In this document: positions 1 through 64,000 of the stretch, in pieces
Layout of the letters: every line of letters begins with the position of its first letter
How positions within the stretch are numbered: position 1 is the stretch's first letter
Source of the DNA: Singulisphaera sp. GP187
GTDB taxonomy: Bacteria > Planctomycetota > Planctomycetia > Gemmatales > Gemmataceae
NCBI GenBank assembly: GCA_945905925.1
Contig: CAMDQN010000011.1
Span: forward strand, 1 to 64,000
Reading direction: 5' to 3'
Length of the DNA: 64,000 nucleotides
The notes under the pieces: generated by a model
What the model was told of the DNA's origin: nothing
The model's input: only the letters and a program-made list of their open reading frames with translations
The model's database searches: none
Position numbers and translations under genes: made by a program

Positions 1-183
1 GCTTGACACGGGAAACCTTGGAAAACTCAGCGGTTTTCGTTTGGGTGGGATGCGGGTTGATGGCTGAAACTATTCGGTCGCCTGAGTCACAAACCATTCC
101 CCACATTGCACTTGCTATGTCAACTCCAAAGATGTCATGAACTGTCAGCTCTGACGGTCGCGGCTCGGACCAGACGCTACGCA

Positions 184-2460
184 TTAACTGAATGCGCTCG
201 AAACCACTCTCGGACGCGATCGCGCGGTCGCCGCGCCAAACACGAGCACCAAGCCCAGCGAACACGCGCTGAGCCACCACCCGACACGGTACGAGCGCGG
301 CGCGAAGCGAAACTCCGCGACCTTCGTACCCGCTGGCACCGGCACCGCGCGGAACGCGTGGTTCGCGCGATACACCGGTACTTCCGCGCCATCGACACGA
401 CACGTCCAGCCGGGGAACCACACGTCGGACAACACCAGCCACCCACCGGAGCCGTCGAGTTCGACCGTGACGCGGTTCGCGCGGTACGCCGCGATTCGCG
501 CCGTTCCGGGTGCCGCGATTTCGGGGTGTGACAACGCGTTGTCACTCGCGATGAGAACGGTGCGCGCGAAGTCGCACGCCTTCAGCGTTTCGAGATGATC
601 CCCGGTCACGCGCTCCGCTTTTGGGACGATCCACGCTCGCGGAACCGGCTTCGCTCTCTCGTTCAGCGTGTGCGGCGGGAGCCTCGAAGGGGTGTTCGGC
701 GCGAGCGGTGCCGGGTCGTCGAGCACAACGCGCCACGCCCCAGGGAGAGGCGGCGCGTTGTTGGGAGCGAGGCGGTGCGTCACGCGGAGCAACTCGAAGA
801 GCGTCGGGTTCCCCACCTCGAAGTTCGGCATCACCTGTTGCGTGTACGGGCTGTTCCCGCGAACCGGTGTGGGGTCGTTCACAACGAAGGCCAGGAACTC
901 GCGGTAGTGACGCACGTCGAGCGGGTTGTAGCCGCGCGGCGTGGCGATACCGTGAACCATTGCTTGAGGCGCGCCGATCCCGAGGAACGACGCCGGGCTG
1001 CCTTCGCCGATGTCGTGATCCAACACGCGCACCGGGTCTGGTTGTGCCTTCAAGTAGTCGAGCGCCGGCGATGCGGGGTACAGGTCTGCTTGCGGCTTCA
1101 CCGTGGGCAGCACCGCGACCGGGCTAACGAGATCGACAAGCAGAATGGTGAGCCACAGTGCCGTTCGCGCGCGTGTGTCGGACATCTGGTTTTGGAGGAC
1201 GCGAACGAACAGCGGCAGCGCGAACACGACCGCGACCCAGTACGCGATGAACGCCCACCACACCTCACCACTCGCGAGCCACAGCCCCAAAATCGTCGGC
1301 ATTCCGACGACGAACACCACGCGGCGGAACCCGCGCGCGAGTGCGATTCGCGCTTCGAGCGACCAACCCGATTGCGTGAGCACGTGCGTGGTGGAACCAG
1401 CGAGGAACGCGAGCGGGAACGCCGCGATGAGGAGCATTCGTGTCGGCACGCGGAACAGGTTGAACACCGGGATCCAGTCGACGAGCGCCGCGCCACCGAT
1501 GGCGAACACGACCAAGCCGCACAGCACGCCGAACTGCCATCGTGAGCGCCCGCCACACACCAGCGGTGCCGCGACCGCCGCCGCGAGCCAGTACACGCCG
1601 AACACGCCCTGCATCTCCCACGAGTGCGGTGGCGAGTACGCGAGCGATGGCCCGAGCAGTGCCAGTGCCGTTTGCAATCCCACGGTGAGCGAACCGCTCG
1701 CGTCGAGTTTGCCGCTGCGCGCGGACCACTGCCCGGCTTCCATCGTGGGAAGCAGTTGCACCATTGCGAGCATCGCCGCGACAACCACCGCACCGAACCA
1801 GCAGGCAGCCCACGCGCGGAGGTCGGCGCGGTCGCGCGGGAACGTCCACGCGACCGCGAACATCCCCGCGTAGAGCGCCCATTGCGGGTGCGTTCCGAGC
1901 GCCAGCAGCGCGAGCGCGATGCCTGCGCACAGCACCGACCACGCCCTTTTGCGCGCGATGCCGCATTCGGCGAACAGCAGCACGAGCGGCAGCCACGTGA
2001 GGCCGGCCGTGACTGTGTGACCCGCGAGCAGCAGGTGTGTCAGCCACTTCGACGACAGCATGAACCCGACCGCCGCGACGACGCTCCCGACTTCGTTCAG
2101 CGCGTGCGAGCGTGCGTAGATGTACGCGAACACACCGGCCGCGATCACGTGCAACGCGATCACCCAGCTCAGCGCCGCGCCCACGGCGATTTCGGGGACG
2201 AGGTACACGACCGCGTTCGGCGGGTAGAACGCGCCGACCTGAACATCGTGAACGAACGGCGACCCGCAGAAATGGTGAGGGTTCCACAAAGGAAGTTCGC
2301 CGGTTTCGCGCCACTCGCGGTTGAGGAACAGTTTGGCCGGCAGGTGTTCGGCGAGGAAGTCCGAGTCCGGCGCGAAGAGCGTTTGCGCCGGGTGCAGCAC
2401 GAGTGGGTGGAAGTAGAGCAGCCAGAGCAGCGAGAGAATGAGGTAAGGTCGGAGGCGCAT
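184..2460 (-). CDS. YfhO-like polytopic membrane protein
   Basis: A 758-residue integral membrane protein. The N-terminus begins with a hydrophobic segment (LILSLLWLLYFHPLVLH) and about a dozen hydrophobic stretches follow through residue ~440. A less hydrophobic ~250-residue C-terminal part with WLVLSDVWFPGWTCRVDG and a last membrane segment closes the protein. The FAPDSDF and PLWNPHHFCGSPF motifs near residues 30-70 and the closing 'YPGW' type region are characteristic of the bacterial YfhO/GT-C-like membrane family, which is linked to lipid-linked sugar transfer. The exact substrate cannot be read from sequence. It reads away from the window start and stands alone, with no partner in an operon. 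The ATG start gives a sensible first membrane segment. The family call is good; the catalytic role is inference. Confidence 0.82.
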   Translation of the reverse strand: MRLRPYLILSLLWLLYFHPLVLHPAQTLFAPDSDFLAEHLPAKLFLNREWRETGELPLWNPHHFCGSPFVHDVQVGAFYPPNAVVYLVPEIAVGAALSWVIALHVIAAGVFAYIYARSHALNEVGSVVAAVGFMLSSKWLTHLLLAGHTVTAGLTWLPLVLLFAECGIARKRAWSVLCAGIALALLALGTHPQWALYAGMFAVAWTFPRDRADLRAWAACWFGAVVVAAMLAMVQLLPTMEAGQWSARSGKLDASGSLTVGLQTALALLGPSLAYSPPHSWEMQGVFGVYWLAAAVAAPLVCGGRSRWQFGVLCGLVVFAIGGAALVDWIPVFNLFRVPTRMLLIAAFPLAFLAGSTTHVLTQSGWSLEARIALARGFRRVVFVVGMPTILGLWLASGEVWWAFIAYWVAVVFALPLFVRVLQNQMSDTRARTALWLTILLVDLVSPVAVLPTVKPQADLYPASPALDYLKAQPDPVRVLDHDIGEGSPASFLGIGAPQAMVHGIATPRGYNPLDVRHYREFLAFVVNDPTPVRGNSPYTQQVMPNFEVGNPTLFELLRVTHRLAPNNAPPLPGAWRVVLDDPAPLAPNTPSRLPPHTLNERAKPVPRAWIVPKAERVTGDHLETLKACDFARTVLIASDNALSHPEIAAPGTARIAAYRANRVTVELDGSGGWLVLSDVWFPGWTCRVDGAEVPVYRANHAFRAVPVPAGTKVAEFRFAPRSYRVGWWLSACSLGLVLVFGAATARSRPRVVSSAFS

Positions 2461-2493
2461 GGTGTGACTTATTTAGTGCGCCTTCGGAACAAT

Positions 2494-2550
2494 GTTTAGC
2501 GTTGGCCACGAAGGGGACGTTACCGCCTCTCTTGGAGCCACCGCTAAACG
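2494..2550. repeat. Family D inverted repeat (GTTTAGCGTTGG ends)
   Basis: The left arm GTTTAGCGTTGGCC is mirrored by GGAGCCACCGCTAAACG, with a ~25-nt centre. It lies between two minus-strand genes, downstream of the LRR gene's 3' side neighbour and upstream of nothing obvious. Related copies occur near 6425, 13577, 18857 and 19127. Confidence 0.7.
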
Positions 2551-2560
2551 TCGATCGATG

Positions 2561-3868
2561 TTAGGGGAACGCCTGAGTGGTGCCGCTCAGGATGATGTTG
2601 AGCTTCGGCAACTCCTTCTTGAGCGCCGCTTGTGCCTCGGGCGTCGTCTTTGCGAACGCGATCTTGAGTTCGGTCAGCTCCTTCAGCGCGGCGAACTGCT
2701 TCAGGCTCGCGTCGTTCAGGTCGCTGAAGATCAGGTCGAGCGCGCGGAGCTTGGTCAATTTCAGGATGTGCGGAACCGCGGCGTTCACGCCCTTGTCGAA
2801 CCGGTACAGCGCGAGTTCTTCGAGGTCGGTGAGGTTCGCGAGCGCCGCCACGCCCGCGGCGGTCAGCGGCCCGACGTGGATTCGTAGCGACTTCAGCCCC
2901 TTCAACTTGCCGAGTTCGATCACCGCGTCCTCCGGCATCGGCGGCCCTTCGAGCGTGAGCGCGGACAACTTCGGGAGCGCCTGAAGTGATTTTGCGCCGG
3001 TCGCGGTGAGGTCGTTGGTGGCGAGCCGAAGGTTGGTGAGGTTCTTCAGGGGCGAGAGGGCCGCGAGGTTCGCGTGACCGGCTGGGCCGTCGATGGTTAG
3101 CCCCGTGAGGTCGGTCAACTCCGCGACCTTCGCCAAGCCGGTCGGCGGGGACTTCGGCGGTTCCGTTTGGCCCTCCATGACGGCCACGCGCAGGGCCAGC
3201 GTCCGCAGGCTCTTCATCTTGGCAAGCGCGACGAAGAACGCTTCCGAGTTATTCGGCACCGCGCAACTCAGGTGCGACAGCGTCGCGAACCCGGCGATGT
3301 CTTCGACGGCGAACGCGGTCCACCCGTCGGCGGTGAGCGATTCGAGGTTCTTCATCTTGTGCAGCGGGCGCAGCACGTCCGGCTTGCCGCGAAACAGTTT
3401 GACGCTCACCGCGCGGAGCGATGCGACCTTCGCGACCGACTCGAAGTGTTCGGCGGTGTAGTCGCCGTCGCCGAGGAATAGCTTCTTGATGGGCGGTCCG
3501 TCCGCGAGTTCCTTGAGTGACGCGAGGTCGGTCGCCCCGGCGAACGTGATGGTTTCGAGTCGCGGGTGTGCTTTGAGCGACTTCAGTGTGCCCGGCTCGA
3601 ACTTGATGTTGTAGCCGCCGAGTTCCTTGAGGTGTTTCAGCTCGTTCAATAGCTCCACGAGTTTCGTGTCGATCACACGGTAGTTGAGGAACACCGCGAC
3701 GACCGGCTTGTCGGGGTGCTTCTCGTCCACTTGCACCGTGGTCGTGATTTTCTTGAGTTCGGCGATGGCCTTCACTTCCTCAGGGGAAACCTTGTCCTGT
3801 GCCCGCGCGGAGTTGGCGCACATGACCAGCGCGAGAACGAGGGCTGAACCAACGAGCATTCGAGACAT
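2561..3868 (-). CDS. Secreted leucine-rich repeat protein
   Basis: A 435-residue protein with a clear Sec signal peptide (MSRMLVGSALVLALVMCANSA, probable cleavage after ARA). Irregular leucine-rich repeats run from about residue 60 to the end, with recurring blocks such as LKNLTNLRLATNDL, LKGLKSLRIHVGPL and LTKLRALDLIFSDL at ~24-residue spacing. Short LRR proteins of this type are abundant in Planctomycetes and serve as extracytoplasmic binding scaffolds; the ligand is unknown. No membrane anchor or enzyme domain is seen. The start codon is followed immediately by the signal peptide, so the start is secure. A long palindrome separates it from nuoH upstream, so it is probably not co-transcribed strongly with it. 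Confidence 0.85.
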   Translation of the reverse strand: MSRMLVGSALVLALVMCANSARAQDKVSPEEVKAIAELKKITTTVQVDEKHPDKPVVAVFLNYRVIDTKLVELLNELKHLKELGGYNIKFEPGTLKSLKAHPRLETITFAGATDLASLKELADGPPIKKLFLGDGDYTAEHFESVAKVASLRAVSVKLFRGKPDVLRPLHKMKNLESLTADGWTAFAVEDIAGFATLSHLSCAVPNNSEAFFVALAKMKSLRTLALRVAVMEGQTEPPKSPPTGLAKVAELTDLTGLTIDGPAGHANLAALSPLKNLTNLRLATNDLTATGAKSLQALPKLSALTLEGPPMPEDAVIELGKLKGLKSLRIHVGPLTAAGVAALANLTDLEELALYRFDKGVNAAVPHILKLTKLRALDLIFSDLNDASLKQFAALKELTELKIAFAKTTPEAQAALKKELPKLNIILSGTTQAFP

Positions 3869-3895
3869 TGGAGTTCCTCAGTTTGAGCTACTCGC

Positions 3896-3991
3896 AGAAC
3901 CCCTCCCCAACCCCTCCCCTAAGAAGGGAGGGGCTTCAGACTCCGGCTCCCCCTCCCTTCTTAGGGGAGGGGGTTGGGGGGAGAGGTTCTT
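3896..3991. repeat. Family A long palindrome
   Basis: Arms of about 42 nt (AGAACCCCTCCCCAACCCC and its complement) each contain the core CCCTAAGAAGGGAGGGG, with a ~12-nt loop. The repeat starts inside the nuoH stop codon and ends ~27 nt before the LRR start codon. It could fold into a very stable hairpin and act as a terminator or processing signal. Other copies lie at 15339, 42650 and 55156, with variants elsewhere. Confidence 0.9.
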
Positions 3992-5213
3992 ACTTCCGCC
4001 CGGGTAGTGTCGAGGCTTGCCCGCCCCACGCGCCGGGGAGTTCGCCCGCCGGCGCGCTCGCCGTTCCCGCGGAGCGGAACAGGCTCAGCGTCACGCCCAG
4101 CACGAAACTCACGCACCCGAAGGCGAGGACGAACTTCACCACGTTCGCAATCGAAGGTGGCACCGCCAGTTGCCACAGACACACGCCGACGAGCAGCACG
4201 CAACTGATCGGCAGGAAGTATTTCAGGCACGTCATCATGACTTGATCGATGCGGAGGCGCGGGAAGCTCCACCGCATCCAGATCATCACCAGCACCAGCA
4301 CCCAGCACTTGCCGACGAACACGGTGAGGTTCAGCAAGTTGCCCCACCAGAAGCCCAGTTGCGCTGGTGCCGACGGCTCGAACGGCAACAGCCCCGTGTG
4401 CCAGCCGCCGAGGAACAGCAGCGCGGCCAAGCCGCTGACGGCGAACATGCTGCCGTACTCCGCGAGGAAGAAGTACGACCACCGGATACCGCTGTACTCC
4501 GTGTGGAACCCCGCGACCAGTTCGCTCTCGGCTTCGGCGAGGTCGAACGGGGCGCGCTTACAACTCGCCACCGCCGTGATGAAGAAGATGAAGAACGCGA
4601 CGAACGTGAACGGGTCGTGGAACAGGTTCCAGTTCCAGAACGGCCCAACCTGTTGCGCGCCTACCACGTTCAGATTCAGAGTGCCGGCCACACACACGGG
4701 CACAACGACACACATCGCGCGGGGGACTTCGTAGCTCACCATCTGCGCCGCTTCGCGGACGCCGCCGAACAGCGCCCACTTGCTTGCGGACGCGTACCCG
4801 GCCAGCACGATGCCGAACACTTCGCTCGACAGCACCGCGAGCACGAAGAACACGCCGACGCTCAAGTCCTGCGCGACGAGGTTCGCGCCGAACGGCAGCG
4901 CGAGGAACCCGCAGAACGCGGCGCAGAATGTTAGATACGGTGCGAGCCTGAACAGGAACTTATCGGAGCCTTGCGGCGCGACGTCTTCCTTCGCGATGAG
5001 CTTCACGCCATCGGCGAGCGATTGGAGCAGCCCGAACGGGCCGACGCGGGTGGGGCCGGCGCGATCCTGCATTCGCGCGGATACTTTGCGTTCGGCCCAG
5101 GTGCCGAAAAACGCGGCCAGCCCGATGAACCCGAACAGCAGCGCGGCAGCGAGTACGCCACCGGCGAAGAGCTTCAACTCGGGCGACAGGAAGTCGGGCC
5201 ACAGTTCGGGCAC
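3990..5213 (-). CDS. nuoH: NADH-quinone oxidoreductase subunit H
   Basis: A 407-residue homologue of the membrane subunit H (ND1) of respiratory complex I, which forms part of the quinone chamber and proton path. The family signatures are visible: ERKVSARMQDRAGPTRVGPFG near residue 40, the GGVREAAQMVSYEVPRA segment near 155, and the acidic loop PFDLAEAESELVAGFHTEYSG near 220. At least eight hydrophobic helices are present. The length is slightly above the usual 320-350 because of a C-terminal extension of about 30 residues rich in Ala, Gly and Pro. No other nuo gene is adjacent on either side, so this gene is detached from a complex I operon. Its stop codon lies at the border of a family A palindrome. 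Confidence 0.95.
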   Translation of the reverse strand: MPELWPDFLSPELKLFAGGVLAAALLFGFIGLAAFFGTWAERKVSARMQDRAGPTRVGPFGLLQSLADGVKLIAKEDVAPQGSDKFLFRLAPYLTFCAAFCGFLALPFGANLVAQDLSVGVFFVLAVLSSEVFGIVLAGYASASKWALFGGVREAAQMVSYEVPRAMCVVVPVCVAGTLNLNVVGAQQVGPFWNWNLFHDPFTFVAFFIFFITAVASCKRAPFDLAEAESELVAGFHTEYSGIRWSYFFLAEYGSMFAVSGLAALLFLGGWHTGLLPFEPSAPAQLGFWWGNLLNLTVFVGKCWVLVLVMIWMRWSFPRLRIDQVMMTCLKYFLPISCVLLVGVCLWQLAVPPSIANVVKFVLAFGCVSFVLGVTLSLFRSAGTASAPAGELPGAWGGQASTLPGRK

Positions 5214-5424
5214 GTCGCGTTACCTGAAGGGAGAGGAGGAACGCCACCCGGCCGGGGTACTGACTCCCAGCCTCCGCTTTAGCACGAAGCGGGGTCTTGA
5301 CCTGTAAGACCCGTGCGGGTTTGTGCAAGGCACAACTGACAACCGTCCACGGCGTGACGCCGCAGCAATCGCTACCTCGATACCGGCCAGGTGGCGTCGA
5401 AAGTGTATGCGAGGCGAGCGAAGA

Positions 5425-5558
5425 AACCCACCCCCAACCCCTCCCCCTCCCTGCAGGGAGGGGAGAAAGAGTTGGGCGATTCTTCCAGCAACAGCGGCGC
5501 GGGAATGTCTTGCTCCCCTTAACCCTTTAGGGAGGGGGCTGAGGGGTAGGTTGTCTTT
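5425..5558. repeat. Variant family A repeat pair in a gene-free stretch
   Basis: The 344-nt gap between nuoH and the SDR gene holds no convincing gene. Its 3' half contains a small hairpin (CCCTCCCTGCAGGGAGGG, near 5445-5465) and a second block (CCCTTTAGGGAGGGGG, near 5523). Their outer flanks AACCCACCCC and GGGGTAGGTT are complementary. The block abuts the SDR stop codon. The remaining part of the gap, 5214-5424, shows nothing I can name. Confidence 0.65.
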
Positions 5559-6316
5559 TAATACGTCGCCCTTCCCCCGCTGATGTCGAAACAGAACCCC
5601 GTAGTGAAACTGCAATCCGCGCTGCTCAGGAAGTGAACCAGCGCCGCCACTTCGTCCGGCTTCCCGGTGCGGCCCAGCGGGATCTTCGACAGCATCATGT
5701 TGATGGTCGCCTGGTCGAGTTGGTCCAGAATCGGCGTCTGAATCACGGCCGGGGACACGCTGTTCACGCAGATGTCGCCCTTCCCCACTAACTCCTTCGA
5801 CAGCGACTTTGTCAACGCGATCACGGCCGCTTTGCTCGCGGAGTACGGCCCCATCTTCGGGTTACCCTCCTTACCGGCGATGCTCGCGATGTTCACGATG
5901 CGCCCGTACTTCCGCTCGATCATGCCGGGCAGCACCGCTTTGCAACACAGCACGAGACCGGTCACGTTGATGCCGAGTACGAACTCCCAGTCTTCGCGAA
6001 CGCTTTCCCAGATCGGCACGTCGCGTCCTTTGCGCGAGGCGACCCCGGCGTTGTTCACGAGTACGTCCACCGGGCCGGCCTTCGACACGATCTCCGCGAA
6101 TACGCGGTCCAAGTCCGCTTCTTTCGTGAGGTCGCCCACCAGCGCGACGCCACCGATTTCCTTCGCGACCCGGTTCGCGCTGTCCGCGTTCATGTCGAAC
6201 ACGCCGACCTTCGCGCCCGCGCCGGCGAGTCGCTTACAGATGGCTTCACCGATGCCCTGGCCACCGCCGGTCACCACCGCCACCTTGCCCACCATGCCGA
6301 AATAGTTCGTTGACAC
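5558..6316 (-). CDS. SDR-family NAD(P)-dependent oxidoreductase
   Basis: A classical short-chain dehydrogenase/reductase of about 252 residues. It shows the Rossmann motif TGGGQGIGEA, the NNAGVAS motif, the catalytic Ser in NIASIAGKEG, and the YSASK catalytic Tyr/Lys pair. The C-terminal LSSADCSFTTGFCFDISGG is typical of FabG-like/acetoacetyl or sugar-alcohol dehydrogenases. The substrate cannot be assigned. I prefer the GTG start at 6316 because AGGTG sits ~4 nt upstream and the residues STNYFGMVGK match the usual beginning of the family. A longer ATG frame to 6367 and a shorter ATG at 6295 are possible. It stands alone, followed by a repeat that borders its stop codon. Confidence 0.9.
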   Translation of the reverse strand: MSTNYFGMVGKVAVVTGGGQGIGEAICKRLAGAGAKVGVFDMNADSANRVAKEIGGVALVGDLTKEADLDRVFAEIVSKAGPVDVLVNNAGVASRKGRDVPIWESVREDWEFVLGINVTGLVLCCKAVLPGMIERKYGRIVNIASIAGKEGNPKMGPYSASKAAVIALTKSLSKELVGKGDICVNSVSPAVIQTPILDQLDQATINMMLSKIPLGRTGKPDEVAALVHFLSSADCSFTTGFCFDISGGRATY

Positions 6317-6424
6317 GTCGCACCTGCTAGGAGAATCGTTACGGTTGGATACGTTGTAGACGCTCAATCGCAGTCTGGCCTTCCCTCAGTTGCTTGTGTT
6401 TCGCACAATAGAGTGCATTCCCAA

Positions 6425-6462
6425 GGTTAGCGTTGGCCCCGCAGGGCCGCGCCTCTGGTAAA
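6425..6462. repeat. Family D repeat, single copy
   Basis: GGTTAGCGTTGGCCCCGCAG and the next bases resemble one arm of the family D repeat seen at 2494 and 18857. It sits just upstream of the NYN gene and no mirrored arm is visible nearby. Confidence 0.55.
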
Positions 6463-6472
6463 GCGAGCAGGG

Positions 6473-7963
6473 ATGAAATCACACCGCGCGGGCGACGGCG
6501 AACGGTCGCTGGCCGTGTTCATCGACTTCGAGAACATGGGCCTGGGCTTCAACAACCGTCGCGACCGGTTCGAGATCGCAAAGGTGCTCGAACGGCTCGT
6601 CGAGAAGGGCAAGATCGTCTGCAAGAAGGCGTACGCCGACTGGAGCCGGTTCGGATTCTACACCGGCGGGCTGCACGAAGCGGCCATCGAACTCATCGAG
6701 ATCCCGCGGCGCGGGATGACCGGCAAGAACTCCGCCGACATTCGGCTCGTCGTGGACGCGATTGACCTCGCGTACTCCAAGGATCACATCGACACGTTCG
6801 TGATCGTGTCCGGCGACAGCGACTTTTCGCCGCTCGTTTCGAAACTGAAAGAACTCGGCAAGCACGTCATCGGGTTGGGCCTGTCCGACGCGACCTCGGA
6901 TCTCCTGCGCGACAACTGCGACGAGTTCATCTATTACGAAGACCTCGACCGCGCGCCGATCATCCCGACCGCGATGAACGAGCAAATCCCGGAGAAGAAG
7001 CGCAAAGTGTTCGCGATGCTCCTCGATTCGCTTCTCGCGCTACGGCGAGAGAACAAGGAAGTCATCTACTCGTCGATGCTCAAGGACACGATCAAACGGA
7101 AGAAGCCGTCGTTCAATGAGGACTACTACGGCTACCGCACCTTCAGCGAGTTGCTCGAAGACGCGCAGCGCGAAGGCTTGTTAGAACTGGACAAGCACCG
7201 CACGAGCGGCATGTACGTGGTGACGCGGTTCGGGCTGGAACTGAAGTCCACATCGCTCGCGCCGCCGGCCGCGCGTGTGATTCAGATTCAGCCCGCGCCC
7301 CGCAACGGCGGCGAATCGCGGAAGGTGATCGAACTGCCCCCGCGCAACGGGAACGAACCGCGACCGGCGATCGAACCTCCGGCCCGCAACGCGATCGAAC
7401 CGCGCAAGGCTGTGGAGCCGCCGAAGCCGGTTCCGTTGGCCGAGACTCGCTTGCCGTTGCCCGCGCCGGTTCGGCCGGTTGCACCGGTACCGGTCAAGCC
7501 AGTCGCGCCGCTGAAGCCGCCCGCACCACCGCGCCCGCGAGAGAAGTTCGAGGAGACGACCGACGACCGGCCGCTTGGCCGCGAGTTGGTGGACGATTTC
7601 GACGCACTCGACGACGAACCGCTCGACGAGATTCCGAGTTACTCGCCGAAGAAAGTGGAGCCGAAGCCTGCGAAGCCCGCGACCCGGCCCGCTGCGAAGC
7701 AACCCACGGCCAAGCCGGTTGCGAAGCAACCCGCGACCCGGCCCGTTGCGAAGCAACCCACGGCCAAGCCGGTTGCGAAGGTCAAAGAGCCGGCACCAGC
7801 GAAGCCCGCGGGCCCCCGACCCGCGGCCAAGCCGGTCGCAAAAGAACCGGTGGCGAAAGAGATCCCACCCGCGAAGCCCGAGCCAAAGCCAACACCGAAG
7901 CCCGCGCCGAAACCGCTTCCGCAGGTCAGCGACGACGACGACGAGTTCGGCGCCGGGTTGTAA
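6473..7963 (+). CDS. NYN (DUF88) + LOTUS/OST-HTH domain protein with Pro/Lys-rich tail
   Basis: A 496-residue protein in three parts. Residues ~10-160 are a NYN/PIN-like nuclease domain of the LabA/DUF88 type, with AVFIDFENM at the first acidic position, KNSADIRLVVDAI with the second, and VIVSGDSDFSPLV with the third. All are consistent with metal-dependent RNase active-site residues. Residues ~170-245 (KKRKVFAMLLDSLL to SGMYVVTRF) match the small OST-HTH/LOTUS winged-helix fold that binds RNA. The remainder is a low-complexity tail rich in Pro, Ala and Lys with an 18-residue tandem repeat, ending in the acidic SDDDDEF. Such proteins are linked to RNA turnover or regulation; no specific target is known. 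It is transcribed alone, diverging from the SDR gene. Confidence 0.88.
   Translation: MKSHRAGDGERSLAVFIDFENMGLGFNNRRDRFEIAKVLERLVEKGKIVCKKAYADWSRFGFYTGGLHEAAIELIEIPRRGMTGKNSADIRLVVDAIDLAYSKDHIDTFVIVSGDSDFSPLVSKLKELGKHVIGLGLSDATSDLLRDNCDEFIYYEDLDRAPIIPTAMNEQIPEKKRKVFAMLLDSLLALRRENKEVIYSSMLKDTIKRKKPSFNEDYYGYRTFSELLEDAQREGLLELDKHRTSGMYVVTRFGLELKSTSLAPPAARVIQIQPAPRNGGESRKVIELPPRNGNEPRPAIEPPARNAIEPRKAVEPPKPVPLAETRLPLPAPVRPVAPVPVKPVAPLKPPAPPRPREKFEETTDDRPLGRELVDDFDALDDEPLDEIPSYSPKKVEPKPAKPATRPAAKQPTAKPVAKQPATRPVAKQPTAKPVAKVKEPAPAKPAGPRPAAKPVAKEPVAKEIPPAKPEPKPTPKPAPKPLPQVSDDDDEFGAGL
7681..7780. repeat. 54-bp tandem repeat inside the NYN-LOTUS gene
   Basis: Almost two copies of a 54-bp unit beginning GACCCGGCCCG encode the 18-residue module ending KQPTAKPVAK. 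The unit differs at one base between copies (GCT versus GTT), so this is a recent in-frame duplication in the low-complexity tail. Confidence 0.85.
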
Positions 7964-7971
7964 GGTTCCAA

Positions 7972-8058
7972 GGCGAGCGGGGGGCGGAAGCCCCCTGGTA
8001 AACCTCATCACAACCTTTTGCTCCTGCGCTCAACAGGGGGCTTACGCCCCCCACTCAC
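7972..8058. repeat. Family J inverted repeat (GGCGAGCGGGGGGCGGAAGC type)
   Basis: The left arm GGCGAGCGGGGGGCGGAAGC begins 8 nt after the NYN-gene stop. The mirrored arm CAGGGGGCTTACGCCCCCC occurs at 8034, with a loop of ~35 nt. It is a good candidate for the terminator of the NYN gene. Confidence 0.8.
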
Positions 8059-8107
8059 CTGCGCGTATACTCTTCTCCACATTCCCCTCTGCCGGAGATA
8101 TCCTCTC

Positions 8108-10696
8108 ATGCTGCGCTTGCGTCATGCCGTAATCGGTCTCGCGCTGTCGGCCGCGCTGTTCGCGCTCAGCCCGCTCGACACGACCGCACAACAACCCAAG
8201 AAGCTCGTCGATCCGCCCGCGACCGACCCCCTAACCATGAAGGTCGCGAAGGGGTTCAAGGTCGAACTGCTGTATAGCGTTCCCAAAGATGAGATGGGTT
8301 CGTGGGTGTGCCTGTGCGTTGATCCGAAGGGCCGGCTAATCGTTTCGGATCAGTACGGTTCGCTCTACCGCGTTACGCCCCCCGCAGTCGGCAAGAACGG
8401 CGAAGTGAAGATCGAGAAGATCCCCGCGAAGATCGGCATGGCGCAGGGATTGTTGTGGGCGTTCGACGCGCTCTATGTCGTGGTCAACGCGAAGGTGCCC
8501 GACCCGAAGAACGCGAAGGCGCAACTCGACATCTCCGGGCTGTATCGCGTCACATCTTCCAAGAAGGATGACGTACTTGACGCGGTGGAAACGCTCCGCA
8601 TCTTCGAGGGCGGCGGCGCGGAACACGGCCCGCACGCGGTGATGATGCACCCGGACGGCAAGCGGCTCACGGTCGTCTGCGGGAACCAGACCAAACTGAC
8701 GAAGCTCGACACCACGAAGGTTCCGCCGGTGTGGGGCGAAGACCACTTGCTGCCGCGCCTCCCGGACGGCAACGGCTTCATGAAAGGCGTGATGGGGCCG
8801 GGCGGCGCGATCTACAACGTGACGCCCGACGGCAAGACGTGGGAGTTGTTCAGCGTCGGGTTCCGCAATCAGTACGACGCGGCTTATAACAAATCTGGTG
8901 ATCTGTTCACCTACGACGCCGATATGGAATGGGACTTCAACACGCCGTGGTATCGGCCGACGCGCGTGTGTCTGGTTACGAGTGGTAGCGAGTTCGGCTG
9001 GCGCAACGGTGCGGGCAAGTACCCCGCGTACTACGCGGACAGCCTGCCGGCGGTTGTGAACGTCGGCCCCGGTTCGCCGACCGGTGTGACCTTCGGTTAC
9101 GGCGCGAAGTTCCCCACGAAGTATCAAGATGCGTTCTTCATCTGTGACTGGAGCTACGGCAAACTCTACGCGACGCACATGAAACCGAGCGGCGCGGGGT
9201 ACACAGCCGAACTCGAAGAGTTCGTGACCGGCACGCCGCTGCCGCTCACTGATGTTGTTATCAACCCGGTTGACGGCGCGATGTATTTCGCCATCGGTGG
9301 CCGGAAGACCAAGAGCGGATTGTATCGCGTCACGTACACGGGGGACGTGACGGAATTCTTGCCAGCGAAGAATCAGAGCAGTGTCGAGCGCGAAACACGA
9401 TTGGAGATTGAGAAGTTCCACAAGCCGGTGGGCAAGGAAGCGGTCGATGCCGCGTGGAAGGAACTGAGCAACGCCGACCGGTTCGTGCAGTTCGCGGCTC
9501 GCGTCGCGCTCGAACACCAGGACGTGAAGTTGTGGGCGGACAAGGCGCTCGCCGAGAAAGACGCGGGGAAGGCGATTTACGCAGTGCTCGCGCTGGCCCG
9601 CGTCTCGGCACCGTGCCCGGAACACACGCTCGATAAGAAGGTGAAGGGCGACCCGGAACTGCGGAAGAAGATCGTCGCGGCGCTCGGGCGATTCCGGCAC
9701 TCCGACCTCACTGACCAGCAGAAGCTCGACATCATTCGCACGCATCACGTGGTGTTCAACCGGTTCGGCCCGCCGACCGATCTGGAGCGCACGCAAGTTA
9801 CGCTTCAGTTAGAAGCCGCGTTCCCGGATAAGAACCGGTTCGTGAACGCCGAACTGGGGCAGGTGCTCGTCTACCTGCAAAGTCCGATCGCGGCGAAGAC
9901 GATCATGACGTTGCTCCGCGAATCGCCGACGCAGGAAGAGCAGATTGAATACGCCCGCGCGCTGCGGATGCTCAAGACCGGGTGGACCCCGGAACTGCGC
10001 AAGGAATACTTCACGTGGTTCGTGAAGGCTGCGGGCTATAAGGGCGGGAGCAGCTTCAGTAAGTTCCTGAAGTTGATCCGCGACGACGCAATTCTGACGC
10101 TCACGCCGGGCGAGAATAAGGCGTTGGGCGCTCTGCTCACCGCGGAGCCGGCGACGGTGAAGTTGCCGCCGGAACCGGCGCGACCGTTCGTGAAGGCGTA
10201 CAAGATCGCGGACCTCAACGACGCGCTCGAGAAGGGCCTGAAGTCGGGGCGCGACTACGACCGCGGGCGCAAACTGTTCGCGGCCGGGAAGTGCTTCGCG
10301 TGTCACCGGTTCGACAACGAGGGCGGGAGCAACGCCCCGGACCTGACCGGCGTCGCCGGGCGGTTTAGCCCGCGCGACTTGTTGGAGTCGATCCTCGACC
10401 CGAGCAAGGAAGTGAGCGACCAGTACGCCGCGGTGGAAATTCGCACGACGGACGAACGCGTCATCACCGGGCGCATCGTGAACCTGAGTGCGGACAACGT
10501 GATGGTGAACACCAACATGCTGGAGCCTGGCGCAAATACAACGGTGGACCGCAAGTTGATCGAGAGCATCAAGCCCTCGAAAATCTCACTGATGCCGGCG
10601 GGTCTGATGGACACCTTCAAGGAAGACGAGGTGCTGGATCTGATGGCGTACATCCTGTCGCGCGGGGATCGCAACGGCGCGATGTTCAAGAAGTGA
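8108..10696 (+). CDS. PVC-type secreted dehydrogenase/cytochrome c protein
   Basis: An 862-residue exported protein. A signal peptide (LRHAVIGLALSAALFALSP) leads a beta-propeller region of about residues 40-430 that resembles membrane-bound glucose/sorbosone dehydrogenases (GSWVCLCVDPKGRL, GVMGPGGAIYNV, DADMEWDFNTPWYRPTRV). An alpha-helical HEAT-like middle follows (~450-690), then a C-terminal cytochrome c domain with one CFACH haem motif near residue 729 and the typical ILDPSKEVSDQYAA stretch. This architecture is widespread in Planctomycetes and Verrucomicrobia. It is thought to oxidise sugars or alcohols in the periplasm, but the substrate is unknown. The ATG at 8108 is chosen because GGAG lies 8 nt upstream and a signal peptide follows; an upstream ATG at 8018 reads through a repeat. 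A hairpin terminator follows. Confidence 0.9.
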   Translation: MLRLRHAVIGLALSAALFALSPLDTTAQQPKKLVDPPATDPLTMKVAKGFKVELLYSVPKDEMGSWVCLCVDPKGRLIVSDQYGSLYRVTPPAVGKNGEVKIEKIPAKIGMAQGLLWAFDALYVVVNAKVPDPKNAKAQLDISGLYRVTSSKKDDVLDAVETLRIFEGGGAEHGPHAVMMHPDGKRLTVVCGNQTKLTKLDTTKVPPVWGEDHLLPRLPDGNGFMKGVMGPGGAIYNVTPDGKTWELFSVGFRNQYDAAYNKSGDLFTYDADMEWDFNTPWYRPTRVCLVTSGSEFGWRNGAGKYPAYYADSLPAVVNVGPGSPTGVTFGYGAKFPTKYQDAFFICDWSYGKLYATHMKPSGAGYTAELEEFVTGTPLPLTDVVINPVDGAMYFAIGGRKTKSGLYRVTYTGDVTEFLPAKNQSSVERETRLEIEKFHKPVGKEAVDAAWKELSNADRFVQFAARVALEHQDVKLWADKALAEKDAGKAIYAVLALARVSAPCPEHTLDKKVKGDPELRKKIVAALGRFRHSDLTDQQKLDIIRTHHVVFNRFGPPTDLERTQVTLQLEAAFPDKNRFVNAELGQVLVYLQSPIAAKTIMTLLRESPTQEEQIEYARALRMLKTGWTPELRKEYFTWFVKAAGYKGGSSFSKFLKLIRDDAILTLTPGENKALGALLTAEPATVKLPPEPARPFVKAYKIADLNDALEKGLKSGRDYDRGRKLFAAGKCFACHRFDNEGGSNAPDLTGVAGRFSPRDLLESILDPSKEVSDQYAAVEIRTTDERVITGRIVNLSADNVMVNTNMLEPGANTTVDRKLIESIKPSKISLMPAGLMDTFKEDEVLDLMAYILSRGDRNGAMFKK

Positions 10697-10742
10697 GAGT
10701 TGTAAACTGAAGGGGCTTCAGCAGAGCACCATTCAGTCGTGC

Positions 10743-10770
10743 AAGCCCCGCGACCGCGGTCGCGGGGCTT
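10743..10770 (+). terminator. Intrinsic-type hairpin after the dehydrogenase/cytochrome gene
   Basis: A perfect 13-bp stem (AAGCCCCGCGACC and its complement) with a 2-nt centre sits ~45 nt after the stop codon. CTTCGTTGGTTGTTGG follows, a weak T-rich tail. It probably ends transcription before the oppositely oriented tRNA gene. Confidence 0.75.
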
Positions 10771-10827
10771 CGTTGGTTGTTGGTGCTCGTCGTGTCAACA
10801 AGATGCGCCGGCGCATCGACTCGAAAA

Positions 10828-11154
10828 TGGGTGAGGCGGGACTCGAACCCGCAAGCCCCTCACGGGACGGGGGATTTTCGTACCACTTCGGCTTTCGCCG
10901 CCCCGTACCGGGTTCGTGGTCTGGACTATACCTTGACCGTAGGCGCCCGCCGTAGGTCGCTGCCGTCTAGTCTCTACACTTTCTTGTTCTTCGCGTACCA
11001 ATGGGGCGCGACACATGTGAAGAACAAACTTAGCTCGGTGTTACCTCGCCGGAGCAGGGGGTTCACCGACTTTGACAGCATCCCACGGGTGGTTTCCCCT
11101 CCCGTGGCTCAATCGCTTCTAAGTCCCCTGTGTCTGCCATTCCACCACTCACCC
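10828..11154 (-). tRNA. tRNA-Leu(UAA), interrupted by a group I intron
   Basis: Exon 1 is 11121-11154 and exon 2 is 10828-10878. Joined, they give an 85-nt class II tRNA. The acceptor stem is GGGTGAG/CTCACCC with A73, the D stem GTG/CAC, the anticodon stem GGGGA/TCCCC and the loop CTTAAAA with anticodon UAA. A long variable arm has stem GTCCC/GGGGC, and the T arm is GCGGG-TTCGAGT-CCCGC. CCA is not encoded. The break falls directly after U34, the first anticodon base, which is the position occupied by the cyanobacterial and plastid tRNA-Leu(UAA) intron. All stems were paired by eye, and the pairing is perfect apart from one G-U in the variable arm. Confidence 0.95.
10879..11120 (-). ncRNA. Group I intron in tRNA-Leu(UAA)
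   Basis: A 242-nt insertion. Visible group I hallmarks, in order: the last exon bases CUU can pair with GAG (in GATTGAGCC) to form P1 with a U-G pair at the splice site; a strong P2 hairpin CCACGGG/CCCGTGG; a Q-like GTCGGTGAACC; an R-like CACCGAGCTAAG; the P7/S-region motifs GAGACTAGACGGC and AAGGTATAGTCC; and a terminal G (omega G) before exon 2. These match the small IC3 introns of cyanobacterial tRNA-Leu(UAA). No homing endonuclease is encoded. Self-splicing is expected from the intact core but is inference. Confidence 0.92.
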
Positions 11155-11202
11155 GACGTCCGCGAATCATCGCAGACGGACTACGCGTTGACAAGGCGAG
11201 GG

Positions 11203-11526
11203 TTACGCGAACATCTCGGCCATCTCGACCAACTTCTTCACCTGATCGGAACCCAGGCGGCTCACCATCCCCTGAACGGCTTCAAGGTCGGCGAACTGCA
11301 CGCCGCCCTTCTGCTTGGGCTTCGGGCCGCGCTTGGCGCCTTTCCCGCCCTCCTTCTTGATTACGGACTTGTAGTTCGAGATGATGTTGGGCGCGAGTTC
11401 GACGTTGTACTTTTCCTTGATGCACGCTTGTAATTCCAGTGGCGAGGTCTTCCAGCCTTTTTCGTCGAGTGCGGCCTTCACCATGACCTTTTGAGTCACC
11501 TTCCCGTCGCGCGTACCCTTTGCCAC
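11203..11526 (-). CDS. Conserved-looking small basic protein, unknown function
   Basis: A 107-residue protein starting at GTG, with GAGG 9 nt upstream. It reads MAKGTRDGKVTQKVMVKAAL at the N-terminus. A central segment (SPLELQACIKEKYNVELAPN then IISNYKSVIKK) looks like a small helical, possibly winged-helix unit. A basic linker GAKRGPKPKQKGG follows, then a short helical end (QVKKLVEMAEMFA). The layout suggests nucleic-acid binding, but I recognise no named family. It follows tRNA-Leu on the same strand order with ~50 nt between. A longer ATG frame to 11583 lacks a ribosome binding site and is less likely. Confidence 0.75.
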   Translation of the reverse strand: MAKGTRDGKVTQKVMVKAALDEKGWKTSPLELQACIKEKYNVELAPNIISNYKSVIKKEGGKGAKRGPKPKQKGGVQFADLEAVQGMVSRLGSDQVKKLVEMAEMFA

Positions 11527-11679
11527 GGCTGATATCCTCGTTTGTGATGTGTTGGTGTTGGGGTGCGTACACCTCAACGCCACTTGATGTATTATTTACT
11601 ATGTGCGATGTGAAGACGGATGTGTAACTTTGACGCGAATCGTGGTGCGGGCACACATCACAAAAGGACATTGTGGTTC

Positions 11680-11795
11680 TTGTAGGGTGGGACAAGGCTT
11701 TGCGCAGGCCCACCAGCGCTGAGCTACGGTCGCAAGCTTGATCGTTCTGGTATCGCCGTGGTGGGCCTGCGCAAAGCCTTGTCCCACCCTACAAG
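11680..11795. repeat. Family B inverted repeat (TGTAGGGTGGGACAAGGCTT)
   Basis: Two ~35-nt arms (TGTAGGGTGGGACAAGGCTT... and its complement ending ACCCTACA) are separated by ~45 nt. Copies of the same family occur at 56644 and 60799, and a single arm at 50311. It lies between two minus-strand genes, right after the sulfate-binding protein stop codon. Confidence 0.88.
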
Positions 11796-11812
11796 AGAGC
11801 GGCGCGGGCACA

Positions 11813-12838
11813 TCAGCGCCCCGACGTATAGATCTGATCGAAGATTCCGCCCTCGGAGAAGAAGTCGTTTTGGATGTCGTCCCAGTCGCCCAGTCCCATT
11901 TCCGGGTCGGTGGCGCCGAACAGTTTGATCGTGGGGAACTGCTTCGCGGTGCGCTTCGCGACTTCCGCGTGCCCTGGGCGGAAGTACGTCTCCGCGATCA
12001 CTTCCTGCGCGGGTTCGGAGTGAAGGAACGTCAGGTACTCTTCGGCCGCGGCACGCGTGCCTTTCTTGTCCACGTTTGCGTCCACCAGCGCGACGTGCGG
12101 TTCGGCCCGGATGCTCCACGTCTTCGGGTACACGATCTCCACCGCGTCCTTGAGTTCGCGCTTCTCCAGCCACGCCTCGTTTTCCCAGGTCAGGTGAACG
12201 TCGCCGATGTTTTTGCGCGCGAACGTGACCGTGGCGCCGCGGGCCCCAGTGTCGAGTACCGGCACGCGCTGGTACATCTTTGTGATGAACTCGCGTGCCG
12301 CCTTCGGCGTGCCGCCGGGAGCTTTCAGCGCCGCGCCCCACGCGCCGAGCAGCGCGAGCTTCGCGCCACCACCGGTCTTGGGGTTCGCGGTGATGATCTT
12401 CACGCCGGGCTTCAGCAAGTCCTCCCAGTCCTTGATGCCGAACGGGTTGCCCTTCCGCACGACGAACACGATCGTCGAGTGATACGGCAACGAGCCTTTG
12501 CCCTCGGGTCGCGACTTCCAGCCCTCCGCGATCAGCCCGCGCGAAGCGATGTTGTCCACGTCGGTCTGCATCGCGAGCGTGACCACGTCGGCCGGGATGC
12601 CGTCGATCACGGACCGCGCCTGGCTGCCGGATCCGCCGTGCGACTGGCGCACGCGCACCCGCTTCCCGGTCAGCGCGAAGTAGTGGTCCGCGAACGCGAG
12701 GTTCAACTTGCGGTACAGTTCGCGTGTCGGATCGTAGGAGACGTTGAGGAGTTCAAAGTCGTAGTGCGGGCCGGTGCATCCGCCGAACGCGGACAATCCG
12801 GCGAGCGACGAAGCGCTGAGAAACTGGCGACGGTTCAT
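11813..12838 (-). CDS. Sulfate/thiosulfate ABC transporter substrate-binding protein (orphan)
   Basis: A 341-residue periplasmic binding protein of the Sbp/CysP family. Family signatures are LLNVSYDPTRELYRKLN near residue 30, RQSHGGSGSQARSVIDG near 65, VVTLAMQTDVD near 85, and KTGGGAKLALLGAWG near 150. The N-terminus MNRRQFLSASSLAGLSAFGGC combines a Tat-like twin-Arg with a lipobox-like AFGGC, so an exported lipoprotein is likely. In most bacteria this gene sits with cysT, cysW and cysA; none is here. It therefore either works with a transporter elsewhere or has another role such as sulfur sensing. A family B repeat follows the stop codon. Confidence 0.92.
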   Translation of the reverse strand: MNRRQFLSASSLAGLSAFGGCTGPHYDFELLNVSYDPTRELYRKLNLAFADHYFALTGKRVRVRQSHGGSGSQARSVIDGIPADVVTLAMQTDVDNIASRGLIAEGWKSRPEGKGSLPYHSTIVFVVRKGNPFGIKDWEDLLKPGVKIITANPKTGGGAKLALLGAWGAALKAPGGTPKAAREFITKMYQRVPVLDTGARGATVTFARKNIGDVHLTWENEAWLEKRELKDAVEIVYPKTWSIRAEPHVALVDANVDKKGTRAAAEEYLTFLHSEPAQEVIAETYFRPGHAEVAKRTAKQFPTIKLFGATDPEMGLGDWDDIQNDFFSEGGIFDQIYTSGR

Positions 12839-12851
12839 CGTGGAATTGTAT

Positions 12852-12886
12852 TGGCGAGCGGGCGGCGTAAGCCCCCTGTTTGTCTC
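12852..12886. repeat. Family J repeat, single copy
   Basis: GGCGAGCGGGCGGCGTAAGC followed by CCCCTGTTTG is nearly identical to the arm at 7972. It lies between the sulfate-binding protein start and the scpB stop codon and contains a short internal hairpin (GGGCGGCGTAAGCCCCC). Confidence 0.7.
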
Positions 12887-13544
12887 ACGCCTGCGGCGGG
12901 CGCAGCGATTCCACTTCGGGCAAGTCCTTCAGCGTGTTGAGGCCGAACGCTTGCAGGAACTTCTTGGTGGTACCGTATACTTGTGGACGCCCTAACGAAT
13001 CGTGCCGACCGGCGACGCGAACCAGTCCCTTCTCCATCAGTTGCCGGACGACTTCGCCGCATGCGACCCCGCGAACCTTCTCAACTTCGGCGCGCATGAT
13101 CGGTTGCTTATAGGCGATCACCGCGAGCGTTTCGAGTGCGGTTGGGGTGAGCCGCAGTTCGTGGCCGGTTCGCTTCAGCCGCGCGAGCCACGTGTGATAC
13201 TGCGAGCGTGTGAGAAGTTGATAGCCGCCCGCAATCTCTTCCACCTGGAACGCGGTGCCGTCGGTGTCGTAGAGGTTTTGGAGGCGCTCGATGAGTGCGC
13301 GGGCTTCAGCCGCGTCCGCAAGACCGGCGACCTCCGCGAGCTTCCGCGCGGGGAGCGGTTCGTCCGAGATGATCAGAGTTGCTTCGAGGCGGCTGAGTTT
13401 GCCGTCTCGCGCAAGGGGGTTGTGGCTAACGGCATCGGTCAGTTCGGGTCGCGCCCGCAGCGCGAGCGGCAGCACCGCATTGCCCTGACGCTGTGTCGAA
13501 GGACGAAGGTGGGAAGTACCAAATCGCTGGCGCAGGTGATTCAT
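12885..13544 (-). CDS. scpB: Segregation and condensation protein B
   Basis: A 219-residue ScpB, the winged-helix partner of ScpA in the SMC condensin complex that organises and segregates the chromosome. Typical features are LEATLIISDEPLPARKLAEV at the first winged helix, FQVEEIAGGYQLLTR at ~120, and the highly conserved LRLTPTALETLAVIAYKQP then MRAEVEKVRGV, with GRPQVYGTT near the end. The ATG at 13544 is preferred, with GAGG 8 nt upstream. A longer frame to 13595 only adds residues coded by a family D repeat. scpA is not adjacent, which departs from the common scpA-scpB pairing. Confidence 0.95.
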   Translation of the reverse strand: MNHLRQRFGTSHLRPSTQRQGNAVLPLALRARPELTDAVSHNPLARDGKLSRLEATLIISDEPLPARKLAEVAGLADAAEARALIERLQNLYDTDGTAFQVEEIAGGYQLLTRSQYHTWLARLKRTGHELRLTPTALETLAVIAYKQPIMRAEVEKVRGVACGEVVRQLMEKGLVRVAGRHDSLGRPQVYGTTKKFLQAFGLNTLKDLPEVESLRPPQA

Positions 13545-13576
13545 GCGTGGACCTCTGTCGAAGAGGGCACCAAGAA

Positions 13577-13604
13577 GTGGCCCCTCCGGGTCCAACGCTA
13601 AACG
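13577..13604. repeat. Family D repeat, single arm
   Basis: GCCCCTCCGGGTCCAACGCT followed by AAACG matches the complement of the arm at 18857. It sits in the short gap upstream of scpB. Confidence 0.6.
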
Positions 13605-13620
13605 ATGGGCGCGAGAAATA

Positions 13621-15144
13621 CTAGGTGGGGCGGCGTTTGTAGAAGGTGGCCGTTGGCGTCACCTTTATTACTTGCCATTGGGGGAACGTTGAGAACCACA
13701 CATCGAACGCCGTGCCGGTGCGCGTTAGCGCGAAGTCGAATCGCCCGTACTTCACTTGCCAGTCGTCGATCGCGTTGCCGGGTTCGTTTGACTTGCGAAC
13801 GAAGTCCACGAGCCACGGCCCGCCGGTCAGTTCGCAGCGGTCGTCCACGAACACCTTGTAGCCCGGTGCGTGATAGATCACGAACCCGCCGTCGATGTAC
13901 TCACCGTTAAAGAGTTGGTTCGGTTCGCCGGGTTTTGGCTCGTACTCCTTGAGTACATCCAGCACCTCCACGGGCCACAACTTCGGGTCGTGCTGTACCC
14001 AATTGGAACCGATGAGCGGAACTGGGACGCGTGCCATTTGAAGCGTGAGCGCGAGCAGCACTGCGATCGCGGCCGGCCACGCATGCGCCCACCACGGGCG
14101 CGATTCCGCGCTGCCCGGTTGGTACATGTCGGGCCGGTACGCCGCGAGCCACAGCGCCCATCGCGTGTGTTTCCACATCGCGGTGATCGTGACCAGCGTG
14201 ACGACCGCGAACAGCGATACGTGCCTGCACCGGCTGAACGCGAGCACCAGCCACACGAGCGGCAGCAACCACGAGACTCGCAGCGCGCTGCGTTTCACGC
14301 CATACAGGGTGAAGAGGTACAACGCGGCCAGCGCCAACACCGGCCACGCGTAGGGCGCGGTCACGTCGAGCGGGCGGTGTTCCGCGATGATCTCCCGCAG
14401 CTCCTTCGCGTCCATGATGACGAGCCACGTCTTCACCATGTCCGTGCCGTAGGGACTGGCGAGCGTACTCAGACCGCAACCGCACGCGACGAGCGCGAGC
14501 AAGCCGACATCGCGCCATGTCTTCAGCGGTGACGGGCGCTTCAACTTCCAGAAGATGACCCATCCGGCGAACGCGATGCAGATCGTTCCGATGCCGCCTA
14601 ACACGCCGCCGTGGATATTCGTCCACAGCGAGCACAGCGGGATCAGCCAGAACAGACGCTTTAACTTGGGCCGCGCAACGTCGGTGTCGGCGAGCAACAC
14701 CGCGACGACCGCCAGCGCCGCGAGCGTGAACAGGTGCGGGCGCACGTGGAAGTGTGAAGCGGTCGCGGCCAGTGACAACGCGATGACACCGCACACCAAG
14801 ATCGGGTGCAGCCCAGTGCGCAGTAGACGCACTGTGAGCCACGCGAACACTGCGGCAATCAGCGTCACCGCGCCGAGTAACTGCGTGTCGAAGCCGCCGG
14901 CGCGGTGCGCGACCGCCATCCCAACTTCGCCGAACCATTGATACGGCACCCACCACTGGCCCGCGAACGTGAACGTGTACGGGTCGGAGCGGACGAAGCC
15001 GTCCTTCAGGATGAGTTCTCCGGTCGTGGTATGCCAGAACGTGCCGGGGTCGCGGAAGAACGCGGAGCGCCCGGCACCGAGCAGGATCAGCCACACGAGA
15101 AGAAACGCTGCCGCCCCGGGGCCGAGCCATCGCGGGAACTTCAT
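13621..15144 (-). CDS. Polytopic membrane protein, possible GT-C type transferase
   Basis: A 507-residue membrane protein with about ten hydrophobic helices. A periplasm-like first loop carries FRDPGTFWHTTTGELIL and SDPYTFTFAGQWW, and a soluble C-terminal part of ~130 residues includes NGEYIDGGFVIYHAPGYKVF and VDDRCELTGG. The early acidic/aromatic loop and alternating membrane layout resemble GT-C glycosyltransferases, though I cannot point to a certain catalytic Asp. The start ATG overlaps the stop of the upstream gene by 4 nt (ATGA), so the two are translationally coupled and probably act in the same cell-surface glycan pathway. The product remains uncharacterised. Confidence 0.8.
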   Translation of the reverse strand: MKFPRWLGPGAAAFLLVWLILLGAGRSAFFRDPGTFWHTTTGELILKDGFVRSDPYTFTFAGQWWVPYQWFGEVGMAVAHRAGGFDTQLLGAVTLIAAVFAWLTVRLLRTGLHPILVCGVIALSLAATASHFHVRPHLFTLAALAVVAVLLADTDVARPKLKRLFWLIPLCSLWTNIHGGVLGGIGTICIAFAGWVIFWKLKRPSPLKTWRDVGLLALVACGCGLSTLASPYGTDMVKTWLVIMDAKELREIIAEHRPLDVTAPYAWPVLALAALYLFTLYGVKRSALRVSWLLPLVWLVLAFSRCRHVSLFAVVTLVTITAMWKHTRWALWLAAYRPDMYQPGSAESRPWWAHAWPAAIAVLLALTLQMARVPVPLIGSNWVQHDPKLWPVEVLDVLKEYEPKPGEPNQLFNGEYIDGGFVIYHAPGYKVFVDDRCELTGGPWLVDFVRKSNEPGNAIDDWQVKYGRFDFALTRTGTAFDVWFSTFPQWQVIKVTPTATFYKRRPT

Positions 15145-16427
15145 GCCGGCACCGCGACGGTTTCAGGCGAGCGGGGGTGGGAAGCAGGGGGAGCCCCCTG
15201 TTTCTGTTCCTTGCGGGCGTGCAGCGCGTGCAGCAGCAGCACGGCGGGCGACACCCACAGGAACCAGAACGACGTGAGGTGCAACACGTTCATCAGGAGA
15301 CAACCGAGGTTGATGGCGAGTAGCGCGAGGAAGAAAGAAGAACCTCTCCCCCCAACCCCCTCCCCTAAGAAGGGAGGGGGAGCCTGCATTACTCCCCCTC
15401 CCTTCTTAGGGGAGGGGGTTGGGGGGAGAGGTCTTCCCACCACCATCACAAACACCGCCGGCAGCAACAGTACCATGTCGAACGGCCACGCACCATACGG
15501 CGCGGTCACGAACGACACGAGTAGCAATAGCGGCAGTTGTGCCGCGTCGTTCCAGTCGTTTCGCTTGTGCCAGCGATACCACGCGAACCACACCAAGCCG
15601 AGCGCGACGGACACGAACTGCAACCGGAACAGCTCCGCGCCGAAAGTGAGGCGCAAGAGGCTGCCGAGCGTCGGCGAGAGCCACTGCGCCGGCGGGCGGT
15701 TACCCATCGCGTCCGCGTACTGGTGCCACACCTGTGGGTTGAACACCAGCGGCAGCAGTGAACACGCGACGCCCATTGCCGCACCGCCTACGAGCGCGCG
15801 CCAGCGTCCGCGAACGCCTGCGTCCACCGCGATGGCGACCCACAGCAGGTACGCGAGGTGCGGCTTGATCGCGAGCAACACGGTCGCGGCCCCGGCCCAG
15901 TATTCCCAGGTGCGGTTTACTAACGCGCGGCGCTCGCATTCAAGGAACAGCACCGCGCCGAGCAGCAGAAACGTGCTGATCTGGCCGATCGAGAGCGCGA
16001 ACACGGTTGGCAGGAACATGAACGCGACCGCCCACCCCACCCACCGGCGATTGCGCGCTCCGCCCAGCAAGTACCACAAGCGGTCCGCGCAGAAGCCGGT
16101 CACGACGAGGTGAACCAGCAGCCACAATAGTTGCGCCTCGCGCGCGGGGAGCAACCCGAGTGGCAGCACCGCGGGCAGCGCCCACGGCGGGTTCCACATC
16201 ATGATCGCTTCGTCCGTGTCGCGCCCGGCGTGCCGTTGCAGCGGCAACAGTAGCGCTTTGTCGAACGGGTTCTGACCGTTGAGCGTGAGTTTCGCGGCGG
16301 CCCAGTATTCAACGAAGTCGTCCGGGGGCCATACGGTCGGGTCGGCGAGCAGTTGCCGGACCTGTCCCGCGAGCAGAACCCCGACCACCGCCAGAACTGC
16401 GATTGAGAGTAGGTTGCGCGAAGTCAT
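15141..16427 (-). CDS. GT87/DUF2029-like membrane glycosyltransferase with an in-frame palindrome insert
   Basis: A 428-residue polytopic protein. DDFVEYWAAAKLTLNGQNPF near residue 35, followed by MMWNPPWALPAVLPLGLLP, matches the DUF2029/GT87 family of polyprenyl-phosphate-dependent mannosyltransferase-like enzymes, with the acidic pair in the first outer loop. About ten membrane helices follow. Residues ~331-363 (GRPLPPTPSPKKGGG... PPPFLGEGVGGRGSS) are entirely coded by a family A palindrome and interrupt the region between two helices. The last ~12 residues are coded by a family J repeat. The ATG at 16427 is chosen because the longer frame to 16517 runs through a terminator hairpin. Its stop overlaps the next gene's start by 4 nt. 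Confidence 0.85.
   Translation of the reverse strand: MTSRNLLSIAVLAVVGVLLAGQVRQLLADPTVWPPDDFVEYWAAAKLTLNGQNPFDKALLLPLQRHAGRDTDEAIMMWNPPWALPAVLPLGLLPAREAQLLWLLVHLVVTGFCADRLWYLLGGARNRRWVGWAVAFMFLPTVFALSIGQISTFLLLGAVLFLECERRALVNRTWEYWAGAATVLLAIKPHLAYLLWVAIAVDAGVRGRWRALVGGAAMGVACSLLPLVFNPQVWHQYADAMGNRPPAQWLSPTLGSLLRLTFGAELFRLQFVSVALGLVWFAWYRWHKRNDWNDAAQLPLLLLVSFVTAPYGAWPFDMVLLLPAVFVMVVGRPLPPTPSPKKGGGVMQAPPPFLGEGVGGRGSSFFLALLAINLGCLLMNVLHLTSFWFLWVSPAVLLLHALHARKEQKQGAPPASHPRSPETVAVPA
15166..15205. repeat. Family J repeat forming the 3' end of a gene
   Basis: CAGGCGAGCGGGGGTGGGAA and following GCAGGGGGAGCCCCCTG resemble the family J arm at 7972 with an internal insertion. It supplies the last dozen or so codons of the GT87-like gene. 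Confidence 0.6.
15339..15435. repeat. Family A long palindrome inside a coding sequence
   Basis: Two ~42-nt arms (AGAACCTCTCCCCCCAACCC..., core CCCTAAGAAGGGAGGG) surround a ~12-nt loop. The same element is intergenic at 3896, 42650 and 55156. Here it is translated in the one reading frame that has no stop codon. Confidence 0.95.
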
Positions 16428-16477
16428 GCCCGAACTTAGAACGAAAACCGCCCGTGTGCGTGTCCACAGAACGCACA

Positions 16478-16501
16478 AAGCCCGGCCGAATGGCCGGGCC
16501 T
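16478..16501 (-). terminator. Hairpin terminator of the small secreted-protein gene
   Basis: An 8-bp perfect stem GCCCGGCC/GGCCGGGC with a GAAT loop lies ~25 nt beyond the stop codon of the gene at 16527 and is followed on the minus strand by CTTTGTG. Its position between two minus-strand genes separates them into two transcription units. Confidence 0.75.
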
Positions 16502-16526
16502 CGTGATTGTGGTTCAAGCGGAAGGG

Positions 16527-16838
16527 TTACTTGCCCTTGGTCTTCCAGGTGATTTCGGTGAAGACTTCCTTCTCGACCTTGCCTTCGACCTTGAAGCCAT
16601 TCTTGCCGATCTTGGCGGTGCGCTTGTCGAAGTCTTCGCGCTTCGCTTCCTTCGAGTTTTCGCCCTTGCCGTCGGTCGTCGTGAACTTGGTCTTGTCGGT
16701 GAGCTTGATGGTCACTTCCTTGTCGCCGTCCTTGACCGTGACGGTGTCCTTGTCAACCTTCGTGATCGTGAACTCGGCCGCGACGACGAGGCCGGCCATC
16801 ACGAAGAACGCGACCAGGGCCAACAGCATCTTACGCAT
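16527..16838 (-). CDS. Small secreted protein, unknown function
   Basis: A 103-residue protein with a strong signal peptide (MRKMLLALVAFFVMAGLVVAA). The mature part is a short beta-rich, highly charged domain (FTITKVDKDTVTVKDGDKEV, TIKLTDKTKFTTTDGKG) ending in FTEITWKTKGK. This resembles small OB-like or DUF-type periplasmic proteins common in Planctomycetes. I know no function. The ATG at 16838 has GGAG 9 nt upstream; a second in-frame ATG 15 nt earlier is less likely. The gene has its own terminator. Confidence 0.85.
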   Translation of the reverse strand: MRKMLLALVAFFVMAGLVVAAEFTITKVDKDTVTVKDGDKEVTIKLTDKTKFTTTDGKGENSKEAKREDFDKRTAKIGKNGFKVEGKVEKEVFTEITWKTKGK

Positions 16839-17085
16839 CGGGAGAAACTCCAAGGGGTGTGAAGCCGTCCCGACGTGAGTCGGCGGGTGCGGCCACGATT
16901 GTGGGGGGTTACCCTACCGGGGCAATCGTAAGTATCCAAACACCCGCGAGCAAGCCTCGGCCCCGCGATTCATGATTTTCTCACCAAGTTTCTCGCGCGC
17001 GAGCTTTTCGTTTTGGCGACCGCTCGCGGTGTGGTATCACGTGGAAGCCCGCCATCGCACCAACTTGTTCCGGTGGAGTCTGACC

Positions 17086-18822
17086 ATGAAACTCTCCCTT
17101 TCGGCCACGATGCTCCTGTGCGCGGCGGCTTCGTTCGTCCACGCCCAACCCGCCGAACCCGCGGACCTCGTCGTTCACAACGGCAAGGTGCTCACCGTGG
17201 ACGCGAAGTTCACCACCGCCGAAGCCGTCGCAGTCCGCAACGGTAAGGTCGTCGCCGTCGGCACCAACGCGGACATGCTGAAACTGAAGGGGTCGAAGAC
17301 CACCGTTATCGACGCGAACGGTAAGACCGTGATGCCCGGACTGTACGACAGCCACACGCACCCAGTTGGCGCCGCGGGCAGCGAAGTCGGTGACCCCATC
17401 CCGCTACTGCGGTCCATTCCCGAAGTGCTCGACTACATCAAGAAACGCGCGGGCGAGATCCCCGAGGGCAAGTGGATCGTCATTCGCTACGCGTTCCCGA
17501 CGCGACTCAAAGAAGCACGGTTCCCCACCAAGACAGAACTCGATTCGGTTTCGCCAAAGCACCCGGTTCTGTACCACGCGGGACCAGCGGGGGTGGCTAA
17601 CAGCCGCGCGCTCGAAGTGTCCGGCGTGACGAAGGACACCAAAGACCCGCCCGCCGGGCAAGTCGTGAAGGACGAGAAGACCGGCGAGCCAACCGGAATG
17701 CTCCGCAACGCGTATGGCGTGCTGAAGGGCGTTCCCGACGGCGGCGAGGGCATCGCCGAGAAACGCCGCAGCGCGGTGCTGAAGTTGTTCGGGCTTTACA
17801 ACGAACACGGCATCACGAGCATCGCGGACCGGAACGCGAGTCGCGGCAACCTCGACATGTATCTTTCGTTCCAAAAAGAGAACGCGCTCACGGTGCGCAT
17901 CAACGTGGCCCGCAGTTTCGGGGCCGGCGGCGGGCGCGAAGCGATCGGCAAGCGGCTCGATGAACTGGTGGGCGATGACAAACGCGGCGGTCCGACCGGC
18001 GCGGGCGACGAATGGGTGCGCATCGGTCCCATCAAGATGTTCCTCGATGGCGGGATGCTCAACGGTTCCGCGTACATGCGCAAGCCGTGGCCGCGCGGCG
18101 ACACGTATCAGATCACGCAGGACGACTATCGCGGGCTACTCTTCATTCAACCGGATCAATTGAAGGTGGTCGTCGAAGAGGCTTCCAAGCGCAAGTGGCA
18201 AGTCACCGCGCACTGTGCCGGCGAGGGCGCGATGGACGTTCTCCTCGATGCCTACGAGTTCGCGGACAAGATCAGCCCGATCAAGGACAAGCGGTTCTGC
18301 ATCACGCACGCGAACTTTCCGAGCCAACTGAACCTCGAACGCTGCAAGAAGCTCGGCGTGTGCGCCGACGTGCAACCGGCGTGGCTTTACAAAGACGGCG
18401 GCACGCTGGTCAAGGTGTTAGGCGACGAGCGGATGCGGTGGTTCCAGCCGTACAAGAGCTGGCTCGAATACACCACGGTCGGCGGCGGGAGCGACCACAT
18501 GTTGCGGTTCGATCCGCTCGACAGCACGAACCCGTGGAGCCCGTGGCTGGGCGTCTGGATCACGCTCACGCGCAAGCTCGAACGCGGCGGCGTACATCAA
18601 CCGGGCGAGATTCTTACGCGCGAACAGGCGATTCGACTCTACACGATCAACAACGCGTTCCTTCACAACGAGGAGAAAGAGAAAGGTTCGCTCGAAGCCG
18701 GCAAACTCGGCGACCTGATCGTACTCGACCGCGACCTGATGACGTGTCCTGTTGACGAAGTGCGCGACATGAAGGTGACGCACACCATCGTGGGCGGCAA
18801 GGTGGTGTACCAGAAGAAGTGA
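17086..18822 (+). CDS. Secreted amidohydrolase, YtcJ-like (amidohydrolase 3 family)
   Basis: A 578-residue exported metal-dependent hydrolase. A signal peptide (KLSLSATMLLCAAASFVHA) is followed by the beta-sandwich opening DLVVHNGKVLTVDAKFTTAE. The metal motif DSHTHP is near residue 89, a putative bridging Lys/Glu region near 330 (GPIKMFLDGGMLNGS), histidines in VTAHCAGEG near 375 and CITHANFPS near 405, and the final metal Asp in GGGSDHML near 467. The C-terminal LEAGKLGDLIVLDRDLMT is typical of the family. YtcJ-type enzymes cleave N-acyl or related C-N bonds; the substrate is unknown. The ATG at 17086 is supported by GGAG 8 nt upstream. It appears monocistronic. Confidence 0.9.
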   Translation: MKLSLSATMLLCAAASFVHAQPAEPADLVVHNGKVLTVDAKFTTAEAVAVRNGKVVAVGTNADMLKLKGSKTTVIDANGKTVMPGLYDSHTHPVGAAGSEVGDPIPLLRSIPEVLDYIKKRAGEIPEGKWIVIRYAFPTRLKEARFPTKTELDSVSPKHPVLYHAGPAGVANSRALEVSGVTKDTKDPPAGQVVKDEKTGEPTGMLRNAYGVLKGVPDGGEGIAEKRRSAVLKLFGLYNEHGITSIADRNASRGNLDMYLSFQKENALTVRINVARSFGAGGGREAIGKRLDELVGDDKRGGPTGAGDEWVRIGPIKMFLDGGMLNGSAYMRKPWPRGDTYQITQDDYRGLLFIQPDQLKVVVEEASKRKWQVTAHCAGEGAMDVLLDAYEFADKISPIKDKRFCITHANFPSQLNLERCKKLGVCADVQPAWLYKDGGTLVKVLGDERMRWFQPYKSWLEYTTVGGGSDHMLRFDPLDSTNPWSPWLGVWITLTRKLERGGVHQPGEILTREQAIRLYTINNAFLHNEEKEKGSLEAGKLGDLIVLDRDLMTCPVDEVRDMKVTHTIVGGKVVYQKK

Positions 18823-18856
18823 TCGCCGGTGGGGCGCGTCGAGGAAACTGAGACGC

Positions 18857-18882
18857 CGTTTAGCGTTGGACCCGCAGGGGCC
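18857..18882. repeat. Family D repeat, left copy
   Basis: CGTTTAGCGTTGGACCCGCA followed by GGGGCC. The inverted partner is at 19127, so the two flank a 240-nt segment holding a receiver-domain remnant. Confidence 0.7.
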
Positions 18883-18978
18883 AAGTATTGTTTTGCTCGA
18901 TCGAGGATCTGGACCCGAATCTTTTCCTCGATCCTTCTCCCGTGCTGATTTGTGTGCGTTGCAAGCAGGATATCTCGC

Positions 18979-19116
18979 GTGGCAAACAGTAATATCCTGA
19001 AAAGCCCACTCCCGCGCCTCGTGGAGAAGGAATTGATGGCGGGGTTCGTCAAGCAACCGTACCGCCCGAACGAACTGGTTTGGGCCGTGGAGGACGCTCT
19101 CCCGCGCCGGCGCTGA
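18979..19116 (+). pseudogene. Response-regulator receiver domain remnant
   Basis: A 45-codon frame opening with GTG and ending at TGA reads, near its end, MAGFVKQPYRPNELVWAVED followed by ALPRRR. This is the shape of the last helix of a response-regulator receiver domain, in which the conserved Lys-Pro is followed by a helix of the form LxxAVxxAL. The phosphoacceptor Asp and the first four beta strands are missing, so it cannot be functional as a receiver. The segment is bracketed by inverted family D repeats, suggesting debris left by rearrangement. The resemblance is by eye on a short sequence, so confidence is limited. Confidence 0.45.
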
Positions 19117-19126
19117 CGTGATGGTG

Positions 19127-19153
19127 CGTCCCCTCCGGGAACAACGCTAAACG
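19127..19153. repeat. Family D repeat, right copy (inverted)
   Basis: GTCCCCTCCGGGAACAACGC followed by TAAACG is the inverted counterpart of the copy at 18857. Confidence 0.7.
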
Positions 19154-19211
19154 ATGTTGTGGTGTCGGCATAACTTGGGCAGATGGACGCTCACCACAAC
19201 ACGGAGCGCGC

Positions 19212-19700
19212 ATGAAGTTGGAGCGGGTCATTTCTGGCGGACAGACCGGCGCGGACCGCGGCGGGCTCGCGGCGGCGAAAGCAGCGGGAATCGCGACCGG
19301 TGGCTGGATGCCGAAGGGCTTTCGGGCGCTCGATGGCGCCCGCCAGGAGTTTGCCGAGCTATACGGTCTGCGCGAACACCCGAGCCACCGCTACCCACCG
19401 CGCACGGCACTGAACGTGAAGGACTCCGACGCGACACTCCGCTTCGCCCTCGATTGGGACTCGCCGGGCGAACGGCTCACGCTCGAACTGTGCGAACGCT
19501 ACGACCGCCCGCATTTCGACGTGACACTTACCGGTGAGACGACACCCGCGGACGTGGCCGGATGGTTGCGGGCGAGCGCCGTTCGCGTGCTGAACGTGGC
19601 CGGCAACGCCGAACGCACCGCGCCCGGCATCGAAGCGTTCGTGACCGCATTTCTGGCCGACGTGTTTCAACTTCTTGTGATGAATCGCGCGGAGGTGTAG
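19212..19700 (+). CDS. cpYpsA/SLOG-family protein, putative molybdenum carrier
   Basis: A 162-residue protein that opens with VISGGQTGADRGGLAAAKAA and continues GGWMPKGFRALDG. This is the signature of the circularly permuted YpsA group in the SLOG superfamily, annotated in databases as putative molybdenum carrier. The Rossmann-like fold is thought to bind a nucleotide or related small molecule. A later glycine-containing segment (VRVLNVAGNAERTAPGIEA) matches the family's C-terminal motif. Length is typical. It is followed after ~50 nt by a lipoprotein gene in the same direction. No molybdenum-cofactor or sensing partner gene is adjacent, so its role here is open. Confidence 0.9.
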   Translation: MKLERVISGGQTGADRGGLAAAKAAGIATGGWMPKGFRALDGARQEFAELYGLREHPSHRYPPRTALNVKDSDATLRFALDWDSPGERLTLELCERYDRPHFDVTLTGETTPADVAGWLRASAVRVLNVAGNAERTAPGIEAFVTAFLADVFQLLVMNRAEV

Positions 19701-19753
19701 TACCACAGCGCAGGGTCTTCTGGCTCGGACGGCTCCAACACGGAGTTCTTCGC

Positions 19754-20392
19754 ATGAAATGCACATGCCTTCTGGCTATCACGCTTGCGCTCACGGCACT
19801 CGGAGTCGCGTCTGCCTGCAATCAGCCGAACGCGCCGGCTCCCGCTCCCTCCATACCGCGAGACGCAACCGATGCGGTGAAGGGCGCTGCTCCCAAAGGG
19901 TGGACCGTTTCCACCCGCGGAGACACGCTCACCGTGCGACGCGACAAAGAGGTCACGCTCTACAACCCCATCGGACTGCCACCGTCGGTCGATGGCAAGC
20001 CGCCACAAGGCTTCAAATACACCTACGAGGTGCGGCTCAAGTTTAGGCCGCGGATGAAAGCCGAAGAGTACGCCAAACTCGCCAAAGAGAATGAGACGCT
20101 CGGCGCGAAACTCGAAATGATGCGCGACGGACTGCGCAACGCCAGGATCAGTCACAAATTCGACGACTGGCTTCCCAGCACACCGGAGCAGAAGAAACTC
20201 GTGGCCGAATACCGCGACGCACAGAAAGGGATTCACCGGTTACCTGATCTCCACAACGAGACGCACAGCATCGACGTTGAGGACTCACAAGGGTACTTCC
20301 TGCTGTTCACCGACACGAAAGATCGCGACGAGTGCGCCGCGACGAAGAAGGCCGTTCTCAAACTGTTCAAATCGCATCAGCCCGAGAAGTAG
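19754..20392 (+). CDS. Putative lipoprotein, unknown function
   Basis: A 212-residue protein. The N-terminus KCTCLLAITLALTALGVASA followed by Cys fits a signal peptide, possibly a lipobox (ASAC). The mature part is mixed alpha/beta, with an early GWTVSTRGDTLTVRRDKEV segment, a Lys/Glu-rich helix (RMKAEEYAKLAKENETLGAK) and YFLLFTDTKDRDECAATKKA near the end. I do not recognise a family. GGAG lies 8 nt before the ATG at 19754, and a longer upstream frame overlaps the cpYpsA gene and is unlikely. It converges on the gene at 20538, with a long inverted repeat between them. Confidence 0.8.
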   Translation: MKCTCLLAITLALTALGVASACNQPNAPAPAPSIPRDATDAVKGAAPKGWTVSTRGDTLTVRRDKEVTLYNPIGLPPSVDGKPPQGFKYTYEVRLKFRPRMKAEEYAKLAKENETLGAKLEMMRDGLRNARISHKFDDWLPSTPEQKKLVAEYRDAQKGIHRLPDLHNETHSIDVEDSQGYFLLFTDTKDRDECAATKKAVLKLFKSHQPEK

Positions 20393-20401
20393 CTGTCTTT
20401 G

Positions 20402-20519
20402 AAAGTAGTAGTAGGCCGCAGGCCGGCGCCGTGTGCCGTAACTTTGCAACTCAAGAACGCATCGCGGTTCTGAGACGTGATGCGACAGCACACGGCGCCG
20501 GCCTGCGGCCTACTACTTT
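20402..20519. repeat. Family E inverted repeat between convergent genes
   Basis: The arms (AAGTAGTAGTAGGCCGCAGG onward and its complement) share ~38 nt including GGCCGGCGCCGTGTGC, with a ~40-nt centre containing a second small hairpin (GAACGCATCGCGGTTC). It sits between the 3' ends of two converging genes, so a bidirectional terminator role is plausible. Confidence 0.88.
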
Positions 20520-20537
20520 GCAATCGTCCTGTCGCCG

Positions 20538-21284
20538 TTACGCGACAGGCGTTGTGGTCGCGAGTGCGGCGAGTTGTTGAGCCTGTTCGGGTGTGAGTTC
20601 GGGAACGGGTTCGTACACACCGGGGACGGGATACGAGCCGTTCATCGGGTTGCCGGGGATCGGGAAGCGTGTCGCCCAGTACAGGTTGCGCCCCTGCACG
20701 GTCATGTCGTAGAGCAACACCAAGGGCGTGTCGGTGGCCGGGTCCGGTTCGGTGCAGCCGATCTTGTGCGCCCCGCCCCAGAGCCACACCACCGCTTGCG
20801 TGTTGGCCGCGCGGCGAGCGTAGGTGTCCTCCTGATCCGGGCGGTGAACCTCTTCGGGCGTGGCTGCGGGCCAGTTCAGCGGCGGGTCCGCGTCTGGGTC
20901 GTCCGTCGTGCGCTTTGCGTTCAGTTTCGCGCGCGCGGTTTCGGCGCGAAGTTTCTCCACGTCGAGCCGGGCGCGGTCCCGGCGTTCGGCGGCGATGTGT
21001 TTGGCGAGCGCCTCGGCGGCCTTGCGCGCGGTGGGGGTGTCGGGGTCGCGCAGTTGGGCTCGCAGTTTCAAGAGGAGTTCGGCTTCGGTCTCGCGGCGCA
21101 CGTCGCGCTCGGCATCGGCGTAAAAGCGTTCGAACGCATCGGGCGCGCCACGCAGCGCGCGGCGCAGGTCGGGAGTGTCCCACCCGACGGCGCGTGCGGT
21201 GGCGTCCCACGAACTGCCGCGGGCACGCAGATCCGCGACTTCGGCGAGCGTCTCTTCGGTCAGGCCGGTGTTGCAACTGGACAT
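20538..21284 (-). CDS. HTH-domain protein with coiled-coil centre, unknown function
   Basis: A 248-residue soluble protein. The first ~50 residues (LTEETLAEVADLRARGSSWD then ATARAVGWDTPDLRRALRG) form a plausible helix-turn-helix. A long charged helix follows (residues ~55-130, FYADAERDVRRETEAELLLK and on), and the C-terminal third is Pro-rich and non-helical. The N-terminal layout resembles small terminase-like or transposase-like HTH proteins, but no phage gene is nearby. The start at 21284 has GAGG 8 nt upstream. A family A-type hairpin lies just upstream of the gene. Confidence 0.75.
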   Translation of the reverse strand: MSSCNTGLTEETLAEVADLRARGSSWDATARAVGWDTPDLRRALRGAPDAFERFYADAERDVRRETEAELLLKLRAQLRDPDTPTARKAAEALAKHIAAERRDRARLDVEKLRAETARAKLNAKRTTDDPDADPPLNWPAATPEEVHRPDQEDTYARRAANTQAVVWLWGGAHKIGCTEPDPATDTPLVLLYDMTVQGRNLYWATRFPIPGNPMNGSYPVPGVYEPVPELTPEQAQQLAALATTTPVA

Positions 21285-21305
21285 GATGCACCTCGGAGGT
21301 GAGTG

Positions 21306-21364
21306 AAAGGCGACCTGACTCCCCAACCCCTTCAGGGAAGGGGTTGGGGAGTTAGGTCGCCTTT
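21306..21364. repeat. Perfect 27-bp hairpin, small family A member
   Basis: AAAGGCGACCTGACTCCCCA and onward is mirrored exactly by TGGGGAGTTAGGTCGCCTTT around the centre CAACCCCTTCAGGGAAGGGG, with a single mismatch. It lies upstream of the HTH gene, between divergently oriented genes. Confidence 0.88.
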
Positions 21365-21491
21365 GTCGTTAATGTAAATCTGTTCATTATTCTCCCGATG
21401 TCAAATCCACTCCGCGCGCGTTCGGCGTGGAATATTCGTCCCCAGCGCGGGATCATGTTGCAAGACATCCGCACCTCGACGGAGATTCGTC

Positions 21492-22589
21492 ATGAGCACC
21501 TGTGTTCGGTTCGTTGCGCTCGCGCTGCTCGCGGGCGTGCTCGCGACGCCGTCCCCGTTAGATGCATGCGCGGTCGCGCCACCGCGGGACGTGGTCGTGG
21601 AGGTCGCTTCCGAGAGCGCGATCGTCATCTGGGACGAGAAGGCCAAGACGCAGCACTTCATCCGCCGGGCCACGTTCACCGCGTCGGCGCCCGGTAGCAC
21701 GCCGGTGCCGGACTTCGGGTTCCTCGTGCCCACGCCGTCGGTGCCCGTCCTCGAAGAGGCCGACGACAAGGTGTTCGACGAACTCGCGAAGGTCACCGCG
21801 CCCAAGACCGAGACGCGTTCGCGTCCAAGTGGCGGGGGTGGGTGCGTGCCCGGCTGCGGTGCGATTAAATCAGAATCTGTTGCGGAACAGTCGCACGTCG
21901 AGGTACTCGCCGAGAAACGCGTCGCCGGCTACGACGCGAAGGTGCTCAAAGCCAACGACGCGGACGCGCTGGCCGCGTGGCTGAATGCGCGCGGGTACGA
22001 GGTGCGCCCGGCTCTCGCACGGTGGCTTAAACCTTACGTCGATAAGAAGTGGGTGGTGACCGCGTTCAAGATCGCGAACGACCCATCGGCGACCGCGACT
22101 GCCGCGATCGGGTCCGCAGCCGTGCGCATGAGCTTCAACACCGACACGCCGTTCTTTCCGTACCGCGAGCCGGACGACATGCGCGACGCGAAGGCCCGGC
22201 GCCTGTTCCGCGTGTTCGTGATCGCGGACCAGAAGATGAGCGGTTCGCTCGGTGCGGGCGAGAGTTGGGAGGGGAAGACCGCGTGGGCCGGGAAGCCCGG
22301 TGTGGAAGGGTGGAAAGGCGCGCAGTCGCACCTGAAGATCCCCGGCTTTGCGCCCGCGGAAGGGACGTGGCTCACCGAGTTCGAGGACGCGTCGTCGCCG
22401 CGCAAGGGCGACACTGACTTGACGTTCGCCACGTCCAGTGACCAGATTCCGGTGGAGCGCCCGACGCGGATCATCTACGCGGCCCGCGCCGACGCCGGCC
22501 CTGCGCCCGCGTTCGCGATGATCGCGGCCGTGGTCGCGTGTCTGTACCTGAGCCGGTTCCTCGTCGGGTTGGTGAACCGCCGCGGGTGA
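21492..22589 (+). CDS. DUF2330 domain protein, secreted and membrane-anchored
   Basis: A 365-residue protein. A signal peptide (VRFVALALLAGVLATPSPLDA) precedes CAVAPPRDVVVEVASESAIV IW, the characteristic start of DUF2330. DFGFLVPTPSVPVLEEAD and a Gly/Cys-rich loop (SGGGGCVPGCG) follow, then the KWVVTAFKI and RMSFNTDTPFFPYREP motifs. A single C-terminal helix (FAMIAAVVACLYLSRFLVGL) with basic residues anchors it in a membrane. Function of the family is unknown; the fold is exported. The upstream region has GGAG 8 nt before the ATG. It converges with the thioredoxin gene, with a hairpin between them. Confidence 0.88.
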   Translation: MSTCVRFVALALLAGVLATPSPLDACAVAPPRDVVVEVASESAIVIWDEKAKTQHFIRRATFTASAPGSTPVPDFGFLVPTPSVPVLEEADDKVFDELAKVTAPKTETRSRPSGGGGCVPGCGAIKSESVAEQSHVEVLAEKRVAGYDAKVLKANDADALAAWLNARGYEVRPALARWLKPYVDKKWVVTAFKIANDPSATATAAIGSAAVRMSFNTDTPFFPYREPDDMRDAKARRLFRVFVIADQKMSGSLGAGESWEGKTAWAGKPGVEGWKGAQSHLKIPGFAPAEGTWLTEFEDASSPRKGDTDLTFATSSDQIPVERPTRIIYAARADAGPAPAFAMIAAVVACLYLSRFLVGLVNRRG

Positions 22590-22598
22590 GAAGAAGCA

Positions 22599-22636
22599 GT
22601 CCCCCAACCCCTCCCTGTAGGGAGGGGTTGGGGAAA
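22599..22636. terminator. Bidirectional hairpin terminator, small family A member
   Basis: TCCCCCAACCCCTCCC and its complement flank a CTGTAG centre, giving a 15-bp stem. It lies between the convergent DUF2330 and thioredoxin stop codons, 10 and 8 nt away. Confidence 0.8.
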
Positions 22637-22643
22637 GCCACCC

Positions 22644-23504
22644 TCAATACAGCAGTTTCTGCAATCGCTTACGGTAGTCGTCGGCCTGCGGGCTGCGCAC
22701 GCCGATCACGTCGAACACTTTCAGCATCAGTTCGCGAACCGTGGTGCGCCCGAGTTGCCGGTCGTCGTCCGCTGCGGCGAGCAGCGTGTCCATCGCGCCG
22801 GTGTAGTCCCCGCGTGCCGCGAGGATTCGCGCCAGCGCGAGGTTCCCTTCGGCTGTGGTCGCGGGTTGGACCGCGGCGAGGTCGGCGTCGGCGTGTGGAA
22901 CGTCGCGCAGTCCGAGGACCGCGTTGAGGCGCTGCGCCTCGGGCGAGAAGTCCCCGAAATCGACACCCGTGAGCAGCGCGCGGGCTTCCGGCTCGCGCCC
23001 CGGTTGCAAGAGCACCACACGCGCCAAACCCACACGCGCAGCGGGGTCGTGAGACTCGGTCGCGAGCATCGCGCGGTACGCGGTGCCCGCCGCGGCTGGG
23101 TCGGTGGCTTCGAGTCCGGCGGCCACTTCCAGAGGAGTCAGTTCGGGCGGCGGCGCGACCCCGACCGGTCCGAGGCTCGCGAGGAACTCGCGGAGTTCCT
23201 CTTCCGGCATCACGCCGGTGAAGCTGTTCACCATCTTCCCGTCGCGGACCGCGAACACGGCCGGGATGCCCTCGATCTGGAACGACTGCGCAAGGTCTTG
23301 TTGCTCGTCAGTGTTGACCTTCACGAGCAAGAACTCGCCGTCCTTCTCGACGGCGAGTTTCTCCAACAGCGGCGCGAGCGCCCGGCACGGTCCGCACCAC
23401 GGCGCCCAGAAGTCGATCACGACCGGGCGCTCGCGCGACCCGTCCACGACGACCTGCTGGAAATTCTCCATTGTACCTTCGACGACCCACGACGAAGCAG
23501 CCAC
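22644..23504 (-). CDS. Thioredoxin-TPR protein, CnoX/YbbN-like co-chaperone
   Basis: A 286-residue cytoplasmic protein. Residues 1-110 are a thioredoxin fold with the active site FWAPWCGPCRALAP and the cis-Pro loop IEGIPAVFAVRDGKMV. Residues ~125-286 form an all-helical TPR-like region (AGTAYRAMLATESHDPAARV, ARILAARGDYTGAMDTLL) that matches the C-terminus of YbbN/CnoX. In E. coli this protein links redox state to GroEL/DnaK-assisted folding, but the E. coli protein lacks one active-site cysteine. Here both cysteines of CGPC are present, so redox activity is likely, as in many bacterial homologues. It is a single gene, divergent from the large kinase. Confidence 0.92.
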   Translation of the reverse strand: MAASSWVVEGTMENFQQVVVDGSRERPVVIDFWAPWCGPCRALAPLLEKLAVEKDGEFLLVKVNTDEQQDLAQSFQIEGIPAVFAVRDGKMVNSFTGVMPEEELREFLASLGPVGVAPPPELTPLEVAAGLEATDPAAAGTAYRAMLATESHDPAARVGLARVVLLQPGREPEARALLTGVDFGDFSPEAQRLNAVLGLRDVPHADADLAAVQPATTAEGNLALARILAARGDYTGAMDTLLAAADDDRQLGRTTVRELMLKVFDVIGVRSPQADDYRKRLQKLLY

Positions 23505-23780
23505 AGCGCACCTCCTTAGTCAGGTGTCCTCAACCTACCGTTCTGGGTGGTGCTTTCGCCGCGAATTGTGTGAATTGACATCCGGTGTCGCAATGAGCTA
23601 TAGTGATGTGCTTCAATTGTGATCGCGTCTTTGCGCGCGGGCCGGACGCCCGTTCTCGTGCGAGCAAGATGCTGGCTCTCCTTCTCCGGTGGGAGTCGTT
23701 CGCGAGGCCGCCAATCCCTTCTCCCGGCGGCGAACTGGTGCTTTTGCGGGCCGACGCCCGCGCCCGTGGTACGAACCGAA

Positions 23781-26700
23781 ATGGGAACGCCGACCGATCC
23801 GACCGGCCAACCGTCCTCGGCGAAAAACGCCGTGCCGGTCCCGCCGTCGGGTGAGCCGGAGCCGAATCCCGTCCCGCCGAACGAGCGGAACGGATCCACG
23901 CATTCGCACCAACCGAACAATACTCTTTCCGATTTGGTCCGTTCCGGCAGTTCGTTGCGACCCCGCTCGACCGAGTCCGAGATCGCGCAGTTCCTCGCGT
24001 TCCCGCAAGGTGCCGCCAACACCGACGACGCGCCCACGATCATAACGCTCAACGCGAAGAAGGCCATCGGGCCGTCGCAACCGGTGCCGCTCGCGGTCGC
24101 GAGTGATCCGCTGTCGGTCGCCGGGCGGCGGCTGGGCCACTTCGAACTCATCGAAGCCATCGGCGCCGGCGGCATGGCCGCCGTGCTCAAGGCGCGCGAC
24201 CTCGAACTCGGCCGCATCGTCGCGCTGAAGATTCTCCCGCCCGAAGCCGCACGCGACCCCGAGAGCGTGACCCGCTTCAAGCAGGAAGGCCGCGCCGCCG
24301 CGAAGCTCGACCACGAGAACGTTGCCCGCGTCTACTACTGCGGTGAAGACCAGGGGCTGCACTTCATCGCCTTCGAGTTTGTCGAGGGCGACAACCTGCG
24401 CGTCATCATCGACCGGCGCGGGCCGCTCCCGGCGAACGAGTGTGTCCGCTACATGATGCAGGTCGCCGCTGGTCTGAACCACGCGGCCGAACGCGGCGTC
24501 GTTCACCGCGACATCAAGCCGTCGAACATCCTCATCACCCCGGACGGGCGCGCGAAGATCGTCGATATGGGCCTTGCGCGATACCTCGGTTCCGAGTTGG
24601 TTAACGGCACCGTCACCCAGTCCGGCGTGACGCTCGGGACGTTCGATTACATCTCGCCCGAACAGGCGCTCGACCCGCGCCGCGCCGACGTGCGCTCCGA
24701 CATCTACTCACTCGGTTGTACCTTCTACCACGCGCTCACCGGTCGGCCTCCGGTCCCGGAAGGAACCGCCGCACGCAAGCTCCGCGCCCACCAGGAGGAC
24801 GACTTCCTCGACCCACGCGAGCTGAACCACGCGATCCCTGACGAACTGGCTGCGATTCTGGCCCGCATGATGATGAAGAACCAGAACGATCGCTACCAGA
24901 CGCCGACGGAGTTGATCGCGCATTTGAAGGGACTTGCGGAGCGGTTGAACGTTGCCGACGCCCTCGCACACGACACCGCGGCGCAAGCGGTTCCCGCCGA
25001 ACAGCGGCTGTTGCCCGAATCGCCGAAGTTCCGGCCGTGGTGGGTGATGGCGGCGGTCGCGGTGGCACTGGCAGCGGTCGCGTTCGTGGTGTCCACCGGC
25101 GCCCCCGGACCCGCGGTCGGTCTACCCGGCACCGGCGACCCCCTGAAAGACAAGGACACGAGCAAGAGCGAGTTGAAGGGTCCGAACCCGGTCGTGAACC
25201 CGAACGCGGGTGCCGCGGTCGTGAACACGGTCGATGAGTTGGTGAAGCGGCTCGAAGACCCGACGACAACGAAGGTGGTGCTCGCGGCCCGCACATTCGA
25301 CCTGACGAAGTTGCCGCAAGGCGTCGCGTTTCAAGGAGCCAAACTGGAACTCGTCGGCGCGGCCGCCGGGGGCACCAGGGTAATCGTCACGGCCCGCGCG
25401 CAGCGCGGTAGTGCAGGCTCGTTGACCGTGAAGGCGGACACAACGGTCGTGGTGCGCGGCGTGTGGTTCGCCCTTCAGGAAGACGCCGACACGGAGGCCG
25501 CGTTTTCTGATCAACCGATCGGACTCCGCATCGAGGACGCGACGAGTGTCGATCTCACCGACTGTGTGTTCATGCCGAGCGAGGTGCTGCGAGCCAATCA
25601 CGAGCCGCGCGCGGTGTCCGTGACGCGCGCAACCGAGGGTGTCGCGACCGCGTCGGTCACCGTGACGCGATGCCTGTTCGCACCCGGCGCGGTGGCACTG
25701 GCGTTGCCGGCCGGCACGACGGCGACCATCACCGACTGCGGTTTCGCGCCACACACCATCGCGGCGATTCAGTTCGACACCGCCGCGAGCGAATCGCTGC
25801 CTCGCTCTGAGATCCGGTTCGACCGCTCATCGTTCATGCTCGACCCCGGCGGGGCCGCGGTGGAAACCGGCACGCCGGTCAGTCTGAGCGTCAAGGCTTC
25901 GGGCTGCCTGTTCGCGCCGGTCCACGGCAAGTCCGCTGGGGCCAGCGCGCCCGGTCCCGGCGTTGTCGTTCGCGTCCGCGGCGAGAACTTCGATGGCGTG
26001 CAGTTCTCCGGCACTGGCGGGCGCACGAACGCGTTTTACAGCGTCAACCCGGTCGGAACCCCGGCGGGGTCACTCACGTTCGAGGAATGCAAGACGGCCG
26101 CCGGTCTGTCGGTCGAGGTGCAAGGGCGCGTCGAGCTCAAGCAGCGCCCGTGGTATGAACTTGAACCGGGCGCAACGGTCGCCTCAACGAGTCCGTGGAA
26201 GGCGTTCCGACTCCAGGTGAAGACCGACCCCGTGCTCTTCACGAGCAACAAGGGCGAGCGCCCCGAACCGCTCGGCGTCGCGTTCCACAACAAGGCCGAC
26301 ACATCGTCGTTCGGGCGCCACCGCGCGTACCCGGACCTGCGGCTCTGGCCCCCGGACCGCCCGGTGAACGCGGCCGACGTGAAGGAAAAGATCTGGTTTC
26401 CCGACGCGCCGGCGACCGCGGAACTCCCGCCGGGCACGTTCCCTGAACTGCGCGCGCTGCTGAAAGTCGCGCGCCCGGATGACGTCATTCTCATCAAGCA
26501 CAACGGCGAACTGCAGGTGGACGGCGAGGAACTGAAGAGCCAGACGAAGCCAAGCGACGGCGACATCCGAGTCACGTTCAAGCCGGCCGCGGGCTTCAAG
26601 CCGGTTCTCGTGATCCAAGGCGATGTGGGCAACGACCAGACGCTCTTCAAACTGATGACCGGCGAAGTGACGTTCGTGGGTGTCCACTTCCATCTGAAAC

Positions 26701-27587
26701 CGAACCGCCCGAAGGACGGGCAGAGCGTGTCTGCGGTCTCGGTCCTCGGCGGCAAGAGTTGCACGTTCAAGAACTGCGTCTTCACACTCGCCGAGGAGGA
26801 CGACTCGAAGGCCGCGGCCGTTCGCCTGCCGGACGCGGAGAAGGTCATGAAGATGGACGCGGCCACACGGCAACCGCCGAAGGTCGTGTTCGATCATTGC
26901 GTGATCCGCGGGAAGGGGCGCGGCGTGTGGGTCGAAGTCACGCGCCCGGTCAACCTGGAGATGACCGACACACTCACCGCGATCGACGGCCCCGTGCTGC
27001 TGGCTGAATCCGGTGGCAAGCCGGGCGCCGGCGGCATGAGCAATGCGAAGTTCCTCCGTGTCACGGCGCTCGCGGGCGGGCCGATCGTCGAGATGCGCGG
27101 CGGCAAGGCGACCGACGCGATGCGCGCCTCCGGGCTGGTGAAGTTGGAGGTCGAAGCGGACGAGTGCCTGTTCGTCGCGGTGCCGGGCGCCGGTCGGCCG
27201 CTAGTGGAACTCGAAGGCGTCGAACCGACCGACTGGAAGTCCCTGCTGGGCTGGCAGGTGAAGAAGGCCAACCGGTACGCGAACTTCGACACGTCCGCGG
27301 AAGCCGTGGTCGCGCTGATTCGCCCGGTGGACGGAACCGCGAAGGAGTGGGGCTGGGACGACTGGGTGAACAACGTGGGCGAACCGGCCTCCGCGACCGG
27401 CAAGCGGCTCGGCAAGGTGACGTTCGCGTCGTTCCCGGCCGGTTTGAAGGAGCTTTCCGCCGTGAAGCCCGCGGACCTGGCGGTGAAGACGGTCGATTTC
27501 CCCGACCTGATGGGCGCGAAGTTAACCGACGCCGGCGCCGGCCCCAAATTGCTGCTGGTTCTGCCCGACGAGCCGAAGCCGGAGTAG
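23781..27587 (+). CDS. Membrane Ser/Thr protein kinase with extracytoplasmic beta-helix domain
   Basis: A 1268-residue protein. After a Pro/Ser-rich ~115-residue leader, an STPK (PASTA-less Pkn type) domain spans residues ~117-390, with IGAGGMAAVLKARDL (P-loop), VALKIL (ATP Lys), VVHRDIKPSNILI (catalytic loop) and DMGLA in place of the usual DFG. GTFDYISPEQ is the P+1/activation region. A single helix at ~419-438 (PWWVMAAVAVALAAVAFVVS) crosses the membrane. The ~830-residue exterior has repeating short strands with VTRCLFAPGA, TDCVFMP and FKNCVFTLAEE motifs, a pattern of a right-handed parallel beta-helix (pectate-lyase-like). The ATG at 23781 has no obvious ribosome binding site; an upstream start at 23619 would add 54 residues of low plausibility. 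Confidence 0.88.
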   Translation: MGTPTDPTGQPSSAKNAVPVPPSGEPEPNPVPPNERNGSTHSHQPNNTLSDLVRSGSSLRPRSTESEIAQFLAFPQGAANTDDAPTIITLNAKKAIGPSQPVPLAVASDPLSVAGRRLGHFELIEAIGAGGMAAVLKARDLELGRIVALKILPPEAARDPESVTRFKQEGRAAAKLDHENVARVYYCGEDQGLHFIAFEFVEGDNLRVIIDRRGPLPANECVRYMMQVAAGLNHAAERGVVHRDIKPSNILITPDGRAKIVDMGLARYLGSELVNGTVTQSGVTLGTFDYISPEQALDPRRADVRSDIYSLGCTFYHALTGRPPVPEGTAARKLRAHQEDDFLDPRELNHAIPDELAAILARMMMKNQNDRYQTPTELIAHLKGLAERLNVADALAHDTAAQAVPAEQRLLPESPKFRPWWVMAAVAVALAAVAFVVSTGAPGPAVGLPGTGDPLKDKDTSKSELKGPNPVVNPNAGAAVVNTVDELVKRLEDPTTTKVVLAARTFDLTKLPQGVAFQGAKLELVGAAAGGTRVIVTARAQRGSAGSLTVKADTTVVVRGVWFALQEDADTEAAFSDQPIGLRIEDATSVDLTDCVFMPSEVLRANHEPRAVSVTRATEGVATASVTVTRCLFAPGAVALALPAGTTATITDCGFAPHTIAAIQFDTAASESLPRSEIRFDRSSFMLDPGGAAVETGTPVSLSVKASGCLFAPVHGKSAGASAPGPGVVVRVRGENFDGVQFSGTGGRTNAFYSVNPVGTPAGSLTFEECKTAAGLSVEVQGRVELKQRPWYELEPGATVASTSPWKAFRLQVKTDPVLFTSNKGERPEPLGVAFHNKADTSSFGRHRAYPDLRLWPPDRPVNAADVKEKIWFPDAPATAELPPGTFPELRALLKVARPDDVILIKHNGELQVDGEELKSQTKPSDGDIRVTFKPAAGFKPVLVIQGDVGNDQTLFKLMTGEVTFVGVHFHLKPNRPKDGQSVSAVSVLGGKSCTFKNCVFTLAEEDDSKAAAVRLPDAEKVMKMDAATRQPPKVVFDHCVIRGKGRGVWVEVTRPVNLEMTDTLTAIDGPVLLAESGGKPGAGGMSNAKFLRVTALAGGPIVEMRGGKATDAMRASGLVKLEVEADECLFVAVPGAGRPLVELEGVEPTDWKSLLGWQVKKANRYANFDTSAEAVVALIRPVDGTAKEWGWDDWVNNVGEPASATGKRLGKVTFASFPAGLKELSAVKPADLAVKTVDFPDLMGAKLTDAGAGPKLLLVLPDEPKPE

Positions 27588-27600
27588 GTTCCACCTTATC

Positions 27601-27657
27601 TTTGTGGGGCAGGCCGCTGGCCTTCGCTTCGGCAGGCCAGCGGCCTGCCCCACGAAA
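27601..27657. repeat. Family C inverted repeat (GTGGGGCAGGCCGCTGGCC)
   Basis: A 21-bp stem (TTTGTGGGGCAGGCCGCTGG... and its complement) sits 14 nt after the kinase stop and ends in AAAAA. It reads like a terminator. A second copy lies at 36720. Confidence 0.88.
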
Positions 27658-27792
27658 AAGAGTCACGTGCCACTTTCCACCGACTTTCGGGACGCTCACC
27701 GGGTGAACCGGCACGCGAGCCGCGGGCCGTTCGGTGCCGGCGCCAGTATCTGAACAAGGTACGGGTTCGCCGACACCGCGAGGGCGCCGGTC

Positions 27793-30700
27793 ATGCCGCG
27801 TCTGTACCTCTCCCCCCGCTACACGCTTCTCATTTGCGCTGCGCTCGCGTGCGCCGCCTTGCCCGGCCTTCCACGGGACGCGCGCGACGGAATCCCCACC
27901 CCGGCAACGAACAAGGCCGACGCGCCCGACTTCAACCGCGACGTGCGTCCGATCCTCGCGGCGCGGTGCTTCAAGTGCCACGGTCCCGACGAAGGCGCGC
28001 GAAAAGGAAAGCTTCGGCTCGATACCCGCGACGGCGCGGGACATGTCCTCGGCAAAGCGAACAGTGAACTCGTGCTTCGCATCAGTTCGACGGAACCGGG
28101 CACGGTGATGCCGCCACCGGCGACAAAGGTGACGCTCACCGCGAAGGAGAAAGAAACGCTCGCGGCGTGGGTCGCGTCCGGCGCGAAGTACGACGCGCAC
28201 TGGAGCTTCGTGGCGCCGAAGCGGCCGGAGATCCCGAAGCTCAAGGCGCAACCGGCGAACCCGATCGACGCGTTCGTCACGGCCCGACTTCAGAAAGAAG
28301 CTCTGTCGCTCTCCTCGGAAGCGGACAAATACACGCTGGTGCGTCGCGTCTACCTCGACCTGATCGGCGTCCCGCCGACACCGGAGGAAGTGGACGCGTT
28401 CGTGAAGGACAAGGGCGCGGACGCGTACGAAAAGTTGGTGGACAAACTCCTCGCGAGTCCTCAGTACGGCGAGCGGTGGGCGCGAAAGTGGCTCGACCTC
28501 GCACGCTACGCCGACACCAACGGCTACGAGAAGGACCGCCGGCGCTCGGTGTGGCCGTACCGCGACTGGGTCATCAACGCGCTCAACGCGAACATGCCTT
28601 ACGACCAGTTCACGATCGAACAACTTGCGGGCGACATGCTCCCGAACGCGACGGTTGCGCAGAAGGTCGCGACTGGGTTCCACCGCAACACGATGCTGAA
28701 CGAAGAAGGCGGGATCGACCCGCTGGAGTTCCGCTACCACGCGGTCACGGACCGCACCGCCGTGACCGGAACCGTGTGGCTCGGTCTCACCGTCGGATGC
28801 GCACAGTGTCACACACACAAGTTCGACCCGATCTCGCACACCGAATACTTTCGCCTGTTCGCGCTTCTCAACAACGCCGCCGAACCGGACCTCACGGTGC
28901 CGTCGCCGGAGTTGGAGAAGCGGCGGGCGGGGATCGAGGCGCAAATCGTCAAGTTGGAGGCTGCGGTCGGGGACAGGCTGAGAGACAAGAAAGGGATCGA
29001 ATCGCTGGCCGCGTGGGTCGCCACGGAGCGCAAGAAGGCGGTGAAGTGGGCCTCGCTAAAGCCCACCAATATGGACGGCGGCCCCGCCACGAAGCTGGCG
29101 ATTCGACCGGACGGCTCCGTCTTCGCGAGCGGCGACGCGCAGAAACGCGACCTGTACACGCTGACGCTCAGCGACCTGCCCGCCGGCGTCACCGCGGTCC
29201 GCGTCGAGGCACTTGTCGACCCGGCGCTGCCGGCCGGCGGCCCCGGGCGTGCGTACTACGAGGGGCCGAAGGGCGACTTCCTCCTCAGCGAGTTCGCGCT
29301 GAAAGTGGACGGCAAGCCGGTGGCGGTGGCGAGCGCGTCCGAGGCGCACCCGCGCGGCAACCTGACGGCGAAGGCCGCGCTCGACGGCCACCCGCACACC
29401 GGTTGGGGCGGCAGCGGGCAGCCGGGCAAAGCCTCCAACGCGGTCTTCAACCTCGCCAAACCTCTGACCACCAAAACCGCCACCCTGGAGTTGCTGTTCG
29501 AGCGGCACTACGCCGCGAGCCTTGGCTGTTTCCGCGTCTGCGTGACCACGGCGGAAGGCGAAGTCAAGGCCCACGCCATCCCGGCGGAAGTGGAAGAGGT
29601 ACTGGCACGCGACGCGATGCCGCTCGTACCGAATCCGGGCGAACCCGAGGTTCTGGCCCGCTACTGGTTCGCGACGGCCCCGGAGTTCAAGGCCCAGCGG
29701 GACGAGATCGCGAAGCTCCGCGCGCAGTTGCCAGCGATGTCCGAAACGCTCGTGATGCAGGAGCGGCCCGCGGACAACCCGCGACCGACGTTCAGGCACC
29801 ATCGCGGCGAGTTCCTTCAGCCGAAGGAAGAGGTGAAGCCCAGCGTGCCCGCGATTCTCACTCAGCCTCGGGGGGCTGACGCACCCCGCTCGCCAAGCAA
29901 TCGACTTGAGTTCGCGAAGTGGCTCGTGAGCGCCGAGAACCCGCTCACGGCACGGGTGACAGTCAACCGTCACTGGCACGCGCTGTTCGGTCGCGGGCTG
30001 GTCCGCACGCTCGACGACTTCGGCTATCAAGGCGAACTCCCTTCGCACCCAGAATTGCTCGACTGGCTCGCGCTCGAATTCGTTGAACGCGGATGGAGCG
30101 TGAAGAAGCTCCACAAGCTCATCGTGACGAGCGCGACCTACAAGCAGTCGTCGCGCGTGACGCCCGAGTTGCTCGCACGCGATCCCGAGAACAAGCTGCT
30201 CGCGCGCGGCCCACGCATGCGGCTCGAAGCCGAGCAGATTCGCGACTCCGCACTCAAAGCCGCTGGCTTGCTTTCGCCGAAGATGTACGGCCCGAGTGTC
30301 TTTCCGCCGCAGCCGCCGGGAGTCACCACCGAGGGCACTTACGGCAAACTGGACTGGCAGGTGAGCACGGGCGAAGACCGCTACCGCCGCGGGCTGTACA
30401 CGTTCGCGAAGCGCACCGCGCCCTACGCGATGTTCGGCACGTTCGACGGGCCGAGCGGCGAAGCCTGCACCGCGAAGCGCGAAGTCTCGAACACCGCACT
30501 TCAAGCGCTCACGATGCTCAACGACGCGGTGCTACTGGAAGTCGCCCAGGCGCTCGCGAAGCGGACCGCCGCGCACGACGGCAAGACCGCGGATCGCGTC
30601 GCGTTCCTGTTTCGCCTCTGCCTCGTGCGCCAGGCCGCCGCGGACGAACTCGCATCGGTGAGCAAGTTCTACGACGCGCAGCGCGAGCGATTCGCGCGCG

Positions 30701-30816
30701 ACCCCGAGCGCGCCGCGAAAGTCGCTGGAGCCGGCGACGGTGCCGTGGAGCGCGCTGCGTGGGCCGCCACCGCACGCGCGATTCTGAACCTCGACGAGTT
30801 CGTCACACGGGAGTAA
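27793..30816 (+). CDS. PSCyt1-DUF1549-DUF1553 protein
   Basis: A 1007-residue exported protein with the planctomycete architecture. A signal peptide is followed by a PSCyt1 cytochrome domain (DVRPILAARCFKCHGPDEGA, haem CFKCH at ~residue 59). DUF1549/PSCyt2 (~170-350) has RRVYLDLIGVPPTPEEVDAF and a second CxxCH (GCAQCHTHKFDPI, ~336). A middle jelly-roll-like part precedes DUF1553/PSD1 in the C-terminal third (LTARVTVNRHWHALFGRGLV, RLEAEQIRDSALKAAGLL). Such proteins are thought to work in periplasmic redox or polysaccharide processing; the substrate is unknown. The stop is 4 nt before the DUF1501 gene start, so they form an operon. At residues ~690-701 a family J repeat is read in frame. Confidence 0.92.
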   Translation: MPRLYLSPRYTLLICAALACAALPGLPRDARDGIPTPATNKADAPDFNRDVRPILAARCFKCHGPDEGARKGKLRLDTRDGAGHVLGKANSELVLRISSTEPGTVMPPPATKVTLTAKEKETLAAWVASGAKYDAHWSFVAPKRPEIPKLKAQPANPIDAFVTARLQKEALSLSSEADKYTLVRRVYLDLIGVPPTPEEVDAFVKDKGADAYEKLVDKLLASPQYGERWARKWLDLARYADTNGYEKDRRRSVWPYRDWVINALNANMPYDQFTIEQLAGDMLPNATVAQKVATGFHRNTMLNEEGGIDPLEFRYHAVTDRTAVTGTVWLGLTVGCAQCHTHKFDPISHTEYFRLFALLNNAAEPDLTVPSPELEKRRAGIEAQIVKLEAAVGDRLRDKKGIESLAAWVATERKKAVKWASLKPTNMDGGPATKLAIRPDGSVFASGDAQKRDLYTLTLSDLPAGVTAVRVEALVDPALPAGGPGRAYYEGPKGDFLLSEFALKVDGKPVAVASASEAHPRGNLTAKAALDGHPHTGWGGSGQPGKASNAVFNLAKPLTTKTATLELLFERHYAASLGCFRVCVTTAEGEVKAHAIPAEVEEVLARDAMPLVPNPGEPEVLARYWFATAPEFKAQRDEIAKLRAQLPAMSETLVMQERPADNPRPTFRHHRGEFLQPKEEVKPSVPAILTQPRGADAPRSPSNRLEFAKWLVSAENPLTARVTVNRHWHALFGRGLVRTLDDFGYQGELPSHPELLDWLALEFVERGWSVKKLHKLIVTSATYKQSSRVTPELLARDPENKLLARGPRMRLEAEQIRDSALKAAGLLSPKMYGPSVFPPQPPGVTTEGTYGKLDWQVSTGEDRYRRGLYTFAKRTAPYAMFGTFDGPSGEACTAKREVSNTALQALTMLNDAVLLEVAQALAKRTAAHDGKTADRVAFLFRLCLVRQAAADELASVSKFYDAQRERFARDPERAAKVAGAGDGAVERAAWAATARAILNLDEFVTRE
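29863..29894. repeat. Family J repeat read in frame inside a DUF1549/1553 gene
   Basis: The complement, GGCGAGCGGGGTGCGTCAGC followed by CCCCCGAGGCTG, aligns with the intergenic copy at 12852 (GGCGAGCGGGCGGCGTAAGC). It codes for QPRGADAPRSP at the junction before the DUF1553 part, without shifting the frame. Confidence 0.65.
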
Positions 30817-30820
30817 GGCC

Positions 30821-32233
30821 ATGCTCGATGTCACCCGTCGGCACTTCTTCCGCGACTGCGGTTATGGCGTGGGCAAGGCAGCGCTCGCGTCGCTGCTGTG
30901 CGCCAACGCCCGCGCCGCGGAGGCGCCGCAAGCGAATCTGCTCGCGCCGAAGAAACCGCACTTCGCGGGTAAGGCAAAGGCAGTCATTCACCTGTTCATG
31001 ACCGGTGCGCCGAGCCAACTCGACCTGTTCGACTACAAGCCCGAACTCGCGAAGCTCGAAGGCAAGCCGCTCCCGCCGGAGGTCATCAAGGGCCAGCGGT
31101 ACGCGTTCATCCGGCCGGAAGCCGCAGTACTCGGGCCGCGGTTCAAGTTCGCGAAGCACGGCAAATCCGGTGCGGAACTCTCGGAGGTGTTGCCGCACCT
31201 CGCGACGATCGCGGACGATGTGTGCATCCTGAAGGCGGTTCACACGGACCAGTTCAACCACGCACCGGCGCAGATCTTCTTCAACACCGGGTTCTCGCAA
31301 CCAGGCCGGCCGAGTATGGGATCGTGGATCGTGTACGGCCTCGGCTGCGAGACGAAGGAACTCCCCGCGTTCGTCGTAATGTCCACCGGCGGCGGTATCA
31401 GCGGCGGTGCGGCGAACTGGTCCAGTGGGTTCCTGCCGACGATCTACACTGGCACGCGGTTTCGCAATCAAGGCGACCCCATACTGAACGTCTCGTCGCC
31501 GGGCGGCATCGACGCGGAACTTCAAAAGGACACACTCGATCTGATCGCGGACCTTAACCGGAAGCGGTTGACTGCGGTGGGCGACCCTGAGATTGCGACC
31601 CGCACCGCGGCCTACGAGATGGCCGGGCGGCTTCAGACCGCGGCGCCGGAACTCACCGATCTGAAGAAGGAAGATAAGGAAACGCTCGCGCTCTACGGGG
31701 CCGACCCGGACAAGCCGAACTTTGCGCGCTCATGCTTACTCGCGCGGCGCATGGTCGAACGCGGCGTGCGGTTCGTCACGATCTACCACGAGGGCTGGGA
31801 CGCGCACTCCGACGTGACCGGTAACTCGCGAAACAACTGCAAGGCGACGGATCAGGCGTCGGCCGCGCTCGTGCGCGATCTGAAGCGAAAGGGAATGCTC
31901 GACAGCACGTTGGTGGTGTGGGGCGGCGAGTTCGGGCGCACACCGATGGTGGAAACGAACCCGGTGTTGGGACGCAGCCTCGGGCGAGACCATCACCCGC
32001 AAGCGTACGCAATTTGGATGGCCGGTGGTGGGATCAAACCCGGCATCACGCTCGGCAAGACAGACGAACTCGGCTTCCACCCAGTCGAAGGCGCGGTTCA
32101 CGTTCACGACGTTCAGGCCACGATCCTGAACCAGCTCGGATTCGATCACGAGAAGCTGACGTTCAAGCACGCGGGCCGCGATTTCCGGCTCACCGACGTG
32201 TTCGGGAAGGTCATCAAGCCGGCGCTCGCGTAG
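30821..32233 (+). CDS. DUF1501 protein, Tat-exported
   Basis: A 470-residue protein. The N-terminus (DVTRRHFFRDCGYGVGKAAL) is a Tat signal with the RRHFFR motif. The alkaline-phosphatase-like DUF1501 signature follows: AVIHLFMTGAPSQLDLFDYK near residue 50, HTDQFNHAPAQ near 142, then GWDAHSDV near 325 and VVWGGEFGRTP near 370, with DHHPQAYAIWMAGGG near 390. The His/Asp residues in these motifs are the presumed metal or catalytic groups. DUF1501 proteins nearly always neighbour DUF1549/1553 proteins in this phylum, as here, and probably act on a shared substrate. It is translationally linked to the upstream gene. Confidence 0.93.
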   Translation: MLDVTRRHFFRDCGYGVGKAALASLLCANARAAEAPQANLLAPKKPHFAGKAKAVIHLFMTGAPSQLDLFDYKPELAKLEGKPLPPEVIKGQRYAFIRPEAAVLGPRFKFAKHGKSGAELSEVLPHLATIADDVCILKAVHTDQFNHAPAQIFFNTGFSQPGRPSMGSWIVYGLGCETKELPAFVVMSTGGGISGGAANWSSGFLPTIYTGTRFRNQGDPILNVSSPGGIDAELQKDTLDLIADLNRKRLTAVGDPEIATRTAAYEMAGRLQTAAPELTDLKKEDKETLALYGADPDKPNFARSCLLARRMVERGVRFVTIYHEGWDAHSDVTGNSRNNCKATDQASAALVRDLKRKGMLDSTLVVWGGEFGRTPMVETNPVLGRSLGRDHHPQAYAIWMAGGGIKPGITLGKTDELGFHPVEGAVHVHDVQATILNQLGFDHEKLTFKHAGRDFRLTDVFGKVIKPALA

Positions 32234-32241
32234 CGCCGCAC

Positions 32242-33633
32242 CTACGAGAGAATCGCCTTCACCGGCGTGCCGCTGCTCACGACCATCGGGCGCCCCTGCT
32301 GGTCCGTGATGTGACCGCGTGGGTCGATGCCGAGGCAGTGGTAAATCGTCGCGGCGATGTCGGCCGGGCTGACCGGGTTCGTCGAAGGATACGCCGCTCC
32401 GCGATCCGACGAACCGTAGACCTGCCCGCCTTTGATGCCGCCACCAGCGAGGACCACCGAGTAGCAAAACGACCAGTGATCGCGGCCCGCGTCCTTGTTG
32501 ATCTTCGGCGTGCGGCCCATGTCGCCCATCCACACCACCAGCGTTTCGTCCAGCATTCCGCGCGCGTCCAAATCGCTCAACAGCGACGAGAACCCGCGGT
32601 CCATCGGCGGTGCGAGCGAACCTTTCAGGTGCCGGAAGTTACCGCCGTGCGTGTCCCAGTCGCGGTTGCCAATCGAGTAGAGCGTGGTCAGCGGAACACC
32701 GGCTTCGACCATTCGCCGCGCGAGCAAACAGTTTTTCGCGAACGGGTGCGAGCCGTAAGCATCGCGCACCTTTTGCGGTTCGCGCGACAGGTCGAAGGCG
32801 TCTCGTGCGGCGCTCGACGAGAGCAGATCGAATGCGCGGCGCGACGCATCGTCGAGTGACCGAACTTCGGCTGCGGTGCGCAGACTCGACGTGGCACGGT
32901 TCATCTGATCGAGTAACGTGCGGCGCCCGCCCATGTCGGTGCCCTTCGTGTCCGTCATCACAGCGGTTACCGCGCGAAGGTCAATCGCACCGTTGGTTCG
33001 CGTCTCGAACGGGAGCGTGAACGGTTCGTAGGTCGAACCCAAACACCCGGCTGTCGCGCCGAGGCTGTCGTTGTTGCCGAAGTGCCGGAGGTCGCCGAGC
33101 GCGACGTAAGGGAACACCGGCTTCGTCGCGGGCTGGAGTTTCGCCACAACCGAGCCAATCGCGGGCATGTCGAGCGGCGTCGCGGGCGGTTCGATGCCGA
33201 GCGTTTCGTGCTTCGGATGCGAGTAACCTGTGAGCGCGAGATACGCCCCGATCGCGTGGTCGTTGTCGTTGTGCGTGACGGACCGCACGACCGCATAGCG
33301 GTCGGCCATACTCGCGAGCCTCGGCAGGTGTTCGGAGATGGAGACGCCGTTCACGTTCGTGCCGATCGGCTTGAACTCACCGCGAATCTCGGCCGGCGCG
33401 TCGGGCTTCAAGTCCCACAAATCGAGGTGGCTCGGCCCGCCGTAGTTGAAGACCACGATGCACGCCTTCGCCCGTCCGAACGTGCCCTTCGGCGCACTCG
33501 ATGCAGCGCGGGCGCGACTGCGGAAGAGATCGCCGCACGCGAGTCCGGTGAACCCCAACCCGCCGACGCGAAGCACTTCGCGCCTGGTGATGCCGGCACG
33601 CAAGTGAACGCCGGGACTGAGAAAGGAGAGCAT
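32242..33633 (-). CDS. DUF1501 protein, Tat-exported
   Basis: A 463-residue paralogue of the gene at 30821, in opposite orientation and convergent with it with an 8-nt gap. A Tat signal (ITRREVLRVGGLGFTG) is followed by ACIVVFNYGGPSHLDLWDLK, SVTHNDNDHAIGAYLALTGY, DWDTHGGNFRHLKGS and LVVWMGDMGRTPKI, then DHWSFCYSVVLAGGG. All the family motifs are intact. The start at 33633 has GGAGG 4 nt upstream. A longer frame to 33705 is unlikely. No DUF1549 gene lies in its own direction, so its partner must be elsewhere or is the convergent operon. Confidence 0.92.
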   Translation of the reverse strand: MLSFLSPGVHLRAGITRREVLRVGGLGFTGLACGDLFRSRARAASSAPKGTFGRAKACIVVFNYGGPSHLDLWDLKPDAPAEIRGEFKPIGTNVNGVSISEHLPRLASMADRYAVVRSVTHNDNDHAIGAYLALTGYSHPKHETLGIEPPATPLDMPAIGSVVAKLQPATKPVFPYVALGDLRHFGNNDSLGATAGCLGSTYEPFTLPFETRTNGAIDLRAVTAVMTDTKGTDMGGRRTLLDQMNRATSSLRTAAEVRSLDDASRRAFDLLSSSAARDAFDLSREPQKVRDAYGSHPFAKNCLLARRMVEAGVPLTTLYSIGNRDWDTHGGNFRHLKGSLAPPMDRGFSSLLSDLDARGMLDETLVVWMGDMGRTPKINKDAGRDHWSFCYSVVLAGGGIKGGQVYGSSDRGAAYPSTNPVSPADIAATIYHCLGIDPRGHITDQQGRPMVVSSGTPVKAILS

Positions 33634-33711
33634 CGAGCCTCCGCGGGTCGGGAGTGAACCGGTCGGGAGAACTGATGATACCCGCGAAGCGGAGATTGGA
33701 GCCAAAGAAAT

Positions 33712-33825
33712 CAGGGGCTTACGCCCTGGCTACGAACAGCCGCCCTTCCAGGGCTAAAACCGGAAACCGGCTCTTGGTCTTCGGCCCTGGAAGGGCGGCT
33801 GTTCGTAGCCAGGGCGTAAGCCCCT
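33712..33825. repeat. Family F inverted repeat, long perfect arms
   Basis: The arms of ~42 nt (CAGGGGCTTACGCCCTGGCT onward and its complement) are essentially perfect, with a ~30-nt centre containing GGAAACCGG. The element lies between two divergent genes, so it is not at a 3' end. It could form a hairpin in the 5' leader of either the DUF1501 gene or ppc. Confidence 0.92.
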
Positions 33826-33930
33826 GGTTCTTTGTTCCGCGTGCCGGCCGTGTGGTGTCGGGCCGGCGTTCCGGTAGAATCGCAGCGAATAGTGCCGGCT
33901 CTCACAACTCGATTTACCAACAGTGTGTCA

Positions 33931-36693
33931 ATGCACGCGGCAGCACAAAAGGCACTCGGGGCCGACATCCGGTTACTCGGAAACCTACTCGGTCAGGCGA
34001 TCCGCCGGCTCGCAGGGGACGCCGCGTTCGACCTGGAAGAAGACATTCGCGCCGCGGCGAAGGAGTTACGCGCGAACCCGTCGCCCGACGCCGCACGCCG
34101 GCTCCGCGACCGGCTCAGCACGCTCGACCTGCCGGCGCTCCGCGGTCTGATCCGCGCGTTCAGTGTGTTCTTCGACCTCATCAACTTGGCCGAACAGCAA
34201 GCTCGCGTTCGGGCGTTGCGGCACCGCGCCGCGAAGGCCGACGGCCCGCGCGCCGAGAACGCCGAAGCCGCGCTCCGCAAGATCGCTGATCGCGGTATCA
34301 CGGTCGAGGAAGTCGCGGACCACCTGAGCCGCGCGCTCGTCGTGCCGGTGTTCACGGCGCACCCGAGCGAGGCCCGTCGGCGCACCGTTCTGGAGAAGCT
34401 CGCGTCCGTCGCGCACCTGCTCGATGACACGGAGTACGGTCTGCCAACGCCAGCCGAGCGCGACACCGCGGTTGGCGCCATCGCCGAAGAAGTCGAAGCA
34501 CTCTGGCTCACGGACGCGGTGAGGTCCGCGCGGCCGTCGGTGCTCGACGAGGTGCGGCAGGTACTGGGCCTGGTCGAAACGCGCCTGTTGGATGTCGTTC
34601 CGAAGGTGTACCGGAAGCTCGAAACGGCACTGGCGCAGGTCTACCCCAATCACAACCGGCGCGTGCCCGCGTTCCTGCAATTCGGGTCGTGGATCGGCGG
34701 CGACCGCGACGGCCACCCCAACGTTACCCACACTGTCACCGCCGACGCCGTGCGACTCCAACAAGAAACGATCCTCAAGCACTACCTCCACCGCATCGAA
34801 TCGCTGGGTAGCAAACTCAGTCACTCGACTCCATTCGTCGAAGCCGGACAAGCACTGAAGGAATCGCTCTTGGCAGACGCAAAACTCTTCCCCGCCGTGT
34901 CCGCGGGGAAGGGCCGCGAACCGTATCGCGCGAAGTGTCGGATGATCGCGGAGAAGCTCCGCCACACGCTGGAGTACGTTCACGCGAACGTCGTCGATTG
35001 GGGCGCCGAAGGTTCGGTTCCGCCGCCCGGCGTTTATCTTGGTCGTGTGGGGTTGCTCACCGACCTCACGCTGATCGCGGACGACCTTCGTCGTGCCGGG
35101 GCGACGGCCAGCGCGGACGGGGCCGTGCGCGACTTCATTCGCGTGGTCGAAGTGTTCGGCCTTCACCTGTTAACGCTCGACATCAGGCAGCACAGTGGGC
35201 GGCACGAACAGGCGACTGACGAAGTGCTGCGCGCCGCCGACGTGTGCCTGAACTACCGCGAACTTTCACCAGACGCACGGTTCGCGGTACTCGCGAAGGA
35301 ACTCGAATCCGCCCGGCCGCTGGTCCCGGCGCACCTGCCGTTTACGCCCGACACCGCGGAGGTGATCCGCACGTTCCGCACGATGGCCGCGGTCCTCGAA
35401 CAGCGGTGCCCAGAAGCGCTCGGGACGTACATCATCAGTTCCACCACCGACCCGGTTCATCTCCTCGAAGTGCTGCTCTTTGCCCGTGAAGCCAGACTGT
35501 TCCGGCCCGCGGAGGGCGTGAGCCGCATCGACATCGTGCCGCTGTTTGAAGCGCTCGAACCGCTCCGCTCCGCGCGCGGCATCATGTCCAAACTCCTCGA
35601 ACTGCCAGTGTACCGCCGACAGTTGGAGCTTCGCGCCAACGTGCAAGAGGTGATGATCGGCTACTCGGACAGCAACAAGGAGAGCGGGTTTTTGCAGTCC
35701 GCGTGGGCGCTCTACCGCGCGCAGACGGAACTCACCGATCTCGGGCGCGGTGCCGGTATCACCGTTCAGTTCTTCCACGGGCGCGGCGGGGCGATCGGGC
35801 GCGGCGGCGGTCCGGCGAACTACGCCATCCTCGCGCAACCGCGCGGCACCGTTGACGGCCGGTTGCGAACCACCGAACAGGGCGAGATGATCGCCGACCG
35901 CTATGGACACCCCGCAGTCGCGGAGCGGCACCTCGAACAGGTGCTCGACGCGGTGTTGCGAACGAGCTTCCCGGACGCAGCCGATAGCGTCGATCCGGCG
36001 TGGCTCGCGGCACTCGACGAACTCGCGGAATCGGCCCGCAAGCACTACCGCGAACTGGTGTACGAGACGCCCGACTTCCTGAGCTACTTCGAGCAGGCGA
36101 CGTGCATCGGCGAGATCGCGGAACTGAAGATCGGCTCGCGCCCGGCACGCCGAAGCGCGGCCCGCAGCATCGAAGAGTTGCGCGCGATTCCGTGGGTGTT
36201 CAGTTGGATGCAGAGTCGGCACACGCTCCCCGGCTGGTACGGCCTGGGCAGCGCCGTCACCGAGTTCTTGAAGGCGAAGCCCGACGGGCTGAAGATGCTC
36301 TCCGACATGTACGCGCGCTGGCCGTTCTGGCGGACCCTCATCGACAACGCGCAGATGATCCTCGCGAAAGCGGATCTCGTCATCGCCCGGTTGTACGCCG
36401 ACCTCGTGACCGATCAGGAAGTCGCGTCAAAAATCTACGGGCGCATCGAAGCCGAGTACCGCAGCGCCGTCGATGCCGCGTGCCGGATCACCGGCCAGTC
36501 GGCGCTCCTCGAACGCTCGCCGGTGCTTGGCACGTCGATCGAGCGCCGGAATCCTTACGTCGATCCGTTGAGCTTCATTCAACTGGTGTTGTTGGACAGG
36601 CTCCGCACCACCGACGGACCGCGCGAAGAGTTGGTGACCGCAGTTCTGGAGAGCATCAACGGGGTCGCGTCCGGGCTGAAGAACACCGGTTGA
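33931..36693 (+). CDS. ppc: Phosphoenolpyruvate carboxylase
   Basis: A 920-residue PEP carboxylase that makes oxaloacetate from PEP and bicarbonate to replenish the TCA cycle. All main signatures are present: VFTAHPSEARRRT near residue 140 (catalytic His), GSWIGGDRDGHPNVT near 252, QRCPEALGTYIISSTTDPVH near 490, VMIGYSDSNKESGFLQS near 570, the PEP-binding FHGRGGAIGRGGG near 615 and QGEMI near 650. The C-terminal NTG end is the classical terminus. The ATG at 33931 is preferred because the family begins a few residues before; the upstream frame from 33832 runs out of the repeat. A family C hairpin lies downstream. Confidence 0.96.
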   Translation: MHAAAQKALGADIRLLGNLLGQAIRRLAGDAAFDLEEDIRAAAKELRANPSPDAARRLRDRLSTLDLPALRGLIRAFSVFFDLINLAEQQARVRALRHRAAKADGPRAENAEAALRKIADRGITVEEVADHLSRALVVPVFTAHPSEARRRTVLEKLASVAHLLDDTEYGLPTPAERDTAVGAIAEEVEALWLTDAVRSARPSVLDEVRQVLGLVETRLLDVVPKVYRKLETALAQVYPNHNRRVPAFLQFGSWIGGDRDGHPNVTHTVTADAVRLQQETILKHYLHRIESLGSKLSHSTPFVEAGQALKESLLADAKLFPAVSAGKGREPYRAKCRMIAEKLRHTLEYVHANVVDWGAEGSVPPPGVYLGRVGLLTDLTLIADDLRRAGATASADGAVRDFIRVVEVFGLHLLTLDIRQHSGRHEQATDEVLRAADVCLNYRELSPDARFAVLAKELESARPLVPAHLPFTPDTAEVIRTFRTMAAVLEQRCPEALGTYIISSTTDPVHLLEVLLFAREARLFRPAEGVSRIDIVPLFEALEPLRSARGIMSKLLELPVYRRQLELRANVQEVMIGYSDSNKESGFLQSAWALYRAQTELTDLGRGAGITVQFFHGRGGAIGRGGGPANYAILAQPRGTVDGRLRTTEQGEMIADRYGHPAVAERHLEQVLDAVLRTSFPDAADSVDPAWLAALDELAESARKHYRELVYETPDFLSYFEQATCIGEIAELKIGSRPARRSAARSIEELRAIPWVFSWMQSRHTLPGWYGLGSAVTEFLKAKPDGLKMLSDMYARWPFWRTLIDNAQMILAKADLVIARLYADLVTDQEVASKIYGRIEAEYRSAVDAACRITGQSALLERSPVLGTSIERRNPYVDPLSFIQLVLLDRLRTTDGPREELVTAVLESINGVASGLKNTG

Positions 36694-36719
36694 GTTGGCG
36701 ACCCATCACAACGACTTTT

Positions 36720-36772
36720 GTGGGGCAGGCCGCTGACCGGCCTTCGCTTCGGCCGGCCAGCGGCCTGCCCCA
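36720..36772. repeat. Family C inverted repeat after ppc
   Basis: GTGGGGCAGGCCGCTG and its complement form 16 bp of stem, with a second nested stem GACCGGCC/GGCCGGCC. It starts 27 nt after the ppc stop and resembles the copy at 27601. Confidence 0.85.
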
Positions 36773-36903
36773 CAACATCCACCGACAACAAAGACGCTCA
36801 CCCGGTGGCAGACGCGGACAGGAACTTGCGACGGGGCAGAGCGTTCATCGTGATCTCCTTGTGACGTGATGTGCACTGAACATGGCGACACAGATACGAC
36901 GCA

Positions 36904-36942
36904 GCACCGGGCGGAACGGATTGGGATCGTTCCGCCCAGTGC
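36904..36942 (-). terminator. Hairpin downstream of the pseudopilin-linked lipoprotein
   Basis: GCACCGGGCGGAACGG pairs with CGTTCCGCCCAGTGC, a 15-bp stem with one mismatch and a ~9-nt loop. It lies 28 nt beyond the stop of the gene at 36971. No T tract follows, so it may be a processing or Rho-linked site. Confidence 0.55.
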
Positions 36943-36970
36943 CGTACTGGAAGCCGCGAGTGCCAACAGG

Positions 36971-37378
36971 TCACTTCTTCTTAGAGTCCAGATCCCAGTC
37001 CTTGGAGTTGCTGCCCGCGACGACGTCGAACGTGAGTTCGGACTTCGCGTTGTACTTCTCCGGAATGCTCTCGATCATTGGGGTATCCAGCGAGACCTGA
37101 TCCTTCTGCCGTTGTCCGGCGACCGGTGCCGAGATGAGCACCATCTTACTGCCGGCGGTGGTCGCGATCTCGTACCGTCCCTTCTTGATCTCAGCGGTCG
37201 CGGGCGCACCGGTGCCGTCGGTCGGGGTATAGGAAATTACGCCCTTCTCCACCGGCACGCCGTTCAGTTTGACCTCGCCACTGACGGTCGCCGCGGCCGG
37301 CCCCTTGGCGCCGCCGCACCCGGCGAGCAGCACGGCCGCACCGAAACCCAGCACACCCACCAGCGCTCGCAACGTCAT
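36971..37378 (-). CDS. Small lipoprotein with regulatory-like beta-sandwich fold
   Basis: A 135-residue lipoprotein. A signal peptide (TLRALVGVLGFGAAVLLAGC, lipobox LAGC) precedes ATVSGEVKLNGVPVEKGVIS. This is the typical start of the carboxypeptidase-regulatory-like beta-sandwich found in small planctomycete lipoproteins next to DUF1559 genes. GGAGG lies 5 nt before the ATG. It follows the pseudopilin gene at 35 nt, same strand, so both are probably one transcript. Function unknown; the pairing suggests a cell-surface assembly role. Confidence 0.88.
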   Translation of the reverse strand: MTLRALVGVLGFGAAVLLAGCGGAKGPAAATVSGEVKLNGVPVEKGVISYTPTDGTGAPATAEIKKGRYEIATTAGSKMVLISAPVAGQRQKDQVSLDTPMIESIPEKYNAKSELTFDVVAGSNSKDWDLDSKKK

Positions 37379-37413
37379 CGTAACCTCCACATCGTGTCCG
37401 TCGGGGCCGAAAA

Positions 37414-38364
37414 TCACCAGTCGCTGCCGAGGACTTCGCCACCGTTGAACGAGAGGGCCGCGTTCCAGGTGCGGAGCGTGATCGAGGGATTGACTCCGCG
37501 AACGCTGCCGTCTGCCAAGCCGACGAGCACGCTGCCGCTGTGCATCGAACTCGCGGTTGTCGGGTCGCAGGTGCCGGTCGTGCCGAGGGTCGGCGTCGCC
37601 TGAGGGCGCTTGAAACTCGGGAGGTTCCCGTTCGCGGAGTCGGGTACCATCGCCGTCGTGTACTGACTGGCGAACATGCCCGGACCAACTCCCGGTGGCG
37701 CGGTTCCCGTGATCCCCGGCCAGTAGACGACCGAGTCGCCGGTGGTCAGGTTGATAGCGGGCCACACGCTCCGCCCGTCGGTGGCGGTGTTTCCCCCGCC
37801 CTGACTCCGGCAGATAGCGATGTGTTCCACGAACGCGACCGTGTTGGAGGTGCCGTCGGTGAACGAACTGCCGAGGTCTGGATACCGACCGGTCGAGAAC
37901 ACCATCCCGTTCACGTTGTAACTGTTCAGGTTGTACGCGGGGTACGGGGCGGTACCAAGCCCAGTCTGGTTCGTTGGGTCCGACTGGCAGTTGTACGACT
38001 TGATCGGCACCGGGCGGCTGGAGGCGTTGAAGTAGGCGCTGTTGTTCGGGGTCGGCAGGCTCTTGAAGATGTTGTCTTGTTCCATGTACGGCAGAATCGA
38101 CCAGAACGTTGATGACTGTGGCAGCGAGGTGCTGCCCTTGGGCCACGCCCACCCGAACTGCGGCAGGTAGCCGACCGCGTCGTTGCAGGTATGGAGGGCC
38201 AAGGACTGTTGCTTGAGGTTGTTGCTGCACTTCATGCGCGCGGCGGCTTCGCGCACCTTCTGCACCGCCGGGAGCAACAGCCCAATCAGGATGGCGATGA
38301 TTGCGATGACAACGAGCAGTTCGATCAGCGTGAACGCACGCCGACTGCGAGAGAGGGAGAGCAT
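37414..38364 (-). CDS. DUF1559 pseudopilin-like protein
   Basis: A 316-residue protein with a type IV pilin-like N-terminus ([20 protein letters not shown]), in which a prepilin peptidase would cut before F and methylate it. [20 protein letters not shown] then [11 protein letters not shown] is the DUF1559 hallmark, and the C-terminus carries the H-X9-DG type ending ([18 protein letters not shown]). Planctomycetes encode dozens of such proteins. They are thought to be surface or pseudopilus subunits. It heads a two-gene unit with the lipoprotein at 36971. Confidence 0.93.
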
Positions 38365-38475
38365 GTGTGATCCCCTGAAACGAACGGGAGTAAAACGCCG
38401 GGCAACCGGATCGAGAATGAAATGCTAGTCTGATCGACACATGGACCGATAGCAAGAGGAAACAGCGCCTCGCCG

Positions 38476-39525
38476 TTACGCGCGCGGTTCGCTCACCTCG
38501 CGCCAGCGGGCGCGGACCTGCTCCGGGGTCGCGGTGCCGGTCACGCCGATCTGCTGAATCGTGATCGACGCCACCAGGTTCCCGAACGCCGCGGCTTGCT
38601 CGTGCGTTGCGCCGCTGACCATCGCCGCCGCGATTCCCGCGGAGCAACTGTCGCCCGCCCCGCAAATGTCGATCGGCCCGGAGACGGGGTAAGTGGGAAC
38701 TACGAATGCACCACTTCCTTCCGAAGTTCCGTCCTTCCTCCATGGTGTCGGCACAAAGGTGCCTTGCTCGCCGCGAGTGAGGAAGACGTGTCGCCCAGTC
38801 GAGTGAGCAAGCGCAAAGGCCTTGTCCTGCGACTCCCGTTCTGGCTCCCACTGACACCAATCTACGGCGTCACAAATCTCTCTCTCGTTGGGCTTCACAC
38901 ACACGTTCTTGAACAGCCCAATCTGCTCACGGCTGTCGGCCAATACGAACTTCGCGGGGTCGCCCGCGGCGACCTGCGCCAACCGATCCCTGACGAGGCT
39001 GGTTACAACGCCACACTCCGCTTCGCTCACCTGATCGAGTACGAGCAGCGCGTCCAACTGCGGCCACGCTTCGTCCAGCAACTCGATGATGTGTTCCTGA
39101 ATGCCCTCCGGCGTCGGTGTGCGGTTCTTGATGTCGAGCCGGTTCAGCTCCTCCTTGCCGAGCATCGGCTTCGTGTACGTCGGCGTGCGCCGCTTCTCCG
39201 ACTGGATGATCCCGCCTTGCTCGACGACAGAGAGAGCGCGAAGCGCGTGACGAAGCTCATATCCTTCGCCGTCGTCACCGATACAGGAGATGGGATAAAT
39301 GCGGCCCACGCCCAGCGCCGCGAGGTTGTTGATCACCGTGCCCGCGGCGCCGGGATAACGCCGCACCTTCACCACTTGATACGCGGTGAGACCCGTTTCC
39401 ACCGACGGCTCGTTTAAGCTGGGATCGATGTCGAGGTAACGATCAAGGAAGAGGTCGCCGAGTACGCCGACCGTGCGGACCGGGATCGTCGCGAGAATGT
39501 GTTCAACGAGTTGAATCGTGAGCAT
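38476..39525 (-). CDS. PfkB-family sugar kinase, RfaE/HldE-like
   Basis: A 349-residue kinase of the ribokinase/PfkB fold. The N-terminal VRTVGVLGDLFLDRYLDIDP opens the Rossmann-like core. YPGAAGTVINNLAALGVG near residue 60 is the substrate-binding Gly-rich region, and IDICGAGDSCSAGIAAAMVS near 295 is the catalytic/anion-hole motif with its Asp. The overall order resembles the kinase half of HldE (heptose-7-P kinase), but no cytidylyltransferase domain follows and no heptose gene neighbours it. A different sugar is possible. The ATG at 39525 is weakly supported by upstream bases; a longer frame to 39576 exists. It is a single gene. Confidence 0.85.
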   Translation of the reverse strand: MLTIQLVEHILATIPVRTVGVLGDLFLDRYLDIDPSLNEPSVETGLTAYQVVKVRRYPGAAGTVINNLAALGVGRIYPISCIGDDGEGYELRHALRALSVVEQGGIIQSEKRRTPTYTKPMLGKEELNRLDIKNRTPTPEGIQEHIIELLDEAWPQLDALLVLDQVSEAECGVVTSLVRDRLAQVAAGDPAKFVLADSREQIGLFKNVCVKPNEREICDAVDWCQWEPERESQDKAFALAHSTGRHVFLTRGEQGTFVPTPWRKDGTSEGSGAFVVPTYPVSGPIDICGAGDSCSAGIAAAMVSGATHEQAAAFGNLVASITIQQIGVTGTATPEQVRARWREVSEPRA

Positions 39526-39735
39526 TTTGGGGTTCCCGACCGGGCCGGAGCGATTTCTTCTTGTGTTCGTGTCCAATCTTCATTATCTACGGCAACTCGC
39601 GAAATCTGTGACGTTTGTCCGCGAAGAACGTTGTGCGGCACCTCAGGTTGCTTTGGCTCCTTTGGGATTGCGATTGCCCATTGGGGAGTGACTAACCTAG
39701 AATTATCGCGTTGCTCCTCGACCGTGAAAGGGCCC

Positions 39736-40083
39736 ATGATTCGATTCGGGGCGATTGTCCGAGCCGTAATGCTTGTCGTGTGTCTGGTGCCGTTCACCAG
39801 CGTGCAACAAGCTTCGGGGGCGCTCGCGCCGTTCCTGCCCATCACGCCGGTGTCCGAGAGCGAAGCGCCCGGCGCTCCTGTGGGCGAAGAGGACGAGCGC
39901 GAAACCGACGGGAAAGAGCGGCACGCGTCCGCATCCCGCCACCACACACCAGTCCGCGAGTTGGTCGATACGCTCCCACCAACGCACGCCTCGCACCGCA
40001 TCCACGTCGCCCGCATTCAGTCCACCCCGCCCGTCGCCGTCGATCCGTTCCGCAACGGTCTCGGCACGCCCTATCGCTGTTAA
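39736..40083 (+). CDS. Small secreted protein, unknown function
   Basis: A 115-residue protein beginning with a hydrophobic export signal (IRFGAIVRAVMLVVCLVPFT). The mature part is low-complexity, rich in Pro, His, Glu and Arg, and ends FRNGLGTPYRC. AAAGGG lies 5 nt before the ATG. It precedes the carbonic anhydrase by ~115 nt on the same strand, but I see no functional link. Composition matches the surrounding genes. Coding status is probable rather than certain, because no domain can be recognised. Confidence 0.6.
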   Translation: MIRFGAIVRAVMLVVCLVPFTSVQQASGALAPFLPITPVSESEAPGAPVGEEDERETDGKERHASASRHHTPVRELVDTLPPTHASHRIHVARIQSTPPVAVDPFRNGLGTPYRC

Positions 40084-40200
40084 TTCCCGTCCGTCTACCG
40101 GCGTGTTCGCACGCCCCTGATCAACGACCGGTATTCCGGCCGCGACGCCGTTGCGTTCGCTGCCGTCCTTACCCGTTCAACGATTCTGGAGACGGCACAG

Positions 40201-40842
40201 TTGGAAAAGCTTATCAGTGGTATTCACCGCTTTCAGGCGGACGTGTTCGCGCCGAACTGCGAGTTCTTCCGCAAACTCGCGGACTCACAGAATCCGCAGA
40301 CGCTGTTCGTCACGTGTTCCGACTCGCGCATGGTCCCCGAATTGATCTGCCAGACCGACCCCGGTGATCTGTTCGTGTTGCGGAACGCGGGCAACATTGT
40401 GCCACCCTACTCACCGGGCGTGCCGAGCGGCGAGGCCGCGACGATCGAGTACGCGATCCACGGGCTGGGCATTCGCGACATCATCATCTGCGGGCACACC
40501 CGGTGCGGCGCGATGCAGGCCGTGGCCGAACCGCAATGCACCGCGGCCATGCCGCGCGTGCGGCAGTGGCTCGAACACGCGCAGGCGAGCGCGGAGATCG
40601 TTTGCGCGTGTTACTCGCACCTGGTCGGCGAGGCCCGTGCGACGGCCCTTGTTCAGGAGAACGTGCTGACGCAACTCGAACACCTGCGGACGCACCCGGC
40701 TGTGGCGGCGGCGCTCGCGTCGGGCGAACTAAAGTTGCACGCGTGGGTGTATAAGATGGAAACCGGCGAGGTGTTCACCTTCGACCCGGAGAGCGGTCAG
40801 TTCGCCCCGCTCGAAGTCGGCGCCACCCCGGCCGCCCCCTGA
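40201..40842 (+). CDS. Beta-class carbonic anhydrase
   Basis: A 213-residue beta-carbonic anhydrase, which interconverts CO2 and bicarbonate. The zinc ligands are visible: Cys39 in VTCSDSR, with Asp41/Arg43 as the dyad, and His99 and Cys102 in CGHTRCGAM. The LFVLRNAGNIVPP and SGEAATIEYAIHGLG segments are typical. The start is a TTG at 40201, with GGAG 9 nt upstream; no ATG is available. It lies 155 nt before a SulP transporter in the same direction, and PEP carboxylase (a bicarbonate user) is 3.5 kb upstream. The pairing suggests bicarbonate supply for carboxylation or pH control. Confidence 0.95.
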   Translation: MEKLISGIHRFQADVFAPNCEFFRKLADSQNPQTLFVTCSDSRMVPELICQTDPGDLFVLRNAGNIVPPYSPGVPSGEAATIEYAIHGLGIRDIIICGHTRCGAMQAVAEPQCTAAMPRVRQWLEHAQASAEIVCACYSHLVGEARATALVQENVLTQLEHLRTHPAVAAALASGELKLHAWVYKMETGEVFTFDPESGQFAPLEVGATPAAP

Positions 40843-40870
40843 TCCAACCCGCGACGGCGATTTCGCGTGA

Positions 40871-40968
40871 TCCGGTCGCTCCGTGATCGGTTCTTCGCTT
40901 TGTTGTGGCGCGATCGCTCGCGGCACCACAACCCGATGAAAACAAGAACCGGTCACGGAGTGACCGGA
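40871..40968. repeat. Family G inverted repeat between carbonic anhydrase and SulP
   Basis: Arms TCCGGTCGCTCCGTGATCGG (continuing TTCTT) and the complement AAGAACCGGTCACGGAGTGA (continuing CCGGA) are about 24 bp with one mismatch. An inner TTGTGGTGCC-like stem is formed by GTTGTGGCGC and GCACCACAAC. The element lies between two co-directional genes. Confidence 0.85.
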
Positions 40969-40997
40969 CCACACTCCGAATCCAGGACGGCCAATTC

Positions 40998-42641
40998 ATG
41001 TCCGCGACCCCCACACCCAACCCGCCAGCGCTGCCCACTGCGGGCAGCACCTTCGTCACCGACTTGCTCGCCTCGCTCGTCGTGTTCATGGTCGCGTTGC
41101 CGCTGTGCATCGGGATCGCGCAAGCGTGCGGCTTGCCACCGGAAGCGGGGATCGTCACCGGGGTTGTCGGTGGGTTGATCGTCGGCTTCCTGGCCGGCAG
41201 CCCGCTGCAAGTTTCCGGGCCAGCCGCCGGGTTGATCGTCCTTGTCGTCAACTTCCTTGCCGACGCGAAGGCGCAGGTGCCGGGCACCAGTCCGGTCGTG
41301 CTGCTTGGCATCGCAATCGGCATCGCGGGGTTGCTCCAGATCACCGCGGGGTTGCTGCGGCTCGGGCCGTTGTTCCGCGCTGCGCCACCGGCCGTGGTCG
41401 AAGGGATGCTCGCGGGCATCGGTCTCACCATCATCGCCAAACAATTCCATGGGCTGGTCGACGCGAAGGCACCGGAGAAGATTCTGGAAGCCCTGGCAAC
41501 GATCCCGGAGTCGGCGGCGCTCGCGTTCAACCCCGAGGGCGCGACCGCCAACCACACCGAGGCCGCGATTCTCGGGGTGATCGCGGCAGTGATCCTCGTG
41601 GTGTGGAAGCCGATCGTTCCGAATCGCCTGAAGATCGTGCCGGCCGCGGTGATCGCGGTGCTGGTCGCGGTGCTGGTGAACGAGTTCGGGCGGCCCGTCT
41701 TCGAGGCGCTCGGAATGCACATCGGTCCGGCCGCTGACACGCACGGCGGGTTGGGCGTCCTGCGGGTGCAGGTGTCATCGAGCCTCGCGGACTCGGTCAA
41801 GCCGATCGCGTGTCCCGGGTGGGAGATCCTCACGCTGGGTTTAATTTGGAAGGCGGCGTTCACCTTCGCGCTGATCGCGAGTGCCGAAACGCTGTTGTGC
41901 GCCGTCGCGGTGGATACCAAGCACAACGGACCGCGCACGAACTTCGACCGCGAACTGGTAGCGCAAGGCGTCGGCAACACCATTTGCGGCGTCGTCGGCG
42001 CGCTGCCCATGACGGGCGTGATCGTCCGTAGTAGCGCGAACCTCGAAGCGGGCGCGAAGACACGTCTCTCCGCGATCATGCACGGATTGTGGTTGTTGCT
42101 GTTCGTGTCGCTGTTACCGGGGCTGCTCGCGCGCATCCCGACCGCGGCGCTGGCGGCCATTCTGGTAAACACCGGGTGGAAGTTGCTCAACCTGCCGGGG
42201 CTGCGGAAGCTGTGGAAGGAGAGCAAGAGCGAGGCGCTGATCTTCGTCGCGACGGCCGGGACCATCGTGGGCGCCGACCTGCTCGCGGGCGTGGTTCTGG
42301 GCGTGGTTCTGTCTGCGCTGAAACTCCTCGTCCGGTTCTCGCACCTTCGCATCGGACGGACCGACGAATTCGAACACAATCGCGTGCATTTGCACCTCGA
42401 AGGCGCGGCCACGTTCCTCCGGTTACCGGTGCTGGCGAAGGCACTCGAAGCGGTGCCGCAGGGTTTGGAGTTGCACATCCACCTGGACGAAGTGCAATAC
42501 GTCGATCACGCGATCCTGAACCTGTTGGTGACGTTCCAGAAGCAGTACGAGGCGACCGGCGGGCAGTTGTTCATCGACTGGGAGCAACTGCACGCGCACT
42601 TCTATGGCTCGGACGCACACAACGGCAAGCCGGGAGTGTAA
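40998..42641 (+). CDS. SulP-family anion transporter, BicA-like, probable bicarbonate carrier
   Basis: A 547-residue transporter. The first ~400 residues carry the SulP fold: DLLASLVVFMVALPLCIGIA with the family motif, GGLIVGFLAGSPLQVSGPAA near residue 65, and about 10-12 helices ending near the LPGLLARIPTAALAAILVNT segment. The C-terminal ~90 residues form a STAS-like domain (VHLHLEGAATFLRLPVLAKA, VDHAILNLLVTFQKQY). BicA-type SulP proteins import bicarbonate by Na+ symport in cyanobacteria; others carry sulfate. Its neighbour, a carbonic anhydrase, favours bicarbonate. A start at 40998 is chosen since the longer frame (40905) runs through a repeat. Confidence 0.88.
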   Translation: MSATPTPNPPALPTAGSTFVTDLLASLVVFMVALPLCIGIAQACGLPPEAGIVTGVVGGLIVGFLAGSPLQVSGPAAGLIVLVVNFLADAKAQVPGTSPVVLLGIAIGIAGLLQITAGLLRLGPLFRAAPPAVVEGMLAGIGLTIIAKQFHGLVDAKAPEKILEALATIPESAALAFNPEGATANHTEAAILGVIAAVILVVWKPIVPNRLKIVPAAVIAVLVAVLVNEFGRPVFEALGMHIGPAADTHGGLGVLRVQVSSSLADSVKPIACPGWEILTLGLIWKAAFTFALIASAETLLCAVAVDTKHNGPRTNFDRELVAQGVGNTICGVVGALPMTGVIVRSSANLEAGAKTRLSAIMHGLWLLLFVSLLPGLLARIPTAALAAILVNTGWKLLNLPGLRKLWKESKSEALIFVATAGTIVGADLLAGVVLGVVLSALKLLVRFSHLRIGRTDEFEHNRVHLHLEGAATFLRLPVLAKALEAVPQGLELHIHLDEVQYVDHAILNLLVTFQKQYEATGGQLFIDWEQLHAHFYGSDAHNGKPGV

Positions 42642-42649
42642 GCAATTGT

Positions 42650-42757
42650 CGGAAAGAACCCCTCCCCAACCCCTCCCCTAAGAAGGGAGGGGCGAAGACA
42701 CCGAGAGGTTTTAGCCCCTCCCTTCTTAGGGGAGGGGTTGGGGAGGGGTTCTTTCCG
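42650..42757. repeat. Family A palindrome between convergent genes
   Basis: Perfect arms (CGGAAAGAACCCCTCCCCAA onward and complement) of ~44 nt flank a ~20-nt centre. It lies 8 nt after the SulP stop and 2 nt before the WD40 stop codon, as expected for a bidirectional terminator. Confidence 0.92.
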
Positions 42758-42759
42758 AC

Positions 42760-43737
42760 TCACTCCAGGGTGAGGTCGTACACGCGCACGTTGTTGTCGA
42801 ACGACGCGACCGCGAGGCGATTGCCGTTGGGCGCGTAGGCCACGCGACACGGCCCCTTCGCTGTCTTCGGCAGTCGGATCACGCTGACCTCTTTTCCGCT
42901 CTCCACTTCCCAGATGCGGACGGTGCCGTCTAGCCCGCTCGCGGTCGCGACGGTCTTGCCGTCCGGGTTCATCGCGACACCGAACACCGGGCCGAGGTGG
43001 TTCGTCAGCTTCCGCTCTTCCTTGCCCGTTTCGATGTTCCACACGCGCACCGAATGATCTTGTCCGCCGCTGACGGCCCGCGCGCCGTTCGGCGTAACCG
43101 CGACCGCCAGCACGATCCCCTGATGGCCCTTCATGGTGTGAATCAGCTTGCCCTTGTCTGGGTGCCACACGCGCACGGTGCCGTCCTCGCTCGCGGTCAC
43201 GAGGCACCCGCCCTGCGCGTCGAGCGCCAGCCCAAGAACTGTTCCCGCGTGGCCCTCGAACGTCACCTTGCGCTGCTCGTCGCCGGTCCCGTCCCACGCG
43301 TACGCGAATTTGCCGCTCCCGCCCAGAACCCGCCGGTTGTTCGGGTCGTACGTCACCGCTTCAACCGCGTGGAGCGCGATTTCAGAATTCGGAGCACTCT
43401 TCAGGTCGGATGACCACCGTTTCACTTCACCCTCCTGATGCCCCTTTCCTTCTGGCTTCGGGCCATACCCACCGGTGACGAGTTTCTTGCCGTCGGCGCT
43501 GAACGCGACCCCGGTCGCGGTGCCTCTGTGCGCGTCCACGGAAGCGAGCTGCTTCCCGGTCTTCGCGTCCCACACCCGCAGTGTCTTGTCCGCGCTGACG
43601 GTGGCAACGGTCTTGCCGTCGGGCGCGAACGCAACCGCGTTGATACGTTCCGTGTGGCCGCTGATGACGACCGGTTCGGCCGCGATCACCGGCGCGACAA
43701 GTCCCAGCACGAGCGCGAGGGCAACAAGGCGGTGCAT
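42760..43737 (-). CDS. Secreted WD40-repeat protein
   Basis: A 325-residue exported beta-propeller. After a signal peptide (HRLVALALVLGLVAPVIAA), about seven WD40 repeats run to the end, with recurring blocks like GHTERINAVAFAPDGKTVAT then VRVWDAKTGKQ, LDAQGGCLVTASEDGTVRVW and VAYAPNGNRLAVASFDNNVR. WD40 propellers are scaffolds for protein binding; Planctomycetes export many. No catalytic domain is present. It starts 16 nt downstream of the nucleotidyltransferase gene's stop, so both may be one operon. Confidence 0.93.
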   Translation of the reverse strand: MHRLVALALVLGLVAPVIAAEPVVISGHTERINAVAFAPDGKTVATVSADKTLRVWDAKTGKQLASVDAHRGTATGVAFSADGKKLVTGGYGPKPEGKGHQEGEVKRWSSDLKSAPNSEIALHAVEAVTYDPNNRRVLGGSGKFAYAWDGTGDEQRKVTFEGHAGTVLGLALDAQGGCLVTASEDGTVRVWHPDKGKLIHTMKGHQGIVLAVAVTPNGARAVSGGQDHSVRVWNIETGKEERKLTNHLGPVFGVAMNPDGKTVATASGLDGTVRIWEVESGKEVSVIRLPKTAKGPCRVAYAPNGNRLAVASFDNNVRVYDLTLE

Positions 43738-43753
43738 GTCGATGTCTCCGGGG

Positions 43754-44440
43754 TCACTTCGCGGCGCTCACGTCGGCCTTCTGTGCGGCGTTCCACTGCT
43801 CGATGGTGCCGATGGGCAGCCAGTAGTTCGCGGCGACGACGTGGAACGGCCCGGTCGCGGCGAGTTGGCTCACCGCGTCCGTGATCTCGTACTCGTTCCG
43901 CGGCGACAGCGGCAGCGTCAGGTTGAAAACCGCTCGCGGGAAGACGTACCCGCCGATGTTTGCTAACTGCGGCGGGGTCAGTCCCTTCGCCTTCTCGACA
44001 ACTTTCTGAAGCGTGCCGTCCGCGTTGCGGAAGAGGATGCCGTAGTGTTCCGGGTCGTGTACGGGATGCGCGAGAATGCCCATCGGCACGGTGGCGAGGT
44101 TCGCGAGGTCGGCGCGGCCGATAAGGTCGTCGCCGTTCAGCACCATCACACGATCGGAAGTGACCTCGCCTTTGCAACTCATGAGCGCGTCGCCGGTGCC
44201 GCGCGGCTCGGCCTGCCGAACGGTCGTCCAGTTCTTCACGTGGGTCTGGTTCGCGAGGTAGTCTTCGATCTGGTTCGCGAGGTAGTTGACCACGACCACG
44301 AGGCGCTCAACCGGCGGCAGCGCGCCGATGATCCAGTCGAGGATCGGGCGCCCCTGCACGTCGAGCAGCGGTTTCGGAACGGTTTCGGTGTGTGGGCGCA
44401 GTCTCGTACCTTTTCCGGCCGCGAGGATGACGGCGTCCAT
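43754..44440 (-). CDS. Sugar-1-phosphate nucleotidyltransferase-like protein
   Basis: A 228-residue nucleotidyltransferase of the GlmU-N/RmlA fold. The opening DAVILAAGKGTRLRPHTETV PKPLLDV is the nucleotide-binding signature. Later motifs RGTGDALMSCK, VMVLNGDDLI and NIGGYVFPRAVF fit the family. The ending NEYEITDAVSQLA then PIGTIEQWNAAQ suits NTP:sugar-1-P transferases of the GlmU-like group. The sugar is unknown. No left-handed beta-helix (acetyltransferase) follows, so it is a monofunctional enzyme. It precedes the WD40 gene on the same strand. Confidence 0.92.
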   Translation of the reverse strand: MDAVILAAGKGTRLRPHTETVPKPLLDVQGRPILDWIIGALPPVERLVVVVNYLANQIEDYLANQTHVKNWTTVRQAEPRGTGDALMSCKGEVTSDRVMVLNGDDLIGRADLANLATVPMGILAHPVHDPEHYGILFRNADGTLQKVVEKAKGLTPPQLANIGGYVFPRAVFNLTLPLSPRNEYEITDAVSQLAATGPFHVVAANYWLPIGTIEQWNAAQKADVSAAK

Positions 44441-44788
44441 GCGTTCTGAGTCTCCGAATCGTGTGGAGTGGTGGCCCCGGCGTCTCCGGTTGCTTCGGCA
44501 CGATTAGCTTAGAAGGGCAGTTGTGAGAAACCGCGTGGTTCGGCGAAAACGAGTGAACCCGGTTAACGGCCGTCGTCGATATAACCGGCGTCGGGTGCGG
44601 TAGCGGCGGAGCCCAACACCCACCCGGCCGCTGGCGGTTCGCGCACGGAAGCGGGCCGTTGGTGCGTTCACCCTCCCGCGCTGCCGTCGGGGTTGGCCAC
44701 CGGTTTCCGGTGTCCCCCCTGACGGTGGCCGTGAGCGGAGAGCGGCCCTTCCCTTTTTGAATTACCAAGCCACGGACGGTAACAGGTC
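44441..44788. other. 348-nt divergent intergenic region
   Basis: The gap between the nucleotidyltransferase and the lipoprotein gene, divergent starts. I see no coding frame I trust. It holds a nested hairpin near 44691-44730 (GGCCACCG/CGGTGGCC with CACCGG/CCGGTG inside) and a run CCCTTCCCTTTTT at 44746-44758. Promoters for both genes should be here, but I cannot identify -10/-35 boxes with confidence. Confidence 0.6.
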
Positions 44789-44989
44789 ATGCGCCGATAC
44801 ATCGCGTTGATGTCAGTTCTCGCCGCGCTGGTTGCCGCGCTCGGCTGCCAACACATCGGCGGAAAGTGCGACTGCGGGTACAACCCGAGCGACCACCAGA
44901 TCACCGGGCCGACGAACCCACACCCGGCGGCCCCGGTTGTCAAGCCGGTCGAGAAACCGGTCGAGAAGCCCAAGACCGGCAACGAGTAG
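44789..44989 (+). CDS. Small lipoprotein
   Basis: A 66-residue protein. A signal peptide with lipobox (IALMSVLAALVAALGC) yields a ~47-residue mature peptide, starting QHIGGKCDCGYNPSDH and then Pro/Lys/Val repeats (KPVEKPVEKP). Two nearby cysteines (CDC) may bind metal or form a disulfide. No family is recognised. A hairpin terminator follows at 45002. Confidence 0.75.
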   Translation: MRRYIALMSVLAALVAALGCQHIGGKCDCGYNPSDHQITGPTNPHPAAPVVKPVEKPVEKPKTGNE

Positions 44990-45001
44990 AAGAAGACAGA
45001 G

Positions 45002-45032
45002 GAGTGTTCTCTGCGGTGAACACTCTTCGCTT
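45002..45032 (+). terminator. Hairpin terminator between lipoprotein and ppk
   Basis: GAGTGTTC/GAACACTC (8 bp) with loop TCTGCGGT is followed by TTCGCTTTTA. It ends the lipoprotein transcript 13 nt after its stop and overlaps the convergent ppk 3' end. Confidence 0.75.
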
Positions 45033-47273
<2,241 letters not shown>

Positions 47274-47331
47274 AACACTCTCCGAAACAGAACCGGATCA
47301 CGCTCAGTGAGTCAGTATACCCGCTGCGGGA

Positions 47332-47392
47332 CGAAGCAACCTACCCCCAATCCCTTCCCTTCAGGGAGGGGTTGACGAGTAGGTTGCTTCGC
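47332..47392. repeat. Family A small member upstream of ppk1
   Basis: CGAAGCAACCTACCCCCAAT (continuing CCC) and the complement GGTTGACGAGTAGGTTGCTT (continuing CG) form a ~22-bp stem with mismatches around TTCCCTTCAGGGAGG. It lies in the gap between the divergent ppk1 and uvrB genes. Confidence 0.8.
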
Positions 47393-47654
47393 GATTACGA
47401 ACGAGAAAACCCCACCGTATCTTGGCTTGCGCCTTAACACGGTGGGGCCGGAACAGAGAAGAGGCAGAACTTCGGGGTATGGTGACCAAACGCGCGAATC
47501 TTGTCAACACCAACCGTGGGGGAATTTCGGGACCATTTCTGGACCGTCGGGTGCGCGACGGGCGTGGCCGTTCGACTCACCTTTTGGGGTGCGTCCGGCG
47601 TGCCTACAATTACCGGGTTGGTGTACACCCGCACTCCAGTTCGGAGACGCGCCG

Positions 47655-49736
47655 ATGGCCAAGTTCCAACTCACCAGCAACTACGCACCGGCCGGCGATC
47701 AGCCCAAAGCCATCGAACAACTCACACAGGGCTTCGCCAACGGCAAAAGCATTCAGGTACTGCTCGGCGCGACCGGCACCGGGAAGACATTCACGGCTTC
47801 TTGTATGATCGAGAAGCTCCAGAAGCCCACGCTCGTACTCGCGCACAACAAGACGCTCGCGGCCCAACTTTACAAGGAGTTCAAGGGCTTCTTCAAGAAC
47901 AACGCGGTGCATTACTTCGTCAGCTACTACGACTACTACCAGCCCGAAGCCTACATCCCGCAGCGCGACATCTACATCGAAAAAGATTCCTCGATCAACG
48001 AGAACATCGACCGGCTCAGGCTCGCGGCCACCTCCGCGCTCGTCAGTCGCGAAGACGTGATCATCGTCGCGTCGGTTTCGTGCATCTACGGTCTTGGTTC
48101 GCCGTCCGACTACAAGCGGATGATGGTCTACGTTCAGAAAGGCGACACCCTCGAACGCGACTCCACACTCCTGCGACTCATCGACATCCAGTACAAGCGG
48201 AACGACATCGCGTTCGAGCGCGGCACCGTGCGCGTGCGCGGCGATACGATTGATGTCTGGCCCGCGTCGGAAGAGTTCGCGTACCGCATCGAACTGTTCG
48301 GCGACGAAGTCGAAACGCTCTCGGTGATTCATCCGCTTACCGGCGAAACGATCAGGCCGCTCGGCGACCTGTACATCTACCCGGCGAAGCACTTCGTCAC
48401 GCCGGAAGATCGCGTACAGGGCGCGATCAAGGGCATCGAGGACGAGTTGAACGCGCGGTTGGAGCAGTTCAAGAACGAGGGCAAGATTCTCGAAATGGAG
48501 CGACTGAAAGCGCGCTGCCGGTACGACCTCGATATGCTCCGCGAAGTCGGCTACTGCTCCGGCGTCGAGAACTACGCCCGGTGGTTTTCTGGGCGCGCAC
48601 CAGGCGAACCGCCGTACACGCTCATCGACTTCTTCCCCGACGACTTCCTGATGGTCGTGGACGAGTCGCACGTCAGTCTGCCGCAGGTTCGCGGGATGTA
48701 CTTCGGAGACCGTAGCCGCAAGGAGACGCTCGTCGAACACGGCTTCCGGCTACCCAGCGCGATGGACAACCGGCCGCTCAAGTTCGACGAGTTCGAAAAG
48801 CGGATGAAGCAGTGTCTGTGCCTGTCCGCGACGCCTGGACCCTACGAACTGGAGAAGGTCGGCGGCGAGGTCGTCGAGCAAGTCATTCGGCCGACCGGTT
48901 TGGTCGATCCGGTGATTCACGTGAAGCCGGCTCGCGGGCAGGTGAAGGATTTGGAAGCGGAAGTCCGCGTGCGCGCGGCGAAAAGCGAGCGCACGCTCGT
49001 AACCGTACTGACAAAGCGCATGGCCGAAGACCTGACGACATACTTCCGCGACGCCGGGATGCGGTGCAAGTGGCTCCACTCCGAGTTGGACGCGATCGAG
49101 CGCATCACGGTCCTGCGCGAACTGCGCGAAGGCGCGTTCGACGTGCTCATCGGCGTGAATCTCCTGCGCGAAGGTCTGGACTTACCGGAAGTGGCACTCG
49201 TCGCGATTCTCGACGCCGACAAGGAAGGGTTCCTTCGCTCCGAGAAGTCGCTGATTCAAACGATGGGCCGCGCCGCGCGGAACGTGAACGCAGAGGTGAT
49301 TCTCTACGCGGACACCGTGACCGATTCGATGAGCCGCGCGATGAACGAGACGAACCGCCGGCGTGTGATCCAGACCGCGTACAACGTGGAACACAACATC
49401 ACACCGACGACGGTAAAGACCGCGATCAAAAACGAGATCGAGGACGAGATCGCGGCGCACGAACTCGCGCAGGCCGCCGCGACCGGCAGCACGGCTGCCG
49501 CGGAAGATTACATCACGCTTGAGTACGTTCAGAACCTTTACGAAGAGATGCTTGAAGCCGCGAAGGTACTCGATTTCGAGCGCGCACAAGCTCTGCGCGA
49601 CCAGATCGTGAAACTCGAAACCGAGTTGAGGAAGAAGCACGGGGCCACGGCGCCGCCGAGCGTGCTGGGGAACAAGTCGGTGCCCGTGAGCCAGCCGTCG
49701 GGCGCGAAGAAGAAAGGCAAGTGGAAGAAGGCGTGA
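47655..49736 (+). CDS. uvrB: Excinuclease ABC subunit B
   Basis: A 693-residue UvrB, the helicase-like DNA damage verifier of nucleotide excision repair. The Walker A motif VLLGATGTGKT is at residues ~35-45. The beta-hairpin YYDYYQPEAYIPQRDIYIEK is at ~93-112, DFLMVVDESHVSLPQ is the Walker B, and VGVNLLREGLDLPEVALVAI with QTMGRAARN are helicase motifs. The UVR domain (LEYVQNLYEEMLEAAKVLDF) is at the C-terminus and would bind UvrC. The ATG at 47655 (GGAG 9 nt upstream) matches the family start. The stop is followed immediately by a decayed esterase fragment. Confidence 0.97.
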   Translation: MAKFQLTSNYAPAGDQPKAIEQLTQGFANGKSIQVLLGATGTGKTFTASCMIEKLQKPTLVLAHNKTLAAQLYKEFKGFFKNNAVHYFVSYYDYYQPEAYIPQRDIYIEKDSSINENIDRLRLAATSALVSREDVIIVASVSCIYGLGSPSDYKRMMVYVQKGDTLERDSTLLRLIDIQYKRNDIAFERGTVRVRGDTIDVWPASEEFAYRIELFGDEVETLSVIHPLTGETIRPLGDLYIYPAKHFVTPEDRVQGAIKGIEDELNARLEQFKNEGKILEMERLKARCRYDLDMLREVGYCSGVENYARWFSGRAPGEPPYTLIDFFPDDFLMVVDESHVSLPQVRGMYFGDRSRKETLVEHGFRLPSAMDNRPLKFDEFEKRMKQCLCLSATPGPYELEKVGGEVVEQVIRPTGLVDPVIHVKPARGQVKDLEAEVRVRAAKSERTLVTVLTKRMAEDLTTYFRDAGMRCKWLHSELDAIERITVLRELREGAFDVLIGVNLLREGLDLPEVALVAILDADKEGFLRSEKSLIQTMGRAARNVNAEVILYADTVTDSMSRAMNETNRRRVIQTAYNVEHNITPTTVKTAIKNEIEDEIAAHELAQAAATGSTAAAEDYITLEYVQNLYEEMLEAAKVLDFERAQALRDQIVKLETELRKKHGATAPPSVLGNKSVPVSQPSGAKKKGKWKKA

Positions 49737-50312
49737 CCGAGCGCGAGGTGCGCGCCGATCGCGTTCCACCGCTCATCCTGGTGGGAGTCGCGAACACCCC
49801 CGATCGCCTTCACGAATACGGCCCGCAACGGTGCGGACACAAGCGCGCGCACGATCAGTCGCGCAACTGCAGCCGGTTCCTGGTGGAAGAGGTGAAGCCG
49901 TTCATCGACGCGATCTACCAAACGCAGCCCGAGCCGGAACACACCGGCGGCGGCGGTTCGTCGATGGGCGGTTTGATCTCGCTGCACCTGTGCAAGTGGT
50001 ATTCCACCGTGTTTGGGAAGTGTGCCGCGATGTCGCCGTCGCTGTGGTGGGACCGCGAATACTTCCTGCGGAACGTGACCGTGTCGCCCGGGTGGCTGAC
50101 TCGGTGCCGCGTGTGGCTCGATGTCGGCGAACACGAAAGCTCATCGCGTATCGGCAGCGCCGCGACGATGCGGCGCACGCGCCGATGTTCGCTCGCCACG
50201 GGCTGCGCGAAGGCAAAGATTACCGTTACACCGAAGTGCCCGGCGGCACGCACAACGAGGCGTCGCGGGCACCCGATTCGACCGCGTGCTGCAGTTCTTG
50301 TTCACTTCGTAG
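49737..50312 (+). pseudogene. N-terminally truncated, frameshifted esterase (alpha/beta hydrolase)
   Basis: Pieces of a Fes/esterase-D-like hydrolase follow uvrB in three frames. Frame one reads RVPPLILVGVANTPDRLHEY, then FLVEEVKPFIDAIYQTQPEP, then the nucleophile elbow GGGGSSMGGLISLHL and MSPSLWWDREYFLRN, up to about 50130. A frameshift leads to FARHGLREGKDYRYTEVPGG followed by THNEA in a second frame. A further shift gives RFDRVLQFLFTS in a third, ending at 50312. The N-terminal part of the domain is missing; the remaining sequence starts at the uvrB stop codon. At least two frameshifts make it non-functional. The pieces together cover the middle and end of the family. Confidence 0.8.
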
Positions 50313-50343
50313 GGCGGGACAGGGCTTTGCGCCGTCCCACGTC
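50311..50343. repeat. Family B repeat, single arm
   Basis: GTAGGGCGGGACAGGGCTTT followed by GCGCCGTCCCAC matches the family B arm at 11680, with a couple of changes. It starts at the end of the esterase remnant and has no mirrored partner. Confidence 0.7.
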
Positions 50344-50362
50344 TTCTGTCTTCTCTTCGCGC

Positions 50363-51712
50363 TCACCCGTCCAACTCGGGGATCGGTTCGCCGTCGGGAA
50401 GGATCGGGAGCGGGCGCCCGCTGAACTCGCGGAACTCCTGCGCCGGGTCGATGCCCAGGTGCGCGTACACGGTCGCGAGGAAGTCCGTCGGGCGCAGCGG
50501 ACGCTCGCGAGGGCGCTCCGCACGTGCATCGGTGGAGCCGATTACCTGTCCCATCTTCAACCCGCCGCCGGACACCAGCACGGACATCGCGGCCGGGTAG
50601 TGTTCCCGCCCCGGTCGGCCGCCCGGACCTTGACTGACCTTCGGCGTGCGCCCGAACTCGCCGAGCGCCACCACCAGCACGCGCCGGTCCAGACCGTGGT
50701 CGTAGATGTCTTCGATGAGCGCCGTCAGCGCCTGGTCGTACACCGGCAACCGGAGCTTCATCTGGTCGAAGATGTTCCAGGAGACCGCGTGATCGTCCCA
50801 GTTCCCGTTGCCGTTGGGCGTGTCGAACGACCCGGCCATGACGGTCACCAACCCGACGCCGGCCTCCGCGAGCCGGCGCGCAAGGAGCAAGCTCTGGCCA
50901 ACGCGTGTGCGTCCGTAGCGGTCGCGCAGGCGCGGGTCTTCGCAGCCGATGTCGAAGGCCCGCCGGGCCGCGTCGCCGGTGAGCAGGCCGACCGCCTCAC
51001 GCTGGTGGTAGTCCATCGCGTCCATCACGCCGGCGCGGTCGCGTGCCCGTTTCACATCGTCGAAGCCGTTCAGCAGTTCCAACCGCTCACCGAGGCGCGC
51101 GGCGCCGGCCCCGTTGAGCGAGAGGTTCGGCACCTCGAACCGCGCCGCGTTCGGGCTGACCGGCACGACGAACGGTTCGTACTGCTTGCCGAGGTATGCC
51201 GGCCCGCCGCTCTCGAACCTGAACGGCATCGTCACATACGGAGGCAACACCGGCTTTCGCTCGCTCCGCACGCGTTTCACGATGGAACCGACGTCGGGGT
51301 AGTCCGGTTCTTCCTTCTCGACCGCGAGCGGGCGCCGACCGGTCAGCACCTGTTGAACGCCGCCCGCGTGCGCGGAGAAGTTGTGCGTGACGGAGCGGAT
51401 CAGGCTGAATTTGTCCGCGACGCGGGCATGTCGCGGCAGAAGTTCGCACACCTTCATACCGACCACGTTCGTCGGCACGGGCGTAAACGGCCCGCGATAC
51501 TCGTCCGGCGCGTCGGGCTTCAAATCGTAGGTGTCGATGTGACTCGGACCGCCGTTGAGCCACACCAGAATGCACGACGTATCCGGTGTGGATTCGCTGG
51601 CCGACGCGCGACTTCGGAGCAGGTCGGACAGGCCGAGACCGCCCAACCCCAACACACCGGCGCGAAGAAATGTCCGCCGATCAACGGACGCAGAGGTTTG
51701 GTGTGCTGTCAT
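50363..51712 (-). CDS. DUF1501 protein, Tat-exported
   Basis: A 449-residue third paralogue in the window. A Tat signal (SVDRRTFLRAGVLGLGG) is followed by CILVWLNGGPSHIDTYDLK near 48, SVTHNFSAHAGGVQQVLTGR near 107, NGNWDDHAVSWNIF near 300 and VVALGEFGRTPKVSQGPG near 345, then REHYPAAMSVLVSGGG. All the family's metal/catalytic-type motifs are visible. It diverges from the DUF1549/1553 gene with the RidA gene between, so they may belong to one functional set despite the opposite orientation. Confidence 0.93.
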   Translation of the reverse strand: MTAHQTSASVDRRTFLRAGVLGLGGLGLSDLLRSRASASESTPDTSCILVWLNGGPSHIDTYDLKPDAPDEYRGPFTPVPTNVVGMKVCELLPRHARVADKFSLIRSVTHNFSAHAGGVQQVLTGRRPLAVEKEEPDYPDVGSIVKRVRSERKPVLPPYVTMPFRFESGGPAYLGKQYEPFVVPVSPNAARFEVPNLSLNGAGAARLGERLELLNGFDDVKRARDRAGVMDAMDYHQREAVGLLTGDAARRAFDIGCEDPRLRDRYGRTRVGQSLLLARRLAEAGVGLVTVMAGSFDTPNGNGNWDDHAVSWNIFDQMKLRLPVYDQALTALIEDIYDHGLDRRVLVVALGEFGRTPKVSQGPGGRPGREHYPAAMSVLVSGGGLKMGQVIGSTDARAERPRERPLRPTDFLATVYAHLGIDPAQEFREFSGRPLPILPDGEPIPELDG

Positions 51713-51805
51713 GTTCGCCCCGAACGTGAACCGATGGCGGGAGTCGAGCCGGTGTGTGGGTGTGAGTGTACCCGCACGCGCCGGCCGACGCCACTCCGCG
51801 ACGGC

Positions 51806-52273
51806 TCACTTCTTGAGCTGAAAAATCGCCTCGACTTCGACGCTCGTGCCGAGCGGCAGTTGCCCCATGCCCAGCGCGGTGCGGGCGTGCCGCCCGGCTT
51901 CCGGCCCGAACACTTCCTTCAACAAGTTCGTCGCGCCGTTGATAATCAAGTGGCAGTCGGTGAAGTCCGGGTCCGCGTTCACATATCCCGTTACGCGAAC
52001 CACGCGCTCGATGTGGTCGAGCGAACCGAGCTTCGTGACGATCGCGCGGAGGATGTTCGCGGCACAGAGTGCCGCAGCCTTCGTCGCGTCTTCCACCGAC
52101 ACCTGCGACGGGACTTTGCCCTTGCTGGTCAACACACCGGCGTCGTAAGGCACCTGACCGGAAGCGTACACGGTTTCGCCGAGAACCGAGAGCAAGTCGA
52201 TGACCGGTCCTTCCTTCGGTCCGCGGTCGAGCGGGAACCCGGCGGCTTCGAGCTTCTGTTCGCGTTCGCCCAT
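51806..52273 (-). CDS. RidA/YjgF family protein
   Basis: A 155-residue protein of the RidA superfamily, which hydrolyses reactive enamine/imine intermediates. ETVYASGQVPYDAG, AALCAANILRAIVTKLGSLD and RVTGYVNADPDFTDCHLIIN are the core, ending LPLGTSVEVEAIFQLKK. The conserved Arg of the active site is in VVRVTGY, and the C-terminal Glu near SVEVEA is present. The N-terminal extension (EREQKLEAAGFPLDRGPKEG) is typical of the longer subgroup. GGAG is 7 nt before the ATG at 52273. It is probably expressed alone, in the interval between DUF1501 and DUF1549 genes. Confidence 0.93.
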   Translation of the reverse strand: MGEREQKLEAAGFPLDRGPKEGPVIDLLSVLGETVYASGQVPYDAGVLTSKGKVPSQVSVEDATKAAALCAANILRAIVTKLGSLDHIERVVRVTGYVNADPDFTDCHLIINGATNLLKEVFGPEAGRHARTALGMGQLPLGTSVEVEAIFQLKK

Positions 52274-52396
52274 CGTCGTCTCCGGTTGGTGTGCGGTGTC
52301 CGGGAACTGTTGTATGGCTCGCGTTTCCGGTTTCCCCGGTCGCAAATTCCGAGTAAGATCGTGAGAAGATTTCCCGCACGCACCGAGGAACCGGAG

Positions 52397-54544
52397 ATGC
52401 GGCTGTTGCCCCGCGCTTCCGCCGTCGTCATACTGCTCGCTGTCGCTTCCGGCGCGCCGGCGGCCGAACCGCCTGGGCCAGAGTGGGCGTACAAACCGTT
52501 CAAGCGACCCTCCGTGCCGGAAGTACGAAACCCGAAGTCCGAAATCCGAAATGAGATCGACCGGTTCCTGCTCGCGAAGCTCGCCGAGCAGAAGCTCACG
52601 TTCGCACCGGAAGCGGACCGGCGCACGCTGATCCGCCGTGTCTACTTCGATCTGATCGGACTTCCGCCGACACCGGAACAGGTCGAAGCATTCGTCAACG
52701 ACAAGGCGCCGGATGCTTACGAGAAAGTGGTCGATAAGTTGTTCGCGTCGCCGCAGTACGGCGAGCGGCAGGCGCTCTTCTGGCTCGATCTCGTGCGGTT
52801 CGCGGAAACTGACGGCTTCAACGCCGACGCCGTGCGCCCGTTCGCGTGGCGCTACCGCGATTACGTCATCAAGTCGTTCAACACCGACAAGCCTTTTGAT
52901 CGCTTCGTGAAGGAGCAACTCGCGGGCGACGAACTGTTCCCCGGCGAACCAGATGCGGCCGTCGGCACCGGCTTCTTGAGGCACTACCCAGACGAACACA
53001 ACGCGGTGAACCTCGAACAGCGTCGCTACGAGATCATCACGGACATCTCGGATACCACGTCCGCAGCGTTCCTCGCGCTCACGTCCGGGTGCGCCCGCTG
53101 CCACGACCACAAGTACGACCCGATCACGCAGAAAGACTACTTCCGTCTCCAGGCCTTCTTCGCCGGCTTCTGGCCGACCGAGGCGCCGCTGATTCCGCCA
53201 AGCGAGCGCGCCGAGTACGAGAAGAAGAATGCCGCGTGGGAACTGAAGACCGCCGACATCCGGGCGACAATCGCGAAGATCGAGGAACCGCACCACAAGA
53301 AGGCGAGCGCGAAGCAACGCAGCCGGTTCCCCGAGGAATACGCGAGCCTGCTCGACATCGCGCCCGAAACGCGCACGCCGATCCAGAAGCAACTCGCAAC
53401 GATGATCGAGAAACAGGTGTACGCGCGCGGCGACATCTCCAAGAGCTTAAAGCCCGCGGAAAAAGAGCAACTCGACGCGCTGAAGCTAAAGCTCGCGGAC
53501 CTCGCGAAAGAGAAGCCGCCCGAGCCGGCGAAGGCGATGGCGATGACCGATCTGCCCACGCCGCCGGCCACGAAGTTGTTCAAACGCGGCAACTGGCAGA
53601 AGCCCGGCGACGAACTTTTGCCCGGCTTCTACTCGGCCATCGACGACCGCGACGCGGACGCGAAGCCGCTGGCAACGTCGTCCGGTCGGCGCGCGGCGCT
53701 GGCGAACTGGGTTGCGTCGAAGGACAACCCACTCACGGCGCGCGTGATCGCGAACCGCATCTGGCAGCAGCGATTCGGCTTCGGCCTCGTGCGCACGTCG
53801 AGCGACTTCGGCGTGACCGGCGACCGGCCCACGCACCCGGAGTTACTCAACTGGCTGGCGAGCGAACTGACTGCGAAAGACTGGTCGTTGAAGCACATTC
53901 ACAGGCTGATGGTGACGAGCATGGCGTACCGACAAGGAACGCGCGGCGCGAACGAAGGCACAAAGATCGACCCCGACAACAAACTGCTGTGGCAGTTCCC
54001 GCGGCGCCGGCTCGACGGCGAGGCGCTTCGCGACGCGATGCTCGCGGTGTCGGGGCAACTGGATCTCAAAGCCGGTGGGCCAAGCGTGTTCCCCGAACTG
54101 CCACCGGAGTTGCAGAAGACCGCAGGTGCCGCGTGGAAGGTGTCCGCGGACGTCGCGGAGCGGAACCGGCGCAGCGTGTACGTGTTCGTGAAGCGGAACC
54201 TGCGATACCCGCTGTTCGCGCTGTTCGACGCGCCCGACCGCAACGAGACGTGCTCTCGCCGGTTCATCACCACGACCGCGCCGCAGGCACTCGCGCTGCT
54301 CAACGACAACATCGTGCTGAGCTTCGGGAAGGAACTGGCTAATCGCGTGACAAAAGAGGTCGGTACGGATCGCGAGAAGTTCGTGGACCGCGCGTTCCGC
54401 TTGACGATCGGCCGACCCGCGACGAGCGAAGAGAACACCGCGATGCGAGGCTACATGGCGCGTCACAAGGGTACCGCCCCCGAAGCCGCAATCGACCTGT
54501 GTCACGCGCTGCTGAACCTGAACGAGTTCCTCTACGTCGATTGA
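52397..54544 (+). CDS. DUF1549-DUF1553 protein
   Basis: A 715-residue exported protein with a signal peptide (RLLPRASAVVILLAVASGAP). Unlike the gene at 27793, it has no PSCyt1 cytochrome domain. It begins directly with the WAYKPFKRPSVPEVRN linker. DUF1549 (RRVYFDLIGLPPTPEQVEAF, SGCARCHDHKYDPITQKDYF with one CxxCH) precedes a charged coiled-coil-like middle and DUF1553 (NPLTARVIANRIWQQRFGFG, DGEALRDAMLAVSGQLDL, RNETCSRRFITTTAPQALAL). Residues ~42-54 read VRNPKSEIRNEID, coded by a repeat-like segment. The start ATG at 52397 has GGAG 3 nt upstream. Function as for its paralogue is unknown. Confidence 0.9.
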   Translation: MRLLPRASAVVILLAVASGAPAAEPPGPEWAYKPFKRPSVPEVRNPKSEIRNEIDRFLLAKLAEQKLTFAPEADRRTLIRRVYFDLIGLPPTPEQVEAFVNDKAPDAYEKVVDKLFASPQYGERQALFWLDLVRFAETDGFNADAVRPFAWRYRDYVIKSFNTDKPFDRFVKEQLAGDELFPGEPDAAVGTGFLRHYPDEHNAVNLEQRRYEIITDISDTTSAAFLALTSGCARCHDHKYDPITQKDYFRLQAFFAGFWPTEAPLIPPSERAEYEKKNAAWELKTADIRATIAKIEEPHHKKASAKQRSRFPEEYASLLDIAPETRTPIQKQLATMIEKQVYARGDISKSLKPAEKEQLDALKLKLADLAKEKPPEPAKAMAMTDLPTPPATKLFKRGNWQKPGDELLPGFYSAIDDRDADAKPLATSSGRRAALANWVASKDNPLTARVIANRIWQQRFGFGLVRTSSDFGVTGDRPTHPELLNWLASELTAKDWSLKHIHRLMVTSMAYRQGTRGANEGTKIDPDNKLLWQFPRRRLDGEALRDAMLAVSGQLDLKAGGPSVFPELPPELQKTAGAAWKVSADVAERNRRSVYVFVKRNLRYPLFALFDAPDRNETCSRRFITTTAPQALALLNDNIVLSFGKELANRVTKEVGTDREKFVDRAFRLTIGRPATSEENTAMRGYMARHKGTAPEAAIDLCHALLNLNEFLYVD
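52519..52552. repeat. Family I-like repeat segment inside a coding sequence
   Basis: CGAAACCCGAAGTCCGAAAT followed by CCGAAATGAG is a run of CGAAA-type units resembling the intergenic element at 57652. It codes for VRNPKSEIRNEI in frame. Confidence 0.55.
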
Positions 54545-54659
54545 GTCTGGGTGGGCCCGCCGAGCCGAGGCGGGCTGCGACGGAGTGCGTTCACCGAGAC
54601 GCGCCGACGTTTACCGGTGGTGTCGCAGTACCGCTCGGCTCGCGGCACCTACCCAGAGC

Positions 54660-55154
54660 CTACGAAAGCTCCCCCACAAGCAATTCGTACAGCGTCTCCA
54701 GTGATTGCGAAATCACGTGCGTGTCGCCGGTCACGGCCATGAAGTTCTGATCGCCATTCCATCGCGGGACGATGTGCCAGTGAAGGTGTCCCGGCACACC
54801 AGCCCCCGCGGCGCGGCCCAGATTCAACCCCACGTTGAAGCCGTCCGCGTTCATCCGCTTTTCGAGGATGCCGATCAGCTTCCGCATCACGAGTTGAAGG
54901 TCGAGCAGTTCGTCCGAGGTGAGTTCATCGAGGCGCCCTTTGTGCGCGCGAGGGGAGATGAGCAGGTGCCCGTTGTTGTACGGGAACCGGTTAAGCACCA
55001 CGACCGACAGCTCCGTGCGATGTACCACCAAGTTCGCGCGGTCGTCCGCTTCCGCCGCCGCGCGACACAGGAAGCACTCCGGGCCGGTCGCCGGCGGCTT
55101 CTCCTTCGGCGCGGTGATGTACGACAGCCGCCACGGTGCCCACAGCGTGTCCAT
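54660..55154 (-). CDS. HIT-family nucleotide hydrolase/transferase
   Basis: A 164-residue member of the histidine triad superfamily. The triad HLHWHIVPR near residue 122 carries the catalytic His. WAPWRLSYI at the start, FLCRAAAEADDRANLVVHRT and RFPYNNGHLLISPRAHKGRL are typical of the Ap4A-phosphorylase-like/FHIT-like branch that acts on dinucleoside polyphosphates. The two cysteines of a possible zinc site are not complete: only one C (FLC) is near the start. It is divergent from rpmF, with a long family A palindrome between them. Confidence 0.9.
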   Translation of the reverse strand: MDTLWAPWRLSYITAPKEKPPATGPECFLCRAAAEADDRANLVVHRTELSVVVLNRFPYNNGHLLISPRAHKGRLDELTSDELLDLQLVMRKLIGILEKRMNADGFNVGLNLGRAAGAGVPGHLHWHIVPRWNGDQNFMAVTGDTHVISQSLETLYELLVGELS

Positions 55155-55155
55155 T

Positions 55156-55287
55156 AGAACCCCTCCCCAACCCCTCCCCTAAGAAGGGCGGGGCTTCAAA
55201 CCAAAGACAAATCGAGCAGTGCGTTCTCTGGTGTTGGTTTTGCTCCCCCTTCCTTCTTAGGGAAGGGGGTTGGGGGGATAGGTTCTT
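55156..55287. repeat. Family A palindrome with enlarged centre
   Basis: The arms (AGAACCCCTCCCCAACCCCT and complement) match the family A consensus with a few changes (CCCTAAGAAGGGCGGGG). The centre is ~45 nt. Only 2 nt separate it from the HIT start codon side, so it lies in the divergent 5' region of both genes. Confidence 0.88.
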
Positions 55288-55433
55288 CGCGAGAACGCCC
55301 CGTCCCGTTGTCCGGTCAGTTGCGGTCGTGTAATCATAGCGGAACGTCGGGCGGGCGCGTTCCTTGACTGTCACTGCGGCCGGTCCTAACATGACCGTCT
55401 TAACTCGAAACCGACACGACCGCGAGAATAGTC

Positions 55434-55628
55434 ATGGCAGTACCCAAAAGGCGCACCTCCCGCTCCCGAAAAGGCACGCGGCGCAGTCACCACCACATTG
55501 TCGCGGTGCAGATCCAGTTCTGCGTCAAGTGCAATGAACCGGTGATGCCGCACCGCGTCTGCTCCAACTGTGGGTTCTACCAGGGTCGTGACGCGATCGT
55601 GGTGGAAGACGACAAGCAAGGGAAGTGA
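55434..55628 (+). CDS. rpmF: Ribosomal protein bL32
   Basis: A 64-residue bL32 of the large ribosomal subunit. MAVPKRRTSRSRKGTRRSHH is the classical N-terminus, and the four-cysteine zinc site CVKCN...CSNCG is complete (CxxC-x~12-CxxC). It leads the fatty-acid cluster as in many bacteria, with plsX starting 3 nt after its stop. This makes rpmF-plsX one transcript. Confidence 0.97.
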   Translation: MAVPKRRTSRSRKGTRRSHHHIVAVQIQFCVKCNEPVMPHRVCSNCGFYQGRDAIVVEDDKQGK

Positions 55629-55631
55629 CCC

Positions 55632-56639
55632 ATGCGGATCGCCCTCGATGCGATGGGCGGCGATCACGGTCCGGCCCCAAACGTCGGCGGCGCCGCTCTG
55701 GCGCTGACCGCGAACCCCGACTTGACCGTCGTTTTTGTCGGCGACCAGGCGCAACTCGAACCGTTGCTCGGCGCGGCTTCGTTGCCAGCCAGGCGGTTCG
55801 AGGTTGTTCACGCTGCGCAAGTCGTCGAAATGAAGGAGAAACCGGGCGAAGCGTTCCGCCGCAAGCCGGACGCGTCCGTGTTCCGCGCCTGGCAACTGCT
55901 GGCTCAGGGCAAGGTGGACGGTCTCGTCTCGGCGGGTAACACCGGGGCCGTCGTCGCCGGCGGGCTGATGTCGCGCCGGTTCCTCAAAGGCGTTCACCGG
56001 CCCGGCATCGCGACCGTCATGCCCAACGCGAAGGGTCGCTGCGTCATCATGGACGTGGGCGCGAACGTCTTCCCCAAACCACCGCACCTGCTCCAGTATG
56101 GCGTGATGGGCAGCGCGTTCGCTCGCCACATCTTGAACATCGAACGCCCCACGCTGGGCCTGATGAACGTGGGCGAAGAGGAAGGCAAGGGGCACGAACT
56201 CGTTCAGAAGACTTACGAGTTGTTCCGTGCCAGTCCGCTCAACGACCGCTTCGTGGGGAACATCGAGGGTCGCGACATTCACCGCGGCACGGTCGATGTG
56301 GTCGTCACCGACGGGTTCACCGGCAACGTGGTGTTGAAGCTCAGTGAGGGCGTGCTCGAATTCGTGCTGGGAGTCGTCAACCAGGAAGTGATCGGCACGC
56401 TCCAGGTCGAGCGCGAGCAGGCCCAACTCGCGATGAAGGGCGTGGTCGCGAAGTACCACTACAGCGCCGTGGGTGGGGCGCCGCTTCTGGGCGTCGAGGG
56501 CGTGTGCATCATCTGTCACGGTTCGTCGAAGGACCAGGCCATCGCCGGCGCACTCGCGGTCGCGGCGATCAACGTGCGCGTGAAACTCAACGAGAAGATC
56601 GTCGCCGAACTCGACGCGCTGCCCAACAGCGATGAGTGA
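55632..56639 (+). CDS. plsX: Phosphate acyltransferase
   Basis: A 335-residue PlsX, which converts acyl-ACP to acyl-phosphate for phospholipid synthesis. MRIALDAMGGDHGPAPNVGG is the family start. VSAGNTGAVVAGGLMSRRFL, CVIMDVGANVFPKPPHLLQY, NVGEEEGKGHELVQKTYELF and VTDGFTGNVVLKLSEGV are conserved blocks. Length is usual. It sits directly after rpmF and before fabD, but a family B inverted repeat fills the gap after its stop codon. Confidence 0.97.
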   Translation: MRIALDAMGGDHGPAPNVGGAALALTANPDLTVVFVGDQAQLEPLLGAASLPARRFEVVHAAQVVEMKEKPGEAFRRKPDASVFRAWQLLAQGKVDGLVSAGNTGAVVAGGLMSRRFLKGVHRPGIATVMPNAKGRCVIMDVGANVFPKPPHLLQYGVMGSAFARHILNIERPTLGLMNVGEEEGKGHELVQKTYELFRASPLNDRFVGNIEGRDIHRGTVDVVVTDGFTGNVVLKLSEGVLEFVLGVVNQEVIGTLQVEREQAQLAMKGVVAKYHYSAVGGAPLLGVEGVCIICHGSSKDQAIAGALAVAAINVRVKLNEKIVAELDALPNSDE

Positions 56640-56643
56640 GTTT

Positions 56644-56726
56644 TGTAGGGTGGGTCAAGGCTTTGCGCAGGCCCACCATTCTTCGCATCGTTGGTGGGCC
56701 CGCGCAAAGCCTTGACCCACCCTACA
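56644..56726. repeat. Family B inverted repeat between plsX and fabD
   Basis: TGTAGGGTGGGTCAAGGCTT (continuing TGCGCAGGCCCACC) and the complement form a ~33-bp stem with a short ~12-nt loop. It lies inside the fatty-acid gene order, 4 nt after plsX and 11 nt before fabD. Confidence 0.92.
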
Positions 56727-56737
56727 GAAGACACTCC

Positions 56738-57646
56738 ATGCCAAAGACAGCCTTCCTCTTCCCCGGTCAGGGCGCGCAAACGGTCGGCATGGCAGCCGCG
56801 CTGTGCCAGTCCCTCTCGGCCGCCAACGACCTGTTCCGGCGCGCCTCCGAAATTCTGGGATACGACCTGCTCGACGTGTGCGCGAACGGTCCGGCCGAGA
56901 AACTCGGCGCGACCGACGTGAGCCAACCAGCCATCTTCGTCGCGAGCCTCGCGGCGCTCGAACAACTGAAAGCCACCGAACCGGACGCGTGCTCTTCCGT
57001 CGTCGCGACCGCCGGCTTGAGCCTCGGTGAATACACCGCACTCGCGTTCGCCGGCTCGCTGTCGTTCGAGGACGGCGTAAAGCTCGTGCAAGCTCGCGGG
57101 CGAGCCATGCAAGACGCCGCGACCGCGACCCCTTCGGGCATGGTCAGCGTGCTCGGCCTGGAAGTGCCGGACGTGGAATCGCTGGTGATCGAGGCCCGCG
57201 AAACTGACACCCTCGAAGTCGCGAACCTGCTCTGCCCCGGGAACACGGTGGTGTCCGGCGCGATTGTCGCCCTGGGACGCTTCGAGCAACTCTGCGTGCA
57301 AAAGGGTGGCATCCGCACGATCCGCCTCACGGTCGCCGGCGCGTTCCACACGGCCCTGATGAAGCCCGCCGACGAGAAACTCGCCGCGGCCCTCGCGAAC
57401 GTTACGCTGAACGCGCCCGCGGTGCCGGTGTGGTCGAACGTGGACGCAAAACCACACACGTCCCCGGAAGAGATTCGCGACCTGCTCGTAAAGCAAGTTC
57501 TTTCGCCGGTGCGGTGGGAGGACACGCTCCGCGGACTGTTCGCCGAAAGCGTGGAACGCTTCTACGAGATCGGTCCCGGACGAGTCCTGGCGGGCTTGAT
57601 CAAGCGCGTGCAGCGAAAAGCCGATATTCGGAACGTCACCGCCTGA
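56738..57646 (+). CDS. fabD: Malonyl-CoA:ACP transacylase
   Basis: A 302-residue FabD, which loads malonate onto ACP. KTAFLFPGQGAQTVGMAAAL is the start. The nucleophile lies in AGLSLGEYTAL near residue 94: the usual GHSLG is GLSLG, so the Ser is kept and His is replaced by Leu. AFHTALM near 203 holds the second catalytic His, and YEIGPGRVLAGL is near the end. The ATG at 56738 is the first after the repeat. It reads between plsX and the acyl-carrier gene in the order typical of the bacterial fab cluster. Confidence 0.95.
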   Translation: MPKTAFLFPGQGAQTVGMAAALCQSLSAANDLFRRASEILGYDLLDVCANGPAEKLGATDVSQPAIFVASLAALEQLKATEPDACSSVVATAGLSLGEYTALAFAGSLSFEDGVKLVQARGRAMQDAATATPSGMVSVLGLEVPDVESLVIEARETDTLEVANLLCPGNTVVSGAIVALGRFEQLCVQKGGIRTIRLTVAGAFHTALMKPADEKLAAALANVTLNAPAVPVWSNVDAKPHTSPEEIRDLLVKQVLSPVRWEDTLRGLFAESVERFYEIGPGRVLAGLIKRVQRKADIRNVTA

Positions 57647-57651
57647 TGGGA

Positions 57652-57725
57652 AAATTCGAAATTCGAAAGGGAGCAAGCCGCTCTGCTCTTCAATTTCGGA
57701 TTTCGAATTTCGTGCTTTGAATTTG
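57652..57725. repeat. Family I AT-rich inverted repeat
   Basis: AAAATTCGAAATTCGAAAGG is mirrored by TTTCGGATTTCGAATTTCG, with a ~25-nt centre rich in GC. It starts 6 nt after fabD. It stands out as locally AT-rich. The rest of the 279-nt gap to acpP shows no gene. Confidence 0.7.
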
Positions 57726-57925
57726 CCTCTTCCCGTCCGGTCTTTTCTTTTCGGGGTCGCGTCAGTAGAGTTTTGTTCGTGAGTCGCTGCACAGGCACCG
57801 GGGAAAATACCCTTCGCGGGTGGGGCCGAAGCGATACAAAATACCAGACGCTGCGCGCGGGGCCGGTTGGAGCCGGTCGGGGGCGCGGGTGTTGCGGTGA
57901 CCATCACCGCCCGGAGGGTCGAACC

Positions 57926-58171
57926 GTGTCCGTTGAGCAACGCGTAATCGATATCGTGAGCGAGCACTTCGCCTACGACAAAGAAAAGATCACTCGCAGT
58001 ACCACGTTCATTGAAGAGATCGGCGCGGACTCGCTCGACATCGTCGAGTTCGTCATGGAACTGGAAGAAGAATTCGACATTCAGATTCCAGACGACCAGG
58101 CCGAAAAAATCAAGATGGTCGGCGAGGCCGTTGACTACATCGACACCGCGATCAAGAACAAGCCACAGTGA
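57926..58171 (+). CDS. acpP: Acyl carrier protein
   Basis: An 81-residue ACP that carries growing acyl chains on a phosphopantetheine arm. The attachment motif GADSLDIVEFVMELEEEF is complete, with Ser near residue 36. VEQRVIDIVSEHFAYDKEKI at the start and DDQAEKIKMVGEAVDYI at the end are typical. The start is a GTG at 57926 with GGAGG ~7 nt upstream; an in-frame ATG is absent. Its stop overlaps the fabF start by 4 nt (GTGA), so translation is coupled. Confidence 0.96.
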   Translation: MSVEQRVIDIVSEHFAYDKEKITRSTTFIEEIGADSLDIVEFVMELEEEFDIQIPDDQAEKIKMVGEAVDYIDTAIKNKPQ

Positions 58172-59454
58172 CAGCTCCCACAACCCGTCGGCGGGTGGTG
58201 ATTACCGGGCTTGGCACGGTAAACCCGCTCGCGCTCACCGTTCCCGACTACTGGCGAGGGCTCCTCGCCGGGGATAGTGGCATCGCGCCCATCACGCTCT
58301 TCGACACCGCCACTTTCAAACTCACGAACGGTGACACGGTCCCATTCAAGGTGCGGTTCGGTGGTGAGGTGAAGGGCTTCAACCCTGAACCCACCATTGA
58401 CACGCGATCCGCGCGCAAGCTCGACCGGTTCACGCAGTTCGCCATCGTCGCCGCCGTCGAAGCGGTGGGCGAGAGCGGGCTGGACTTCGCGAAAGAAAAT
58501 CCGTTCCGGTGCGGGTGCATCCTCGGCAGCGGCATCGGCGGCATGTCGGAGTGGGAAGACGGTTACCGCACACTGATCGAGCGCGGCCCTGGTCGACTCG
58601 GACCGTTCCTCATCGCCAAGATGATCGCGAACTCGGCCAGCGGAAACATCTCGATCCGCTTCGGCCTTCGCGGACCAAACACCACTGTTTCCACCGCGTG
58701 TTCGTCCGCGGCGCACGCCATTGCGGACTCGCTGGCCGCGATTCGCCAGGGACAGGCCGACGTGATGGTCACGGGCGGCAGTGAAGCCGCGATCACGCCG
58801 CTGGGCCTCGGCGGGTTCATTGCGTGCAAGGCGCTGTCGCAGCGCAACGACGACCCAGCCGGCGCGAGCCGCCCGTTCGACAAGGATCGCGACGGTTTCG
58901 TGCTGAGCGAAGGCTGCGGCATTCTGATACTCGAAGAGTACGAACGAGCGAAGGCGCGGAACGCACCGATCTACGCGGAGGTGTGCGGTTCCGGGAACAC
59001 GGCGGACGCGTTCCACATCACCGCCCCGCACGAGGACGGGATCGGCGCGGCGCAAGCGATGCGCGAAGCGGTCGCGGACTCCGGCTGGAACACCGACGAA
59101 GTGCAGTACGTGAACGCGCACGGCACGAGCACCGGTCTCGGCGACGTGGCAGAGACAAAAGCCGTGAAAGCGGTGTTCGGCGCGCACGCGAAAAAGCTGA
59201 TGGTTTCCAGCACGAAGAGCATGATCGGTCACCTGCTCGGCGCGAGCGGCGGTGTGGAAGCGGTCGCCTGTGCGTTGAGTATCAAGCACGGCGCGGTCCA
59301 CCCCACAATCAACTTGCAGAACCAAGACATCGAATCCGGTTGCGATTTGGACTACGTGCCGAACACGGCCCGCGAGGTCCGCGTGCGAAAAGTGCTGTCG
59401 AACAGCTTCGGCTTCGGCGGCCACAACTGCTCGATCGCGCTGGGCGCAGTCTAA
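58168..59454 (+). CDS. fabF: Beta-ketoacyl-ACP synthase II
   Basis: A 428-residue KAS II, the condensing enzyme that elongates acyl-ACP. VVITGLGTVNPLALTVPDYW opens the fold. The nucleophile Cys lies in TVSTACSSAAHAIADSLAAI near residue 176. YVNAHGTSTGLGDVAETKAV near 317 and SSTKSMIGHLLGASGGVEAV near 350 hold the two catalytic His and the conserved Lys. VLSNSFGFGGHN ends the domain. It starts with GTG overlapping the acpP stop. No fabG or fabH gene is in the cluster. Confidence 0.96.
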   Translation: MTAPTTRRRVVITGLGTVNPLALTVPDYWRGLLAGDSGIAPITLFDTATFKLTNGDTVPFKVRFGGEVKGFNPEPTIDTRSARKLDRFTQFAIVAAVEAVGESGLDFAKENPFRCGCILGSGIGGMSEWEDGYRTLIERGPGRLGPFLIAKMIANSASGNISIRFGLRGPNTTVSTACSSAAHAIADSLAAIRQGQADVMVTGGSEAAITPLGLGGFIACKALSQRNDDPAGASRPFDKDRDGFVLSEGCGILILEEYERAKARNAPIYAEVCGSGNTADAFHITAPHEDGIGAAQAMREAVADSGWNTDEVQYVNAHGTSTGLGDVAETKAVKAVFGAHAKKLMVSSTKSMIGHLLGASGGVEAVACALSIKHGAVHPTINLQNQDIESGCDLDYVPNTAREVRVRKVLSNSFGFGGHNCSIALGAV

Positions 59455-59460
59455 ATCACC

Positions 59461-59589
59461 AAGAAGAGTAGCCGCACGAAAAACGCAGAAGAAAGACACG
59501 ACCAGAGAAAACAGAATGCAGTGCTTGAAAACACTCTTTCTCTTCTCTGGTCGTGTCTTTCTTCTGCGTTTTTCGTGCGGCTATTCTTC
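59461..59589. repeat. Family H inverted repeat with very long arms
   Basis: AAGAAGAGTAGCCGCACGAA (continuing to ACCAGAGAA) is mirrored over ~48 nt by the sequence ending GTGCGGCTATTCTTCT, with a ~30-nt centre. It lies between fabF and the ThiF-rhodanese gene, 6 nt past the fabF stop. It is the longest perfect-arm element in the window and reads as the terminator of the fab operon. Confidence 0.93.
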
Positions 59590-59610
59590 TGTCTTTTCTG
59601 AGGTCGCGTG

Positions 59611-60798
59611 ATGCCGCTTCCCGATTTGCTTGGTGGCCGGTGGGCCGACGTGTCGCTCACGCAGCCCGAGTTCGCTCGCTACTCGCGGCACATCATCATG
59701 CCGGAGGTCGGCCTCGACGGGCAGCGCAAGCTCAAGGCCGCGAAGGTACTCGTCATCGGCACCGGCGGCCTCGGTTCGCCGCTCGCGCTGTACCTCGCGG
59801 CGGCCGGTGTGGGCACGCTCGGACTCGTAGACTTCGACATCGTGGACACGTCGAACCTTCAGCGGCAGATCATTCACGGCACCGCGGACGTGGGCCGCTC
59901 GAAGTGCCAGTCCGCCGCGGACCGGCTTCGCGACGTGAACCCCGAAGTCGCGCTCGACCTGTGGGAGACGCAGTTCACGTCGAAGAACGCGCTCGACATC
60001 GTGAAGCGATACGACATCGTCGTGGACGGCACCGATAACTTCCCGACGCGATATCTCGTCAACGACGCGTGCGTGCTGCTGAGTAAGCCCAACGTCTATG
60101 GGAGCATCTTCCGGTTCGACGGTCAGGCGACGGTGTTCGATCCGCGTGTGGGGCCGTGTTACCGGTGTCTGTACCCGGAACCGCCACCGCCGGGCGAGGT
60201 GCCGAGTTGCGCCGAAGGCGGTGTGCTGGGCATCCTTCCGGGCGTGATCGGTTGCATTCAGGCGACGGAAACGATCAAGCTCATCCTCGGTATCGGCGAA
60301 CCGCTCATCGGTCGGTTGCTGCACTACGACGCGCTCAACATGACCTTCAAGACGTTCAAGATTCGGCGCGACCCGAAGTGGGCCGTCGGTGCGCCGCACC
60401 CGACCATCAAGGGACTCATCGACTACGAGGAGTTCTGCGGGGTGCGCGGCGGCCCGACGCCGCTCGCGGCTTCGCCGAGCGCGAGCGACATCACGCCGGA
60501 GCAACTCAAGAAGCGCATCGACGCAGGCGAGAACCTGTTCGTCCTCGATGTGCGGAACCCGAACGAGTTCCAGATTTGCCGCATCCCGGGGACGGTGCTG
60601 CTGCCGCTCCCGGAGTTGCCAGCGCGCTTCGCTGAAGTACCAAAGGACCGCGAGGTGATTGTCCACTGCAAGAGCGGAATGCGCAGCGCGAAGGCGATCG
60701 AGTTTCTGAAGGCGCAAGGCTACACGAAGCTCGTGAACCTGACCGGCGGCATCCTCGGCTGGGCCGACAAGGTGGACACGGGGATGCCCAAGTATTGA
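59611..60798 (+). CDS. ThiF/MoeB-type adenylyltransferase fused to a rhodanese domain
   Basis: A 395-residue fusion. Residues ~20-260 are an E1-like adenylyltransferase: RYSRHIIMPEVGLDGQRKLK, VLVIGTGGLGSPLALYLAAA for ATP, VDFDIVDTSNLQRQIIHGTA, DGTDNFPTRYLVNDACVLLS, and zinc cysteines in CYRCLYPEPPPP. Residues ~290-395 are a rhodanese (DVRNPNEFQICRIPG) with its active Cys in VHCKSGMRSAKAI. This MoeZ/Uba4-like fusion adenylates and thiolates a sulfur-carrier protein for molybdopterin, thiamine or thionucleotides. Its carrier is not in the window. The ATG at 59611 directly follows a GTG at 59608 that could also start. Confidence 0.93.
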   Translation: MPLPDLLGGRWADVSLTQPEFARYSRHIIMPEVGLDGQRKLKAAKVLVIGTGGLGSPLALYLAAAGVGTLGLVDFDIVDTSNLQRQIIHGTADVGRSKCQSAADRLRDVNPEVALDLWETQFTSKNALDIVKRYDIVVDGTDNFPTRYLVNDACVLLSKPNVYGSIFRFDGQATVFDPRVGPCYRCLYPEPPPPGEVPSCAEGGVLGILPGVIGCIQATETIKLILGIGEPLIGRLLHYDALNMTFKTFKIRRDPKWAVGAPHPTIKGLIDYEEFCGVRGGPTPLAASPSASDITPEQLKKRIDAGENLFVLDVRNPNEFQICRIPGTVLLPLPELPARFAEVPKDREVIVHCKSGMRSAKAIEFLKAQGYTKLVNLTGGILGWADKVDTGMPKY

Positions 60799-60882
60799 TT
60801 TGTAGGGTGGGCACCGCCCACCACGCTTCGCGTCTCGCTTGAGTGCGGCGCAAAGCATGGTGGGCAGTGCCCACCCTACAAA
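60799..60882. repeat. Family B inverted repeat between convergent genes
   Basis: TTTGTAGGGTGGGCACCGCC (continuing CACCA) and the complement form a ~24-bp stem with a ~33-nt centre (GCTTCGCGTCTCGCTTGAGT). It lies between the stop codons of the ThiF-rhodanese and MFS genes, 1 and 4 nt away. Confidence 0.9.
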
Positions 60883-60885
60883 ACA

Positions 60886-62166
60886 TCACGCCGCCGGTGG
60901 CTTCTCGGTCGTCGCCGGTTCTTCGATCCGGCCGGGCCGGTCGCGGAACAGCAGCAAGAACACGCCCAGGCAGACCATCACACCGATACTCGGCACCATC
61001 CAGAACTCACTCCAGTTCACGATTTTCGTGTTCGGATCGGTGTACTTGTCCACCAAGATCCCGCACAGCAAACTGCCCAGCCACATCCCGACGCCGTAGG
61101 TGAGGAAGCTAAACAAGGCTTGAGCGCTCGCACGGATGTCCTTCGGCGCCTTGTTGTCGCAGTGGATGAACCCGGCGGCGAAGAAGAAGTCGAAGCAGAA
61201 CCCGTGCAGCGCCACGCCCATGATTGCCATCACGAACCCCACGCCCTCCGGCCCGGCATTGGCAAAGAGCAGATACCGCACACCCCAACACAACATGCCG
61301 AGCGCCAAGACCCACCGCATTCCGAATCGCACCAGGAACAGCGGCAGCAGCGGCAGAAACACCGTCTCGCACACCTGCCCAATGAGCATCGTCGAGCCGA
61401 TGTTCTTCACGCCACACTGCTTCGCCAGGAAGTCGGACGTCACGGTGTAGTAGAACGCGAGCACAATGGTGATCGCGAGGGACACGAGGAAGAACGCGGC
61501 GAACGAGAAGTCGCGGAACAGCCCCAAGGCGCGCACGAACGGGATGCCTTTGACCTCACCCTTCGGCGGAGTGTGCGGCAGGAAGAAGCTGTACACCCCG
61601 AGCGCGGCGGACAAACCCGCGGCCAGCAACAGCGGTCCGTTGGACCCGGCCGCAGTCTTGCCGTCACTCGCGAACATCGCGTCGATCCCGAACCCGGCCG
61701 CGATCCAACCGAGCGTGCCCAATACGCGAATGCCCGGGAAGTCGCGCTGCCCGTCGGGCACGTGCTCGAAGGTAATCGAGTTCGCCAGCACCAGCGTCGG
61801 GTTGAACACCAGCGCGTACACCAGCGTCAGCGCGAACAGCGTCCAGTACTGACCCGGTTCCTGAATTTGCGCGATCCCGTACAGCAACCCGGCCCCGGCG
61901 AGGTGGCAAATCGCCATCAACTTCTCGCTCGACAGCAACCGGTCCGCGAGGTAACCGGCGAAGATGGTCGAGAAGATCGCTCCGAGCGCCATGTTGCCCA
62001 TCAGAGCGCCGGCCTGCTCGCCGGTGAAGTTCAGCCCGCGAAGGTATGGGAAGAAGACGACGAACCACGCCCCCCAGATCCCGAACTGAAGGAACATCAT
62101 CACCGACAAGTTGAGTCGCAGCGGCAATGAGAGCGGCGGCGCAGTTGCGGGCTGAGCGGCAGACAT
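60886..62166 (-). CDS. MFS permease, NupG/nucleoside-transporter-like
   Basis: A 426-residue transporter with ~12 hydrophobic helices. LNLSVMMFLQFGIWGAWFVV in the first helix, then GNMALGAIFSTIFAGYLADRL, and HVPDGQRDFPGIRVLGTLGW in the middle are hallmarks of the nucleoside:H+ symporter family (NupG/XapB, Pfam LacY-like nucleoside). The Pro-rich cytosolic termini are usual. Substrate is inferred to be nucleosides from family only. The ATG at 62166 has GGAG ~9 nt upstream. Its stop codon abuts a family B hairpin. Confidence 0.9.
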   Translation of the reverse strand: MSAAQPATAPPLSLPLRLNLSVMMFLQFGIWGAWFVVFFPYLRGLNFTGEQAGALMGNMALGAIFSTIFAGYLADRLLSSEKLMAICHLAGAGLLYGIAQIQEPGQYWTLFALTLVYALVFNPTLVLANSITFEHVPDGQRDFPGIRVLGTLGWIAAGFGIDAMFASDGKTAAGSNGPLLLAAGLSAALGVYSFFLPHTPPKGEVKGIPFVRALGLFRDFSFAAFFLVSLAITIVLAFYYTVTSDFLAKQCGVKNIGSTMLIGQVCETVFLPLLPLFLVRFGMRWVLALGMLCWGVRYLLFANAGPEGVGFVMAIMGVALHGFCFDFFFAAGFIHCDNKAPKDIRASAQALFSFLTYGVGMWLGSLLCGILVDKYTDPNTKIVNWSEFWMVPSIGVMVCLGVFLLLFRDRPGRIEEPATTEKPPAA

Positions 62167-62343
62167 GTTGGCTCCGGTACGGGAACAGCAGCGAGGAATG
62201 TCGCTGAATGTAAAGCCCGGGGCGCGCCGCGGCAACGAGAAACAAATGCGCCGGCCGGATTAACACCGCTTTCCGGTTGACCGTGAGAGCGCCCGCGCGA
62301 GAATCACCCCTGTCCACCTCTTCCCTTCCTCTCGGAGACCGTC

Positions 62344-62958
62344 ATGCGGTCCGCATTCGCTCTCTTCGTCGGTGTGCTGGCGTGCGCGCTGGCAACCGGT
62401 CAGCCGCCCGCCGAAAGCCTTCCCACGAAGACCACCTACAAACTCGGTCCCGACTCGCAGAAGCAAGACAACGTGCCCGCGGGCGAACTCGTTGGGCCGC
62501 TGCTGTTTAAGAGCAAGGCGTTCGACGGCACCGTGCGGCAATACTGGGTGTACGTCCCAGCGCAGTACAAGCCGGAAAACGCCGCGTGCGTGCTGGTGTT
62601 TCAGGATGGACAGCGCGCGATCAACCCGAAAGGCGTGATCCGCGCGAATGTGGTTCTCGACAACCTCATCCACAAGAAAGAAATCCCGGTAACGATCGGC
62701 ATCTTCGTGACGCCGGGTCACAAAGGCGCCGAATACCCCGCGACGCTCGGCACCGGGAACCCGAACAATCGAAGCGCGGAATACGATTCGCTCGGCGACT
62801 CGTTCGCGAAGCTGATCGTCGATGAGATTTTGCCGGAGGTGGCGAAGAAATACACGCTCACGAAAGACCCGAACGAACGGGCCATCGCGGGGTTTTCCAG
62901 TGGCGGGATCGCGGCGGGATCGTGCCGCCGCGCAGACTTACTTGGCGTTGGGGTGTAA
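62344..62958 (+). pseudogene. 3'-truncated esterase (alpha/beta hydrolase)
   Basis: A 204-codon frame with a signal peptide (RSAFALFVGVLACALATGQ). The hydrolase core follows (VRQYWVYVPAQYKPENAACV, LVFQDGQRAI, IGIFVTPGHKG, NNRSAEYDSLGDSFAKLIVD, EILPEV), ending at the nucleophile elbow AIAGFSSGGIA near residue 187. A complete Fes/esterase-D-like enzyme would need another ~150 residues with the catalytic Asp and His. Instead, the frame ends in AAGSCRRADLLGVGV and overlaps the 3' end of an opposing WD40 gene. Thus the gene is cut at a junction near 62915. The N-terminal part looks intact, so a truncated product might still be made. Confidence 0.82.
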
Positions 62959-64000
62959 CACGGACAGATCCCACACCGTGAAGTTGGCGTTCTCGAACGT
63001 CCCGAGCAGCGTGCCGCCGGGGAAGAAGCTGAGACTCCCGATGCCCGCGGCGAACGACTTCGTCGTCTTCTGGGCGCCGGTCGCCACGTCGATCACCTGG
63101 ATCATATCCGGACTGCTGCTCTGGGCGAAGGCGAGCCGCCCGTCCGGGGACAGGCTGAAGGTGCTGGCCTTCTCGGCCTTGACGTAGTCCTTCGGCGCAT
63201 CGCTCTTGAGGTCCCACGAGCTGAACTTCGCGTCGGAGGTCGTGGGCTGGTATCGCAGGGTTGCGCCGTCCGGTGAGAATTGCAACTTCGTCGGGTTGGT
63301 GAACGCGCCTTTCGGCTTGAGTTCGGTGATGAGGTCGCCCGTCGCGGCGTTCCACAGAGCGACGCCGTAGTCCTTGCTCCGCGAAATGCTCGTGGCGAGG
63401 AGCGACCCGTCGGGCGAGAGGGTGGGGGTCCAGAAGTCCGACTTCCCGTACGTCCGGACCTGCTTGCCCGTGATGACGTCGAACAGGGTGGGCGTGCCCT
63501 GGAGGCAGACGATCACGCCCGACCCGTCCGGGGTGAAGACGGTCCCCCAGGGGATCTGGGCGATCGGGATCGACTGTTTCTGCTGGCCGGTGGCCGTGTC
63601 CCAGAGGGTGACCGCTTGCTTCTCGACGGCCAGCGCGAAGAGCGAGCCGTCCGGGGAGAAGGCCATGCTCATCGAGAAGCCCGCCTTGAACCGGCAGACC
63701 TCGAGGTCGGACAGCAGATCCTTGATGTAGTAGACCCGCTCCTTGGACCCGCTTTGCTTGAGGTCCATCAGCGCGACGGCCACCTTGGAGCCGTCCGGGG
63801 ACAGGACGGCCGACTGCGCGTATAATCCGTCCTTGCCGGAGAGGCTGAGGACGCCGACCACACCATCTTTGGTCGCGCCGCCGGGCTTCCGCTTCCGGAT
63901 GGCGTCGGCGAGGGTGGCTTCGGCCTGGGCGTACTGCTTGGTCTGGGCCTCGCGCTGCTTGGCGGCAGCCGCGTCCTTGGCTGGGTCGCGCGGCGGCAGT
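62938..64000 (-). CDS. WD40-repeat protein, 5' part beyond the window
   Basis: The visible 353 codons read open to the window edge, so the true start is upstream (past 64000). The first visible residues form an Ala/Lys/Glu-rich helical stretch (KDAAAAKQREAQTKQYAQAE), followed from ~residue 50 by a beta-propeller of WD40-like units: AVLSPDGSKVAVALMDL, MAFSPDGSLFALAVEKQ, VTLWDTATGQQKQSIPIA, LSPDGSLLATSISRSKDYGV, LSPDGRLAFAQSSSPDM. The stop overlaps the truncated esterase by 21 nt, tail to tail. Codon use is even more GC-rich than that of neighbours by eye. A kinase or other N-terminal domain may lie upstream, outside view. Confidence 0.85.
   Translation of the reverse strand, partial: LPPRDPAKDAAAAKQREAQTKQYAQAEATLADAIRKRKPGGATKDGVVGVLSLSGKDGLYAQSAVLSPDGSKVAVALMDLKQSGSKERVYYIKDLLSDLEVCRFKAGFSMSMAFSPDGSLFALAVEKQAVTLWDTATGQQKQSIPIAQIPWGTVFTPDGSGVIVCLQGTPTLFDVITGKQVRTYGKSDFWTPTLSPDGSLLATSISRSKDYGVALWNAATGDLITELKPKGAFTNPTKLQFSPDGATLRYQPTTSDAKFSSWDLKSDAPKDYVKAEKASTFSLSPDGRLAFAQSSSPDMIQVIDVATGAQKTTKSFAAGIGSLSFFPGGTLLGTFENANFTVWDLSVLHPNAK

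Follow-up and report, generated by a model that had tools for sequence, protein, structure and literature searches.

Cyanobacteria and chloroplasts are the best-known hosts of the group I intron of tRNA-Leu(UAA), a standard example of an ancient intron. Its IC3 subclass is marked by a small core, a tRNA host and GNRA loops L2 and L9, and another small IC3 intron occupies the anticodon loop of the Azoarcus-type tRNA-Ile(CAU). A gammaproteobacterial Leu(UAA) intron was reportedly described in a paper of 2002. In the portions of the published sources that we draw on, a putative group I intron splits Leu-TAA in Beggiatoa and Thiomargarita (PMC4853749), bacterial group I tRNA introns are listed only for cyanobacteria and alpha-/beta-proteobacteria (PMC4033280), and the term 'planctomycet' is absent (PMC3984707). 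The intron family is known; in the openly licensed literature we found no published report of group I introns in planctomycete tRNAs, and the distribution is informative. Here, the textbook case of an ancient intron is found patchily in a planctomycete family, with kin throughout the bacteria and long members that carry HNH genes.

The split tRNA-Leu(UAA) gene and its intron

The window, the whole 64,000-nucleotide stretch that we analyzed, holds a split class II tRNA-Leu(UAA) gene on its minus strand (11154..10828). The 5′ exon (34 nt; 11121..11154, minus strand, from ARAGORN and the sequence) ends in U34, and the 3′ exon (51 nt; 10828..10878, minus strand, from ARAGORN) begins with A35 and does not encode CCA. 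Between them lies a 242-nt intron (10879..11120, minus strand, delimited by RF00028 and the exon borders) that starts with AGAAGC and ends in the omega-G at 10879. Run with its intron option, ARAGORN calls tRNA-Leu(taa) at c[10828,11154], interrupted behind nucleotide 34 by an intron of 242 nt, which places the insertion point between U34 and A35. Because the same option makes two further calls elsewhere in the window, which we take to be chance, it is weak evidence on its own; the exons joined in silico are also called as tRNA-Leu(taa). These results agree, to the exact coordinates and borders, with the initial annotation, which had described a class II tRNA-Leu(UAA) with rejoining exons and a 242-nt insert directly after U34. 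Its expectation that gene callers would miss the split gene was likewise borne out: without the intron option ARAGORN makes zero tRNA calls across the window, and a likely spurious 218-aa open reading frame (10777-11433, plus strand) crosses the tRNA and intron on the opposite strand, a hazard for automatic annotation.

Infernal aligned the intron to the full length of the Rfam model RF00028 (Intron_gpI; 10902-11130, minus strand, model positions 1-253 of 253) with 35.8 bits; the E-value is 2.3e-7 when searched locally and 4.4e-7 against the entire genome. The curated gathering score of this family is 50 bits, and a Rfam family scan at gathering scores accordingly returned nothing in the window. 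Related introns in three other genomes (G007, G009 and G012) reach 40.6-41.5 bits, likewise below 50, indicating that the cut-off misses this branch of introns. The initial annotation had proposed this Infernal search and had named the lack of a significant group I score as evidence against its reading; that lack holds weakly, with respect to the curated cut-off, and does not extend to the E-value, which is significant.

All motifs that had been claimed for the intron, namely P1, P2, the R-type and S-type segments and the terminal G, could be located in its sequence (all on the minus strand). The internal guide sequence GAG of P1 (11108..11110, placed by alignment pairing) pairs with exon nucleotides C32-U33-U34, and the three pairs, including the U34-G wobble at the splice site, are kept in 24 of 24 homologues. 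From the sequence and pairing counts, the 5′ strand of P3 (TGCTGTC, 11074..11080) faces its 3′ strand GACGGCA (10961..10967), and the 5′ strand of P4 (TCGGTG, 11064..11069) faces CACCGA (11035-11040). The two strands of P7, assigned from pairing counts, are GACTA (10968..10972) within the R-type segment GTGTAGAGACTAGACGG and TAGTC (10924..10928) within the S-type segment AAGGTATAGTCC. In the alignment, GAAA tetraloops cap P2 (L2, 11093..11096; invariant in the 24 rows) and the P9 domain (L9, 10893..10896; nearly invariant). The window intron can be aligned with other U34/A35 introns over at least 200 columns. The TTGAGC in the guide segment was not taken to prove homology, because the need to pair with the exon dictates its GAG.

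Covariation was counted in 24 Leu(UAA) introns (seven of the genus, 16 of Proteobacteria and one of a Chloroflexota bin) on a hand-drawn P1-P9 structure that was derived from the window intron's own sequence and does not include P6. Pairing is seen in 88.5% of the cells of this structure as against 77.9% in shuffles, none of 500 of which reached 88.5%, and in 31.7-43.4% of cells when the structure is slid out of place. Changes on both sides occur at 26 of 62 pairs as against 21.2 in shuffles (2 of 500 reach 26), while further pair types do not exceed the shuffled level (56 vs 55.3). P7 is paired in 100% of cells, with double changes at three of its five pairs, and in one branch GACTA/TAGTC has become GAGCA/TGCTC; across the 24 relatives, compensatory changes are found in P7, P8, P6b and P2. 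The upper part of P8 is poorly conserved (46% paired). Folding energy was rejected as evidence for a ribozyme, since that of the window intron alone is unremarkable (z = -1.24). A P3-P7 core with a paired, covarying P7 is present in the window intron and, for gene and ribozyme taken together, we consider it very probable on sequence grounds that this is a group I intron of the tRNA (IC3-like) type.

The intron interrupts the sole Leu(UAA) gene that we found. In the window genome the pattern for an intact Leu(UAA) gene has 0 matches, and no Leu(UAA) occurs among the tRNAs that were fetched and decoded from the 66 RF00005 matches, which include Leu tRNAs with anticodons UAG, CAG and GAG, plus CAA within a tRNA array. 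Thus, the second intact tRNA-Leu(UAA) that would have spoken against the initial annotation did not turn up; the assembly is a draft of 251 contigs with a completeness of 96.64%, so the missing part may hold an intact copy. With no intact gene detected, reading of UUA would require the intron to splice, and we infer that the cell depends on this reaction. By analogy with known group I introns, the internal guide sequence of the primary transcript would pair with the end of the 5′ exon to form P1, placing U34. A guanosine bound in P7 would then attack after U34 and free the 5′ exon, which in turn would attack after the terminal G, ligating the exons into the continuous anticodon loop CU-UAA-AA. 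Genomes such as this one are likely annotated as missing an essential tRNA.

Distribution of tRNA introns and their endonucleases

Our intron search pattern requires GGACTTA and TTGAGC, so that unusual introns would escape the following counts. Among 95 Gemmataceae genomes, 16 show the intron pattern, 49 an intact gene, none both and 30 neither; in the 19 genomes of the window genome's genus, the corresponding numbers are seven with the intron, seven intact and five with neither. Across a phylum sample of 392 genomes, the intact gene occurs in 249 and the intron pattern in one, the window genome itself, leaving 0 of 391 sampled planctomycete genomes outside Gemmataceae with the pattern. A cyanobacterial sample gave pattern matches in 18 of 117 genomes, two of them intact genes. 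A scan of named genomes, with a pattern built to skip the usual cyanobacterial form, gave at least 118 stretches. Among the matches listed, introns at U34/A35 come from Gamma- and Betaproteobacteria, where they are widespread, and from Acidobacteriota, Clostridia, Chloroflexota, Cyanobacteriota and Gemmataceae. The initial annotation had framed the question as one of planctomycetes versus cyanobacteria. The Chloroflexota intron (L168) is nearly identical to one from Oxalobacteraceae and may reflect contamination of the bin.

Group I introns are not confined to Leu(UAA) in this group. RF00028 matches 31 of 99 relatives, with 41 matches in total, and by exon borders and in-silico joining 32 of these lie in tRNA genes: seven in Leu(UAA), three in Lys(UUU), one each in Thr(UGU) and Asn(GUU), four in initiator-like Met(CAU) after U33, five in other CAU tRNAs after U33 and 11 in CAU tRNAs after U36 (initiator-like and other CAU tRNAs were told apart by reading of the exons). 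Five of the 41 lie in or beside sequence that matches the 23S rRNA region of the window genome, and the other four have no assigned host gene. The window genome holds a second, stronger group I intron (contig C18:27130-27453, or L001:1501-1824; 74.9 bits), which cmscan places inside the span of a 23S rRNA match. The Lys(UUU) (L075, L077, L081), Thr(UGU) (L072) and Asn(GUU) (L035) introns leave clean tRNAs when their exons are joined, and these three planctomycete tRNAs are not known from the literature as group I hosts. Four CAU tRNA introns (L053, L054, L058 and L080) have a P9 end nearly identical to that of the window intron, CCAGACCAC..GGGGCGGCGAAAGCC, hinting at exchange between tRNA introns in Gemmataceae. 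We also noticed dense arrays of divergent tRNA genes in the window genome at C69:1000-3500 (L071), with 18 tRNA calls in 2.5 kb, and at C9:44900-46200 (L082), resembling those of phages or mobile elements.

The window intron itself has no open reading frame of at least 90 aa on its sense strand, and its 242 nt show neither room for nor sign of an endonuclease. Longer Leu introns differ: among the matches listed, 10 of the 11 that measure at least 420 nt (L096, L097, L103, L107, L126, L141, L150, L151, L177 and L208) hold an open reading frame of 134-163 aa with an HNH-like end (LELDHINGN..DN...NLR.LCPNCHA), which is antisense to the tRNA in nine of the 10. These introns are about 700 nt long and mostly gammaproteobacterial. 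Two of the encoded proteins were scanned against Pfam; one passes HNH_3 (30.1 bits, cut-off 24.8) and the other narrowly misses it (22.3). Judged from these motifs, the HNH endonuclease of gammaproteobacterial introns at this exact site is a possible homing vehicle. A different protein, PDDEXK_5 (165.2 bits), is encoded by a 677-nt intron of an initiator-like tRNA-Met (L048, in the Gemmataceae genome G047), and the shorter introns of three relatives (L049, L055 and L056) look as if they held remnants of its gene.

Origin, gain and loss of the intron

For the phylogeny, stretches with intact genes or without a recognizable 3′ exon were dropped, as were L101, L110, L192 and L206, which the intact-gene test also removed although they are probably introns that start with AAAT or AAAC; at least 98 distinct Leu(UAA) introns were retained. 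A first tree of 87 Leu introns shorter than 420 nt and 17 comparison introns from other planctomycete tRNAs places the window intron in a seven-row clade of its genus, inside a larger clade (25 rows, 98/98) that also holds introns of Betaproteobacteria and of some Gammaproteobacteria. In trees of 86 Leu introns (L120 was left out as a long branch), the genus clade recurs (100/99), eight further Gemmataceae introns form a separate clade (99/94) and the 12 classical cyanobacterial introns group among themselves (100/100), with the window intron outside. In the Leu-only tree the genus clade joins 18 proteobacterial-type rows at 80/68; restricting the sequences to the core gives 79/98 for this link. 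Among the matches listed, the best identity of the window intron to each outside group ranges from 62 to 72%, and Leu(UAA) introns of Betaproteobacteria come closest to it. The phylogeny that the initial annotation had called for thus yields a clade of the genus itself, with Betaproteobacteria nearest and cyanobacteria apart. One cyanobacterial intron (L127, from Myxacorys almedinensis) groups with those of Thiotrichaceae, outside the classical cyanobacterial clade (99/89), suggesting that cyanobacteria may receive introns, too.

Sequences on either side of the window gene match the corresponding position in other members of the genus, and at this one syntenic locus intron presence is patchy. 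A tree built from these flanks contains 12 genomes, seven with the intron and five without (G011 and G017, both intact, were left out since their flanks did not match); it needs at least four intron changes, at least three of them forced by starred branches. The window genome is sister to the intact G003 (100/100), and such with/without pairs make intron mobility testable. The window's flanks group with the intact genomes G003 and G015, unlike its tRNA exons, which show 4-5 differences to the carriers G012 and G009 and 7-8 to G003 and G015. In the eight-genome flank clade to which this applies, the 28-42 pair is G28-C42 in all four carriers and C28-G42 in all four intact genes. Small as these counts are, this looks like co-conversion of exon sequence during intron gain. 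The carriers' GGGGA anticodon stem is also present in G011 and G017, which are nevertheless intron-free (intact, G28); the rule that G28 marks carriers is therefore not general, which weakens the argument for co-conversion.

We infer both a donor and a homing route. Gemmataceae would have acquired the intron from other bacteria, probably on more than one occasion, and a pool in common with Betaproteobacteria is its most likely origin; a betaproteobacterial-type source is about evenly balanced between true and false in our estimate. Two entries are likely, given the two Gemmataceae clades in the best trees, although uniting the 15 Gemmataceae introns in a single clade is not rejected by an AU test (p 0.061, 0.118). 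The initial annotation had offered two other origins. One, in which a cyanobacterium passed the intron, or the tRNA gene as a whole, directly to the Gemmata lineage, would account for the shared tRNA, insertion site and guide motif TTGAGC, and a union of the seven genus introns with the 12 cyanobacterial ones is not rejected by the AU test (p 0.143, 0.196). It found no positive support and we hold it to be very unlikely: the best tree sets the cyanobacterial introns apart at 100/100, identity among the matches listed is 72% to the best betaproteobacterium as against 62% to the best cyanobacterium, itself the odd L127 that groups with Thiotrichaceae (cyanobacterial median 55%), and both the exons of the tRNA and its flanks are native to the genus and syntenic within it. 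The other, an ancient intron of a planctomycete (or bacterial) ancestor that was kept here and lost in most lineages, is disfavored and in our judgment unlikely. U34/A35 Leu(UAA) introns in at least six phyla of the sample and the broad congruence of intron and flank trees within the genus speak for it, but it would demand many independent losses, and it sits poorly with the two separate Gemmataceae clades, with the absence of the pattern from all planctomycete genomes sampled outside the family and with the prevalence of intact genes in the phylum.

After entry, the intron would have been gained or lost repeatedly at the one orthologous locus in the genus. Only the repeated-gain part of this proposal is challenged by a scenario in which the genus gained the intron once, long ago, and then lost it precisely several times without recent homing, a serious contender to which we give somewhat less than even weight. 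Because the intron tree is broadly congruent with the flank tree, both containing the splits {G007,G009} and {G002,G004,G013}, one old gain with several losses fits equally well as repeated gain; losses alone, however, would not produce a 28-42 pair that sorts the four carriers from the four intact genes. That the window copy is instead a degenerate, non-splicing relic or an assembly error, with a functional copy elsewhere, is extremely improbable. The sub-threshold Rfam score and the draft state of the assembly would be in keeping with such a reading, but P7, P4, P8 and P9.0 are intact, the intron shares 95% identity with introns from further genomes, one of which consists of a single contig, and no intact Leu(UAA) gene was found to take its place.

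Comparison with known systems

A broader proposal, which we advance tentatively and hold to be somewhat less likely than not, concerns the mobility of these introns. The tRNA anticodon loops of Gemmataceae and allied planctomycetes may be a hotspot for several independently mobile group I introns (in Leu UAA, initiator-like Met, two positions in other CAU tRNAs, Lys UUU, Thr UGU and Asn GUU), and the Leu(UAA) intron may currently be moving between species at one site with exon co-conversion, driven by an HNH endonuclease of the kind now seen in gammaproteobacterial copies. If true, the cyanobacterial Leu intron that textbooks present as 'ancient, immobile' would form a single branch of a mobile family found across the bacteria.

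Among described introns, that of the Azoarcus-type tRNA-Ile(CAU) is likewise small and lies in a tRNA anticodon loop, in another tRNA and at another insertion position. The putative group I intron of Beggiatoa and Thiomargarita (PMC4853749) interrupts the same tRNA, while Thiotrichaceae introns fall elsewhere in our tree. The Leu(UAA) introns of Betaproteobacteria and Rhodanobacteraceae share site and fold with the window intron and are the nearest outside relatives listed (up to 72%); they differ by a short P6b in the betaproteobacterial rows and, in Achromobacter, Rhodanobacter and Oxalobacteraceae, by GAGCA/TGCTC in P7. The cyanobacterial and plastid Leu(UAA) IC3 intron has in common with it the tRNA, the U34/A35 position, the size class, TTGAGC, the GAAA of P2 and the terminal G. 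By contrast, in the comparison with cyanobacterial rather than plastid rows, identity is at most 62%, the cyanobacterial introns form a separate clade (100/100), and the host of the window intron is a planctomycete.

Follow-up and report, generated by a model that had tools for sequence, protein, structure and literature searches.

A dispersed family of paired-hairpin palindromes with in-frame copies in conserved genes of a Gemmata-group planctomycete

Rickettsia palindromic elements (RPEs) are palindromes of ~100-150 bp that occur between genes and in frame in conserved protein genes (Ogata et al. 2000; PMC3767692, PMC2229807), and different RPE groups (RPE-4, RPE-6 and RPE-7) are found at the same locus in orthologues (PMC3767692). 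Intragenic GTAG/CGTC REPs and REP dimers have been described in several species as in-frame inverted hairpin dimers; the host is often a repair gene, uvrA among them, and two Xanthomonas species have different REPs near the same recB site (PMC3733652). REPINs lie almost entirely outside genes and are linked to a RAYT (PMC3116915). In-frame mobile palindromes are best known in the obligate intracellular Rickettsia and Wolbachia, where they are easily explained by weak selection; among free-living bacteria, some are known to have tagged intragenic REPs.

The palindrome family described here, family A, comes from the 6.47-Mb draft genome (G000; 251 contigs, 96.6% complete) of a member of a Gemmata-group genus. 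Like the RPEs, it is a dispersed palindromic repeat that has both intergenic copies and copies in frame inside conserved genes, with empty sites in some orthologues. Unlike the RPEs, to which no sequence relation was noticed (without a formal comparison), it resides in a free-living planctomycete with a large GC-rich genome, has the anatomy of a REP doublet, and shares its sites across species at most of the 22 sites compared. It differs from the GTAG/CGTC REPs in that no GTAG or CGTC is seen at the hairpin base, no RAYT was found adjoining it, and coding copies make up about a third of the sample. Two inverted REP-like hairpins, a variable spacer and the lack of a visible target duplication are shared with REPINs (PMC3116915); unlike in REPINs, about one third of sampled paired copies lie inside genes, and no RAYT was found flanking family A, the hairpin-flanked RAYTs of the genus having other families. 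The mitochondria of Nematomorpha also have long perfect palindromes inside protein-coding genes, but these are mitochondrial and the abstract of that report does not describe a dispersed mobile family (PMC6649704). We consider family A a new, untagged family of a known kind in a new lineage, notable for its extent and its turnover at conserved sites. An earlier note, made from sequence alone, had likened the element to RPEs and suggested an undescribed Gemmata family. The likeness is supported, and no earlier Gemmata report was found in the open-access literature searched, most subscription papers and preprints lying outside that search; the note missed the intragenic REP dimers (PMC3733652) and the different palindromes at the same protein sites in related species.

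The window is the whole 64,000-nt stretch of DNA that was analysed. At 15342-15432 it contains two 41-nt arms, 100% complementary with 9 nt between them, inside a glycosyltransferase gene. The features are as follows (the repeat features carry no strand).

15144..16427, minus strand: GT87-like membrane glycosyltransferase gene with the in-frame insert (ATG at 16427; ORF listed from TTG at 16517)
15342..15382: left arm, A1 type, ACCTCTCCCCCCAACCCCCTCCCCTAAGAAGGGAGGGGGAG
15383..15391: unpaired centre, 9 nt here; its length and sequence vary among other copies
15392..15432: right arm, the exact reverse complement of the left
15356..15380: small hairpin of the left arm, REP-like unit 1 (9 bp stem, 7-nt loop)
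15394..15418: corresponding mirror-image hairpin of the right arm, REP-like unit 2; its position is inferred from the symmetry with unit 1
3902..3981: family-A copy without coding sequence on both sides
42648..42759: family-A copy with A2/A2 arms, intergenic
55162..55277: family-A copy with mixed arm types, intergenic or at a gene edge

The minus-strand ORF matches Pfam GT87 (E = 1.4e-20, residues 80-309) and translates the palindrome as GRPLPPTPSPKKGGGVMQAPPPFLGEGVGGRGS, C-terminal to the Pfam match and outside it. The insert is predicted to lie between two membrane helices; an AlphaFold2 model (alignment of 17 sequences) places it as a low-confidence coil (pLDDT ~45) between helices 315-330 and 363-381. 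The claim that the palindrome (41-nt arms, 9-nt centre) stands in frame in this gene without a stop or frameshift held, and the further copies reported near 3896, 42650 and 55156 are real, none with coding sequence on both sides. That only one sense frame is open was borne out for the GT87 copy, while across the family two left-arm frames are in use. Folded as RNA, the whole element is a single stem (-103 kcal/mol, z = -12 against dinucleotide shuffles). The internal hairpin of the left arm is CCCCCTCCC-CTAAGAA-GGGAGGGGG; the isolated right arm, folded on the plus strand, gives a slightly different hairpin. The right arm mirrors the hairpin of the left, so that the element amounts to two REP-like units in inverted orientation. 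No Rfam family matched the element above its gathering score, the sub-threshold microRNA matches reflecting only a long hairpin, and the insert peptide had no match in a plasmid collection.

Family A is far more frequent than chance would allow: the 6.47-Mb genome contains 198 occurrences of the half-site CCCTAAGAAGGGNNGGG and none of a reversed-pattern control. Scaling from sampled copies gives about 134 elements in this genome. Five other members of the genus have 92, 52, 6, 4 and 3 exact half-sites, and the exact half-site is absent from every other genus among the 59 relatives searched. Our catalogue is a sample, comprising 84 of an estimated 134 copies, 74 of them paired; most sampled regions (contigs up to C50) came from the exact-pattern list, and about 10 on later contigs came from similarity searches, partly at the protein level, which may enrich coding copies. 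Among the 84, the arms fall into three interchangeable types (A1, A2 and A3) and the spacers differ in length and sequence. As in a REPIN, each copy pairs two inverted hairpin units of ~45 nt, and conservation stops at GAAG-AACC, the arm ends being GAAG..AACCT. An assembly artefact, raised earlier as a possible refutation, is ruled out as a general explanation by the 74 paired copies with distinct spacers, and is also countered by similar in-frame inserts in complete single-contig genomes.

A codon-usage model trained on long ORFs of the fetched DNA was used to score the flanks of the 74 paired copies. Strong coding on both flanks of one strand was found for 23 copies; in 21 the two flanks share a frame that is open through the element, none has a shared frame with a stop, and two have a shifted frame. 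With a looser cut-off, 25 of the 74 are in frame inside genes; about two thirds of the sampled paired copies are not. The left arm is read as EEPLPPTPSPKKGGG in 18 coding copies and as KNLSPQPPPLRREGE in seven, and the third frame, which contains TAA, is used by none. Since an average copy has just 2.1-2.2 of its six frames open, the observed in-frame pattern reflects selection on survivors. The reading frame through coding copies is selected, as the earlier note had supposed.

Pfam matches were obtained for 23 of the 25 host ORFs; site 5 and site 20, which we take to be DUF4139-like, gave none at E <= 1e-6. The hosts include GT87, an FAD oxidase, CobW, a chalcone synthase, a cysteine desulfurase-type Aminotran_5, an Amino_oxidase (taken to be HpnE-like), two PMT_2 glycosyltransferases, UvrA, QueG, RecO, a P-type ATPase, an SMUBP-2-like helicase, a methyltransferase, two PSD1/PSCyt proteins, UbiD, an E2 acyltransferase, ADH, SMC, a ketosynthase, a CheA-like kinase and an ABC ATPase. 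Pfam matches split at or spanning the insert include PSD1, SMC_hinge, QueG_DUF1730, Aminotran_5, UbiD and ketoacyl-synt. Compared with solved UvrA, the host protein aligns in two parts, one ending and the other beginning at residue 627, and the insert separates them. The chalcone synthase aligns on either side of an insert placed between its N- and C-terminal domains, and in the IscS-type cysteine desulfurase, which likewise aligns on both sides, the insert replaces a loop. Two PSD1/PSCyt2 paralogues (L121 and L133) carry an insert at the same homologous position (FQNPSPTPPL..), possibly a paralogous hotspot or the outcome of duplication after insertion. Two palindrome copies in a row also occur in frame in one CheA-like kinase ORF of 1232 aa (L151:2490-2740, contig C50).

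The same sites were then read in congeneric genomes. Public relatives with the GT87 gene include Gemmata sp. IIL30 and metagenome assemblies of Gemmataceae or Planctomycetota. Another 21 coding copies were followed with flank-only queries in G003, G012 and G007, and partly in G009, G016 and G001, by reading the DNA that separates the flanks. Across the 22 sites compared, the congeners mostly carry an insert too, usually of another palindrome type and up to 318 nt long, and a few sites are empty (3-15 nt). With G009 excluded for gaps and frame-shifts at several sites, 60 of the 63 inserts of 45 nt or more in five genomes are multiples of three, and those 60 contain no stop in 2763 gene-frame codons, as against 92 and 99 stops in the other two sense frames. 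In the G009 draft itself, inserts at L202, L208, L210, L227 and L231 have runs of N or a frame shift, through assembly error or real gene damage. Of the same-site inserts, 43/71 passed a palindrome test against dinucleotide shuffles (p < 0.05); among the roughly 40% that failed, some may be decayed or ordinary variable linkers.

These counts bear on two alternative explanations. The first takes the elements for ordinary REPs outside genes, or for terminators, and holds that frames through them arise by chance or from mispredicted genes. The two thirds of sampled copies outside coding frames speak for it, as do the long spurious ORFs that arise in high-GC genomes. It is all but excluded, being contradicted already by the lack of in-frame stops, by conserved domains or homology on both sides of inserts and by matching inserts in complete genomes. 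The second holds that inserts (for example the insert peptide GGGVMQAPPPFLGEGVGGR) are absent from the protein, through excision of the hairpin after transcription or ribosome bypass. The extremely stable RNA hairpin could indeed stall or divert ribosomes, but removal or bypass would not select for lengths divisible by three and freedom from stops, both of which are observed, and we regard this reading as very unlikely.

The linker of the GT87 gene illustrates the variety at a single site. Other palindrome types occupy it in the orthologues of G012, G003 and G006. In G015 (L074) it has a left arm of family A and, nested in the spacer or beside that arm, a second palindrome, the whole being in frame. 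In G002 (L081) it contains an unrelated RAYT-type in-frame palindrome, TGTGGTGCGCTCGCTCCGCGAGCGG, which resembles a hairpin adjoining a Y1_Tnp gene in G006 (L246), suggesting that RAYT-type hairpins may also insert in frame. The site is empty in G009 and G007, which have only the short unrelated linker KR[SA]ERGIGSP; the refuting case anticipated earlier, in which orthologues lacking the repeat would have the same residues, is not met. In the GT87 tree the filled G012 is sister to the empty G007 and G009, indicating at least one recent gain or loss at this site. The queG site of G001 (L324) is filled by an in-frame GAATTC-rich palindrome unrelated to family A (GAGTGCGGAATTCGGAATTC..). Empty sites were also found in the Amino_oxidase gene of G012 (9 nt), in a GT39-like gene (3 nt) and the site-5 gene (9 nt) of G003, and at the DUF4139-like site of G012 and G007 (15 nt). 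The palindrome types of the relatives are abundant in their own genomes: in G007, G009 and G012, one core has 33-47 exact matches per genome and another has 30-56. Several sites have layered inserts, as at site 1, where a common NPSPTPPLNGEG half lies beside different neighbours.

Whether the inserts at a site are inherited or replaced was judged by ranking each insert against those of another species. The true orthologue ranked top in only 3/14 cases for G000 and G003 and 2/18 for G000 and G007; site 0 was not judged, its segments having been crudely cut. The main rival, which remains possible, is concerted evolution, in which each site received one ancestral palindrome and gene conversion within each species later homogenised the copies. 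In its favour, arm types are very uniform within a genome and some same-site copies are clearly orthologous, with a common spacer and arms: the uvrA inserts of G000, G012 and G007, which have the same CCCTAAAAAGGAAGG arm, and the E2-gene inserts of G000 and G003. Against it stand the poor ranking of true orthologues at most sites, the unrelated palindromes at some (GT87 in G002, queG in G001) and the existence of empty sites. As the sole cause it was rejected, same-site copies being mostly not each other's closest relatives. The simplest account, an inference, is repeated insertion into, and loss from, insert-tolerant sites. A bolder reading, which could as readily prove wrong as right, is that specific positions in conserved Gemmata housekeeping proteins (UvrA, RecO, QueG, the SMC hinge and others) have long served as landing sites, the position being inherited across species while its palindrome is repeatedly replaced by the active family of the lineage, including unrelated ones. 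If so, mobile DNA would keep rewriting a fixed protein loop.

The family, its two-unit anatomy, its in-frame open state in many conserved genes, the empty sites and the different palindromes at the same sites are shown by the sequences. To account for them, we propose that family A is probably a non-autonomous, REPIN-like mobile palindrome whose coding copies survive only if their frame is open and they lie at a tolerant loop or linker, where they are translated; translation is inferred, with no evidence at the protein level. The element consists of a variable spacer between two REP-like hairpin units in inverted orientation and would be moved non-autonomously, putatively by a transposase acting in trans. 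A copy landing in a gene would persist only with an open frame at such a loop or linker, and translation of a surviving insert would yield about 30-50 residues, rich in Pro and Gly and probably disordered, which may stay in the mature protein and be close to neutral. An occupied site may be refilled, since inserting into an existing insert or losing a hairpin would do little harm.

No mobiliser was identified. In G000 and eight congeners, family-A arms were found beside none of 33 Y1_Tnp loci (three in its own genome and 30 in relatives), and the complete genome G007, although rich in related palindromes, has no Y1_Tnp match. A RAYT as the mobiliser was rejected, as several of these Y1_Tnp genes have flanking hairpin families and none of the families is family A. 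The source genome has two such RAYT-like genes, L101 (contig C29) and L102 (contig C99), each flanked by its own hairpin family, TTAGCCGCAAGCCG..GGCGAGCGCGCCAC and CCCCTGCGGGTCGAACGCTAAACGGCGCAC, respectively. No offset or length of target-site duplication stood clearly above shuffled pairs (n=61), and flank palindromicity was not significant. In sampled loci the arms pair over at most ~111 nt and never enclose a gene-sized insert, and no autonomous parent was found. The copies could alternatively be MITEs of a classical DD(E/D)-type insertion sequence, with the arms as terminal repeats. Terminal inverted repeats around a variable centre fit this reading, but the lack of a fixed target-site duplication and of any arm pair flanking a gene-sized insert in the sampled loci makes it unlikely.

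Such a scale of in-frame palindromes in free-living planctomycetes with large genomes challenges an explanation by small populations. Different palindromes at the same sites in sister species offer natural replicate experiments in the passage of mobile DNA into protein. Annotators should also be aware that the UvrA, RecO, QueG and SMC proteins of this genus would, if translated as inferred, carry tens of repeat-derived residues.

The window contains further palindromes besides family A. Another family (TTGTAGGGTGGG..CCCACCA), with arms of 38-45 nt, occurs at 11678-11796, 56634-56736 and 60796-60885, and two long inverted repeats unrelated to family A, with 48- and 46-nt arms that are 98% complementary, lie at 59462-59590 and 33709-33829.
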